Source of the DNA: a virus
DNA: 36,087 nucleotides
Direction: 5' to 3' (one strand)
Virus record (IMG/VR): IMGVR_UViG_3300034073_002360
Location: 1 to 36,087 of that record
Below are positions 1 to 36,087 of the stretch, piece after piece. A program made the translations under genes and the position numbers. The notes beneath the pieces were generated by a model. That model was given only the letters and a program-made list of their open reading frames with translations, had not been told where the DNA came from and ran no database searches. Position 1 is the stretch's first letter, and each line of letters starts with the position of its first letter.

Positions 1-127
1 AGCAGCTCCTTGGCGAGCTCGTCGGGCAGGTCGACTGTTCCGTCCCGCTCGCACTCGTAGCTCATGCCGGAGGGCTGCGGGAGGGTCACGGCGCTGTGGA
101 CGCCTGTGTAGGTAAGGGTCTTCACGG
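1..127. repeat. Terminal direct repeat, left copy (circular overlap)
   Basis: Bases 1-127 are identical to bases 35961-36087. A 127-base exact overlap equals a common largest k-mer of de Bruijn assemblers, so it most likely marks a circular (or circularly permuted) assembly and not a true terminal repeat. It carries the 5' part (bases 125 to 1) of the 62-aa gene that is complete at 35897-36085, so nothing here should be counted as a second gene. Confidence 0.95.
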
Positions 128-133
128 TTACTC

Positions 134-568
134 CTAGATCCGGGCTGCTGCCTGGATACCGATGGTCAAGATGGATTGGCGGGCTTGGTCTGAGCCGTAT
201 TCCTCAAGCTGGAACGGAGCGAGGATCTCGGCAATGCGCACGGTGCCTGCGACTGTTGGGTTTGTGCGCAGGTAGTCCTCTATCTCGGCGGCGATGGCAA
301 AGCAGCGCTCTGAGCATTGCTGCTGCTGGTTGCCTTCCCTGAGCACCGAGACGTAGACGTCGAGGGTGTAGGTCTCTTCCTTGGCAAGAGCGCCGAGAGC
401 GGCGAACTCCTGCGTGCCGTTGATGTCGGTAAGGGCGATAAACTCGCGCGGCGCACCGAGCGGCACTCCGTAGCTGACGGTGACCCCTGACAGGCCGCTG
501 CGGGCCGCAAGGGCGTCGTAGAGCGCGTCCTTGAACGCTGGCGCGGTTGAGTAGTAGGTGAGAGACAT
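134..568 (-). CDS. Putative tail terminator / head-tail closure protein
   Basis: A 144-aa protein with no obvious enzymatic motif. Its place between the head-tail connector and the major tail protein, and its size, match the tail terminator family of HK97/lambda-type phages, which caps the tail tube and joins it to the head. The N-terminal half has the usual pattern of a helix (residues 8-22) followed by strands. The ATG at 568 overlaps the stop of the connector gene (TGATG), implying coupled translation. The next gene downstream begins 9 bases after its stop, with an AGGAG ribosome site overlapping that stop. The role is inferred from synteny; another head-completion role is possible. Confidence 0.6.
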   Translation of the reverse strand: MSLTYYSTAPAFKDALYDALAARSGLSGVTVSYGVPLGAPREFIALTDINGTQEFAALGALAKEETYTLDVYVSVLREGNQQQQCSERCFAIAAEIEDYLRTNPTVAGTVRIAEILAPFQLEEYGSDQARQSILTIGIQAAARI

Positions 569-1200
569 CAGGCCATACCGATGCGGCGAAACGGCGCCAG
601 CATCCGCAGGGTTGAAGCCGGCAGCGCGTAGGTCACCGGGCGGTCGGGCTGCAGCTGGCGCGGCTCGTTGAGGCCGATGTCGCCAAGGTCAAGTGCCGGG
701 ATGTCCTTGCGGATAGCCGAGGCCACGGCGATGACCGTTGCCTGCTTGACGTCGGCGGGAACCGATGCCATCCCCCAGGCGCCGGCGATCGACACCTGCG
801 AGTAGCCGAAGTATTTGGCGGTGTCTGAATCGTGAAGGGTTGTCAGGTCAGCCGAGAAGCGCACGCGGTAGTAGGTGCCAAAGCGCGTCGGCATTGGCAG
901 CAGCTGATAGTCGGTATTGGCGGCGAGGGTTTCGGGCTGGACCTCTTCCGGGTGCAGCAGGATGGCGCTTGCGGTGCGGATCTCGTAAGGCGCCAGGCTG
1001 AGGATGCGCTCACCGACCGGCAGCGTGAAGATGCGCGTGGCCGAGGCGGTGGCGACAAACTCGCGCTCGCAGTAGCGGGCGATGGCGTCGCTGATGGGCG
1101 TAATGGTGTTGCTGATGAGCGTGTCGCGGCCGGTGTCGGCGGCGGGCAGCTCGAGGAACGCCCTCACGTCGGAGAGCGAGCACAGGTCCTGAGCGGCCAT
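568..1200 (-). CDS. Head-tail connector (adaptor) protein
   Basis: A 210-aa protein that starts with a short helix-rich stretch (LSDVRAFLELPAADTGRDTL) typical of the gp6-like/gp15-like head-tail connector family, followed by helices ending in YCEREF. In such proteins these helices form a ring under the portal. The ATG at 1200 follows directly on the TAG of the 56-aa gene, and the stop overlaps the start of the closure protein. Position two genes after the major capsid protein is the usual one for a connector. It acts in the virion neck. Family assignment rests on the N-terminal pattern and gene order. Confidence 0.65.
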   Translation of the reverse strand: MAAQDLCSLSDVRAFLELPAADTGRDTLISNTITPISDAIARYCEREFVATASATRIFTLPVGERILSLAPYEIRTASAILLHPEEVQPETLAANTDYQLLPMPTRFGTYYRVRFSADLTTLHDSDTAKYFGYSQVSIAGAWGMASVPADVKQATVIAVASAIRKDIPALDLGDIGLNEPRQLQPDRPVTYALPASTLRMLAPFRRIGMA

Positions 1201-1371
1201 CTATCGCCTTGCGCCCAGCGTCGGGATGCGCTTGGCGGCCTTCTCGGCCTGCGTGCGGCCTTCCTGGCCGATCTTTGCCAGCTGCGCGTTGAGCTTGGCG
1301 ACGAGCTCGTGGTCTCGGGCCTTGGCGGCACGGTCGCGCTCGGAGACAAGCGCGGCGATCTTGCTCAGCAT
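1201..1371 (-). CDS. Small basic, coiled-coil-like protein between capsid and connector genes
   Basis: A 56-aa reading frame beginning MLSKIAALVSERDRAAKARD and ending IPTLGARR. It is rich in Lys, Arg and Ala with a heptad-like helix over residues 1-50. The ATG at 1371 has a good ribosome site (AGGGAG, 5 bases upstream), and its TAG abuts the ATG of the connector gene, so it sits firmly in the late operon. I do not recognise the family. Small proteins in this position in other siphophages are often head accessory proteins or unknown. The existence of the gene is well supported; the function is not. Confidence 0.6.
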   Translation of the reverse strand: MLSKIAALVSERDRAAKARDHELVAKLNAQLAKIGQEGRTQAEKAAKRIPTLGARR

Positions 1372-1397
1372 CGTTTCTCCCTAATCGAACTGCGGAA

Positions 1398-1442
1398 AGC
1401 AGCGGGCGGGAATCGAACCCGCCCTGACCCTCCAGGGCTGCT
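1398..1442 (-). ncRNA. tRNA-like T-arm hairpin and acceptor-like helix (not a full tRNA)
   Basis: In the only sizeable gap of the head genes (1372-1457), the minus strand reads GCGGG-TTCGATT-CCCGC, a textbook tRNA T-arm (stem 1406-1410 with 1418-1422; seven pairs if extended to GGGCGGG/CCCGCCC). A second hairpin, CCTG-GAGGGT-CAGG (1423-1436), lies before it, and AGCAGC/GCTGCT (1437-1442 with 1398-1403) encloses both like a short acceptor stem. No D-arm or anticodon arm with a correct 7-base loop can be drawn, so a canonical tRNA is excluded. It may be a tRNA remnant, an attachment-site core, or a processing or attenuation hairpin after the capsid gene. Confidence 0.4.
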
Positions 1443-1457
1443 GTGCGTCGCTTAGAC

Positions 1458-2798
1458 CTAGAAGGTCGGGGCGACGAGGCCGGTGCCGCTGATGACAGCG
1501 AAGTTGTCGCCGGCGTACCTCTCGGCAGTGAAGGCCGAGAAGTTGTAGAGACGGAAGCGCACGGTGAGCTCCGCCGAGAGGGTCTCGCGGAAGACTTCCG
1601 CCTTCGGAGCGCCCTCGTAGAGGAAAGCGTCGTCGAACTTGCCGACGATGATGCGGTCCTCGTTGGTGCCCGAGCCGAGGTTGGTCGGGATGTTGGCGTC
1701 CAGGTAGACCGGCAGGCCCATGAGGGTGCCGGCGAACGCCTCCGCAGCCACGTCGCCGAAGGTGGCGACAGCGTTCTGCGGGACCGAGCTGTTCGGAACG
1801 ACCAGCGGGCGGTTGCTCGAGTCGAGCGAGGCCAGCAGGAAGCCCCAGCGGCGCGGGTGCATGACGATCGCGTTCGGCGGCGCGAAGCGCTCCGAGTTGA
1901 TCTGCTGCACGGCGTCAGCCAGCTTCGGGAACAGGCCGGCAGCGGTCGGCGTCGTGGCGGTGTACGTCACGGCGTTGACGGTGTCGGCGTTGAGGATGCC
2001 CTCGTGCGTACCGGACGAACCGGAGCCGCTGATGATCCCGTCGTCGATGGCCTTCGCGTGAGCGGCGGCCAGGTCGGAGAAGATCACCTGGTCAAATGCG
2101 ACCGGCGATTGCTCGACCAATTGAACGGAGCAGTCGCTGATTCCGCCGTAAGTGCGGACGGGAGCGGTGACCGCAGCGGTGACCAGGTCGGTCTCCGAGA
2201 CGGCAGTGTTCTGCGTGGCCTGAGCGGCGACCGACGTACCCGTCGTGATGGCGGGGACGCTGATCGAGTCGGTGCCCGCCGGCAGCGGGAACTTCTGGCA
2301 CAGGTCAGCGGTGACGCGACCGGCGCGGGCCTTGGCAACATAGTCGGCCACGAGCCAAAGAGGCGGCACAAACTCTCCGCCCGAAGTGTCGGTCGTGTTG
2401 TTGTCGCGGGCCTCGCTGGTTGCGATGTGCAGCGAGTGCTGGGACAGACGCTCGGCGGCATCGCTGTCGCCACGGGTCTTCGCCAGGTACAGGTCGCGGA
2501 AGTAGGAGCGCTCGGGCCGGTCCTTGCGGTACACGGCCTCGTTGCTCACGACCTCCACGCGGGGCGACTCGGTCTCCTCGACCGGGCGCACCGGCATCGA
2601 CTCGCGGGCCTCGACGACGGCCTCCATGCGCTCCAGCTCCTTGCGGGCGCGCTCGGCGGCATCGTGAGCCGAGTCGAACTCCGACTGCAGGGCGTCGAGG
2701 TCGGCCGACTCGTCGGCGGTCTCGATCGCGTCAGCAGCGGAGTGAAGGGTCTGCGCAGCGGCGTTGTAAGCGTCGCGCAGCTCGGTGATGCGGGACAT
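1458..2798 (-). CDS. Major capsid protein, HK97 fold, with N-terminal scaffolding (delta) domain
   Basis: A 446-aa protein. Residues 1-65 form a charged coiled coil (RITELRDAYNAAAQTL onwards), like the HK97 delta domain that scaffolds the prohead and is removed by the phage protease. The remainder, from about residue 125 (TSGGEFVPPLWL), is the HK97-type shell domain with the late stretch on viewing C-terminus NFAVISGTGLVAPTF. No separate scaffold gene is present, which fits the fused scaffold. The ATG at 2798 overlaps the protease stop (TGATG) with AAGGAG upstream; a GTG three bases earlier is too close to that site. It lies directly after the protease, as in HK97. Confidence 0.93.
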   Translation of the reverse strand: MSRITELRDAYNAAAQTLHSAADAIETADESADLDALQSEFDSAHDAAERARKELERMEAVVEARESMPVRPVEETESPRVEVVSNEAVYRKDRPERSYFRDLYLAKTRGDSDAAERLSQHSLHIATSEARDNNTTDTSGGEFVPPLWLVADYVAKARAGRVTADLCQKFPLPAGTDSISVPAITTGTSVAAQATQNTAVSETDLVTAAVTAPVRTYGGISDCSVQLVEQSPVAFDQVIFSDLAAAHAKAIDDGIISGSGSSGTHEGILNADTVNAVTYTATTPTAAGLFPKLADAVQQINSERFAPPNAIVMHPRRWGFLLASLDSSNRPLVVPNSSVPQNAVATFGDVAAEAFAGTLMGLPVYLDANIPTNLGSGTNEDRIIVGKFDDAFLYEGAPKAEVFRETLSAELTVRFRLYNFSAFTAERYAGDNFAVISGTGLVAPTF

Positions 2799-3691
2799 CA
2801 CTTCTCCTTGCTGTGGTGATTGTGGAGAGCCATGCGCGCGTTGTTGCGCATGACCTGCAGACGCTTGGACATCGTCTGCTCGCCGCCCTCATCCGAAGCG
2901 ACGGCGCCGCCCGCCTGTTCAGGCGCGACGGTTAGAGCCCCAGGAACTTCCTGCGAGCTGTCCAGAAGATTGTGTTGGCGCAGCGCCGAGCGAATCAGCG
3001 CAACGTCGGTCTGCGGGTAGGCGCCCTGAGCGACTACTGAGACGTCGTAGAGGCCGGAGACCTTGCGAACGGTGCGCATGATGGTGCCGGTCTCCTCGTC
3101 CTTCCTCCACTCGTCGCCGTCCTCGGCGGTAGTGAAGGCAAAGCTCATCTGATCGACCAGGCCGGTGCGCAGCTGCTCGGCGAGGTCTTTGGCGTAGGAG
3201 AGCTGCGTGTTGATGCGGGCCCAGATGCGAAGGCCCTGCTCATCCTCGACGAGCTCAAGGGTGCCGTTGGCGGTGCGGGCCAGCGGCATCGTCATGTCGT
3301 GGCCGATGACCAGGTGAACGTCGGGCTGCTCGGCGAGCACGTCGGCAAAGGCGCCCGGAGCGATGCGCTCACGGAAGCCGCCGAGGTCGTGCGAGAGGTT
3401 GTTGAAGACGGCGGCGTGGCCGCGAACGGTCAGCTCATCCGGGCTGGCGCCGCTCTCGCGGACTTCCAGCTTGACCGGCGTGGTGGTAATCCACCGGCTC
3501 GCCAGCGGGTCTTCTTCCTCGAGCTGGTCTTCTACCTCGTCTGCCGCCTCTTCTTCGGCGATGTAGAGCGCCGCAAGCTGCTTGGCGGCCTCCGCGTTGG
3601 TCATGTGACAGCCGACAACCTCGCCGGAGTCATCCTTCACGACCGCGAAGCCTTCGCAGTCTGCGTTGTCGTCTTCAATGTGCCAGGGCAT
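2798..3691 (-). CDS. Prohead maturation protease (HK97/U35 family) with an extra N-terminal domain
   Basis: A 297-aa protein. Residues 70-200 match the HK97-type prohead serine protease that cleaves the capsid delta domain: VRGHAAVFN near 89-97, candidate catalytic His131 in VIGHDMTMPL, and candidate Ser183 in QMSFAFTTAEDGDEW. Residues 1-45 (WHIEDDNADCEGFAVVKDDS and GCHMTNAEAAKQLAALY) form a compact extra module often seen at the start of such proteases in actinobacterial phages; an acidic linker (48-61) follows. The C-terminal 80 residues are low in complexity. The ATG at 3691 directly follows the portal stop codon. It acts inside the prohead during assembly. Confidence 0.88.
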   Translation of the reverse strand: MPWHIEDDNADCEGFAVVKDDSGEVVGCHMTNAEAAKQLAALYIAEEEAADEVEDQLEEEDPLASRWITTTPVKLEVRESGASPDELTVRGHAAVFNNLSHDLGGFRERIAPGAFADVLAEQPDVHLVIGHDMTMPLARTANGTLELVEDEQGLRIWARINTQLSYAKDLAEQLRTGLVDQMSFAFTTAEDGDEWRKDEETGTIMRTVRKVSGLYDVSVVAQGAYPQTDVALIRSALRQHNLLDSSQEVPGALTVAPEQAGGAVASDEGGEQTMSKRLQVMRNNARMALHNHHSKEK

Positions 3692-4888
3692 TTATTCCAA
3701 AGGGTCGGTGGACTGAGTCAGGTTCGGAGCGCCGCCAACGGGCGTCATCTGGAGGTCATCGCCGCCTTCGACGGCCGGGTAGTTCTCCAGGGCGCGGATC
3801 TCGTTGGCGGTAAGCCAGCCGGCCTGCCGCGCCTTGAGCATCGCCTCGTAGCGCTCGCGGGTTGAGGGCCGGAGTAGTGAGTCGGCCTTGAACTCCGGGT
3901 AAAGGTTGTCCTGCGGCGGGAAGAGCTGCTGGTCGGCGCGCAGGGCGCTCTCAATGCGCCTCATACGGGGCGCCAGGCAAAACTTCAGGAACTGCTCGGT
4001 GATCTGCTGCGTGTCACCGATTACGTCGCCGGTAATGAGCTGCGCGGGAAGGCCGAAGATGCGGGCGATGTCGTGGACCGACAGCTTCATCTGGTCGACC
4101 ATCGCCAGGTCCTGCATGTTTATCGGCATCACCGTCAGCTCGGCTCCCCCACCGAGCACGGCGGTGCGCCGGGCCCTTGCCGCTCCGGCGTGAGCGCTGT
4201 TCCACAGGTCGGCGATCTCCTTGGCCTGCTCGGCGTTGACCTGCTGAGGCAGGCGGATGACCGCGCCGGGTGCGGCGTCGTTCTGAAAGAAGGCGCCCTG
4301 AAAGCGGTTTACCTGCTGCGCATTGGCGAGCACCTGACGGTGCGCCTCAAGCGGTGAAAGGCCAACGGCGCCGCCAAACGGGGCGATGCCGCGAATGTGC
4401 AGGACCTCTTTGCTGGTCAGCTCGGCAACGTCGTCGCCGTCGCGGATCTCGTAGGTCGGCTCGTAGCTGTCCTCGTTGAGCACGCGGACGCGGTCGGCGC
4501 GAATGACGCGCAGCTCGCGGACGGCTCCTCTGGACTGCGTCTTGAGGATGTAGGCGTTGCCGAACGCTTCGATGGAGCAGGTGACGTCTTGCCAGAACTC
4601 AAATGGGCTCTGCGAGGCGTTCGGGGCCCGGTGCAGCAAGTCGAACTGCGGCGCGTTGTAGTCGACCTCGGGCGTGCCGTCCTCGAGCTTGCGGTAGACC
4701 TTGCACGGCATTGCGCTGATGGAGTCGCTGATAAGGCGAATGGACGCCATGACAGCGGGCACCGAGACCGAGGAGCTCGGCGTGTTCGTGGTCAGCGCGT
4801 TGTCGGTAGGCATCGGGAAGCTGGTCCCGGCCGTACCGAAGGCGCGGGCGCGCAGGTTCACGTCACCGCCGACGGTTGCGACCCTCAC
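3692..4888 (-). CDS. Portal protein (HK97 family)
   Basis: A 398-aa protein with the features of HK97-type portals: an early helix VMASIRLISDSISAMPCKVY, the stem and wing segments (LLHRAPNASQSPFEFWQDVT; VLHIRG), the sequence VHDIARIFGLPAQLI, and the C-terminal ...LNANEIRALEN-like stretch seen here as WLTANEIRALENYPA near residue 360. Twelve copies form the ring through which the terminase packs DNA and to which the tail joins. Length is within the usual 380-450 aa. It begins with GTG at 4888, overlapping the stop of the 73-aa gene, and its TAA abuts the protease ATG. Confidence 0.93.
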   Translation of the reverse strand: MRVATVGGDVNLRARAFGTAGTSFPMPTDNALTTNTPSSSVSVPAVMASIRLISDSISAMPCKVYRKLEDGTPEVDYNAPQFDLLHRAPNASQSPFEFWQDVTCSIEAFGNAYILKTQSRGAVRELRVIRADRVRVLNEDSYEPTYEIRDGDDVAELTSKEVLHIRGIAPFGGAVGLSPLEAHRQVLANAQQVNRFQGAFFQNDAAPGAVIRLPQQVNAEQAKEIADLWNSAHAGAARARRTAVLGGGAELTVMPINMQDLAMVDQMKLSVHDIARIFGLPAQLITGDVIGDTQQITEQFLKFCLAPRMRRIESALRADQQLFPPQDNLYPEFKADSLLRPSTRERYEAMLKARQAGWLTANEIRALENYPAVEGGDDLQMTPVGGAPNLTQSTDPLE

Positions 4889-5106
4889 GAGAGCACCTGC
4901 ACGAAGATGACGCGCTCGGCGGGGACCTCAAAGTGTCCGGTGGCCTCGACGCTCTCCTCCTCCACGATGGAAGGCGTGAGCATGATGTAGTGGCCTCCCC
5001 ACCGGCCGGCGAGGATGCCTTCGACGCTAGGGCCGTCTGTGAGGTGCAGACGGGCGGCGCGCTTTCCGCGCACCTTCCACGTCAGCTTCATAAGCCATAC
5101 GGGCAA
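4885..5106 (-). CDS. Small beta-rich protein upstream of portal
   Basis: A 73-aa protein with alternating hydrophobic strands (ARLHLTDGPSVEGILAGRWG, then HYIMLTPSI and VIFVQVL), suggesting a small beta barrel of the SH3 or Sm type. I chose the TTG at 5106 because AGGAG lies 7 bases upstream; an internal ATG at 5091 has no ribosome site. Its stop overlaps the GTG of the portal gene, so the two are translationally coupled. Proteins of this size and fold between terminase and portal are common in actinobacterial phages, but I know of no assigned function. Confidence 0.65.
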   Translation of the reverse strand: MPVWLMKLTWKVRGKRAARLHLTDGPSVEGILAGRWGGHYIMLTPSIVEEESVEATGHFEVPAERVIFVQVLS

Positions 5107-5116
5107 GAGGTATCTC

Positions 5117-5905
5117 CTAGAGCTCGGCGATTTCGCCGTCTACTGTTTCGATGAAGTTGCGGGTAGTGCGCTCGACCTTGGCCTCGTCGCGCACGCGGTA
5201 GTAGTCGCGGGCGGCCTGAGCGCGGTCAAAGGTGCGCAGCTTGTTGCGGTGCTCAAAGTCAAGGTTGAGCTGGCCGTGAGGCACGACGTCGTACTCGGTC
5301 GACGGGCCCCACAGCGCCTTTAGGCCCCATTTCCAGTCAGGGTCCTGCACGGCGAAGAGGTAGTGAGCGCCGAAGACGCGCAGGCCGCGCAGCGCCTTGA
5401 ACACGCACGTCAGCGGGCTGCTTGACTTGTTCGGGGCGCCAGGGTTGCCGGTAGGCACGATTGAGGAGCCGTCCTCGCCCTTGTTCCAGTCCCAGCGCTC
5501 AACCAGGTGGACGTTGTACGCCTCGTACTCGCCGGACTGCATCTCGTTGCGGGCCCGTGTGCAGTCGCCATTGACCAGGAAGGTGTCGGCGTCGATGACG
5601 ACGTACCAGTCCTCCTCGGTAGTCATTTGCTCGGCGAGCTGGAACATAAACGAGCGTTTCTCAACCTCGTTGCCCATCCAAGGCGTGTCGGGCACAAAGA
5701 GCGTGTGACCTATGCCTGCTGCCTCGCAGCCGGTGGCGATCGCGTCGTGAGCCTCTACGCCGCTCGAGCGCCCGTCTTTGTCATAAAGAAAATAGGCACC
5801 GTCGACGTAGATCATGTGATCCACGAGGCGTGAGCAGGCGGCTGGGTGAGCGGCAAGCCAGGTCGGTGACTCGTCATAGAACGAGCACAGCCCGACAACC
5901 TTCAC
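5117..5905 (-). CDS. Glycosyltransferase-like protein (GT-A fold)
   Basis: A 262-aa protein that begins MKVVGLCSFYDESPTWLA, a typical nucleotide-sugar binding start. It contains VDHMIYVDGAYFLYDKDGR and a DxD motif in YVVIDADTFL (near residue 105), the metal- and sugar-nucleotide-binding signature of GT-A glycosyltransferases. The downstream half has a conserved-looking Trp-rich stretch (DPDWKWGLKALWG). The GTG at 5905 overlaps the stop of the ATP-grasp gene (GTGA), so the two are expressed together. Acceptor and sugar donor cannot be told from sequence; virion protein decoration is one inference, DNA or surface glycan modification another. Confidence 0.75.
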   Translation of the reverse strand: MKVVGLCSFYDESPTWLAAHPAACSRLVDHMIYVDGAYFLYDKDGRSSGVEAHDAIATGCEAAGIGHTLFVPDTPWMGNEVEKRSFMFQLAEQMTTEEDWYVVIDADTFLVNGDCTRARNEMQSGEYEAYNVHLVERWDWNKGEDGSSIVPTGNPGAPNKSSSPLTCVFKALRGLRVFGAHYLFAVQDPDWKWGLKALWGPSTEYDVVPHGQLNLDFEHRNKLRTFDRAQAARDYYRVRDEAKVERTTRNFIETVDGEIAEL

Positions 5906-6891
5906 AGCGTCACCTTCATGGCTCCGGCGTCCATCTCGCGCACCCAGGCCACCTCGGGCTCGCACTTCTGCCCGAGCTCCTGCTCGCGGCCGAGCCCGGC
6001 GTGAATGTAGGCGCCGACAAGGCTGCAGCCGGCGTGATGCCAATGCAGCGACGTTGTACCGAAACGGCCACAGTTTACTTCTGTGACCTTCGGAATCCCG
6101 GCTGTGTCTTCCCTTGCGTCGAGCATAAAGACGCCGTTAGGGACGCCCTGCAGCGCTCCTGTGACCCGCAGAGCGAGGTCGTGCAGGTCCTTGCGGTCGA
6201 TGGTGACCTGAAGCGTGGCGGTGGACGCGATGCGGGCCGGTGAACGGTCGGCACCGAGAAGACGCAGGCGCTCCTTCATGCCGTAGGCAATGAGCTCGCC
6301 GTCCTTGAACACTCCCGTCCACGAGAGGTCCCTGCCGGGCAGGCGCTCGGCCAGCATCCATTCGTCGTCGGCTATGCCGAACTGCCGGTGGTGGCGCATC
6401 CAGGCGCGCGCGATCTCAACGTCTGAGACCGGCAGGGCACCGGAAGAGCCCGCACCCGTGCGAAGGCGCATCCAGCAGTCGCCGCCGAGGTCCTCGATGG
6501 CCCGCTCGAGCTCGTTTTCGTTGGTGAGCGGTAGCGTGGCCGGCGCATTGGGGCCGACGGCGTTGGCGGTGCGGTACTTATCGCCGCAAACGAATAGGGC
6601 CGCCCTGTTCGGCAGAAGCGTTGGCGCGTTGAGCAGGTGAGCGTTGGCCGAAAGCCATTTGACCTCGGCGTCGGGCTGAGCGTGGACGAAGGCGACGTCG
6701 TACTTGTGGATCAGCTGGTTGATCTCGGTGGCGGTGCGCTCGCGGCGCACGAGCTCGCGGTGCCTTCCCCTAGCGAGCTGCAGCATGAACGGGTCCACGT
6801 CGCAGGCGACCGTCTCGTGCCCGCACTCGTAGGCAGCCTTTGTGAAGTTGACGCCGGCCGGGCCTCCAGCGCCGAGGACGAGAATCATCAT
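5902..6891 (-). CDS. ATP-grasp ligase-like protein
   Basis: A 329-aa protein. Residues 1-100 form a pre-ATP-grasp Rossmann-like domain (MILVLGAGGPAGVNFTKAAY; VACDVDPFML), then an ATP-grasp core with LRTGAGSSGALPVSD as a likely phosphate-binding loop, MLAERLPGRDLSWTGVFKDG, and the metal-binding end VTEVNCGRFGTTS. The family joins carboxylates to amines or thiols through an acyl-phosphate. The first of two ATGs (6891) overlaps the terminase stop (ATGA); the next gene's GTG overlaps its own stop. Its position between terminase and portal, paired with a glycosyltransferase, is unusual for a metabolic enzyme and suggests a role in modifying a virion or surface component. Substrate unknown. Confidence 0.78.
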   Translation of the reverse strand: MMILVLGAGGPAGVNFTKAAYECGHETVACDVDPFMLQLARGRHRELVRRERTATEINQLIHKYDVAFVHAQPDAEVKWLSANAHLLNAPTLLPNRAALFVCGDKYRTANAVGPNAPATLPLTNENELERAIEDLGGDCWMRLRTGAGSSGALPVSDVEIARAWMRHHRQFGIADDEWMLAERLPGRDLSWTGVFKDGELIAYGMKERLRLLGADRSPARIASTATLQVTIDRKDLHDLALRVTGALQGVPNGVFMLDAREDTAGIPKVTEVNCGRFGTTSLHWHHAGCSLVGAYIHAGLGREQELGQKCEPEVAWVREMDAGAMKVTL

Positions 6892-8516
6892 CCGATAAGC
6901 ACGAAGCCCTGCTCGGCCTGCTCGTTGACAGAGCGCCACGCTCGCCAGGTAGCCATGACCGAGGCCACGCAGGCGTCGATGCGCTTGCTCTGGTCCTTCT
7001 TCTGGATTCGCCAGCCCCTGTCGGTCATCTTTGCTGCTGTCGCTTCGACGTGAGCGGCCAGAACTGCGTCGCCGTCGTGAATCAGGCGGCGCTCCTGTGC
7101 TGATGCGTAGAACTGCTGGTAGGCATCGGCCATCGCGGCCGAGGACTGATGCAATGGAGCCACGGTGAGCCCTTCCCCTGAGAGTGTCTGTGCTGAGCGC
7201 TCGAAGAAGCGCGGGTCAAAGACGAGCTCGCGCACGTCGTAGGTGTTTGCCAGCGTCCTGACGTACTCCTCGACCTGCTCAAGGTCGACGCGGCCACCTT
7301 CGGCGTATTCGTGAGCCGGTACGTCGTGAACGGCGCTCCAGACGTGCGCGGTTACGGCAACCTTGTCGCCCGTGACCCACGACATTGAAACGGCTGTGGT
7401 GTCATGCACTAGGCCAACGTCGATGCCGAGATAGACGGGAGTGCCGGGCGCCGGGCGAAGCTCGTCGTCATGCATCTCATCCCACAGGCCCGGTTTGAGC
7501 CATGAGGTCCTTGTCGCCGTCCATTGGTTGAGGTGAAGGCGCCGAAAGGCCTGCTCGTCAACGGTGGGCGAGTCAAGCTGCTGGCGGAGCGTCTGCGGCG
7601 TAACCCACGAAGCCGGATTAGCGCGCATCCAGGCGTCCTCGTCTTCAATGTCGCTGTCGGCCGGCGCCTGCCACCAGTAGAACAGGAAGCCGGTGTCGGT
7701 GTCCTTGGCGACGAGCAACGAGCCGTTCTCGCGCTCTTCCAGCTGCGGCAGCTCGGTGGCCTGCTTGAACAAGCGGCCAAGAACGGTCTCGCGGTCATAG
7801 CCGGCCGTCGTGATGGAGACGGTTAGCGGCTGCTCGCGGGCCCCTGTCGCGGTCTGCATCGCCGCCCAAAGCTCTTCCTGCCTCGGAGTCATCCACGAGT
7901 GCAGCTCGTCGGCGACGATCGTTGAAGGGTTTAGGCCGTGCTGGAGCTTGCCATCAGCGGCGATGCGGCGAATGAGGCCATCTGTCTGCGGGCACTTGAT
8001 GACGAAGCGCTGCTGGTCAAACCACAGGCTTAGATCGGCGTTGCTGTCAGCGAACGCTCGAGCCTGGTCAAAGACGACGGCGGCCTGCTCGCGGGAGCCC
8101 GCTGCCACTACGACATCTGGCGCGTGTTCGCCTTCGGCCGAGCAGGCCCACAAAGCCAGCGCCGAGAGCAGCGAGCTCTTGCCGTTCTTGCGCGGCAGCC
8201 CGATAAGCGCCTGGCGCACGATGCGGTTGCCGTGCTTATCGACGGCCAGCAGGTCATCGACAAGCTCGCGCTGCCAGGGCTCAAGCTGAAACGGCTTGCC
8301 ATGCCAGCGGCCGATCGTGTGACGAATCAGCTGGTCGGTGAACAGCGAAAAGTGCTTGGCCGGCTCCAGCGGGCCGCCCTGGCGGATGCTCTTTGCCTGC
8401 CACAGCTTCGGCGTCGCGTCGCGCTCCTCAAGCAGGTGCTCGTGGCGGTCCCACCGAAAGGTGCCATCCCTCTGGTGCTGCTCAAGCGTCTTCGCCCTGC
8501 TCGGCGGTGTCGGCAT
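6888..8516 (-). CDS. terL: Terminase large subunit
   Basis: A 542-aa packaging motor. The ATPase domain has a Walker A-like motif IGLPRKNGKSSLL (residues 105-117) and a Walker B VADELHSW with Asp203-Glu204. The C-terminal nuclease domain has YLGIDVGLVHDTTAV, and LVFDPRFFER, with acidic residues expected to bind metal. It docks on the portal, pumps DNA into the prohead and cuts it. I took the ATG at 8516 because GGGGAG lies five bases upstream; in-frame codons further up run into a terminator-like hairpin. A separate small subunit is not obvious; an HNH gene takes the place upstream. Confidence 0.95.
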   Translation of the reverse strand: MPTPPSRAKTLEQHQRDGTFRWDRHEHLLEERDATPKLWQAKSIRQGGPLEPAKHFSLFTDQLIRHTIGRWHGKPFQLEPWQRELVDDLLAVDKHGNRIVRQALIGLPRKNGKSSLLSALALWACSAEGEHAPDVVVAAGSREQAAVVFDQARAFADSNADLSLWFDQQRFVIKCPQTDGLIRRIAADGKLQHGLNPSTIVADELHSWMTPRQEELWAAMQTATGAREQPLTVSITTAGYDRETVLGRLFKQATELPQLEERENGSLLVAKDTDTGFLFYWWQAPADSDIEDEDAWMRANPASWVTPQTLRQQLDSPTVDEQAFRRLHLNQWTATRTSWLKPGLWDEMHDDELRPAPGTPVYLGIDVGLVHDTTAVSMSWVTGDKVAVTAHVWSAVHDVPAHEYAEGGRVDLEQVEEYVRTLANTYDVRELVFDPRFFERSAQTLSGEGLTVAPLHQSSAAMADAYQQFYASAQERRLIHDGDAVLAAHVEATAAKMTDRGWRIQKKDQSKRIDACVASVMATWRAWRSVNEQAEQGFVLIG

Positions 8517-8542
8517 CAAGTCTCCCCATGCTCCATCTCCAC

Positions 8543-8576
8543 AAAAAAAATCTGCCCCCACCGCGCGGACTGGGGC
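8543..8576 (-). terminator. Terminator-like hairpin with U8 between HNH and terminase genes
   Basis: The minus strand reads GCCCC (8576-8572), a 13-base loop containing CCGCGCGG, GGGGC (8558-8554), then AGA and eight T residues (8550-8543). This is the shape of an intrinsic terminator or attenuator, placed only 27 bases before the terminase start inside an otherwise continuous operon. It could set the ratio of upstream to downstream transcripts, or be part of the cos region, which in cos phages usually lies near the terminase genes. Confidence 0.45.
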
Positions 8577-8595
8577 GCCCTCCCACCAGCTGAGG

Positions 8596-8952
8596 TCAGC
8601 CCCCCCTTTGACTTCTCCTGTGTGCGTGCGTGCGCCCGTGGCATACGCGGCAGAGCGTCTCTAGGTTGTCCAGGTCCAGCGCCCTCGTTGCGTCTTGGTG
8701 GACTTCGATGTCGTGATGGACGATGAGCTGCTGCGTTGTGCCGCAGCGCCTGCATCGGTACTCGTCACGCGCTAGGGCTGCTGCCCTTACCTTCTTCCAC
8801 GCTGCTGTGCCGTAGATGCGTTGGCGCTGTAGCTGTTCGGGTGTCCACTTGCGGCGGCGGCGATGGCCTCGACCGAAGCTCGGCGGCCTTGCACACGCGG
8901 CGCATACCGGGCTCGTCAGGTTCTCGTGCAGACAGCCGCAGCTGTTGCACAC
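8596..8952 (-). CDS. HNH endonuclease next to terminase
   Basis: A 118-aa protein with Cys pairs at the N-terminus (CNSCGC, CAACARPP) and a classical HNH nuclease core: WKKVRAAALARDEYRCRRCG, then VHHDIEVH, then DLDNLETLCRVCHGRTH. The second Cys set (CRRC...CRVC) would hold zinc. HNH proteins encoded beside large terminases are known to take part in cos cleavage with terminase and portal in HK97-like phages, so that role is likely here. I chose GTG at 8952; TTG codons at 8967 and 8997 would add 5 or 15 residues and overlap the upstream gene. Confidence 0.85.
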   Translation of the reverse strand: MCNSCGCLHENLTSPVCAACARPPSFGRGHRRRRKWTPEQLQRQRIYGTAAWKKVRAAALARDEYRCRRCGTTQQLIVHHDIEVHQDATRALDLDNLETLCRVCHGRTHAHRRSQRGG

Positions 8953-8959
8953 CTTCAGC

Positions 8960-9616
8960 TCAGGCAAAGCGAACCTCGGGCTCCATCTCCCCAACAAGGA
9001 CGCGGCGCTCGGGATGGCTAGGCGATCCGTTGCGGGTCTCTCGCAGGTGAAGGCAGAAGGCGTCGCGCAGCGCGTCTATCTGTACGCCGTCAGCTGCCAG
9101 GCGGCGGCTCATGTTGTAGTCGGCAGCGAAGCCGTCGTCGCCGTACGCCTGATACGGGTAGCGCTCCCACATCTCAACGGTGCAGGTAGTCAGGCAGAAG
9201 CCGGTGAAGTAGGTGAGCTGCACCTCGGGCCCCATCAGCACGTCGCGCCACGAGGGCAGCGTGTAGCTGCGGGGCTTCGGTGTCTCGTCGGTGAGCGGCT
9301 CGGTGCTAAGCGCCACCTTGTCGTCGGTGAAGTCCTGGTTGCACCAGCCGGTCGTTACCCGCTTGAGATACTGCTCGGCGTGGCGCAGCACCAGCTCGAG
9401 AGAGTGCGGCGCGATGACCGCGTCGTCGCTGATAAGGCTTAGGTGCGTGTAGCCGCGCTCCTTGACGCCTGACATTACCTGCTCGGTCCAGACGCTGTCG
9501 GCTATCTGCCGTTCGGTGTAGCCGCGTATCAGCACCTTGTCGATGTTCAGGGCGTCAAGGGCGTCAAGGACCTGCGGTATCTCGCGGACGTTGAGCACCG
9601 CGAGGACCGGCTTCAC
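8960..9616 (-). CDS. Second glycosyltransferase-like protein
   Basis: A 218-aa protein beginning MKPVLAVLNVREIPQVLDAL, with a DD motif in LSLISDDAVIAPHSLELVL (near residue 63) and GDDGFAADYNMSRRLAADG near 165, a pattern like GT-A transferases with an early metal-binding Asp pair. TYFTGFCLTTCTVEMWERYP between them resembles the acceptor-side segment of such enzymes. GTG at 9616 overlaps the stop of a 51-aa gene (GTGA). With the DxD protein at 5117-5905 it makes two transferase-like genes in the head operon. It could be a non-catalytic sugar-binding relative; substrate unknown. Confidence 0.65.
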   Translation of the reverse strand: MKPVLAVLNVREIPQVLDALDALNIDKVLIRGYTERQIADSVWTEQVMSGVKERGYTHLSLISDDAVIAPHSLELVLRHAEQYLKRVTTGWCNQDFTDDKVALSTEPLTDETPKPRSYTLPSWRDVLMGPEVQLTYFTGFCLTTCTVEMWERYPYQAYGDDGFAADYNMSRRLAADGVQIDALRDAFCLHLRETRNGSPSHPERRVLVGEMEPEVRFA

Positions 9617-9768
9617 TTCTGCCGGCCTCTCCAGAACGTGACGGGCAGCTGCTCGCGCTTAGGGTCCTCACGCTCGAGGGCCTCGATGAACCAGTCCGGT
9701 GCGTTGTGCGCCTTGCTCCACCACACGAGGAACTCCCTCTGCTTTTCGTCTAGGAAGATGAAGGGCAC
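9613..9768 (-). CDS. Small Trp-rich protein
   Basis: A 51-aa frame starting MPFIFLDEKQREFLVWWSKA and ending LPVTFWRGRQK. Composition is protein-like, with five Trp residues and a helix over residues 8-40. The GTG at 9768 overlaps the end of the preceding 83-aa gene by 19 bases, and its TGA overlaps the GTG of the glycosyltransferase-like gene, fitting the coupled style of the operon. No clear ribosome site precedes the GTG, so translation may depend on the upstream gene. I do not recognise the family. Confidence 0.55.
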   Translation of the reverse strand: MPFIFLDEKQREFLVWWSKAHNAPDWFIEALEREDPKREQLPVTFWRGRQK

Positions 9769-10001
9769 CGGAACGTGAGCCCGTTAGCGGGCAGGAGCCT
9801 GTGAGAGTGAATGGCGACGCTGATAACCGCGCGCACGCGCAGCCTCTTGTCATCGCTTGTCAGCGCAGCTAGGGCGACGCGGTTCGGTTCCAGCCCAACC
9901 ACGGCGACGTCTTCCTCGAGATCGCTGTTGATAACCGGCACGCAGGTGACGCACAGGTCGCTATCGACCATGATGTCGGCGAGCTCCACGGCGTCATACA
10001 T
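9750..10001 (-). CDS. Small protein of unknown function in the late-operon head
   Basis: An 83-aa frame starting MYDAVELADIMVDSDLCVTC. It shows alternating strands (VAVVGLEPNRVALAAL; VRAVISVAIHSH) that suggest a small alpha/beta fold. The ATG at 10001 overlaps the last 8 bases of the 48-aa membrane protein gene. There is no strong ribosome site of its own. It overlaps the next gene by 19 bases. Function cannot be inferred. Confidence 0.55.
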   Translation of the reverse strand: MYDAVELADIMVDSDLCVTCVPVINSDLEEDVAVVGLEPNRVALAALTSDDKRLRVRAVISVAIHSHRLLPANGLTFRCPSSS

Positions 10002-10140
10002 GCCAGGGGAAGTCCTTGCGATCGTGCAGCATGAGGACAGCACCGACGGCCGCAGCACCGAGGCCGACGAGGCCGTGGTGAACTCGCAGGCCGCAGATCC
10101 AGACGCGGCGCTGCTTAGTGTCGACGTGCAGGAGGCGCAT
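9994..10140 (-). CDS. Small single-span membrane protein, first gene of late operon
   Basis: A 48-aa frame: a basic start (MRLLHVDTKQRRVWICGLRV), a hydrophobic Gly/Ala/Val helix (GLVGLGAAAVGAVLML, residues 25-40) and a charged tail ending DFPWHV. This predicts one membrane span with the basic end inside. The ATG at 10140 is preceded by GAGGG five bases upstream. It is the first gene after the terminator at 10172-10194 and thus probably heads the late message. Possible roles include a small membrane effector or an exclusion-type protein, but nothing in the sequence decides this. Confidence 0.6.
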   Translation of the reverse strand: MRLLHVDTKQRRVWICGLRVHHGLVGLGAAAVGAVLMLHDRKDFPWHV

Positions 10141-10171
10141 AGGTTCCCTCGCTCCCTGCCCTTCGAATACA

Positions 10172-10194
10172 GAAAAGCCAGCGCTCAGGCTGGC
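10172..10194 (-). terminator. Intrinsic terminator closing the early/regulatory operon
   Basis: On the minus strand GCCAGC (10194-10189), loop CTGAGC, GCTGGC (10182-10177), then TTTTC (10176-10172): six perfect pairs and a U-rich end. It lies between the regulatory genes above (10345 and higher) and the late operon (10140 and lower). It would stop early transcripts unless antitermination occurs. Confidence 0.7.
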
Positions 10195-10222
10195 CTAAAA
10201 GATTTGCTCGACGCCGTTCCAC

Positions 10223-10313
10223 CTCGGAGACGCCGAGCTATAAAGCGCGTCCCTCAAGACGCTATGCGTCCCACCTGATTTAGGGCGCACTACGCCCTTT
10301 CCAGGGGGGACGC
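10223..10313. promoter_or_regulatory. Cluster of inverted repeats in the early/late junction
   Basis: The 204-base gene-free stretch 10141-10344 holds, besides the terminator, CTCGG-N5-CCGAG (10223-10237), the perfect palindrome GACGC-TAT-GCGTC (10258-10270) and AGGGCG-N5-CGCCCT (10282-10298). The heptamer GCGTCCC occurs at 10247-10253 and 10266-10272, and inverted at 10307-10313. This is the natural place for the late promoter and its operators. I could not find a convincing -35/-10 pair, so a dedicated activator or antitermination is possible. Confidence 0.45.
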
Positions 10314-10344
10314 AGAAAAGATAGACCCCTAGCCGGACGGAAAG

Positions 10345-10533
10345 TTACTCCTGCTCAATGATCTGGTAGACGCGGGCGCGTGAACAGCCCAACGCGCGCG
10401 CCACAGCCGTCACAGAAACGCCGTCAGAGACCGCTAAGCGGATCAGGTTGTTGCGCTCCTGACGCAACCCCTCAGCCCGCTCAGCGGCCTCCTGAAAGCG
10501 CTTGTCGGCTTCGGTTACTGCGTCAAGGGTCAC
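10345..10533 (-). CDS. Small helix-turn-helix DNA-binding protein
   Basis: A 62-aa protein. Residues 5-32 form a charged helix (ADKRFQEAAERAEGLRQERN) and residues 36-58 a helix-turn-helix (LAVSDGVSVTAVARALGCSR with ARVYQII following), like resolvase or MerR-type small HTH proteins. GTG at 10533 overlaps the stop of the upstream gene (GTGA); an in-frame ATG at 10566 would overlap it by 37 bases and is less likely. It is the last gene before the early/late control region, a natural place for a late regulator. Targets are unknown. Confidence 0.75.
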   Translation of the reverse strand: MTLDAVTEADKRFQEAAERAEGLRQERNNLIRLAVSDGVSVTAVARALGCSRARVYQIIEQE

Positions 10534-10769
10534 GAAACCATTTCCTGACCCCGAACCCGCAGCCATACCTGCGAACCCTGAGTGTCAATGTCTGAGAGTG
10601 CCTCAAGTCCAGCGTCCGTCAGTACCCACTTGCCCGTGAAATGGAGACCTTCAAAAGCAATCAGACCACGCGACTGCAGAGCCTTGATTGTGCGTTTGTC
10701 TGAGTTTTGAGTGCCGATGTGGAAGTCACGGATCATCACCAGCCAATCTTGCTGAGCGTCGGTAAGCAT
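10530..10769 (-). CDS. Winged-helix-like small protein
   Basis: A 79-aa protein: MLTDAQQDWLVMIRDFHIGT, then a helix DKRTIKALQSRGLIAFEGL and a wing-like strand pair (HFTGKWVLTDAGLEAL). This is the ordering of a winged helix DNA-binding domain in which the recognition helix is followed by a hairpin. ATG at 10769 overlaps the preceding stop (TGATG) with AAGGAG upstream. It sits directly before the 62-aa HTH gene and is coupled to it. A regulatory role is inferred from fold only. Confidence 0.65.
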   Translation of the reverse strand: MLTDAQQDWLVMIRDFHIGTQNSDKRTIKALQSRGLIAFEGLHFTGKWVLTDAGLEALSDIDTQGSQVWLRVRGQEMVS

Positions 10770-11071
10770 CACTCTTGCTCCTTGTACCAACGGTCGACCT
10801 CGTCGCAGGTTGCCTTGACGACCTGACCTCGAGGAGCATTGAGCAGGTCCGCATACGACAGATAGAACTGCGCCTCCGCGTTGCCCGTGCAAATCCTGAT
10901 GTAGTCAGCATCAGACGGTTCCCAAACGAGGTCGCCGTCCTTCTCAACGAGACGATCCGTGCCGCGTCCGATGAAACCGATGAAAGCCTCCTCGTCATCC
11001 CACTCATCGACAAGCCACTCGTGGATCTCTGAAATGATACGTTCGCAAACTTCGCGCTCTTGCGTTGTCAT
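10769..11071 (-). CDS. Acidic protein of unknown function
   Basis: A 100-aa, strongly acidic protein (MTTQEREVCERIISEIHEWL; DEWDDEEAFIGFIGRGTDRL). Its ATG at 11071 has GGAGG five bases upstream and overlaps the previous stop (ATGA). It is coupled to the winged-helix gene. Acidic small phage proteins can mimic DNA and block host nucleases or repressors, but there is no direct evidence here. Confidence 0.65.
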   Translation of the reverse strand: MTTQEREVCERIISEIHEWLVDEWDDEEAFIGFIGRGTDRLVEKDGDLVWEPSDADYIRICTGNAEAQFYLSYADLLNAPRGQVVKATCDEVDRWYKEQE

Positions 11072-11316
11072 GCGTCCTCCTTTTCGCAGCGCTCAACCCA
11101 CTTTTCCCAATCCACAACCGCATCCGTAAAGAAGTCGTCAAGGCGAGACTCAATTTCTGACGCGTATAGCGCCGCCCATCCGCCAAAGTCGTGCGGATTG
11201 TCATCCGACACTTCCACGAAGTCGGCGACTTTGGTCATCAGCAAGTTGGTCGCCTCCCAAGCAGCGTCCCTTGCCTTCTGGTTCATCATCTCTAGTACTA
11301 CCTGGTCCATTTCCAT
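11068..11316 (-). CDS. Acidic protein of unknown function, first gene behind the 11355 promoter
   Basis: An 82-aa protein starting MEMDQVVLEMMNQKARDAAW, acidic and helical, ending WVERCEKEDA. I chose ATG 11316 because GAGGGG lies six bases upstream and this leaves a 30-base leader after the predicted start of transcription. An in-frame ATG at 11346 lies about at the transcription start and would give a leaderless 92-aa product. Net charge is strongly negative like its neighbour. Function unknown. Confidence 0.65.
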   Translation of the reverse strand: MEMDQVVLEMMNQKARDAAWEATNLLMTKVADFVEVSDDNPHDFGGWAALYASEIESRLDDFFTDAVVDWEKWVERCEKEDA

Positions 11317-11339
11317 GTCCTGCCCCTCTCTGTTGGTTG

Positions 11340-11355
11340 ACTCCATGACTGGAGT
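11340..11355. promoter_or_regulatory. Palindromic operator at the transcription start
   Basis: ACTCCA-TGAC-TGGAGT is a perfect inverted repeat with a 4-base spacer. It overlaps the 3' side of the predicted -10 box and the transcription start of the minus-strand promoter at 11353-11382, so a bound dimer would block RNA polymerase. The protein that binds it is unknown; one of the small HTH genes downstream is a candidate. Confidence 0.45.
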
Positions 11356-11382
11356 GTAACCCCTCTTACGGCAGGGTGTCAA
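11353..11382 (-). promoter_or_regulatory. Sigma70-like promoter
   Basis: On the minus strand, TTGACA (11382-11377, perfect -35), an 18-base spacer, and TACACT (11358-11353, four of six matches to the -10 consensus). It reads into the 11316 gene and the small regulatory genes after it. It is the best promoter match I found in the window and is flanked on both sides by inverted repeats. Confidence 0.65.
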
Positions 11383-11417
11383 GACCCCTGACGCAAAGCG
11401 CGTAAGTACCCTTACGC
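11365..11417. promoter_or_regulatory. CTTACG half-site array around the -35 box
   Basis: GCGTAAG-TACC-CTTACGC (11400-11417) is a perfect 7+7 inverted repeat just upstream of the -35 box. A further half-site, CTTACG (11365-11370), lies between -35 and -10. A shared hexamer on either side of the -35 element suggests one regulator binding co-operatively. Whether it represses or activates cannot be told. Confidence 0.45.
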
Positions 11418-11434
11418 AGTCCCAAAGTACCGCA

Positions 11435-11510
11435 TGAACAGCAGCATCGGGAGAGTCCGGTCAACCGGACTGCCACAGCGCCTCGTCCCGTCCCTCGGTG
11501 CTGCTGTTCA
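11435..11510. repeat. Nested inverted repeat enclosing an 18-bp palindrome
   Basis: TGAACAGCAGCA (11435-11446) and its perfect complement TGCTGCTGTTCA (11499-11510) flank the palindrome AGTCCGGTCAACCGGACT (11454-11471). The element lies in the 147-base gap between the 70-aa gene and the 11355 promoter. No U-tract follows on either strand, so it is not an ordinary terminator. It may be an operator, origin or attachment region. Confidence 0.6.
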
Positions 11511-11529
11511 CGAACGGCGCACCACTCCC

Positions 11530-11742
11530 TCATCTCCCATGTCTACTTGCATCGTCCCGTGCGCTCTCCCACCGTGCCAGCCTCACCTTGCGGTCTGCCT
11601 TCCACGGGTTCGCGTATTGCTCCTGAGCCGACGGTTTCAGCTCGGACGCACGTTGCCTGTCTTCCCCACGCCGTTCGCGGGTGTAGGACGCTTCCCTCAA
11701 GCTCCCGGTATAAAGATCCGCGCCTGGCCGGGCCGGCGACAT
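11530..11742 (-). CDS. Small highly charged protein
   Basis: A 70-aa frame starting MSPARPGADLYTGSLREASY, rich in Arg, Glu, Lys and Gln, without hydrophobic core, probably helical or disordered and able to bind nucleic acid. ATG at 11742 follows the preceding stop by six bases. The overlapping frame gives a Gly/Arg/Pro-rich product that looks like noise, which supports this frame. It is the last gene before the 11383-11529 control region. Family not recognised. Confidence 0.5.
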   Translation of the reverse strand: MSPARPGADLYTGSLREASYTRERRGEDRQRASELKPSAQEQYANPWKADRKVRLARWESARDDASRHGR

Positions 11743-11748
11743 CGCTAC

Positions 11749-12051
11749 TTAGCCCACGCGCTCTCCCCTGCGGATACGGGATGCGACGACGTGGCGGCGG
11801 CCGTTGTCCTTGGCCTTGACGCGCGCGATGGCGCTCTCCCACGTCTCAAAGCGGTCGTACTTGCCCTTGGTCTCCAATGAGCAGACAAGGTCCTGGCCGA
11901 CGAGGCGCAGCAGCTCGCGCTTGACCTGGTTGTAGGGGGCGAGGTGCTCGAGCTCGTCGGCGAGCTCCAAGGCGGTCATCTGCTGACGGCTCAGCTGCGC
12001 GAGGATTGCGCGACGCAGTCGACGGCGGCTGTCCTTGAAGGCGGCCTGCAC
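11749..12051 (-). CDS. Winged-helix-like DNA-binding protein
   Basis: A 100-aa basic protein. Residues 10-55 resemble a winged helix: LRRAILAQLSRQQMTALELA, then YNQVKRELLRLVGQDLVCSL and a hairpin ETKGKYDRFETW. The C-terminus is Arg/Lys-rich. GTG at 12051 shares one base with the preceding TAG. It belongs to the run of small regulators downstream of the methyltransferases. A role in local regulation is inferred. Confidence 0.6.
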   Translation of the reverse strand: MQAAFKDSRRRLRRAILAQLSRQQMTALELADELEHLAPYNQVKRELLRLVGQDLVCSLETKGKYDRFETWESAIARVKAKDNGRRHVVASRIRRGERVG

Positions 12052-12254
12052 TACCTGCGACGGGCAAGCAGCCCGATCTCCGTCATCAACTGCTCAAGGC
12101 GGGCGACCTTCTGTCCAAGACTGTCGCGCTCTGACCGCAGCTCGCGCTCAGCCTGGTTGTAGCCGACGCGGTAGGCCTTGCTGGCGTCCATTGTCGGCAC
12201 AATTCCCGCGCGCTGAAGCGCGCCATGTATCTGTCCTTGGCCTTCGGCGTTCAT
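12051..12254 (-). CDS. Small coiled-coil protein
   Basis: A 67-aa protein with an N-terminal polar part (MNAEGQGQIHGALQRAGIVP) and a heptad-patterned helix (AERELRSERDSLGQKVARLE) ending in Arg-rich residues. ATG at 12254 overlaps the stop of the methyltransferase gene (ATGA). Function unknown; it may be a partner of a neighbouring DNA-binding protein. Confidence 0.6.
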   Translation of the reverse strand: MNAEGQGQIHGALQRAGIVPTMDASKAYRVGYNQAERELRSERDSLGQKVARLEQLMTEIGLLARRR

Positions 12255-13744
12255 GCGGCCTCGTCCAATAGTCCGAGTTGCCCTGACTGCTTAACCTCGT
12301 CACGTACCCCAGCGGCGCGCATGATGTCGTCGGTGTCGCCTTGGGCCTGATGCTTCTCCCACCAAGCGATGCGCGCCTTGGCAATCTGCGCGTATTCGGC
12401 CTCGCGCTCAACGCCGACAAACTCAAAGCCCTCTAGGACCGCAGCGCAGCCCGTTGTGCCGCTGCCGGTAAACGGGTCAAGGACGGTGCCGCCCGGCGGG
12501 GTGACGAGCCGGCATAGGTAGCGCATCAGCTCTATTGGCTTCACGGTCGGATGCGCGTTGCGCTGAGGCTGGACACCTTTTTGCTCAAAGGTTCGCATCC
12601 CGGTTTCGGTTCTGTTATCGGGACGCTTGACCTCAAACCCGTCTAGCCCGGCGTTGCGCTCAGCCTTAGAGCTCTTGGCGCAATAAAAGAAGCGGGACGC
12701 GCCGCCGGAGTCGTATTCAATGCGAGCCTCGCGTTGCACGCCAGCGCGTTCGCCGCCGGCGGTATAGACACTCCCAAACCCGACGTTGTTGCTCTTAGGC
12801 GCTGCGCCAGGAGCACGCTCCCCGCTCTGCTCGTCTAGGAGCCGCCCGGCTTCCTCGTCCATCATCACGTTTGCGGGCCAGCGGCCACTAGCGGCCGTCC
12901 ACCCGCCCGAGCCATCGCCACCGCTCACCGTTTCCTGTGTCCCAAACGTCGCCGTTCGATGCCCTGCGCTCGGCTCGTCACCCGGCGCAATCCCTATCCG
13001 GCATCCGTCAATGTTCAGCGCGCCCGTCCCAAACTCCAACACGTTCGCCGCAACCGTCCCTGCCAGCGGCTTACGGGCAACGACAATCGGCTCGTGCGCC
13101 GGCTTCAGGGCGGTTCCCCACCCCTCCCACCTCTTCGCGCCGTCGGTCACAGGCGCATAGCCGTAAATAGGCGTGTCCACAAACTCAGCTGGATCAGCAC
13201 CCGCAGGGGTTGCCATTCGAGCACTTCTTCCGTCGGCGGTGCGACGGGCGCGTCCTTGAGCCATCCTGATAACGCCGGTCCGTCCGTCCTCTCCCGCCGC
13301 CTTGTCAATCGCCTTCCCCACATTCAGCGACTTAGGAAACCCCGACCCATAAAGCCACATCATCTGATCCCTGACCTCAAAGCCTGCGTCCTCAACCGCG
13401 CACGCAAGGCGGTGATACGTCCGGCTCCCACCGAAAGCCAACAAGTGACCCCCAGGCTTGAGGATGCGCAGGGCTTCGGCCGCCCACAGCTCGCACCAAG
13501 CCTGAAAGTGCTGGTTGCCGCTGAGCGACAGGTCGTAGCTGCCAGCATGCATTGAGGCGCTGCGCTCCCGACTCTTGTGATGATCGCCGCCTGCGTTCTT
13601 CGACGCTTGAGCTATCGCCTTGCCGTCCCACGCCTTGCCCATGAAGTTGATGCCGTAGGGCGGATCTGTTACGACGGCATCGACGCTTGCCTCGGGCATC
13701 TCGCGCATCGCCTCAACGCAATCGGCCTCAATCAGCCGCCACAT
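12251..13744 (-). CDS. DNA methyltransferase, DPPY type (N6-adenine or N4-cytosine)
   Basis: A 497-aa enzyme. The catalytic motif DPPYGI is near the N-terminus (residues 27-32) and the S-adenosylmethionine-binding motif DPFTGSGTTG near the C-terminus (423-432). This order of catalytic then AdoMet motif is the beta class. HPTVKPIELMRYLCRL precedes the latter, as in CcrM-like enzymes. The central 200 residues (about 180-380) are probably the target-recognition region. ATG at 13744 overlaps the HNH stop (TGATG). It modifies phage DNA, most likely against host restriction. Target sequence cannot be read. Confidence 0.9.
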   Translation of the reverse strand: MWRLIEADCVEAMREMPEASVDAVVTDPPYGINFMGKAWDGKAIAQASKNAGGDHHKSRERSASMHAGSYDLSLSGNQHFQAWCELWAAEALRILKPGGHLLAFGGSRTYHRLACAVEDAGFEVRDQMMWLYGSGFPKSLNVGKAIDKAAGEDGRTGVIRMAQGRARRTADGRSARMATPAGADPAEFVDTPIYGYAPVTDGAKRWEGWGTALKPAHEPIVVARKPLAGTVAANVLEFGTGALNIDGCRIGIAPGDEPSAGHRTATFGTQETVSGGDGSGGWTAASGRWPANVMMDEEAGRLLDEQSGERAPGAAPKSNNVGFGSVYTAGGERAGVQREARIEYDSGGASRFFYCAKSSKAERNAGLDGFEVKRPDNRTETGMRTFEQKGVQPQRNAHPTVKPIELMRYLCRLVTPPGGTVLDPFTGSGTTGCAAVLEGFEFVGVEREAEYAQIAKARIAWWEKHQAQGDTDDIMRAAGVRDEVKQSGQLGLLDEAA

Positions 13745-14061
13745 CAAAAGTCCCTCTGATTAGTCGTGCGGCGATAGGCCAACGCGATTCCGCCGGCCTG
13801 CCTGACGGCTGCTACCTGCTCGGGCAACGTCAGGTATTCAAGGATGGAGAGCTCGTGTCTGTCATAGGCGCCGTGACAGCCGTCAGGGCCTCCGCAGAGC
13901 GGCACGATGTTGTCGGCGCCCATGTTGTTGCCGACTCCAGGCGCAAGGCTCCTGGGGATTACGTGCGCGGCCTCTACCTGAAAGCTCGAGCGGCAGACGC
14001 GGCAGCGAAAGCCCTCGCGCTCAACCTTCTGGCGGGCTTCTTTCCAGTTGCGGCGCTTCAT
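13744..14061 (-). CDS. HNH endonuclease in the methyltransferase island
   Basis: A 105-aa HNH protein: Cys20 and Cys23 (FRCRVCRSS), His33 in EAAHVIPRSL, Asn51 in ADNIVPLC, then Cys56, Cys62 and His63 (GGPDGCHGAYDRHE). These give both zinc ligands and an HNH-type active site. ATG at 14061 overlaps the C5 methyltransferase stop, and its own stop overlaps the DPPY methyltransferase ATG. A nuclease sitting between two methyltransferases could be a homing-type, McrA-like or restriction-like enzyme; no data here decide. Confidence 0.85.
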   Translation of the reverse strand: MKRRNWKEARQKVEREGFRCRVCRSSFQVEAAHVIPRSLAPGVGNNMGADNIVPLCGGPDGCHGAYDRHELSILEYLTLPEQVAAVRQAGGIALAYRRTTNQRDF

Positions 14062-15137
14062 CCCTCACGCTCCACAGCCATGATCCGGCGCCCTATCCAT
14101 TCCGCGACGTTGCTCACGACCCCGTTGCCGCAGGCTGCATAGCGGCGGCTGTCCGGTGTCTTGTCGCCATCAACCGCTGTCCAGCCGTCAGGCCAGCTCA
14201 TAAGACGCTCGCACTCCGTAGGTGTGAGGCGACGAACTGAGGACTGATGCAGTGTCGCTTTTCTCAGGCTTCTAGTAAGCGGGCCTGAAGGTGCGCCGGC
14301 CTCTGTGACCTTCCCTTGATTGCTGTATTCAGCCTCAAAAGTGATCGGTCCAGGCACAAACATCCCTGCGCCAGATAACGCATGTTGATCTTCCAAGCCC
14401 ATTTTCGTCCCAAACGCCGTATTGAGCGTCGGGGCAACCTCAGCCGGCCACCTCACGCCGCCAGCCCTTTGAGTGCCTGCTCCAGTTCCGGCGGCAGCGT
14501 CCTGCCACGAGCATCGGCCCGCCTCAAGATCCCCCTCGCCGCCCGCGCCGAGAGCGCGTACCGCTCGCTCACCGTCGTCTCCAAGACATCCGACAATGAA
14601 CACTCGACGGCGTCGTTGGGGGACTCCGAAGTATCTAGCGTCGACCACTCGCCAGCTGAGGCCATACCCGATTTCGGCCAGCGTTGAGAGAACGACTCCC
14701 ATGTCTCGTCCGTTGGCAGAGGAGAGGAGCCCAACGACGTTCTCAACGAGGAGCCAAGTTGGTCGAAGCTCATCTGCGATTCGGGCAAACTCAAAGAAGA
14801 GTCCTGAGCGCTCACCTGCGAGTCCGGCTCGCTTGCCGGCGACGGAGAGGTCTTGGCACGGGAAGCCTCCACAGAGAAGATCAAGCTGGTGCCGCTTCGG
14901 CCTTTGCGCAGCGTCTCCACCTCGGTGCTGATGCGTCCCTCTCCGGCCATGTTCTCGATGTAGGCCATCGGCTGAGACTGCTCGCACGTCGTCAAAGATG
15001 TCTGCGTCGGGCCAGTGCCATCGCAACACTCGTCGGCACCACTCATCGACTTCTGCCTGCCACAGGACGCGCATACCGGCCCGCTCAAGCCCGAGGTCAA
15101 GTCCGCCGACTCCTGAGAAGGTTGAGCCGACATTCAT
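14058..15137 (-). CDS. dcm: DNA (cytosine-5)-methyltransferase
   Basis: A 359-aa enzyme with the C5 motifs in order: I FSGVGGLDLG (residues 7-16), IV GGFPCQDLS with catalytic Cys94, VI VENVVGL, VIII FGVPQRRRRVFIVG, IX RRLTPTECERLMSWPDGW, and X AACGNGVVSNVAEWI. The region between VIII and IX is the target-recognition domain. ATG at 15137 overlaps the preceding stop (ATGA). A second long open frame (14453-15133) overlaps about 63% of this gene, starting four bases after its start codon. Modifies phage DNA; target unknown. Confidence 0.95.
   Translation of the reverse strand: MNVGSTFSGVGGLDLGLERAGMRVLWQAEVDEWCRRVLRWHWPDADIFDDVRAVSADGLHREHGRRGTHQHRGGDAAQRPKRHQLDLLCGGFPCQDLSVAGKRAGLAGERSGLFFEFARIADELRPTWLLVENVVGLLSSANGRDMGVVLSTLAEIGYGLSWRVVDARYFGVPQRRRRVFIVGCLGDDGERAVRALGAGGEGDLEAGRCSWQDAAAGTGAGTQRAGGVRWPAEVAPTLNTAFGTKMGLEDQHALSGAGMFVPGPITFEAEYSNQGKVTEAGAPSGPLTRSLRKATLHQSSVRRLTPTECERLMSWPDGWTAVDGDKTPDSRRYAACGNGVVSNVAEWIGRRIMAVEREG
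14453..15133 (-). CDS. Overlapping alternative-frame ORF inside the cytosine methyltransferase gene
   Basis: An uninterrupted 226-aa frame read from ATG 15133, four bases after the methyltransferase ATG, so one ribosome site could serve both (ATGAATG). The product is Ser-rich (MSAQPSQESADLTSGLSGPV) with a Cys-containing N-terminus and a C-terminal part that reads like real protein: WPKSGMASAGEWSTLDTSES, CSLSDVLETTVSERYALSAR and GILRRADARGRTLPPELEQA. In the last 32 codons, 26 end in G or C, against 21 of 33 in the methyltransferase frame. From memory, similar alternative-frame proteins accompany other phage C5 methyltransferases. It may still be only a shadow of a constrained gene. Confidence 0.4.
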   Translation of the reverse strand: MSAQPSQESADLTSGLSGPVCASCGRQKSMSGADECCDGTGPTQTSLTTCEQSQPMAYIENMAGEGRISTEVETLRKGRSGTSLIFSVEASRAKTSPSPASEPDSQVSAQDSSLSLPESQMSFDQLGSSLRTSLGSSPLPTDETWESFSQRWPKSGMASAGEWSTLDTSESPNDAVECSLSDVLETTVSERYALSARAARGILRRADARGRTLPPELEQALKGLAA

Positions 15138-15355
15138 CCCTTTAGCGCCTTCTTGGCCGCAGCCACGCCCGCCGATGCGCTAGGCAGCGTCAACGGGATG
15201 GCGGCGATGTCGACGAGGGCCTTGCGGTAGGCATCACGCTCAATGGCGAGCTCGCCGCAGGTCGTCAGGGCATCGCGCACGTCGCGCCACAGCACCCACT
15301 CCCCCTGCGGGTCGTGCTCAGCCTTCCAGGCTCCGGCGAGGGTGTAGCGGGTCAT
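15134..15355 (-). CDS. Small protein of unknown function
   Basis: A 73-aa protein starting [20 protein letters not shown], with a helix over residues 30-50 (CGELAIERDAYRKALVDIAA). ATG at 15355 overlaps the nuclease-like gene's stop (ATGA), and its stop overlaps the cytosine methyltransferase ATG. Very common size and style for early phage operons; family not recognised. Confidence 0.65.
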   Translation of the reverse strand: MTRYTLAGAWKAEHDPQGEWVLWRDVRDALTTCGELAIERDAYRKALVDIAAIPLTLPSASAGVAAAKKALKG

Positions 15356-15807
15356 GCTGGCACCGCCAACAAAGTCCAAGGGTGGGGAGCTGATGGCCTT
15401 TCCTCAGCCCACCATCCCCATTCGCACCACAGCCGGTCCCTCCTGTCGACATCGGCGTCAAACCTTTGACTGTCAAGTACCTGGCCGTCATTCCAATAGC
15501 GAAGCCGCAAAGCAACAACGGAATCCTGGGCTTGGTCTTCGCACCATTGCCACATCAGCGAGACGCGCTCGGCTTGGTTGACAAGTCGACGCAGCGCCTT
15601 CTCTTGGCCCCCGCGCATCTCGTCATAGCTCAGAGGCTTGCTTTCAACAATCAAGAACCGATTGTTGATCTCGTGGAAGCCGTCAATGTCCGTTGCGCTG
15701 CTACCTCGAGGCAGCCTGCGGCCCGTGCGGCCAAGAGAGTCAGGGTCCCATCGACGCTCAAGCCAGCAGTCCTGTCCGCGGTCGCAATCATGTCGCCACT
15801 TAGTCAC
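15352..15807 (-). CDS. PD-(D/E)xK-like nuclease candidate
   Basis: A 151-aa protein. Residues 38-57 ([20 protein letters not shown]) have the D-x(n)-E-x-K spacing of PD-(D/E)xK nucleases: Asp40/Asp42 and Glu55-Ser-Lys57 on two adjacent strands, followed by a helix [19 protein letters not shown]. The N-terminus has Cys/His residues ([10 protein letters not shown]) that might bind metal. GTG at 15807 overlaps the Dam-like stop. Lying between two methyltransferases, it could be a restriction-like, repair or resolving nuclease. Fold inferred by motif only. Confidence 0.6.
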
Positions 15808-16619
15808 GGCTTCACCACCACAAACCCGAGCTCGTCGTAAGCCTCAGCGAAGGCTCGAGCGCGATCGCCTAAGTAGAGAACGGCCTGCCCCTGCAGCGGC
15901 GTAGCGCTCTTCCGTTCGGGGTGCCAGAACCGCACCCTTCCCTTCGGAAAGCACATCGCCGCAGAACATGAGGCCAACAGCTGAAACCACTCGGTCTCAG
16001 TCGCGTTGTTGACGAGCACACACGCTTGGTCGACGCGCGCTTCGGCGTACTCCCGCACCACCTTCTCGGCAAAGTGTCCGATTAGCGGCTGCGCATAAGG
16101 CGGATTCATCCAGACGCGCCCTTGCCAGTCCTGAGCCAGCCCGTCGTCGTCCAGCGTGTAGATCTGCTTCGCACCGACAACCTCGTTAGCGGTCTCGTTG
16201 GTTGCAGGATCTAGGTCAATGTCGCCCATCGCCGTGCGGGCTGCGTCGATGTATTCCTGCGGCGTGTACCACTCGTTTTCGCCGCTGTTATGGCCTACAT
16301 GAGCTCCTGGCTTCTTGTCGGGTAGCGCCTGAGTGACGATGCCGTACCACGAGCCAAAAGTGGCCAATACATTGGCCACTTCTGCCTCACTACTGACCTG
16401 TTCTGCAAACTGAACTCGATACTTGAGCTCGCTCCGGCTTTTTCCAGTCTGCTCAACAAGGCGATCCAGCAACCCATGAGGCAGCTGCTTGCCCTTGCGC
16501 TGCTTGAGCAGCTCGCGGCCAAACTCCCAGCGAGCCATGATGCCCTCGCCCTCAGCCGCGTCGACCTTGCGGTCAAGCTCAACTAGCTCATCTACCTCTA
16601 CTGCGACGGCGGTGCTCAT
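15804..16619 (-). CDS. Phage Dam-like DNA N6-adenine methyltransferase
   Basis: A 271-aa protein with two parts. Residues 25-100 are helical ([20 protein letters not shown], then a Lys/Arg-rich HTH-like stretch). Residues 115-271 match phage N6-adenine methyltransferases: [31 protein letters not shown], catalytic NPPY at 172-175 in [11 protein letters not shown], and [21 protein letters not shown] at 16619 overlaps the stop of the secreted protein gene. It would methylate adenine in phage DNA; site unknown. The fused N-terminal part may add DNA binding. Confidence 0.88.
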
Positions 16620-16948
16620 CGAATCCGCCCCCAGCAGCTCCACGCCGAAAAGCCAACGTCGCGCGCCACGCGGTTTGCCACGCGCATCTGCTGGCGCCAC
16701 GTCGCATAGCCGGCGTTGCTCGGATACCACGGCAGCTTCCAGTGCTGCCAGGTTGCGTAGTAGAAGCCAAGGCCGCCCTGATAGGTCGGGCCCTTGTGAG
16801 ACCAGTTGACTCCGCGCCAGCCGCTACCGGGCTGCTCGCAGCGACCCATCTTCACCCACAGCTGCCAGTTGGCGGGCATCGGGCGGGCCTGCGCTACAGG
16901 AGCGCCGAGAGCCATCGCGGCCAGGACGGCGACGAGGAGCCTACGCAT
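16616..16948 (-). CDS. Secreted transglycosylase / resuscitation-factor-like protein
   Basis: A 110-aa protein. Residues 1-21 are a signal peptide ([20 protein letters not shown] then A). The mature part, about 89 residues, begins [20 protein letters not shown] and includes Glu38, the expected catalytic acid in a lysozyme-like or Rpf-like fold (GRCE), then [11 protein letters not shown] and a C-terminal Cys in SAWSCWG that could pair with Cys37. ATG at 16948 has GAGGAGG six bases upstream and overlaps the preceding stop. Its position in the early/lysogeny region, away from holin and endolysins, suggests export during lysogeny or early infection rather than lysis. Confidence 0.75.
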
Positions 16949-17135
16949 CGCGCACCTCCTCGTCGAGGTCCTCACGGTCGGTAGAGAACGGCGCCCTGCC
17001 CTCGCAGCGGGCCTTGAGGTCCTCGTGCTCAGGGCCTAGGTGCTTCCACGGCGCGAAGTCCGGGCCATCGTAGTGCCAGGGCTTGGCAATCATGTCGGCC
17101 TCGGCGATGGCCTCCATGCGGTCGCGGAAGCTCAT
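16941..17135 (-). CDS. Small acidic protein of unknown function
   Basis: A 64-aa protein starting MSFRDRMEAIAEADMIAKPW, ending [11 protein letters not shown]. Acidic overall with an N-terminal helix. ATG at 17135 overlaps the preceding stop (ATGA). Its 3' end carries the ribosome site of the secreted protein gene. Family not recognised. Confidence 0.65.
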   Translation of the reverse strand: MSFRDRMEAIAEADMIAKPWHYDGPDFAPWKHLGPEHEDLKARCEGRAPFSTDREDLDEEVRDA

Positions 17136-17464
17136 GCGGCCTCCTTCTCGTAGGCGGCGATCGCGGTCTTCGGACTCAGCGGCTCTCCCTGAGCTCGCGC
17201 CCAGCGATGCACCTCAAGCGGCACGACGGCGTAGCGGTTCTGCTGACCGGGCACCGGGGCCGCTAGGCGCTCTGCGTGCTCAAGCGGGTAGCCGTCGAAG
17301 CTCTCAGCGCCGCAGTAGAGGTACTTCGGCTGCCTGACATCTGAGGCGAACACGACGGTGTAGCGCGTCGGCTCGGCCTTCTCTTCCTTCTGGCGCGTCT
17401 TGCCACCGAAGAGCCGGCCACGCTCGCGCTTGGCCTCTTGACGCTTGACCTTGCTCTGCCTCAT
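17132..17464 (-). CDS. Basic protein of unknown function
   Basis: A 110-aa protein. The first 30 residues are strongly basic (MRQSKVKRQEAKRERGRLFG), followed by an alpha/beta part (RYTVVFASDVRQPKYLYCGA; LAAPVPGQQNRYAVVPLEVH). ATG at 17464 overlaps the previous stop (ATGA). The basic tail could bind nucleic acid. Function unknown. Confidence 0.65.
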   Translation of the reverse strand: MRQSKVKRQEAKRERGRLFGGKTRQKEEKAEPTRYTVVFASDVRQPKYLYCGAESFDGYPLEHAERLAAPVPGQQNRYAVVPLEVHRWARAQGEPLSPKTAIAAYEKEAA

Positions 17465-17697
17465 GCCGCTACCCGCAGCTGCGGCTTGATGGCAGCGGCC
17501 AGCTCGAGGGCGTCCAGCACCAGCTGCTCGCCGTCGTCCAACGTGAGGATGACCTCGCCGCCGTTGCGCAGCACCAGCACCGGCTCGGCATCCCCTGAGT
17601 GCTCCGGCAGGCCCCTGCGAAGGCCCATCAGCAGAGTGCTGTCGCCCTCTACAGACCTCTGCTGACTTAGTTCAGACTTATCTCTATTATCGAACAT
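17461..17697 (-). CDS. Small protein downstream of integrase
   Basis: A 78-aa protein starting MFDNRDKSELSQQRSVEGDS with a strand-rich C-terminus (PVLVLRNGGEVILTLDDGEQ). Three ATGs in a row (17703, 17700, 17697) follow GAGGAG; the third has the best spacing and is used here. It overlaps the end of the integrase gene by 11 bases. The first 20 codons are markedly AT-richer than the surroundings. Could be an excisionase-sized partner of the integrase, but no HTH is evident. Confidence 0.55.
   Translation of the reverse strand: MFDNRDKSELSQQRSVEGDSTLLMGLRRGLPEHSGDAEPVLVLRNGGEVILTLDDGEQLVLDALELAAAIKPQLRVAA
17662..17690 (+). promoter_or_regulatory. Candidate antisense promoter at the integrase 3' end
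   Basis: On the plus strand, CTGACT (17662-17667), a 17-base spacer and TATTAT (17685-17690, five of six matches to the -10 consensus) lie in a short AT-rich patch. Transcription from it would run antisense to the integrase gene. It could be chance in an AT-rich patch. Confidence 0.3.
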
Positions 17698-18664
17698 CAT
17701 CATCTCCTCGGGCTGTAATGCCCCTCTGCGCAGGCCATACCCCTGCGGCGTTTTCTGAGTCCTCCCGACTAAAGAACGTGAAGCCCTGGACGGCGACGCT
17801 CATCTCGTCCATTGAGACGCGGTCGACGTAGGTGCCGGCGGTCGTCTCCACCGACTCGTGACCGAGCAGGGCCTGCGCGACGCGCAGACCTGCGTACTTG
17901 GCGATGTGGTCACCGAAGGCGTGCCTGAGCGTGTGCGGCGTAACGGGCTGGTAGAGCCCGGCCTTGCGCCCGGCGGCCTTGACGAGGCGGTAGATGCTGT
18001 TGCGGGCCATCGGCCGGTCGACCTCGACGTACTCGCCCAGCAGCGGAGTCGTCGCGCGCTCTCGAGGGCGCAGCAGCGTCCCGCGCTCGGGCCCGATGAG
18101 CTTTATCTCGTCAATGATCGGCTGCAGGTCACGGATAACGGGCACCCAGCGCTCCTTGGCGCCCTTGCCCGCCGTCCTGGCGACGTGCACCCAGCCGGGC
18201 CGCATGACGTCCTCTACGCGCGTCTCTGAGAGCTCCTTGCAGCGAAGCCCGGCGCAGATGCCGAGGTAGATCATCCAGCGTTCGGTGTGCCTAGCATCGC
18301 TCGAGGCGGCCCAATCCAGCAGTTGCGAGGTCTCCTCGCGCGTCAGGCGGTTTATCTGCGGCTGAGACCTCCTCGCGCGCCTAACCGCCTGCGCCGGGTT
18401 TGTCGCCCTGATGTCTTCCTCGACGGTCCAGCTGTAGAAGCTGTTGAGGACGCTGTGCGCCTGGTTCTTGCTGTTCGGATGCTGCCAACGGCGCAGGGTC
18501 CTCTTCACGTCCGTCTTGCCGGTCTTCTCCACCGGCCGCCCACCGCAGTCAGCGGCGTGCATCAGCAGCTTCTCGCGGTAGGACTTCTCTGTTGCCTCGG
18601 AGTTGATCTGCCCGTAGCCGCGCAGGTCAGCGATGAAGGCGTCTATCGCCACGTCAAACTTCAT
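17687..18664 (-). CDS. int: Tyrosine integrase (site-specific recombinase)
   Basis: A 325-aa recombinase. Residues 1-90 are the core-binding SAM-like domain (ATEKSYREKLLMHAADCGGR). The catalytic domain carries Arg141 (GICAGLRCKELSE), a Lys near 167-170, His244 and Arg247 (PHTLRHAFGDHI), His269 (LLGHESVE) and nucleophile Tyr279 (AGTYVDRVS). There is no long arm-binding N-terminal domain, so it is a simple XerC/D-like integrase. ATG at 18664 overlaps the preceding stop. It inserts the phage into the host chromosome; no attP-like gap adjoins it because the neighbours overlap. Confidence 0.92.
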   Translation of the reverse strand: MKFDVAIDAFIADLRGYGQINSEATEKSYREKLLMHAADCGGRPVEKTGKTDVKRTLRRWQHPNSKNQAHSVLNSFYSWTVEEDIRATNPAQAVRRARRSQPQINRLTREETSQLLDWAASSDARHTERWMIYLGICAGLRCKELSETRVEDVMRPGWVHVARTAGKGAKERWVPVIRDLQPIIDEIKLIGPERGTLLRPRERATTPLLGEYVEVDRPMARNSIYRLVKAAGRKAGLYQPVTPHTLRHAFGDHIAKYAGLRVAQALLGHESVETTAGTYVDRVSMDEMSVAVQGFTFFSREDSENAAGVWPAQRGITARGDDDVR

Positions 18665-18885
18665 GCTGGCTCCTCCTGGTCGTTGTCCCGACACCGTAGG
18701 TAGTCGCGCAGATCCATGAGCGCTTCTGCGGTACGCCTTCGCAGTGTCGGACTGTCCAGAAGCTCCTGAGCCGGTGACTGATGCCAGAAGGCAGCCATGA
18801 AGACGTCGATCGCCTCCTCGTCGCAGATGCGGTCCCACTCGTCGCGGTCCTTGCGGAAGGCGTTGAGGTCGATGATGTTGCTCAT
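18661..18885 (-). CDS. Small protein upstream of integrase
   Basis: A 74-aa acidic protein starting MSNIIDLNAFRKDRDEWDRI, with a second helix in LLDSPTLRRRTAEALMDLRD. ATG at 18885 overlaps the stop of the 303-aa gene, and its own stop overlaps the integrase ATG. It might be an integrase partner by position, but no DNA-binding motif is clear. Confidence 0.6.
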   Translation of the reverse strand: MSNIIDLNAFRKDRDEWDRICDEEAIDVFMAAFWHQSPAQELLDSPTLRRRTAEALMDLRDYLRCRDNDQEEPA

Positions 18886-19793
18886 GCGGCCTCCCACTTG
18901 ATGCGCAGCGGGTCCAGAACCTCGTCAGGGATGCAGCCGCACCGCGGGCAGGTAGTCCGGTCGACCGGACTTTCGCGCGGCTCGCGGTACTCGTCGCGCA
19001 GGTCCCGCAGCCCGTTGCTGGAGGCGTCGGCAACGGCGGTCTCGGCCTCTATCTCCCCTGCCGTGACCTTCGGCAGCACCACGGCAAGCTTTGCCATCCC
19101 GGCCTCGGCGAGCTTGTCCGGCTCAATGCCGTGCTCAAGGACGAAGACCTCGTGAATCTTGGCGGCGGTGAAGAACTCCGAGCGGCTCATCCCCACCTCA
19201 GGCTGCGCCAGGAACTCAGCGAGCGTCTCGTAGCCGAGGGCTTCGTAGGCGTGGCCCCTGCTGATGTCGTGAGCGGCCCGCGCCACTTCCAGAAGTGACC
19301 GCCTTGTGAGGCGCAGGGCGGCCTTCAGGCGCTTTTCCATCTCGTAGGCGTCGTCGGGCTCCACTACCTCCCCGGCGACCGTCAGGGCGCCCGCATCGGT
19401 GCGCAGGCGTATGCCCTGCGGCGCTGAGTGCTTGACGATGCGGCTGTGCGGCGTCTGCTTGACCATTACCTGCACAGGAGCACCGAGGGAGTCCTCCAGG
19501 CGGCGCACGATCTGCTCCGGGTCGCGCTCGGTGATGTTGAACCGCGCGGCAAACTCGCGCATCCCCTTGAGCTGGCCGTCGGTGAGCTTGTACGGGTCCT
19601 CGGCGTCGCTGCTGAGGTTGCGCCATTCGATCGCGTACTGGCCGCTCTCGTGCCTTGAGGTGAGGCGCAGGCCCCAGCCGCCCTTCTTGCGGCTCATCAC
19701 CGCGACGTTGTCCAGCGTCATCAGGTGCTCACCCGCAGGCAGGGCGCCCTCTTCGGTTGCGCGGATCTGGCCGGCCAGGCGCTCAACGCTCAC
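18882..19793 (-). CDS. Unknown protein with ParB/HTH-like middle domain and C-terminal zinc knuckle
   Basis: A 303-aa protein. Residues 1-140 are strand-rich (GWGLRLTSRHESGQYAIEWR). Residues 150-225 are helical (LLEVARAAHDISRGHAYEAL then SRSEFFTAAKIHEVF) and resemble HTH segments of phage DNA-binding proteins that sense or position DNA. The C-terminus has a Cys pair (TTCPRCGC) near residue 285. Position between integrase and recombination genes hints at a DNA function such as replication initiation, but this is weak. The 18-bp palindrome at 18954-18971 lies in its coding sequence. Confidence 0.65.
   Translation of the reverse strand: MSVERLAGQIRATEEGALPAGEHLMTLDNVAVMSRKKGGWGLRLTSRHESGQYAIEWRNLSSDAEDPYKLTDGQLKGMREFAARFNITERDPEQIVRRLEDSLGAPVQVMVKQTPHSRIVKHSAPQGIRLRTDAGALTVAGEVVEPDDAYEMEKRLKAALRLTRRSLLEVARAAHDISRGHAYEALGYETLAEFLAQPEVGMSRSEFFTAAKIHEVFVLEHGIEPDKLAEAGMAKLAVVLPKVTAGEIEAETAVADASSNGLRDLRDEYREPRESPVDRTTCPRCGCIPDEVLDPLRIKWEAA
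18954..18971. repeat. 18-bp palindromic site, copy 2
   Basis: AGTCCGGTCGACCGGACT is a perfect palindrome. It equals the site at 11454-11471 apart from one central base, and the site at 24290-24307 apart from one base. Here it lies in the 3' end of the 303-aa gene. A repeated operator or protein-binding site is likely. Confidence 0.6.
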
Positions 19794-19990
19794 AGGTCCG
19801 CCTTCCTGTCCCCTATGCGTCCTCGAGCCTCAACGAGCTGCCTTCCAAACTGCTTCTCAGCGTCGTGGCGCTTCTCGTCTAGGGCGACCAAGACGGCGAT
19901 GTGTGCGGCGAGCTCGGCGTTCTCAGCCATCAGCGCCATGTTCTGCTCGCGCAGGCGTTCGCATTCGCAATCTCCACAGCCGCAGCTCAT
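19790..19990 (-). CDS. Small Cys-rich coiled-coil protein
   Basis: A 66-aa protein with a Cys cluster at the start (MSCGCGDCECERLREQNMAL) followed by a heptad-like helix (LMAENAELAAHIAVLVALDE) and a charged tail. Four Cys in nine residues could bind a metal. ATG at 19990 overlaps the preceding stop (ATGA), and its stop overlaps the start of the 303-aa gene. Family not recognised. Confidence 0.65.
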   Translation of the reverse strand: MSCGCGDCECERLREQNMALMAENAELAAHIAVLVALDEKRHDAEKQFGRQLVEARGRIGDRKADL

Positions 19991-20166
19991 TGCTCGTCCT
20001 CGCTCCAGTCGCCCGACTGAATCCAGTCGCGGTTTCGCTCAACGGCTAGGTCGACGCTCTTCGGCTGATAGCCGGCGTACTTGAGGGCGTGACGGTAGGC
20101 GGCGATGCGGTCCATCGTGCGCATCTCGGCAATCAGCTCCTCGGCCTTGTCGTGCAGCTCGCTCAC
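19987..20166 (-). CDS. Small protein of unknown function
   Basis: A 59-aa frame starting MSELHDKAEELIAEMRTMDR and ending IQSGDWSEDEQ. GTG at 20166 overlaps the preceding stop (GTGA) and its TGA overlaps the next ATG, so it fits exactly into the coupled chain and fills an otherwise empty 170 bases. Helical N-terminal half, acidic end. Function unknown. Confidence 0.65.
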   Translation of the reverse strand: MSELHDKAEELIAEMRTMDRIAAYRHALKYAGYQPKSVDLAVERNRDWIQSGDWSEDEQ

Positions 20167-20357
20167 AGGGCCCTCCTTGCCATCTCGCAGGCGTGCTGCA
20201 GGTCGGCCAGGCGGCTCTCAAGCGTCAGGCGCGCAAGCTCGTCGCGGCTTTCGTTGAAAGCGACGATGGCCGGGAAGACTTCGCTCATCGCCACGCCAAC
20301 GTGATTGACGAAGGGACGGGCATCGGGCTTTGCGGGTGCGGTGAGGTTCATCTTCAT
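20163..20357 (-). CDS. Small protein of unknown function
   Basis: A 64-aa protein starting MKMNLTAPAKPDARPFVNHV, with a helix in FNESRDELARLTLESRLADL. ATG at 20357 overlaps the preceding stop (ATGA). The order of such small proteins between the recombination genes and integrase is typical of early operons. Family not recognised. Confidence 0.6.
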   Translation of the reverse strand: MKMNLTAPAKPDARPFVNHVGVAMSEVFPAIVAFNESRDELARLTLESRLADLQHACEMARRAL

Positions 20358-21067
20358 GCCAGCTGGTCGCCGGTCTCCTCGTCTAGGCCCAGGGCCTGAC
20401 GACGCTCGCGGATCTGCCTCGGCAGCCCCTGACGCGGGTCAAGCTGCGCGATCTGCTCCGGCGTGTAGCCGAGAAAGGCGCGAAGCTGTGCGTCACGGTC
20501 GGCGAGCTTCGGTGGCGGGAGTGGTGAGCGGCGCAGGCGGTCTAGCGTGTTCTCCAGGCGCCTTGCCAGCCCCAGCGCGGCCGTCATGGCCTTGCGCAGC
20601 TCCTCGTCGTTGCGCTCGGCCAGAAGCCGTGAGGGATGCTCTATGCCTCCCTGCACCTGCGCCTCCATCTTCAAGGCCTTGCCGCCCGCAATCATCTGCA
20701 GCTGCACGAGCGCCTGGTCGATGCGCTTGCCCGGCGAGTCCTTCTCGGCGAGCTCCTCGGCGTCCCAGCGGTCGCGCTCGCGGCGCTTGCGCTCCTTCTC
20801 CTGACGGGCGGCCTCGAGGTCGCGCTCAAAGTCAAGCTGCTTTACCGACAGCTCGGCGCGGTACTGCAGCTGAGCCAGAGCCTTCTCCGGTCCGCACTTG
20901 CGCACTAGGTAGCGGCAGTATTCGTCGGTCGGACTCCAGACGTGGACATACGGGCGGTGCTTGTCGTTGGCAGGCGACGGGTTGTTGATGCCCGCCGCGT
21001 GCGCACGCAGCTCCGCGCCGTATGCCAGCACGTCGTCCTTCGTTGGCTGTCGCTCAACGGCAGGCAT
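20354..21067 (-). CDS. Helical, charged protein of unknown function
   Basis: A 237-aa protein. The N-terminus (VLAYGAELRAHAAGINNPSP, then RPYVHVWSPTDEYCRYLVRK) looks globular; residues 75-110 are a long charged helix (RDLEAARQEKERKRRERDRW); the C-terminal half has further helices and a Pro-rich link (RRSPLPPPKLADRDAQL). ATG at 21067 overlaps the DUF669-like stop by one base. Next to the ssDNA-binding and Sak4-like genes, it may take part in replication or recombination, but no motif shows this. Confidence 0.6.
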   Translation of the reverse strand: MPAVERQPTKDDVLAYGAELRAHAAGINNPSPANDKHRPYVHVWSPTDEYCRYLVRKCGPEKALAQLQYRAELSVKQLDFERDLEAARQEKERKRRERDRWDAEELAEKDSPGKRIDQALVQLQMIAGGKALKMEAQVQGGIEHPSRLLAERNDEELRKAMTAALGLARRLENTLDRLRRSPLPPPKLADRDAQLRAFLGYTPEQIAQLDPRQGLPRQIRERRQALGLDEETGDQLA

Positions 21068-21513
21068 TAGAACGGGATGCCGTCGTCTCCGGTCTTGAAC
21101 GGCTCGGCCTCGCGCTTAGGCAGGTCTGACGGGTCCCAGCCGTCCTGCTCCATCATGTCCACAACGCGCACGCGGGTCTTGCCGTCGTACTCCTCCCACT
21201 CGCAGACGACGAACATGCGCCGGCCAATGAGGTCGGCGGTGTTGAGGTCGAACTCGCCCTCGGGGATCTCGTACTTGAGCGCCGAGAGCACCTTCTTGAC
21301 GCGCCACATGGCCTTCTCAGTCACCCATGCGGTGTCCCAAACGGCGCGGCCCTTCTCGCTGCCCTCGGTTATCTCAAGGTCCAGCCCGATTCCAGGCGTC
21401 CCCTTGCTCGAGGTCTTCTCCTCAGCGTCGGTGACGATCACCGCGTAGGTGCCCTCAGGTACGAGGGTGCTGGTCGGCTCGTCGGGTACTTCGGTCAGGT
21501 CCTCAACCTTCAT
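21067..21513 (-). CDS. DUF669-like putative ssDNA-binding protein
   Basis: A 148-aa protein: VPEGTYAVIVTDAEEKTSSK, GIGLDLEITEGSEKGRAVWD, RMFVVCEWEEYDGKTRVRVV, and an acidic tail ending in DDGIPF. The pattern is that of DUF669 proteins, OB-like partners of phage recombinases, and the acidic end in -IPF recalls the SSB C-terminal tip that recruits partners. It overlaps the Sak4-like gene by 11 bases, which supports a shared pathway in single-strand annealing or recombination-dependent replication. Confidence 0.75.
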   Translation of the reverse strand: MKVEDLTEVPDEPTSTLVPEGTYAVIVTDAEEKTSSKGTPGIGLDLEITEGSEKGRAVWDTAWVTEKAMWRVKKVLSALKYEIPEGEFDLNTADLIGRRMFVVCEWEEYDGKTRVRVVDMMEQDGWDPSDLPKREAEPFKTGDDGIPF

Positions 21514-22279
21514 CTGCCTGCTCCTTGTCGTCGGTGTCTAGGAAGGGAATGTCGGATAAGTCGGTTGCCAGAGCGGCCTTGAAGGTCTCCAGCCACTCAG
21601 TGAGGTCAAGCGCCCGCACGTCGCCGAGTGCCCCTGAGCGATCCTTGGCGCGGCGCCCCTTGCGCTCTACGAGCTGGGCGGCGTACTGCCTGTCCCCCGC
21701 GTCGTCGGTCCACGCCTGGCAGTAGCCGACGACGTCGACCTCCCCCATCAGCATCTCCGCTGAGCGGCCCTTGGCGTCTACCTCCGGGCGCACGATGACC
21801 GCCCCGTCTTCCTCAACGATCTGCTCGTGAGCGATCCAGACGGTCGACATCGGCGCGTCCCTGAGAGTGCGGACAATGTCCTTGAGCGACTTGCTGACCA
21901 TCCCCCACTCGGCCATTGACGGGTTCTCGCCGCCGATGGCAAATGCGAGCTGGTCGCGCAGCTTGCCGACGCCGTCAATGACGAACGTGGCGACGTCGTT
22001 GCCCTTGGCGTAAAGGATGGCCTCGCGCATACGATCGCGCGGGTCCTCGTCGGCCTGTATCTGCACCTCAAGCAGCTCAGTGCCGCGCTCTGCGGCCACC
22101 TTGCGGGCGTAGAAGAGAGCGTTCGGGCCGTCCAGGTTGACGACCACAACCGGCCCCGGCGAGGTTCCCACACCCGCTGTTGTTTTGCCGGAGCCGGCCG
22201 GGCCGTAAAGAAGCGTGTTCATGCACGCATCTATGACGACGGGCGGAAGGTCAAAGAGCGGCTTCTCGATGGTGCTCAT
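21503..22279 (-). CDS. Sak4-type RecA-like ATPase (single-strand annealing/recombination)
   Basis: A 258-aa ATPase. Walker A is GPAGSGKT (residues 26-33), and the Walker B strand VATFVIDGVGKL follows near residue 95. SMAEWGMVSKSLKDIVRTLR and VDVVGYCQAW are characteristic of the RecA-core phage ATPases of the Sak4/DUF group, which work with an SSB to anneal or pair DNA. It lacks any N- or C-terminal RecA extensions. The gene pairs with the DUF669-like gene, with overlap. A role in phage DNA recombination is likely. Confidence 0.82.
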   Translation of the reverse strand: MSTIEKPLFDLPPVVIDACMNTLLYGPAGSGKTTAGVGTSPGPVVVVNLDGPNALFYARKVAAERGTELLEVQIQADEDPRDRMREAILYAKGNDVATFVIDGVGKLRDQLAFAIGGENPSMAEWGMVSKSLKDIVRTLRDAPMSTVWIAHEQIVEEDGAVIVRPEVDAKGRSAEMLMGEVDVVGYCQAWTDDAGDRQYAAQLVERKGRRAKDRSGALGDVRALDLTEWLETFKAALATDLSDIPFLDTDDKEQADEG

Positions 22280-22404
22280 CGCCCCTCCCTTAGCTTGCGG
22301 TAACGCCAGCGGGTCGCGCTGTCCACGCGCTGGGCCTCAATGAGGCGCAGGCGCTCAGCGAGCTTCTGTTGAGCGCGCTTCTGCTCTGCCTTGGTGCGGA
22401 TCAT
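22276..22404 (-). CDS. Very small basic protein
   Basis: A 42-aa frame starting MIRTKAEQKRAQQKLAERLR, ending RKLREGR. It is strongly basic and wholly helical. ATG at 22404 overlaps the previous stop (ATGA) and its TGA overlaps the ATG of the Sak4-like gene. Fits the chain of coupled genes. Could bind nucleic acid or simply couple translation. Function unknown. Confidence 0.6.
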   Translation of the reverse strand: MIRTKAEQKRAQQKLAERLRLIEAQRVDSATRWRYRKLREGR

Positions 22405-22622
22405 GCGGCCACCAGCTCAAGGGCGCGGGCCTCTTCCTCGGTCTGCTCGAGGACCGCTGCGGCCTCGTCCAGTCGACGGCGCATGACGTGCAGCAGCCGC
22501 GTCATCTCATCAGCGCGGTCCTGCGCGCTCATGCTCTCGTCTAGGCCGGTGCGCTCGTACATCTCGCCCAGCTCCATGAATCGCCGCCCGAACGGCGCGG
22601 CCTGCATCACCTTCTCGGACAT
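22401..22622 (-). CDS. Small helical protein of unknown function
   Basis: A 73-aa protein starting MSEKVMQAAPFGRRFMELGE, with a long acidic helix over residues 30-70 (LHVMRRRLDEAAAVLEQTEE). ATG at 22622 has GGGGCAGGGG upstream and overlaps the preceding gene by 16 bases; its stop overlaps the next ATG. Family not recognised. Confidence 0.65.
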   Translation of the reverse strand: MSEKVMQAAPFGRRFMELGEMYERTGLDESMSAQDRADEMTRLLHVMRRRLDEAAAVLEQTEEEARALELVAA

Positions 22623-22774
22623 CCCCTGCCCCTTTCCTCGTTTGCTTGCCTTCCGTAGATCCGGTCACCGATGAGGTTCATCACGAAGACCCCGATGAAC
22701 GCCAAGACGAAGGCCACTCCGACCCACGCGGCCATGACCAGCGCGGCCAGCAGGAACTCGCTGAGCACGCTCAT
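22607..22774 (-). CDS. Small membrane protein
   Basis: A 55-aa protein with a long hydrophobic segment over residues 5-33 (FLLAALVMAAWVGVAFVLAF then IGVFVMNLI), one long or two short spans, and a basic tail (YGRQANEERGRG). ATG at 22774 overlaps the preceding stop (ATGA). It is in the early region, so more likely an early membrane effector, such as superinfection exclusion, than a holin. Confidence 0.65.
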   Translation of the reverse strand: MSVLSEFLLAALVMAAWVGVAFVLAFIGVFVMNLIGDRIYGRQANEERGRGCPRR

Positions 22775-22998
22775 GCGGCCTTCTCCCGCTCTGCGTTTGC
22801 CACGTCGCACAGCCCGTTGGTGACGACCAGCTCGGACTCGGCGTAAGCGATAAGGAGGTCGCGCAGCCTCTGAGCGGCGACCAGCTGCTCGTCGCTCATG
22901 TGCTCCATCAGCGGCGCGAAGTCCAAAGCGACCTTGCGCAGCAGCTCCCCTGCGTACAGGTGCTTGACGGCGAGGTCGGTGAGCTTCTCAACGCTCAC
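22771..22998 (-). CDS. Small helical protein of unknown function
   Basis: A 75-aa protein starting MSVEKLTDLAVKHLYAGELL, helical throughout, ending ANAEREKAA. GTG at 22998 overlaps the stop of the 43-aa membrane protein (GTGA), so I prefer it over longer in-frame starts reaching 23238 that would run through that gene. Family not recognised. Confidence 0.65.
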   Translation of the reverse strand: MSVEKLTDLAVKHLYAGELLRKVALDFAPLMEHMSDEQLVAAQRLRDLLIAYAESELVVTNGLCDVANAEREKAA

Positions 22999-23126
22999 GA
23001 GGTCACCATCCAGGCGCCGAGCATCAGCGCGGCAGCGAGCGCCAAGCTCAATGCCAGGCCTGCGACGATGACGGCGGCGATGAAAACCTGGCCGGCTACC
23101 TCTCCTGCCTTGCGATACCGTCCCAT
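22995..23126 (-). CDS. Very small membrane protein, first gene of early operon
   Basis: A 43-aa frame: MGRYRKAGEVAGQVFIAAVI then VAGLALSLALAAALMLGAW. Basic N-terminus and one hydrophobic helix (residues 13-40). ATG at 23126 has GGAGG with a 5-base spacer, the best ribosome site in this area, and its TGA overlaps the next GTG. It is the first early gene after the divergent control region. Function unknown. Confidence 0.65.
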   Translation of the reverse strand: MGRYRKAGEVAGQVFIAAVIVAGLALSLALAAALMLGAWMVTS

Positions 23127-23301
23127 CCCTACCTCCGGTGCTCATAGCGGTGTCATTCACCGCCGCTTCAGTAGTTCCTTCCCAACTAGGTGCGAGTTTG
23201 TACCGAAGCCAGAGGACGGAACAACCGCAGCGGGACAAAAAGGGCCGGTATTTCCGCAGAAAACCGTCAGAACTAGGCGGGAAGTCCCTACCGTCTAGGC
23301 G
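23127..23301. promoter_or_regulatory. Divergent control region between repressor and early operon
   Basis: A 175-base gap between the minus-strand early genes and the plus-strand repressor. CTAGGCGG occurs at 23273-23280 and 23295-23302, 22 bases apart (about two helix turns), and a related CTAGGTGCG at 23186-23194. ACCGTC occurs at 23263-23268 and 23290-23295. These are likely repressor operators. On the minus strand TTGTTC, 16 bases, then TACAAA is a weak possible early promoter. No convincing repressor promoter was found; the repressor GTG starts inside the second CTAGGCGG repeat. Confidence 0.55.
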
Positions 23302-23613
23302 GTGGAAACGTTGGGGGAGCGGTTGCAGCGGCTAATCAAAGAGCGCCAGTACGGCAAGCCGCTGTCCAAGATCGCCAAGGAGGCAGGCGTCGACTTGCAG
23401 ACCCTGCAGAACGCCATCGAAGGCAAGACGCAGCCGCGCTTCCCCACAATGGAGAAGCTGGCCGCCTACTTCCAGGTCAGCGTCGAGTATCTGATGACCG
23501 GCGAGGGCTCACCCGAACCCCCGCCGGCCGATAATGCTCAGATCAAGGCCAGGATCGCTCAGCTCAAGCAGCTGATTGACGAGCTGGCCGAAGACGTCAA
23601 CCGCACCGACTGA
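23302..23613 (+). CDS. Repressor (XRE/Cro-CI type helix-turn-helix)
   Basis: A 103-aa protein with an XRE HTH domain in residues 1-68: LIKERQYGKPLSKIAKEAGV, DLQTLQNAIEGKTQPRFPTM, EKLAAYFQVSVEYLMTGE. Residues 75-98 form a helix that may dimerise (AQIKARIAQLKQLIDELAED). No peptidase domain for RecA-driven self-cleavage. It is the only clear plus-strand gene and is divergent from the early operon, as an immunity repressor should be. The GTG start lacks a good ribosome site (AGGCG is too close), so a leaderless message is possible. Its 3' end overlaps the 23559-23771 gene on the other strand. Confidence 0.85.
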   Translation: METLGERLQRLIKERQYGKPLSKIAKEAGVDLQTLQNAIEGKTQPRFPTMEKLAAYFQVSVEYLMTGEGSPEPPPADNAQIKARIAQLKQLIDELAEDVNRTD

Positions 23614-23771
23614 CAGCAGCGCCTGAGCGACTGCTCAAGCTCTACTAGCTGCTCGCGGAACGGATCGCTGTCGGGAACCTGCGGCAGCTTGCGCGCCATC
23701 AGGTCGTGCATCTCACTCAGTAGTGAGACGGATGAGGCTTCAAGCCCCCCCCCCCCACGATTTCTGTCCAT
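23559..23771 (-). CDS. Small gene with a G12 tract near its start (possible phase switch)
   Basis: A 70-aa frame: MDRNR, four Gly from twelve consecutive G, then LEASSVSLLSEMHDLMARKL and DPFREQLVELEQSLRRCCQS. The ATG at 23771 has GGGAGG five bases upstream, a strong ribosome site. Loss of one G gives a stop 9 codons past the tract, and one extra G gives a stop within two codons, so only a tract length divisible by three (such as 12) is read through. The last 18 codons overlap the repressor's 3' end antisense and read as low-complexity. Family not recognised. Confidence 0.55.
   Translation of the reverse strand: MDRNRGGGGLEASSVSLLSEMHDLMARKLPQVPDSDPFREQLVELEQSLRRCCQSVRLTSSASSSISCLS
23745..23756. 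repeat. Homopolymer C12 (G12 on the minus strand)
   Basis: Twelve uninterrupted C residues, the longest homopolymer I saw in the window. It occupies codons 6-9 of the small minus-strand gene. Such tracts slip during replication and are the usual basis of phase variation; they are also prone to sequencing and assembly errors, so the exact length is uncertain. Confidence 0.85.
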
Positions 23772-23858
23772 CTCAACCTCCCTGGTCAAAGTGACGATGG
23801 CGGCACTCTCACCGATGCCAAACGCCTTGGCTATGCGGAAAACTACGCAGGAACGACA

Positions 23859-23899
23859 AAAGCCCCCGACCGCCCGGAAGGAGGGCAGCCAGGGGCTTT
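23859..23899 (-). terminator. Intrinsic terminator after RusA
   Basis: AAAGCCCC (23859-23866) pairs with GGGGCTTT (23892-23899); an inner GCCC/GGGC pair (around 23871-23885) extends the hairpin. On the minus strand the stem is followed by TTTTG. It lies 86 bases past the RusA stop and would end the late transcript. The near-symmetry means it might also stop plus-strand transcripts from the repressor side. Confidence 0.7.
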
Positions 23900-23984
23900 C
23901 GGAGCGCGAGCGACGCGCTCTAGGGTCGGCAGGAGGAGCAGGGGAACTCGCCGCCGACGTATGGACGGCCAAGGGCCGAAGTTG

Positions 23985-24380
23985 TTAGTGACCTGCCTCG
24001 TGAACGGTGATCTCCGTTCGCGGCCTGCCGTAGCGCTTGACCGCCGACAGCTCAATGACGTGGCGATCGTCTTCAATGGCGCCGGCCTGCGTCAGAGCGT
24101 CCAGCGCGTTGCGGCTGTATTTGTCAACGTCGCCCGAGCGCGGCCAGGTCGGCTTGCTCTTCGGTTCCTCGAAGAAGAACGTGAGGACGACGTGGTAGGG
24201 CGGCACCAGCGGCCCGCCGTCGTGCTGCTCAGAGACGTGAGCTCGCGCGGCCTTGAGCCACTCGCTCGCTCGAGGGTTGCTCTCGCGGGAGTACGGTCGA
24301 CCGGACTTTGTGAAGCCTGAGACCCTGCTGCCTTTTGGCCTCGGGATGCCTTCGATGACGTAGGTGGCCGAGCGTCTCAT
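23985..24380 (-). CDS. rusA: RusA-like Holliday junction resolvase
   Basis: A 131-aa protein, usual length for RusA. Starts MRRSATYVIEGIPRPKGSRV; the catalytic region is GDVDKYSRNALDALTQAGAI followed by EDDRHVIEL, with the conserved Asp residues of the RusA active site (D, D and DD). RPRTEITV closes the fold. RusA resolves branched DNA before packaging. ATG at 24380 overlaps the preceding stop (ATGA). It is the last gene before the terminator. The third copy of the 18-bp palindrome lies in its 5' part. Confidence 0.9.
   Translation of the reverse strand: MRRSATYVIEGIPRPKGSRVSGFTKSGRPYSRESNPRASEWLKAARAHVSEQHDGGPLVPPYHVVLTFFFEEPKSKPTWPRSGDVDKYSRNALDALTQAGAIEDDRHVIELSAVKRYGRPRTEITVHEAGH
24290..24307. 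repeat. 18-bp palindromic site, copy 3
   Basis: AGTACGGTCGACCGGACT, a palindrome with one mismatch, inside the RusA gene. It differs at one position from the copy at 18954-18971 and at two from the copy at 11454-11471. The flank ACTTT is shared with copy 2. Confidence 0.55.
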
Positions 24381-24841
24381 TCCTGCTCCACGGCGCGCAG
24401 CGAGTCGAACGCCGTCACGGCAGCAGAGAGCGCCATGAACAGCAGCATCCGGTCGCGGCCTGCGTCCTCGTCGTCGCGCTCCTGAGCGTCCAGGGCCGTT
24501 AGGGCGGCCATGACGTAGGCCGAGAGGTCTGCGACCTCCTCGAGGGCTTCGACTATCCAGTCGCGCTCTGAGACGTTCAGCCAAGGCCCGTCGCCCATGC
24601 GCTTCTCGCGCATCAGCGTCAAGGCCGCAGCGGCAGCGTCAGGATCGGCGACGTACTGCGCGAAGGTCGCGGCCTGCTCGGTCCAGCTGCGCTCCAGGGC
24701 GATGTCGCGCTGCATCTCGTCGGGCTCCATTAGGCGCCCGCAACGGCCGCAGAGGTTCTGTAGCCGAGGGTTTGCCACGTCGGTCGGGACGTGCCTTCCT
24801 TCTGCTTTGCAGGCGTCGAAGCCTACGAGCGTGACTGTCAT
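24377..24841 (-). CDS. Unknown protein with N-terminal zinc knuckle
   Basis: A 154-aa acidic protein. Cys residues at CKAEGRH and LCGRCGRLMEPDEM (near residues 30-36) form a possible zinc site. The remainder is helical (WIVEALEEVADLSAYVMAAL) and acidic. ATG at 24841 overlaps the preceding stop; its own stop overlaps the RusA ATG. Coupled to RusA, it may serve in DNA processing, but no known family is evident. Confidence 0.6.
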   Translation of the reverse strand: MTVTLVGFDACKAEGRHVPTDVANPRLQNLCGRCGRLMEPDEMQRDIALERSWTEQAATFAQYVADPDAAAAALTLMREKRMGDGPWLNVSERDWIVEALEEVADLSAYVMAALTALDAQERDDEDAGRDRMLLFMALSAAVTAFDSLRAVEQE

Positions 24842-25065
24842 CTATAGCTCCCCTGTTGAACTACGAAACCCGGCTCAACCTCAACCTGCGGCGGCCGGTC
24901 CTGCTGGTCTGTGATGAAGGCGGTCAGGGCGCGGCGCTTGGCGCCGTAGGGCACCGAGAACATCAGGACGATCTTGCCGTCCTCGTAGGCGAGCGGCGCG
25001 TGCAGCTGGACGTAGTTGTAGCCCAGGCTGCGCAGCAGTCGGAGCAGCTCCTGGCGTGAGCGCAT
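24838..25065 (-). CDS. Small alpha/beta protein of unknown function
   Basis: A 75-aa protein: helix MRSRQELLRLLRSLGYNYVQ, then strands LAYEDGKIVLMFSVPYGAKR and FVVQQGSYR. ATG at 25065 lies one base after the phosphoesterase stop. Its stop overlaps the next ATG. Family not recognised. Confidence 0.6.
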   Translation of the reverse strand: MRSRQELLRLLRSLGYNYVQLHAPLAYEDGKIVLMFSVPYGAKRRALTAFITDQQDRPPQVEVEPGFVVQQGSYR

Positions 25066-25066
25066 C

Positions 25067-26365
25067 TCACCAGCGCTGGCCCTTCCACATCAGGGTGCCG
25101 TTCTGCCAGCTGGCAAGGTCAATGCTGTAGTGCCCGTCGGGCTCAAGCTCGATCGACGCCCAGCCCGGCGCCCAATCCAGGTTTGAGTGAGCGACGTAGC
25201 CAGGCCAGTCGGTGCTCTTGCGCGGCATCTGGAACATGCCGCCGATCTCGGCTCCCTGCAGGACGCGGTGCTTGCCCGAGGCCCGCCAGCGCGTGACGTG
25301 AGCGATGCCCTGGCGGTGCGTGTGCCCGGAGACCGTGGCGAAGGTCGCGCTCTTGAAGTTGGCGATAACCGAAGCGGCCGAGCCGGCCTTCACCGAGAGG
25401 CCGTGCCTTACCACCAGCTCGTCGGTGAGCTTGATGGTCGACTGCATCCAGCGGTCCTCGCTGCCGACCATCTCCACGCCGAGCTCGTCGAAGCGCAGGA
25501 GGTTCTGCAGGCTCCAGACGGGAATGTCAGAGCCCGCGCAGCACAGGTCGGCTGCGGCCGAGGCGCGCTCGAGCAGGTAGCGGCTCAGGTTTGATTCGTG
25601 GTTGCCGGGAATGAACCGCACGCGGCAGTCATCGGGCACGGCGGCCCGCAGGCGTCCGAGGACCTCGCCGGCGCTCTGCACGCACTCGTTGGCGGTTGCC
25701 TCTCCCCTCTCGGGCGCGTGGCGGCTGACCGTCGGCCAGTCCACGAGATCGCCGTTGATGATGAGCTCATCGGGCTGAGCGTCAAGAAGAACCTGCTCGG
25801 TTACCTCGAGCAGCTTCGGGTCGTAGCTCGGGCAATGAAAGTCTGAGAGGACGAAGACCAGGCGGCTCTCGCGCTCGCCTGCCTTGCGCCTGGCCGGAGG
25901 CTTTACCGTCACCGGACGCCCGCCGAAAGCCGGCAGGACGGTGTCAGAAAGTGTCTCTCTGATGCGACCGTAAGAGACGCGCAGGCTGCGCATCGTCTTC
26001 TCCTCGCCGCCCTTGCCCTGCGCCTCCCACACGCTCTGCCGGCGGGAGACGACCTCCCACTCGGCCGGGTCCAGGTTGGCGCGCTTTAACAGCTCGGCGT
26101 CGGTAGGGACGTCGTCGGGCTTGACGGTGGCCTCTACGAACTCCGCAGAGGCTGAGTCCTTGCCGGTCTGGATCGTCTGCGAGGCAGAGGCAGGCGGCAG
26201 CGAGACGGGCGCATCGTCACCGTCGACGCGGATGCCCAGCACCGAGGCGCGCGTCTTGATGGTGGAGACGTTGATACCCGTCGCTCGAGCGGCAGCAGCC
26301 CAGCCTCCGTGCTCAGCGAGCAGTTGGCGGAGCTCCTGCGCGCTCAGCGGCGCGCGGCTGCTCAC
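25067..26365 (-). CDS. Helix-turn-helix / calcineurin-type metallophosphoesterase fusion
   Basis: A 432-aa protein of two parts. Residues 8-45 form an HTH (GGWAAAARATGINVSTIKTR), typical of DNA-binding. Residues 165-432 are a calcineurin-like phosphoesterase: LSDFHCPSYD (metal), NGDLVDWPT, GNHESNL and GHTHRQGIAH, all four metal-binding signatures intact. Such enzymes cut phosphodiester or phosphomonoester bonds. GTG at 26365 directly follows the holin stop. The pairing of DNA-binding with phosphoesterase suggests a nuclease or regulator late in infection. Substrate unknown. Confidence 0.82.
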   Translation of the reverse strand: MSSRAPLSAQELRQLLAEHGGWAAAARATGINVSTIKTRASVLGIRVDGDDAPVSLPPASASQTIQTGKDSASAEFVEATVKPDDVPTDAELLKRANLDPAEWEVVSRRQSVWEAQGKGGEEKTMRSLRVSYGRIRETLSDTVLPAFGGRPVTVKPPARRKAGERESRLVFVLSDFHCPSYDPKLLEVTEQVLLDAQPDELIINGDLVDWPTVSRHAPERGEATANECVQSAGEVLGRLRAAVPDDCRVRFIPGNHESNLSRYLLERASAAADLCCAGSDIPVWSLQNLLRFDELGVEMVGSEDRWMQSTIKLTDELVVRHGLSVKAGSAASVIANFKSATFATVSGHTHRQGIAHVTRWRASGKHRVLQGAEIGGMFQMPRKSTDWPGYVAHSNLDWAPGWASIELEPDGHYSIDLASWQNGTLMWKGQRW

Positions 26366-26524
26366 CTAGGGCTTGAGGTAGCCGGCAGCGAAAGCGACGA
26401 CGGTGGCGATAGCTGCGCCCACGTCGCCGGGGATCTCTACGTTGGCAAGCGAGGCCGCGTAGATGATGAGCGTTGCGACTGCGCCGCCGATACCTGCGGC
26501 GGCAACCTTCGGGACAGGCTTCAT
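26366..26524 (-). CDS. Holin candidate (two membrane spans)
   Basis: A 52-aa frame: MKPVPKVAAAGIGGAVATLI, IYAASLANVEIPGDVGAAIA, then TVVAFAAGYLKP. Two hydrophobic helices (residues 6-25 and 34-50) joined by a short polar turn with a lysine near each end, the layout of small actinobacterial-phage holins. ATG at 26524 has GAGGAGG with a 5-6 base spacer. It immediately follows the amidase, as a holin would in a lysis cassette. It would open the membrane to release endolysins. Confidence 0.75.
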   Translation of the reverse strand: MKPVPKVAAAGIGGAVATLIIYAASLANVEIPGDVGAAIATVVAFAAGYLKP

Positions 26525-26534
26525 GAACCCCTCC

Positions 26535-27023
26535 TCAGTAGTGCTTCTTGATGAACGCCCTGAGCTGATCGCCAGGGCACGAGGTCTCGGTGACCGCGCT
26601 GTGCGGCCTGACCGGGACGTTCCTTCGGACGGTCTTGGTGCGCAGCTGCCAGATCAGCCGGCGCAACTGCAGCTTGGTCTGCCAGGTCAGCTTCTCGTCG
26701 GCGCGCATGACCACGCAGACGGCGATGGTGTTCGTGTTGTGGCCGGCCTGAGCGGCAGGAACTACTCGAGCACCGCGCCCGTAGAAGACTCGCGGGCGCC
26801 GGGAGTTGATGACGAGGTAGTTGTAGGCGATGTCGCTCCAGCCGCGCACGTTCATGTGGAAGCCTTGAATGCCCTGCACGGCCTTTATCTGCTCCTGCAG
26901 GCTGCGCTGGCCGCCCGGAGACTCGGAGTAGTGAATAAAGAGCCCGCGCACCGAACGCGGGTCCTGATAGGTGCGGTCTTTCGGCTTGCGGGCGCCCCAC
27001 TCGCGGCGGCTGATGATTCTCAC
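26535..27023 (-). CDS. N-acetylmuramoyl-L-alanine amidase (endolysin)
   Basis: A 162-aa amidase of the PGRP/Amidase_2 type. Zinc ligands His31 (LFIHYSESP), His141 (RPHSAVTE) and Cys149 (TSCPGDQL) are all present, with SDIAYNYLVIN near residue 63-73. It cleaves the bond between N-acetylmuramate and L-alanine. No signal peptide, no wall-binding domain. GTG at 27023 overlaps the stop of the peptidase gene, so both lytic enzymes are made together; together they attack two bonds in the wall. Confidence 0.9.
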   Translation of the reverse strand: MRIISRREWGARKPKDRTYQDPRSVRGLFIHYSESPGGQRSLQEQIKAVQGIQGFHMNVRGWSDIAYNYLVINSRRPRVFYGRGARVVPAAQAGHNTNTIAVCVVMRADEKLTWQTKLQLRRLIWQLRTKTVRRNVPVRPHSAVTETSCPGDQLRAFIKKHY

Positions 27024-27478
27024 TTGTTCTTCTTCCTCGCCAGCCGGTAGCGCCAGAACCACACTCGAGCGGTGCGCGTGTAGGGCCCGCGCCAGGTGCA
27101 ATGCCAGGCTTCCGAGGGAGCGTCCGAGGAGAGCTTGCCGCCCTGAATGCCCCAGCCGAAGCGGTGCCCGTACTTGCGCACAGCCGCCTGCTGCGCCGGG
27201 AGAGGCAGGTCGACGGCCTTGCCCCACCCGTGGTTGCTCGTGCCGGGCCTGGCCGCGATCGGACCCTTGCCGTTCATGTAGTTGCTCCAGAACTCCTGCT
27301 GCTTGGCGAGCGTGCGGTACGAGCTGGCCGGGCCGGTCGGGTAAAGCCAGGTGCCGGTCTTCTTGTAGACGTACCAGCGCATCGCCAGCCATGAACGCGC
27401 AGGGGCGCCCTTAGCCAGGCGGCCGCCAGGGATGTCTGAGAGCGCAGACGCCGGCAGGCGCCCGTTGAGGTAAGCCAT
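27020..27478 (-). CDS. D-Ala-D-Ala carboxypeptidase-like M15 peptidase (endolysin)
   Basis: A 152-aa zinc peptidase of the M15/VanY type. SSYRTLAKQQEFW precedes the zinc motif GTSNHGWGKAVDL (His83, Asp90), and Glu123/His126 are in SEAWHCTW: the SxHxxGxAxD and ExWH signatures. It hydrolyses peptide cross-bridges of peptidoglycan. No signal peptide. The tail is basic (RLARKKNK), perhaps for wall binding. Start with ATG at 27478, after AGGAGA. Together with the overlapping amidase this is a two-gene endolysin. Confidence 0.88.
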   Translation of the reverse strand: MAYLNGRLPASALSDIPGGRLAKGAPARSWLAMRWYVYKKTGTWLYPTGPASSYRTLAKQQEFWSNYMNGKGPIAARPGTSNHGWGKAVDLPLPAQQAAVRKYGHRFGWGIQGGKLSSDAPSEAWHCTWRGPYTRTARVWFWRYRLARKKNK

Positions 27479-27493
27479 AGAGAGTCTCCTGCG

Positions 27494-27709
27494 CTACCAG
27501 AGCGCGTTCCAAGTGCTGCCGTTGCCTGCGTACAGGCGCCCTGCGGTCGTGTCGTAGATGATGCGCCCGGCGTTGGGCGTCGGGACGGGGGCCGTGGTGC
27601 GGTTGGAGACGGTCACGATGCGCACCGCTGAGCGCTCAAGGATGGCGATTCGCCGCTCGAGCTCGGCGATGTAGGAGATGAGGTCCTGCTGCGTCCTAGG
27701 GTCGGGCAT
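27494..27709 (-). CDS. Small tail-fibre-like protein
   Basis: A 71-aa protein: an N-terminal helix (QQDLISYIAELERRIAILER) that may form a coiled coil, then a short beta motif GRIIYDTTAGRLYAGNGSTW, which is common at the ends of phage fibre and baseplate proteins. It lies between the minor tail protein and the lysis genes. Probably a virion component. Confidence 0.6.
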   Translation of the reverse strand: MPDPRTQQDLISYIAELERRIAILERSAVRIVTVSNRTTAPVPTPNAGRIIYDTTAGRLYAGNGSTWNALW

Positions 27710-27711
27710 CT

Positions 27712-28914
27712 CTACTTCCTGAAGAGCCGCACGCTGGCCGGCGTCTCAACGACGTTCTGGATGGCTTCTGGGGTAGGCGTGAGCGCCGCGTCGGTGTTGG
27801 TTGCGGTGTTGCCGGCTGCCGGTGCGGCAGGCGTAGTGACCGGCGCGTTGCCTACCTCACCCTCGAGGCTGTGCTCGGTCTCGACGCCTGAGTTGTCGAT
27901 CGTCAGGCTCAGCTTGTTGATGCGGATAAGCGCATCGGCAGCCAGCGAGCCCCGGTTGATTGTGACCCTGACCGCATCGCCGACGTTGTAGTCCAGCAGC
28001 GGCGAGGGAGCGATGGCCGGGTCGGGCGTGAAGCTGACCGTCTGCGTCCAGGCCGCGCGGACCTGCGCGTCGGCGGTGTTGACGCAGTCGGTTGACTCCT
28101 GCAGGTCTGAGCGCTGCGTAACAGCCTCCCAGCGTCCAAGGCCGCCCTCGGCGGTTGTGATGTCGCTGGTGACCGTGCTCTGGCCCTCGGTGTCGTTTCC
28201 GACGACGAAAACGCGGGTCTGCGGCGGCGTTATCTGCTGCGCCACGGACAGCACGTTGACCTGCGTACCTGGTCCGTAACCGAAGTAGGCGCTCGGCGTG
28301 GTGCTGGTGTAGATAGGGCCCACGTCCAGCGTGGCAAGCGTCGAGCCCTGCGCCTGCGGGTTGACGCGCAGGTCGGGTCCTCCCGTCATGCGGCTTATCT
28401 CAAGGACCCGGTCAAGGATGACCTCACGGCTGAACTGCAGCTCCTCGATGCGCACCGTCGTGGCGGTAACGGTCCCTGCGGTCAGGCCCGTGGCGGTGCT
28501 GGCGTTGGCTTGAGCGAGCAGCGAGGTAGTGACCGGCAGACCTCCCGAGCCGGCGATGATGCTGGCGCTGGACTGTTCGTAATACTCAATGTTGGCGCCG
28601 CTGATGCGGTAGCGAAGGAGCGCCAGGCCATCCTCGAAGGTCGCCGTTAGGCTTGCCTCGTTGTCGGCGGTCTGCTCAATACTCGTCAGGAAGCCTGCGA
28701 ACTCAAGCGTTCCATCGCGGTAGCAATACAGGCGCGGCGTGATGGAGACAACCTGCGAGATGAGGCTGATAGCCCGCTCATCGTCAACGTCGAGCTGCAC
28801 GATGGCCTTGCTCACGTCGGAGCGGTTGTATTCCAGCTGCACCTGCTTGTAGGAGCCGTCCAGAACGTCGATCGTCACCCCCGCCTGGTTAGCGAGGACG
28901 AAGTTCCAGGCCAT
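27712..28914 (-). CDS. Minor tail / baseplate protein
   Basis: A 400-aa protein starting MAWNFVLANQAGVTIDVLDG, with LTSIEQTADNEASLTATFED near residue 75-95. This is the layout of Gp37-like siphophage tail proteins, in which an N-terminal ring domain joins the tail tip and a later part carries a receptor- or spike-related region. Low-complexity Ala/Thr-rich C-terminus (PAAPAAGNTATNTDAALTPT). Follows the XhlA-like gene. Structural role in the tail tip is likely. Confidence 0.7.
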   Translation of the reverse strand: MAWNFVLANQAGVTIDVLDGSYKQVQLEYNRSDVSKAIVQLDVDDERAISLISQVVSITPRLYCYRDGTLEFAGFLTSIEQTADNEASLTATFEDGLALLRYRISGANIEYYEQSSASIIAGSGGLPVTTSLLAQANASTATGLTAGTVTATTVRIEELQFSREVILDRVLEISRMTGGPDLRVNPQAQGSTLATLDVGPIYTSTTPSAYFGYGPGTQVNVLSVAQQITPPQTRVFVVGNDTEGQSTVTSDITTAEGGLGRWEAVTQRSDLQESTDCVNTADAQVRAAWTQTVSFTPDPAIAPSPLLDYNVGDAVRVTINRGSLAADALIRINKLSLTIDNSGVETEHSLEGEVGNAPVTTPAAPAAGNTATNTDAALTPTPEAIQNVVETPASVRLFRK

Positions 28915-28917
28915 TGC

Positions 28918-29202
28918 CTAGATGCGGTCGATGGCGGCGACGAGGATGCCGGAGATAACCCCGGCTGATGCGGCGATAGCGCCGACGATTCCGAGCGTCT
29001 TCGTGCGGCGCTGCTCGCGGTCCTTCTCTACGGCGGCGATCTGCTTATCGGTGTCTTCTACGTCGTGCAGGCGATCGGAGAGAGAGTCGAGATCGTCTTG
29101 CAGTTTGCCGAGCGCCTCGCGGACGAGCTTATGGTCCTCGCGGTTTTGCTTGGCGAGAGCGTGTAGCTCGCGCTGAAGGATGAGTACCTCGCTGCTCGTC
29201 AT
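28918..29202 (-). CDS. XhlA/hemolysin-like coiled-coil membrane protein
   Basis: A 94-aa protein with a long charged coiled coil over residues 1-65 (LHALAKQNREDHKLVREALG; LSDRLHDVEDTDKQIAAVEK) and a C-terminal hydrophobic segment (LGIVGAIAASAGVISGILVA). This is the plan of XhlA-type proteins, which co-operate with holins. It lies among tail genes, about 2.4 kb before the holin. It may be a second, holin-associated lysis protein or a tail-tip membrane-interacting part. Confidence 0.65.
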   Translation of the reverse strand: MTSSEVLILQRELHALAKQNREDHKLVREALGKLQDDLDSLSDRLHDVEDTDKQIAAVEKDREQRRTKTLGIVGAIAASAGVISGILVAAIDRI

Positions 29203-29390
29203 GCGGCTTCCTCAGCGGGCGCCGGGTCTTCGACCTTCTCGACCACGAACTCCCACGCCTCACCCTCATTCAGAGCGTCGATAGCGGCGTGAGCCTTCGT
29301 CATCTCGTCGGCCTGCGCGGTCGCGGCCTTCTTGGTCTTGTGTTCGCCGAGAACGGGTCCACCCGTCGCGGCTTTGACGATGTAGCTCAT
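29199..29390 (-). CDS. Small protein of unknown function in tail region
   Basis: A 63-aa protein starting MSYIVKAATGGPVLGEHKTK, helical centre, acidic C-terminus (VVEKVEDPAPAEEAA). ATG at 29390 shares a base with the stop of the fibre-like gene. Its stop overlaps the XhlA-like ATG. Family not recognised. Confidence 0.6.
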   Translation of the reverse strand: MSYIVKAATGGPVLGEHKTKKAATAQADEMTKAHAAIDALNEGEAWEFVVEKVEDPAPAEEAA

Positions 29391-30352
29391 TACTGCGGCC
29401 CCAAGTCTTCAATGGTTAGCGACCGCACGGCGCTGCTGGCTGCGTAGCTCTGGACGCTCGTGTTGTTGGTCATAGCGGCGAACTGAACCTTGAAGGTTTC
29501 TGTCGCTCCGACAGACGGCCCGTTGAAGGTGTAAACCAGCGACCAGTCCAAAGCGTTTGCCGTGCTCAAAGAGCCCGACGGAATCTCGGCGATGTGAATC
29601 ACGGTGCTGGTTCGCATGAGCTGAAACTTCATACCTTGTGCTCCGCCGTTCGGGTACGGCTGGGTCTTAAAGCTGATGCGAAGGCGACGCGAAGCTGCGT
29701 AAGTAACGCTCGCCGACATTCCTTCGTCCTGATAGGTCGTGTGCGTTGCCGAGGTAGTCACAGCAATCGCGGAACTTGCGTAGCCCAGGACCGCATACGG
29801 AAGCGCTGACGGGCGCCGGTCGGAGATAGCCGCCGTCGCAATCGACGTAGCCCCCGCCGCAACCGTGACAACCGCAAGCGGCATACACGACGAAGGCAGA
29901 GCCGGCGTACCATTTGCCCCTGGCGCATCCGTCAAGGCGGCCGAAGCGTTAGGCGTTCCGGTAATCACGCGGACGCGAGCGAGATTCAGGCCGCCTGCGT
30001 CGTGCTGGTCGTCCTTCACCTCAAGCACGACGAGGTCGTTGCGCGGGTTTGTCGCGTCAGCCGCAGCGATGTCCACGTTGACGTTCGCCGCAGTTGGCGG
30101 CACGAAATACTTGCCCTGCGCGGTAACCGAGTCGCCGGTAACGACCGCGCCCTCTCCTGAGCTGCTCTGCACGTCGACGGTCATGTTCGCGCCAGCCGCG
30201 CGTTGAATGACCTGAAAGGAGCCGGTGCTCAGGTAGCCCTCGCCGAGGCCCGAGCCCCAGAAGCGCCGGTCGTCGATGGCTGAGTAGTTCCCTGCCTGCA
30301 GCGTGACAGGCGCCGAACCGAGCGTCGGCGTGATGGTTGCGGTGGTTGCCAT
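29390..30352 (-). CDS. Tail fibre / receptor-binding-like protein
   Basis: A 320-aa protein rich in Ala, Thr, Ser and Val. Residues 1-110 (GNYSAIDDRRFWGSGLGEGY; YFVPPTAANVNVDIAAADAT) resemble the N-terminal domain of phage tail-fibre proteins; the C-terminal half (SYRKL-free, MKFQLMRTSTVIHIAEIPSG) has a beta-sandwich look. It follows the distal tail protein, where receptor-binding proteins lie. Host range is probably set here. Exact fold not identified. Confidence 0.65.
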   Translation of the reverse strand: MATTATITPTLGSAPVTLQAGNYSAIDDRRFWGSGLGEGYLSTGSFQVIQRAAGANMTVDVQSSSGEGAVVTGDSVTAQGKYFVPPTAANVNVDIAAADATNPRNDLVVLEVKDDQHDAGGLNLARVRVITGTPNASAALTDAPGANGTPALPSSCMPLAVVTVAAGATSIATAAISDRRPSALPYAVLGYASSAIAVTTSATHTTYQDEGMSASVTYAASRRLRISFKTQPYPNGGAQGMKFQLMRTSTVIHIAEIPSGSLSTANALDWSLVYTFNGPSVGATETFKVQFAAMTNNTSVQSYAASSAVRSLTIEDLGPQ

Positions 30353-30359
30353 GTGTCTC

Positions 30360-31223
30360 CTAGGTCCAGGCCGAGCGGTAGATCAGGTCGGCCCGCGCAT
30401 TTGCGTTGAAGTTGCTCGCCACCATCTGCACCGTGCCGGTGCCGACGGGAAGCGCGAAGAAGGCTGAGTTGGCGACGTCCAGCAGGTTCAGGCGGCTGGT
30501 AGTGCCGTTGAGCTTGACGGTCCTGGCTGCGGCGTCGATCTCCAGGTAATCACCGTCTGCCACCTCGCCGGTGAAGATCAGGCGCGTGTCGTCGGTGAGC
30601 ACGACCTGCGGGCTCGAGCAGTAGCCGTAGATGCGGATGATCGGCGGCGTCGGAACCGAGCCTGAGTTGGTGTAACTCACGTCGCCGCCCGAGCTCGGGT
30701 TGTAGCCGCGGGTGTAGGTGTAGGTGTAGGTCTTGCCACCCGCCGCCGCCGAAAGAGCCGCTCCCGTACCTGTGGTGAGGGTTTGCGAATAGACGCGCGG
30801 GTCCGGGCAGGTGAAGGTCGCCTGGTACTTGATCCACGCCGCCCCGTCGGTGAGCGTCAAGGGCTGAAAGTCTGAAAGCCGAACGCCGGCCTGCAGCTGC
30901 TCGCCCGAAGCGTCGCGCGTCCACTTGAGCGTGCGCTCGGTGGTGATGGAGTCGTACATCGCAGCGGCGAGGGTGTCGAAGCTGTCGAAGGCCCCCTCGA
31001 TCGTCGAGCCAACGACCTCGCCCTCGAGCGTGATGGTGCGCGAGTCGGTGTATTTCGTCCTGACAAACGCCCCTGAGGCCTGCGAGCGCTGCGTGAGGAG
31101 GTTTCGCACCGGGGGAACGCCCTGCAGGCCCTCGGCCCTTGTGACAACGGCGCTGCTCCCAGCGGCCGTTGAGTGCAGCGTGACGTTGCCGGTAGCGGTT
31201 GAGAGCGTGATAGAGGAGATCAT
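30360..31223 (-). CDS. Distal tail protein (Dit-like)
   Basis: A 287-aa protein immediately after the tape measure gene. The N-terminus (MISSITLSTATGNVTLHSTA) and the middle RTITLEGEVVGSTIEGAFDS, then LKWTRDASGEQLQAGVRLSD and WIKYQATFTCPDPRVYSQTL, match the Dit/siphovirus tail component family that forms the hub of the tail tip. The C-terminal part is a beta-sandwich with TPPIIRIYG. ATG at 31223 overlaps the tape measure stop (ATGA). Confidence 0.82.
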   Translation of the reverse strand: MISSITLSTATGNVTLHSTAAGSSAVVTRAEGLQGVPPVRNLLTQRSQASGAFVRTKYTDSRTITLEGEVVGSTIEGAFDSFDTLAAAMYDSITTERTLKWTRDASGEQLQAGVRLSDFQPLTLTDGAAWIKYQATFTCPDPRVYSQTLTTGTGAALSAAAGGKTYTYTYTRGYNPSSGGDVSYTNSGSVPTPPIIRIYGYCSSPQVVLTDDTRLIFTGEVADGDYLEIDAAARTVKLNGTTSRLNLLDVANSAFFALPVGTGTVQMVASNFNANARADLIYRSAWT

Positions 31224-34054
31224 CGGGTAGCCAGCTGCCAGCCGAGCGCTCGAGCAAGAGCGACCGGGTCATCGGCGGTTGTCTGCGGGTAGACGTTGAG
31301 CGTTACGCCAGCGCCGCTCATGCGGGCGGTCTTGGTAGCGGAGATGACGTTGCCGCCGACAATCATCTCCGGGCCTGTCTCCCCCACAAGCGTGAACATG
31401 CCCGGAGTCAGCGGGCCACCGGAGGCGCGGCGACGGCCTCCACGGCGGCTGCCTCGACCACGACCTCCACGACGCGGCAGCGAGGCTGGTGTCTGCAGGG
31501 CGCCTTCGTCTGATGTCGACGGCGAGAACAGGCCGGTGAGGCCGTATTGGTCAAGGATGGCTGAGACGTTGGCGGCGAACTGCGCGTAGTTAGTAGCGCG
31601 CTGCGTGAGCTGCGCAAACTCAGCGTCCAGCTTGGCCTGCAGCGCAGCCTGGAAGCCGGCCACGTCGGCGTTGTTGGCAGCGTCGGCAGCTGCAACACGA
31701 GCGTCGTAGACGGCCTGCGCATTGTCGCGCTGAGCCTGCAATGAGGTGCTAAGCGAGTCAATCTCGCGCTGGCGCTCGACGTCGCGGCGGTCCTGGTCAA
31801 GCTGTGCCAGCTGAGCGTTTAGCTCGGTCTGTGCTCGCACGTTGCCGTTTGTGACTGCCTTGGCGAGCTGCGCCTCGAGGTCGGCGCGGGTTGTGGTGTA
31901 GGTGCTGTCTTCCCTTTCGCGGGCAAGACGGTCCTGCTCGGCGCGCAGAGCTCGCAGGCGCTGAGCCTCGGGACTGTTGCCGGTGGCTTCGTCAAGGTTC
32001 GCAAGGCTGCGCTGGAGGTCTCCCTCGGCTGCGCGCTTGAGGCCGTCGCGGAAGTTCTGGACGGCCTGGTCGACAAAGCCCTTGAACTGATCGCGGATAC
32101 CGATAAGGGCATCGCGGCGGCTAATTCGGCGCTCAAGGCTGTCTACAGCCTTCTGCGCATTCCGCACTTCGGTCTTCAAGGCGTTGATGCGCGCAGCCTC
32201 AGCCTTACTTACCTTGCTGCCTGCCTTGCGCTCAGCGTTACGCAGAGCCGCCTCAGCCTTTGCCAGCCGCTCCTGCTGCTGTGCGCGCTGAGGGTCAAGC
32301 CCCATCTCGCCGGTAATGGGATCTCTAAGGAAGTCACCGAGCGCCACGCCGGTCTTCGGAACCGTGGAGGCAGCCTTGGCGAGGTTCTGTGCAGCCTTTA
32401 CAACAGGGCCGGTGCGACTCATGCCGAGCGCCATGCCGGCTACGAGGTCCTCGCCGATAGCGGCAAAGACGAGCGACGGGCTCTTGCTCTTGGCTTGGCT
32501 GCGGGCTGCGTCTTGTGCTTGCTTGACGGCGTTGCGGGCTGCGTCTACTACTGAGCCAACAGCTGATGAGATACCGGAGGCGAGACCCTGACTGATCGAC
32601 TGACCGACGCCGAGAAAGCCCGAGATAAATCCTTTAGCTGAAGACAGAGCCTTGCTTAGCACCGAGCCAACGCCGCCAATGACGCTTTGAGCCGCAGACT
32701 TGATGCCCTTGCCGAGGTTGCTCATCAGCGCCTTGCCGTCTGAGAGGAAGCCGCCCTTGGACTGGCGGGCAAACGCTTGAGCACCTGTCAGCGCGTTGCT
32801 GAAGATGCCAAAGATTCCAGGCAGCCCGCGAGCAAAGCCGGTGCTGAAAGCCTTGCTGATGTCTGCGCCGAGGTTGCCCCAACCTTGGCTGCCGGAATAG
32901 CGGCTGAGAGCCGGCACGAGCTGCTGAAGCTTCTTGGAGATGTCGGGAACCAGCGCAACAAGGCCGATTAGGAGGCCGACTCGGAACGCCTTGCTCCACG
33001 CGCTCCCAGCCACCTTGCCTTTTTGCGACATAGGGCCCGCGCCTGGCAGCTGGCCGAGAATGAAGCTGTAGAGGTTGAGCGTGCTTACCGTTGCCTTGTA
33101 GGCCACCCACGCGGCTGCTGCGGCAACAATGAGGCGCGGGTGCTGAGCAAGGAACTTGCCGACGTTGAACAGCGCGGTGGCAAGCGGGCCGAAGGTGGCG
33201 ATGAGGCCCTGCACCGTCGTCTTGAACTCGCCGCCCGAGCCCACTCCCCTGCGAAACTCATCCACAAACTTGACGAGCGCGTTGGCGGCGTCGTTGAGAA
33301 TCGGCACCAGGTAGCCGCCGAGGGTCTCCAGCAGGTTGTTGTAGGTGACGCGCAGACGGTCAAGCGGCGTTGCCTGCGCCCTGGCTGATCCGCCGAACTC
33401 GACGGCCAGCTCCTTGAGGATCATCTTCTGAGCCTCGGCGGTCTTGCCGGTTTCCACCAGGCGCTTGATGACCTCCTGCTGGTCGGTGGAGAAGTTCACA
33501 CCGACGCGGCGCAGGGCGGTAATGCCGCGAACCGGGTCCTGCAGCGCCTTGCCTACCTGAATGGCTGAGCGGTTGAGGTTTTGCCCGGTGGCAACCGACA
33601 GGTCAAGAATGGCCTGCGTGGTCTGCGGGAAGATGTCCTTGCCAATGGACGTGAAGGTCAGCAGCAGGTTTTGCGCTGACTGGATGGCTTCGTCGTCGAT
33701 CGCGGTCTGCTCAGAGAGCGCCTGCGAAAGCGTCTGGATCTCTTTGGCGGTTACGCCCGCCACGCCGCCGGTTGACTTCAGTACCGCAGCGGTCTGCCGG
33801 TTGACCTTGATGGCCTCCTGCTGCTCGCGCACGGCACCGGAGACAACGGTAATGAGGCCCTGCGTGCCGATGTAGGCGCCGGCCAGCGTTGCGACAGCCT
33901 TGGCCGTCGAGCCGAAGATGCCCTGAGTCTGCCGTCCGTAGCGCCTGGTGTCCCGGCCGAACTTGTTGGTCGCGCCAAGAGCGGTACGAATACCGGCGAC
34001 GTACTGCTTGCTGTCGACGGTGAGGCGCGTCTCAACGGTACGGGTCAGGGCCAC
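31220..34054 (-). CDS. Tape measure protein
   Basis: A 944-aa protein, the largest in the genome. The N-terminus (VETRLTVDSKQYVAGIRTAL) is typical, followed by a tail-length region with hydrophobic stretches (residues 300-390: LIVAAAAAWVAYKATVSTLN; LLIGLVALVPDISK) and long charged coiled coils (600-830). The C-terminus has the signature GMFTLVGETGPEMIVGGNVI. At the usual 0.15 nm per residue the tail would be about 140 nm. GTG at 34054 has AAGGAG seven bases upstream. No cell-wall enzyme domain was seen. Confidence 0.93.
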   Translation of the reverse strand: MALTRTVETRLTVDSKQYVAGIRTALGATNKFGRDTRRYGRQTQGIFGSTAKAVATLAGAYIGTQGLITVVSGAVREQQEAIKVNRQTAAVLKSTGGVAGVTAKEIQTLSQALSEQTAIDDEAIQSAQNLLLTFTSIGKDIFPQTTQAILDLSVATGQNLNRSAIQVGKALQDPVRGITALRRVGVNFSTDQQEVIKRLVETGKTAEAQKMILKELAVEFGGSARAQATPLDRLRVTYNNLLETLGGYLVPILNDAANALVKFVDEFRRGVGSGGEFKTTVQGLIATFGPLATALFNVGKFLAQHPRLIVAAAAAWVAYKATVSTLNLYSFILGQLPGAGPMSQKGKVAGSAWSKAFRVGLLIGLVALVPDISKKLQQLVPALSRYSGSQGWGNLGADISKAFSTGFARGLPGIFGIFSNALTGAQAFARQSKGGFLSDGKALMSNLGKGIKSAAQSVIGGVGSVLSKALSSAKGFISGFLGVGQSISQGLASGISSAVGSVVDAARNAVKQAQDAARSQAKSKSPSLVFAAIGEDLVAGMALGMSRTGPVVKAAQNLAKAASTVPKTGVALGDFLRDPITGEMGLDPQRAQQQERLAKAEAALRNAERKAGSKVSKAEAARINALKTEVRNAQKAVDSLERRISRRDALIGIRDQFKGFVDQAVQNFRDGLKRAAEGDLQRSLANLDEATGNSPEAQRLRALRAEQDRLAREREDSTYTTTRADLEAQLAKAVTNGNVRAQTELNAQLAQLDQDRRDVERQREIDSLSTSLQAQRDNAQAVYDARVAAADAANNADVAGFQAALQAKLDAEFAQLTQRATNYAQFAANVSAILDQYGLTGLFSPSTSDEGALQTPASLPRRGGRGRGSRRGGRRRASGGPLTPGMFTLVGETGPEMIVGGNVISATKTARMSGAGVTLNVYPQTTADDPVALARALGWQLATR

Positions 34055-34058
34055 GCGG

Positions 34059-34265
34059 TTACTCCTTCTTGTTCATCTGCTTGATGTCTTCAGCGATGGC
34101 GGTGAGCTCGCTGAGCATCAGCTCGTCCATCTCCCACGGCCGGATGCCATAAAGGCGTGCCAGCGTCGGCGTCCACAGGTGCCGCGCCGTGAGAGCTACG
34201 AAGGGTCCGGCTCGCCCTTCTTCTTCTTGGCAGGCGCTTCCTCTTCGTCCTCGTCGGGGAGAAAC
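34059..34265 (-). CDS. Tail assembly chaperone, frameshifted (GT-like) extension
   Basis: The minus-1 frame is open from 34265 to the TAA at 34059 and has no start codon or ribosome site of its own. Read through a -1 shift at the Lys-codon run (34217-34228), the chaperone gains 52 residues (GRAGPFVALTARHLWTPTLA then RLYGIRPWEMDELMLSELTA), for a product of about 144 aa. The RPWEMDEL motif is characteristic of this family. The two forms bind the tape measure and the tail tube protein during tail assembly; the position before the tape measure is diagnostic. Confidence 0.8.
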   Translation of the reverse strand, partial: VSPRRGRRGSACQEEEGRAGPFVALTARHLWTPTLARLYGIRPWEMDELMLSELTAIAEDIKQMNKKE

Positions 34266-34492
34266 TCAAGGTCAGAAAGCGTCCAGTCGAGGACCATCTC
34301 TTCGGTGAGCTTCTTGCCAGAGCGGTTAGCGGCGACAACCACCAGGGCGGTGACGATGCCGGTGTCGCCTTGCTCGAGCGCCTCTTCGATTTGACCAGGC
34401 AGCAGGCCGGAGACGTTCTTGATCGTCTTCATCTCCCGCAGCGTGAACTCCTCGGGCACCTCGAAGGTCCCGGCCGGGCACTTGATCTTCAT
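34196..34492 (-). CDS. Tail assembly chaperone (G-like, unshifted form)
   Basis: A 98-aa acidic protein starting MKIKCPAGTFEVPEEFTLRE, with EEMVLDWTLSDLEFLPDEDE and a Lys run PAKKKKGE just before the stop. This is the G form of the lambda-style tail chaperones, made when no frameshift occurs. ATG at 34492, after GGAGCAGGG. The frameshift joins it to the downstream frame. It acts only in assembly and is absent from the virion. Confidence 0.85.
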   Translation of the reverse strand: MKIKCPAGTFEVPEEFTLREMKTIKNVSGLLPGQIEEALEQGDTGIVTALVVVAANRSGKKLTEEMVLDWTLSDLEFLPDEDEEEAPAKKKKGEPDPS

Positions 34493-34506
34493 TCCCTGCT
34501 CCTTTC

Positions 34507-34923
34507 CTAGCGGTAGCCGGCCTTGATGGCCGTCTCTTCAATCGCGCGAGCAAACTCGCTCTCGATGAACTTCAGGTTCTTGCGAACAGCAGGCGCCAAG
34601 AACGCCTTGGCGCCGCCTGAGCCGTACTCGTAGATCGCCGGGTAGGCATAGGGCGCGTTCTTGCCCTTCTTGCGCTTGGCACGGGCCTGAATGACCACGT
34701 CCTTCATGCGCACCTTCGGCTTGATGGTCTTGGAGAGCACGACGCCGTCACCATCCGGGTTGACGGCCATCTTCGCCCGCGCTATCGCGCTGGCGTCCTT
34801 TGCGACCTCGTCACCGATCTGCAGGAAAGCGTCTTTGACTTCCCTGTCCAGGCCGGCGTCAAGCTGTTTTATTGCTCGACGCCAAGCCTGGAAGTTCTCA
34901 ATGACGACGACGCTGTCTGCCAT
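34507..34923 (-). CDS. HK97 gp10-like tail component
   Basis: A 138-aa protein: FQAWRRAIKQLDAGLDREVK, DASAIARAKMAVNP, AYPAIYEYGSGGAKAFLAPA, and a helical C-terminus. The central YEYGSGG and the two helices fit the HK97 gp10-like (minor tail/neck) family. It follows the major tail protein, although gp10-like proteins usually lie before it. Start ATG at 34923 touches the major tail stop. Probably part of the neck or tail tube end. Confidence 0.72.
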   Translation of the reverse strand: MADSVVVIENFQAWRRAIKQLDAGLDREVKDAFLQIGDEVAKDASAIARAKMAVNPDGDGVVLSKTIKPKVRMKDVVIQARAKRKKGKNAPYAYPAIYEYGSGGAKAFLAPAVRKNLKFIESEFARAIEETAIKAGYR

Positions 34924-35892
34924 TTAGGCAGCGGTGTCCTCGTTGACGACCGTGATGGTGATGGGCTCGTCGGTGCCGTTGTAGAGGCCCTTGAAGTTGA
35001 GCGTCTGCTCAAGGATCTCAGGGCCACCGACCTGCGGCGTGTCGCCGTCGAAACGGGCGGCCGGGATGGACACGCTGATCTTGCGCTTGTAGGTGCCCGT
35101 GATGGCGGTGCCCTCCCACGTCGCCACGATGGCTGCGTGAGAAGCGTTGACGAAGCGGTTGTAGGCCGTCAGGTCCTTGAACTCGGCGGTGATCTCGCCC
35201 GTGATCTCGGTCATGTTGGCCGCGACCGGCTGGTTGATGGTCTGCGAGCCCAGGATGTAGCGCTCGGCGTCCAGGCCGTTGTTGACGGCGATGGAGATGT
35301 CCTTGCACTCGTAAGCGCTGCCAGCGATCGTGACCGTGGCGTCCTTGAAGGAGAGCAGCTCCTGGCTGGACGGGTAGCTGGCCGACGTGATGGAGCCGGT
35401 CGTCTCGTTCTTGCCTACCAGGCCGAGCTCGAGCTGCAGGAGCTCGTTAAGGCTGTTGGAGAGCGTCATCTCAGAAACGACGCAGCCCGAGTAGGTGAAG
35501 GCGCGCACGGTGCCGTCGTTGCCCGGACGGCCAACCTCAACGGTGAGGCCACCGAGGGCATACGGGTCCGAGAGCGTGCAGGTGTGCGTGTAGACGCTGC
35601 CGGAGGTGTTCACGGTGTTGACAGCGCCGAGGGAGTGCTTGAACAGCAGGCCGAAGTTCTCGGCGGTGCAGTCAAGGGTCACGCTGCCTTCGACGGCCTT
35701 CTGGCCGACGGCGTAGCGGTCGGTGCGCATGACGCGGTTGCCCGCGCGCAGACCCTCGGATTCGATGCGCTCAATGCTGAGTGCGAGCGTCTCCTGGTTG
35801 AACTCGTAGAAGCGGGTCGGCGTGACGGCGGTGCCCCAGGTGGACTCGACGCCGATACCGAGCTGTGCGGCGAGGCCGCTGCGGATTGCCAT
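34924..35892 (-). CDS. Major tail protein
   Basis: A 322-aa protein forming the tail tube. Starts MAIRSGLAAQLGIGVESTWG, with RTDRYAVGQKAVEGSVTLDC and a long beta-rich body (YTHTCTLSDPYALGGLTVEV). This start is typical of tail-tube proteins of actinobacterial and other siphophages (GIGVEStWGTavtPT). ATG at 35892. Lies before the gp10-like and chaperone genes, as the tail tube should. Confidence 0.85.
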   Translation of the reverse strand: MAIRSGLAAQLGIGVESTWGTAVTPTRFYEFNQETLALSIERIESEGLRAGNRVMRTDRYAVGQKAVEGSVTLDCTAENFGLLFKHSLGAVNTVNTSGSVYTHTCTLSDPYALGGLTVEVGRPGNDGTVRAFTYSGCVVSEMTLSNSLNELLQLELGLVGKNETTGSITSASYPSSQELLSFKDATVTIAGSAYECKDISIAVNNGLDAERYILGSQTINQPVAANMTEITGEITAEFKDLTAYNRFVNASHAAIVATWEGTAITGTYKRKISVSIPAARFDGDTPQVGGPEILEQTLNFKGLYNGTDEPITITVVNEDTAA

Positions 35893-35896
35893 TTAG

Positions 35897-36085
35897 TTAC
35901 TCCTTGCCCTTCGCGGGCTTTTTCTTGGTTGACTTGGCGAGCTTCCAGTCGTCACGCTCAAGCAGCTCCTTGGCGAGCTCGTCGGGCAGGTCGACTGTTC
36001 CGTCCCGCTCGCACTCGTAGCTCATGCCGGAGGGCTGCGGGAGGGTCACGGCGCTGTGGACGCCTGTGTAGGTAAGGGTCTTCAC
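35897..36085 (-). CDS. Small basic protein before major tail gene
   Basis: A 62-aa protein starting MKTLTYTGVHSAVTLPQPSG, then CERDGTVDLPDELAKELLER and a Lys-rich tail (STKKKPAKGKE). GTG at 36085; AGGAG and TAACC lie upstream (visible at the left end, bases 128-135). It is the same gene whose 5' half is repeated at bases 1-125. A small head-tail accessory or tail-tube partner by position; family not recognised. Confidence 0.7.
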   Translation of the reverse strand: MKTLTYTGVHSAVTLPQPSGMSYECERDGTVDLPDELAKELLERDDWKLAKSTKKKPAKGKE

Positions 36086-36087
36086 GG
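35961..36087. repeat. Terminal direct repeat, right copy (circular overlap)
   Basis: Identical to bases 1-127. Joining the two ends here yields a circle of about 35,960 bp without breaking any gene. Confidence 0.95.

Follow-up and report, generated by a model that had tools for sequence, protein, structure and literature searches.

A conserved second gene nested in the +1 frame of phage C5 cytosine methyltransferase genes

Results

The dcm locus and its hidden frame

The window analyzed here is the whole stretch of 36,087 bases from virus record IMGVR_UViG_3300034073_002360, which carries terminase, portal, capsid, integrase, and amidase genes. The dcm gene, which hosts the overlap, was located at 14058..15137 on the minus strand and codes for a C5 cytosine methyltransferase of 359 aa (PF00145, E=2.5e-60; TIGR00675, E=2.8e-57). 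Its frame was intact, with conserved motifs I to X according to the PF00145 profile match and the aligned C-terminal motifs, and its start overlapped the stop of an upstream ORF at 15134-15379. The gene was flanked by an N6/N4 methylase gene and an HNH gene (12251-14061) on one side and by a Dam-type methylase gene (15804-16730) on the other. Three DNA methylase genes were clustered on the minus strand between 12251 and 16730, namely N6_N4_Mtase (12251-13747), dcm, and Dam (15804-16730), with the HNH-like gene at 13744-14061. Two other frames in the window were noted. A 345-aa ORF at 5902-6939 (minus strand) lay amid structural genes; it gave no Pfam match at E<=0.001 and was ATP-grasp-like by eye. 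A 458-aa open frame at 1443-2819 (plus strand) was antisense to the major capsid gene and was probably a by-product of GC-rich codon use.

A sequence-only reading of this DNA had reported an uninterrupted second frame inside dcm. The ORF and sequence check found it as described, with 226 codons plus stop at 14453..15133 on the minus strand. Its ATG lay 4 nt past the dcm ATG, within the ATGAATG at 15131..15137, which placed the hidden ORF in the +1 frame. The C-terminal part of the frame was also said to use more G/C-ending codons than dcm, and our counts agreed. They were 27/33 versus 22/34 over the last 33 codons and 49/60 versus 35/61 over the last 60.

Synonymous shuffles were performed with the dcm protein and codon usage fixed. 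The same 226 codons were open in 6.4% of the shuffles, and 12% had an open run at least as long as the hidden frame. The openness of the hidden frame in the window alone was unremarkable (P about 0.06-0.12). The amino acid sequence was far outside chance expectation. A profile of the relatives, with the window excluded, scored the real hidden frame at 174 bits, compared to 59.8 ± 9.8 in 1000 synonymous shuffles (z=11.7). With the C-terminal profile, the window scored 75.6, compared to −4.5 ± 9.9 in synonymous shuffles (z=8.1). In addition, the PHROG 16143 profile matched residues 80-198 of the hidden protein (E=3.1e-12). The window protein had no match in Pfam, NCBIfam, or PADLOC, defence and counter-defence models included. 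A marginal PADLOC type II methyltransferase match was obtained for one relative, L005 (E=0.0097).

Relatives of the hidden frame

The hidden protein matched 198 phage records in tblastn. In the first eight records, which include mycobacteriophages, Caulobacter, Roseobacter, and Streptococcus phages, P1 Dmt, and others, the match was the +1 frame of an annotated methyltransferase in 8/8. A search of genome contigs with one protein alone gave no match. Scans of viral and bacterial contigs, for which the search alignment was of narrower range, gave 160 further loci, with recorded hosts ranging from Proteobacteria to Acidobacteria, Planctomycetes, Bacteroidetes, and Firmicutes. All 173 of the 173 hidden-protein matches overlapped a dcm frame in +1. 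A stand-alone copy of the hidden gene was looked for in all collections searched, and none was found (0/173 matches). The candidate for such a copy, gp104 of Mycobacterium phage Thibault, was rejected because it is what remains of a dcm gene that an HNH gene interrupts. At this locus (L255, gp102-gp105), the annotated 81-aa gp104 corresponds to the C-terminal part of the hidden protein.

In Streptococcus phage MM1 (DQ113772), orf14 lies within orf13 at the corresponding site and is its hidden +1 frame, and PHROG 16143 matched orf14 over its full length. The two frames are annotated as "C5 methyltransferase alpha subunit" (orf13) and "beta subunit" (orf14). The statement in the sequence-only reading that other phage C5 methyltransferases carry a similar alternative-frame product was thus borne out by the +1 matches in phage dcm genes, by MM1 orf14, and by the 173/173 loci. 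PHROG 16143 and PHROG 1008, both named "DNA methyltransferase", are made up of the hidden frame in whole or in part, and this name appears to have been transferred from the overlapping gene. Other database members of the hidden family were filed as "DNA methyltransferase" or as hypothetical proteins.

Selection on the second frame

Since the first loci had been found via the hidden frame, a second set was collected through the dcm protein only. It comprised 63 phage dcm genes with clear motifs. Stops in the +1 frame were counted from GGxPC to 25 codons beyond motif VIII, and the expectation was taken from synonymous shuffles. The 63 genes had 0 stops compared to 195.3 + 28.3 = 223.6 expected, a result that speaks for the subfamily around the window dcm because the 63 genes are its nearest relatives. 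In the same genes, the +2 control from GGxPC to motif VIII had 287 stops against 270.6 expected, and the +1 frame farther downstream had 301 against 249.4. Ordinary C5 methyltransferases in bacterial genomes (n=17) had 96 stops in +1 against 93.3 expected, with no hidden-protein match in any of the 17. Phage-type genes from the same bacterial-genome searches (n=14) had 0 against 39.2 expected. The hidden frame was absent from ordinary host C5 methyltransferases.

Synonymous constraint was measured as the rate at which the same codon was used for the same amino acid among 31 sequences of <65% identity. The ratio of synonymous codon identity to expectation was 0.95-1.07 over dcm codons 1-60. It rose to 1.2-1.5 over codons 76-150, to 1.5-1.9 over codons 151-180, and to 2.2-2.55 over codons 181-225. 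Past codon 225 it fell to 1.14 and then to about 1.0, and the stop of the hidden frame is at codon 228. Because the inside and outside values come from a single alignment with an identical set of sequences, relatedness alone does not explain the shape of the constraint. Over dcm codons 196-210, amino acid conservation was 0.67 in the hidden frame against 0.41 in dcm, and the dcm wobble base was conserved at 0.74 against 0.44 for its first base. The N-terminal part of the hidden protein was conserved too, less than the C-terminal part.

The alternative frame was therefore not broken in the relatives, and the excess constraint at dcm synonymous sites, up to 2.55 times expectation, ended with the hidden ORF. 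The proposal of the sequence-only reading that dcm is a dual-coding gene was strongly supported by the stop counts, the synonymous constraint, the conservation of the hidden frame, and the window profile (z=11.7). The stretch with this evidence covers dcm codons ~80-227, at 14453..14900 on the minus strand; synonymous identity was 1.2-2.55 times expectation only here, and the 63 unbiased relatives had 0 of the 224 expected stops. Over these codons, selection keeps the hidden frame open and preserves its amino acids, both in this phage and in phage-type dcm genes of many bacterial phyla. Judged from the sequences, the hidden gene would encode an unrecognised protein of ~150 aa that is clearly preserved by natural selection.

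Start of the hidden frame

No comparative support for hidden-frame coding was obtained for the upstream part of the ORF (14901..15133, minus strand). The synonymous ratio was 0.95-1.07 over dcm codons 1-60, and the relatives start downstream. An ATG was located 8 codons upstream of GGxPC in 105/212 of the relatives' genes. At the sites where the wobble base alone decides between ATG and ACG at this position, ATG was used in 45/48 against 19.8 expected (P about 2e-14). Four other positions were tested; three gave little or no ATG excess, and position −10, which is the start in some relatives, gave a weaker excess (15/19 against 8.4 expected). A Shine-Dalgarno-like stretch was present upstream of the internal ATG in 130/176 relatives. 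In P1-like enzymes the hidden start was later, near codon 101-105.

It had been proposed that one ribosome site at ATGAATG could serve both frames. The comparisons did not support such a shared start, since dcm codons 1-60 were unconstrained and the relatives use a selected internal ATG, usually with a Shine-Dalgarno-like stretch. A start at ATGAATG is still conceivable for the small group of the window, in which L175 also has an ATG four bases past the dcm start, with the frame open from there. The window dcm has an insertion of ~28 residues at the start site of the relatives and no ATG at −8. Candidate internal starts were ATG at 14966-14968, ATG at 14948-14950, and GTG at 14918-14920 (14918..14968, minus strand).

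In L170, L175, and L199, the hidden-frame translation of a dcm insertion just upstream of GGxPC looks like a target-recognition stretch (SENQRGELLLTEVAHQLTAGGGKPGQGYSAVAF). Other phage dcm proteins carry a SENQRGELLLTEVAHQLTAGGGKPGQGYSAVAF-like stretch in frame between motifs VIII and IX. The insertion of the window, IENMAGEGRISTEVETL, possibly at 14900-14970, had a faint likeness to the SENQRGELLLTEVAHQLTAGGGKPGQGYSAVAF-type stretch by eye.

Predicted structure of the two products

AlphaFold with 121 natural sequences predicted a confident helical hairpin at residues 180-226 of the hidden protein (pLDDT 91-98), with helices at residues 196-209 and 215-225. This C-terminal mini-domain, SLSDVLET..YALSARAARGILRRADARGRTLPPELEQALKGLAA, is encoded at 14453..14596 on the minus strand and was the most conserved part. 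No confident structure was obtained before residue 180. The product is therefore predicted to consist of a flexible N-terminal part and a small C-terminal helical hairpin. For dcm, the model showed a good fold (pTM 0.71), but pLDDT was <50 over most of residues 199-288. Thus, the load would be split between the frames, with the hidden protein flexible where dcm is folded and dcm mostly disordered where the hidden protein is folded.

The mini-domain had no structural match in PDB (best E=2.6). In a viral structure library it matched just Thibault gp104, which is the same gene (E=3e-3), and A0A8S5LZA8, which is named cytosine methyltransferase (E=9e-4). No known regulator fold or DNA-binding family was found in the hidden protein by Pfam and structure search. 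A QLxLF-like motif in the N-terminal part was considered as a sliding-clamp-binding site; this reading was dropped because a similar string was present in the +1 shadow of L341, an ordinary dcm gene.

Likeness to the segment after motif VIII

The C-terminal profile was searched against 300 Firmicutes genomes. Strong matches fell in +1 of dcm genes; there was also one clear in-frame match (L394), besides weaker ones. The L394 match and the weaker ones in L384, L386, and L387 were each located directly behind motif VIII of an ordinary C5 methyltransferase, in the enzyme's own frame, and the L394 segment reads LKKVLEKHVPEKYYFSAKAVQGMLKNRESMNK. Weak in-frame matches after motif VIII were also found in L260 and L290. 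In the first four enzymes, the hidden mini-domain and the post-motif VIII segment were alike in profile at the same site. They differed in that the segment of ordinary enzymes is in frame, ~20 residues after motif VIII, whereas the hidden mini-domain is in the other frame and starts opposite motif VIII itself. An hhalign comparison of the hidden protein with a mixed alignment of host methyltransferases gave no homology support (E=0.31). Since this result was negative but the genome-wide search with the C-terminal profile was positive, the evidence for homology to the methyltransferase segment was rated as moderate. We infer that the hidden hairpin may descend from, or mimic, the post-motif VIII segment.

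In L044 and L175 (also L174), the hidden frame continued in frame into the C-terminal methyltransferase motifs (VRRLTPxECERLQG). For L044 and L175, this run-on could be a split-enzyme-like layout, and an assembly error is possible. PHROG 1008 looked like the same run-on arrangement as L044, L174, and L175.

Discussion

These results indicated that dcm of this phage hosts a true nested gene in the +1 frame, and we regard dual coding in dcm as practically certain. The opposite reading, that there is no second gene and that the frame owes its openness, as a by-product, to GC-rich composition and dcm protein conservation, fits the window taken alone (P about 0.06-0.12). It could also draw on the N-terminal part of the profile, which weakly matched the +1 shadows of ordinary dcm genes, mostly with internal stops. 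However, these shadow matches never reached the C-terminal mini-domain. The stop counts, the synonymous constraint, the conservation, the selection for ATG, and the window profile were all against a by-product, and the synonymous-shuffle controls refuted it, which leaves this reading extremely improbable.

In the relatives, translation of the hidden protein would begin on the dcm mRNA at the internal ATG, served by a separate Shine-Dalgarno, and the two proteins would thus be co-produced. A role of the product in controlling or accompanying the methyltransferase, as first suggested from the DNA alone, is plausible. Our preferred reading, which we hold tentatively, is that the product may serve the methyltransferase as a small accessory subunit. 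The subunit would dock at the border between the catalytic domain and the target-recognition region, since the hairpin resembles the in-frame post-motif VIII segment, which is replaced in phage-type dcm by mostly disordered sequence. Every match lay inside a dcm gene, and the in-frame matches after motif VIII and the run-on in L044 and L175 were consistent with this role. The missing Pfam family and PDB match and the hhalign result (E=0.31) argued against it, and co-encoded genes need not act together. A stronger form, which we consider somewhat unlikely, is that phage-type C5 methyltransferases are split by reading frame, with the post-motif VIII segment displaced to +1 and supplied in trans by the nested gene. 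One stretch of DNA would then code for two mutually dependent parts of a single enzyme in phages of many bacterial phyla, P1 and pneumococcal MM1 among them.

The hidden protein could instead be independent in function, for example in counter-defence or host takeover, with dcm merely the site of encoding and co-expression. Small, partly disordered nested viral products are generally known to be often of such a kind (reviewed in PMC8227390), and ordinary methyltransferases have nothing that corresponds to the N-terminal part, which is conserved, though less so. If the protein acted freely, it should sometimes occur as a stand-alone gene; yet in all collections searched the hidden protein was only ever seen within a dcm gene, which counts against independence. 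The C-terminal likeness to a methyltransferase segment pointed in the same direction, and no defence or counter-defence model matched except for the marginal methyltransferase match in L005. We consider independence doubtful. It is less probable again that the hidden protein is a brake or timer that holds methylation down by binding the methyltransferase or the dcm mRNA region, with nested translation itself tuning dcm output. Both frames are on one mRNA, with the internal Shine-Dalgarno and ATG within the dcm body, and a product that mimics the post-motif VIII segment could compete with contacts that the enzyme itself makes. However, no known regulator fold or DNA-binding family was found, and pure translational tuning would not keep the amino acids of the product, yet these are kept.

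Conserved long overlapping genes in DNA phages have rarely been established so firmly. The hidden gene sits in a textbook enzyme family and is present in P1 Dmt, pneumococcal MM1, mycobacteriophages, and prophages of many phyla, where annotation skips or misnames it. Should the product prove to be an enzyme partner, assays that used phage C5 methyltransferases expressed from recoded genes, in which the hidden frame is destroyed, would need to be reconsidered.

The arrangement was compared with known systems. In two-subunit C5 methyltransferases of the M.AquI kind, two overlapping frames on the same strand make one methyltransferase, and the second subunit brings the target-recognition region and motifs IX and X, which are absent from the first. 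The window is similar in its same-strand overlapping frames, and L044 and L175 approach the M.AquI layout. However, the window dcm is complete to its C-terminus, and the hidden protein has no target-recognition region, no motifs IX and X, and no PF00145 match. MM1 orf13/orf14 and PHROG 16143 contain the same hidden frame, but they are annotated as a subunit or a methyltransferase, with dual coding and conservation unstated, and the hidden protein itself contains no methyltransferase motifs. No description of this nested gene was found in the open-access full-text literature searched. Nested viral genes are a known kind, and MM1 orf14 and PHROG 16143 are unrecognised members of the hidden family.

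An insertion in the methylase of phage ShiLan hides an out-of-frame HNH endonuclease and is sporadic and selfish (PMC11855218). Both cases have an out-of-frame protein inside a phage methylase gene. The hidden frame differs from the ShiLan insertion in that it runs through the conserved body of dcm and occurs throughout the subfamily, and it gave no HNH or Pfam match. Viral overprinted genes (reviewed in PMC8227390) share with it the same-strand +1 nested frame and a constraint shared by two frames. In contrast to the usual overprinted genes, the host here is a DNA-phage methyltransferase, the distribution is very wide, and the product apparently resembles a piece of the host enzyme.

Follow-up and report, generated by a model that had tools for sequence, protein, structure and literature searches.

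The stretch of DNA analysed here, referred to as the window, is a 36,087-bp IMG/VR record whose gene content includes an integrase, a portal, a terminase and an early region. Distant relatives detected through the terminase and the metallophosphoesterase are mostly phages of Actinomycetota, and from what is generally known of the data source we take the window and its relatives to be soil phages. The locus under study contains the following features.

23302 to 23613, plus strand: immunity repressor candidate of 103 aa with an HTH_3 domain (PF01381, 2.2e-08; PHROG repressor/regulator families to 7e-14)
23559 to 23771, minus strand: small gene carrying the tract, in frame at the assembled n=12 and then coding for 70 aa
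23736 to 23746, minus strand: GGCTTGAAGCC, an 11-bp dyad adjoining the tract, conserved in relatives though read in a different frame
23745 to 23756, minus strand: G12 homopolymer, beginning after the fifth codon (C12 on the plus strand)
23777 to 23783, minus strand: ribosome-binding site of the tract gene, AGGGAGG, preceding the ATG at 23769 to 23771 (AGGGAG common to all four tract-bearing phages)
23853 to 23880, minus strand: Rho-independent terminator-like hairpin, CTTCCGGGCGGTCGGGGG followed by CTTTTGTCGT, separating RusA from the tract gene
23985 to 24380, minus strand: RusA-like Holliday junction resolvase (PF05866), found upstream of this gene in each of the four phages

The 5' end of the small gene reads AGGGAGG-TTGAG-ATG, five codons and G12, after which the frame is open to 70 aa (translation MDRNRGGGGLEASSVSLLSEMHDLMARKLPQVPDSDPFREQLVELEQSLRRCCQSVRLTSSASSSISCLS, then a stop); the ribosome site, start codon, five codons, twelve G and open frame of the original prediction are thus all present. 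As had also been predicted, the gene converges on the repressor gene and overlaps it, the two lying tail to tail with 55 bp shared, and HTH repressors occupy the corresponding place in the relatives. The hairpin after RusA, whose counterpart in the relatives is similarly placed (judged by eye), indicates that the tract gene is probably a transcription unit of its own with its own promoter; no site scored in a scan that covers sigma-70-like promoters only. Between the tract gene and the repressor there is no obvious terminator, so that the convergent transcripts may overlap.

The G12 run is the sole G/C run longer than seven in the window; the homopolymers next in length are a single A8 and a single C7. 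A first-order Markov model with the dinucleotide content of the window predicts about 0.003 G/C runs of at least 12, which rules out a chance origin. An artefact of polyG sequencing or assembly, including the polyG reads of two-colour chemistry, was likewise excluded as the source of the tract, since three independent metagenome contigs share both the tract and its flanks.

At another site in the window, positions 8540 to 8610, the contigs of seven of ten relatives (L004, L005, L006, L008, L010, L011 and L013) start no more than about 40 bases from the terminase start, and these contig ends adjoin the A8 and C7 runs of the window. The shared starts suggest a physical genome end (cos site) at 8540 to 8610, in which case the window would be a joined or permuted genome.

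Relatives carrying the tract were collected in part by scanning the viral collection for GGGGGGGGCTTGAAGC. Four contigs matched, three of which have the tract locus; the fourth (L031) matched the DNA pattern and was set aside, having no detectable similarity to the window. The three relatives are as follows.

L018 (G010), IMGVR_UViG_3300047551_001838: G10, also reached via the terminase (terminase 89% identical, repressor 49%)
L022, IMGVR_UViG_3300035670_001836: G11, also reached via the metallophosphoesterase (83-84%)
L030, IMGVR_UViG_3300046007_006311: G13, much more distant (metallophosphoesterase 33%, RusA 56%)

In all four phages AGGGAG and the ATG are followed, after exactly 15 bases counted from the ATG, by the G tract and then by CTTGAAGC, although L030 was retrieved by the tract and the adjacent eight bases, and the conservation of those eight bases there partly reflects how the hit was selected. 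Its synteny does not: the order metallophosphoesterase, 75-aa protein, 154-aa protein, RusA, tract gene and convergent HTH repressor is retained in L030 too, although its upstream proteins share only 32-56% identity with those of the window. The original prediction proposed a comparison of tract lengths among related phages and reckoned with relatives lacking both the tract and the frame; the lengths found are 10, 11 and 13, against 12 in the window, and all four phages carry the tract at the same codon.

The tract belongs to a narrower group of phages, since in two RusA relatives with 37-38% identity (L015 and L017) no long G/C run follows directly on RusA; the C9 run of L017 sits about 3.2 kb from that gene. 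Searching the annotated phage collection at the protein and DNA level (with the repressor and tract region and with the small proteins of L018 and L030) brought no further relatives, nor did the first contig pattern scan or the metallophosphoesterase scan. Among the four tract-bearing phages of the viral collection, none was found in two copies that differ in tract length.

Tract lengths of n=7 to n=14 were translated for the window, L018 and L022, and in all three phages a change of one unit destroys the frame. In the window n=9 and n=12 alone read through, to 69/70 aa, which agrees with the prediction that only lengths divisible by three keep the gene on. With n=11, translation stops after 17 codons, which is nine codons beyond the last whole GGG, so that the nine codons originally given for the loss of one G are right if counted from the end of the tract. 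Translation at n=10 and n=13 halts after 9-10 codons at the TGA in GCT-TGA, much as the TGA almost at once that had been described for one additional G. Reading through into the productive frame requires n = 0 mod 3 in the window and, owing to a one-base difference downstream, n = 2 mod 3 in L018 and L022, as well as in L030 by the same reading. As assembled, each length being a single assembly consensus that could be off by one, the window (12) and L022 (11) are in frame, while L018 (10) and L030 (13), being out of frame, run into the TGA and terminate there.

The dyad next to the tract (GGCTTGAAGCC; in L022 the variant GGCTTGAAGCT) supplies both the TGA stop of one of the "off" frames and a TTGA in which stop and start overlap. 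L018 and L030 both have n = 1 mod 3, and in them the early TGA shares bases with a TTG that could serve as a start in the productive frame. Translation begun at the same TTG in the window reaches a stop after eight codons, and reinitiation cannot therefore make the protein there.

The proteins encoded downstream of the tract are homologous in the three closest phages (window, L018 and L022), those of the two relatives being about 40-44% identical to that of the window. In the productive frame dN/dS is 0.28, 0.33 and 0.26 for the three pairs (Nei-Gojobori, a small sample of 40 codons, most of the overlap with the repressor gene lying downstream of them). Neither of the remaining forward frames had a comparable excess, and both contain stops in every pair. 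The antisense frames contain stops in at least one member; one of them has a weaker excess, as would be expected of a frame whose third codon positions lie opposite those of the productive frame. By these sequence comparisons, the downstream product is a real protein under purifying selection. The productive frame of L018 is conserved even though its G10 tract is out of frame, with the pattern S-S-x-x-x-L-x-E...LP-x-VP-x-x-DP....LV-x-LE-x-x-L-x-x-C, and a constrained frame kept in an out-of-frame phage fits a reversible switch.

An AlphaFold2 model of the window protein, built with three sequences, gives a two-helix hairpin (residues 10-31 and 39-60) with a core of moderate confidence (pLDDT 73-87), preceded by a disordered N-terminus. 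The product has no PHROG match and no significant Pfam match, a single hit to DUF6097 lying below threshold (E=0.012), and an antirepressor is hinted at by position alone. None of the four tract-gene proteins matched a known anti-phage defence family in PADLOC at E<=1. In L030 the protein after the tract (locus 12213-12451) has the same polyG start module and no detectable similarity to the other three; it is modelled, from its single sequence, as one long helix versus the helical hairpin of the window, and was not accepted as a homologue. Either the L030 protein has diverged strongly or the gene body has been exchanged behind a conserved tract.

The best explanation of these features, and one that we consider likely from the sequence comparisons, is a slippage-controlled (slipped-strand phase-variable) gene at the lysogeny locus. 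Among the other readings, the least probable is an ordinary glycine-rich N-terminus, in which the run would be a by-product of a GGGG linker and its lengths would drift neutrally. All four proteins do start M-x-x-x-x-GGGG when in frame, but the chance that four glycines would all be encoded by GGG is 5.5e-4 per phage, and lengths 10 and 13 put the linker out of frame. GGG accounts for only 15% of the glycine codons of the window genome (GGC for 64%), and this rarity, together with the GGG runs in all of the relatives, argues for selection on the homopolymer rather than on glycine. Moreover, a hypermutable tract that disrupts a selected gene should acquire synonymous interruptions unless its instability is useful, and no relatives were found in which a mixture of glycine codons encodes the same peptide. 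Also very improbable is a DNA or RNA element, the G run and the dyad serving as a protein-binding site or antisense feature that controls the convergent repressor, with the ORF incidental. Such an element would account for the conservation of tract-adjacent nucleotides in different reading frames and for the presence of the tract before a dissimilar protein in L030, and the transcript of the tract gene would indeed run antisense into the repressor. It would leave aside, however, the purifying selection on the three comparable ORFs and the retention of a strong ribosome site and ATG. The dyad, unlike many operators, is also unrepeated: a search for an operator array found no further exact copy in the window, and membership of such an array was discounted.

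Leaky control, although unlikely, is a stronger contender than either of these. RNA-polymerase slippage, ribosome frameshifting or reinitiation at TTGA would then let the tract length tune how much protein is made or what N-terminus it has, and there would be no switch. In keeping with this, GGCTTGAAGCC is kept across relatives in different frames and yields the overlapping TGA and TTG, the two relatives that are out of frame (n=10 and n=13) fall in the class that stops at this TGA, and reinitiation in L018 and L030 could make the core protein without its N-terminus. The short TTG frame of the window speaks against it, as does the fact that standard decoding reads two members in frame; bacterial transcriptional slippage, for its part, has been surveyed chiefly on A/T runs (PMC1088944).

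Under the phase-variable reading, DNA-polymerase slippage during replication of the phage or prophage would add or remove one G, and since in the window only n divisible by three joins the ATG to the downstream frame, each genome copy would make, or fail to make, a helical protein of roughly 70 aa. Flanked by the RusA terminator on one side and the convergent repressor on the other, the gene would be expressed as its own unit. Many Actinomycetota lineages lack MutS/MutL mismatch repair, which would favour homopolymer indels. Of the on/off switch at the lysis-lysogeny region that was originally proposed, the parts that find support are the conserved, slippage-prone and frame-controlling tract, the selected protein and the fixed place; slippage within populations, a promoter of its own and any lysogeny role are what we infer from them. 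The conserved position beside the repressor suggests that role, which could consist of modulating the repressor or the decision itself, or of a trait expressed during lysogeny. A direct effect on the repressor or on the lysis-lysogeny decision is plausible, if somewhat short of an even chance, and a phase-variable gene expressed in lysogeny, for example for superinfection exclusion, serves equally well as an alternative to lysis/lysogeny control.

More tentatively still, the four phages may represent a family of temperate soil phages with a polyG switch at the immunity locus, in which near-identical progeny or lysogens would differ heritably in lysogeny or superinfection immunity, and in which lineages would exchange the switched protein behind a retained tract and start. 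If true, this would amount to built-in bet-hedging for lysogeny or immunity in temperate phage populations, outside pathogens.

Phase variation by polyG tracts is known in Campylobacter and other bacteria. NeuO, which modifies the host capsule, has a repeat unit that is different and longer than the one described here. NeuO of E. coli K1 resembles the present candidate in being a phase-variable gene on a prophage (PMC13001214); the two have no relation in sequence or position. No case of a polyG switch acting on a gene at a temperate phage's immunity locus emerged from the literature searched, whose coverage was incomplete, and such a gene appears to be new. In the pilus of Bifidobacterium breve, an intragenic G11/G12 tract sets the frame by replication slippage (PMC9187656). 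The likeness extends to the similar length of the G tract and to its occurrence in an actinobacterium, whereas the switched genes there are chromosomal, non-phage surface-pilus genes with no link to a repressor (PMC9187656). Lytic Campylobacter phages of the genus Fletchervirus switch their receptor-binding proteins on and off through polyG tracts (Sorensen et al. 2021, Cell Rep 35:109214, as cited in PMC8713573 and PMC11868660). They have in common with the present candidate that a hypermutable polyG tract apparently turns a phage gene on and off. The 70-aa helical hairpin, the lack of a PHROG match and the location beside the repressor do not accord with a tail receptor-binding protein in the window. 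The Fletchervirus tracts act on host recognition in lytic phages, in contrast to the tract described here, which precedes a helical protein of roughly 70 aa beside the repressor of an integrase-bearing, temperate phage.
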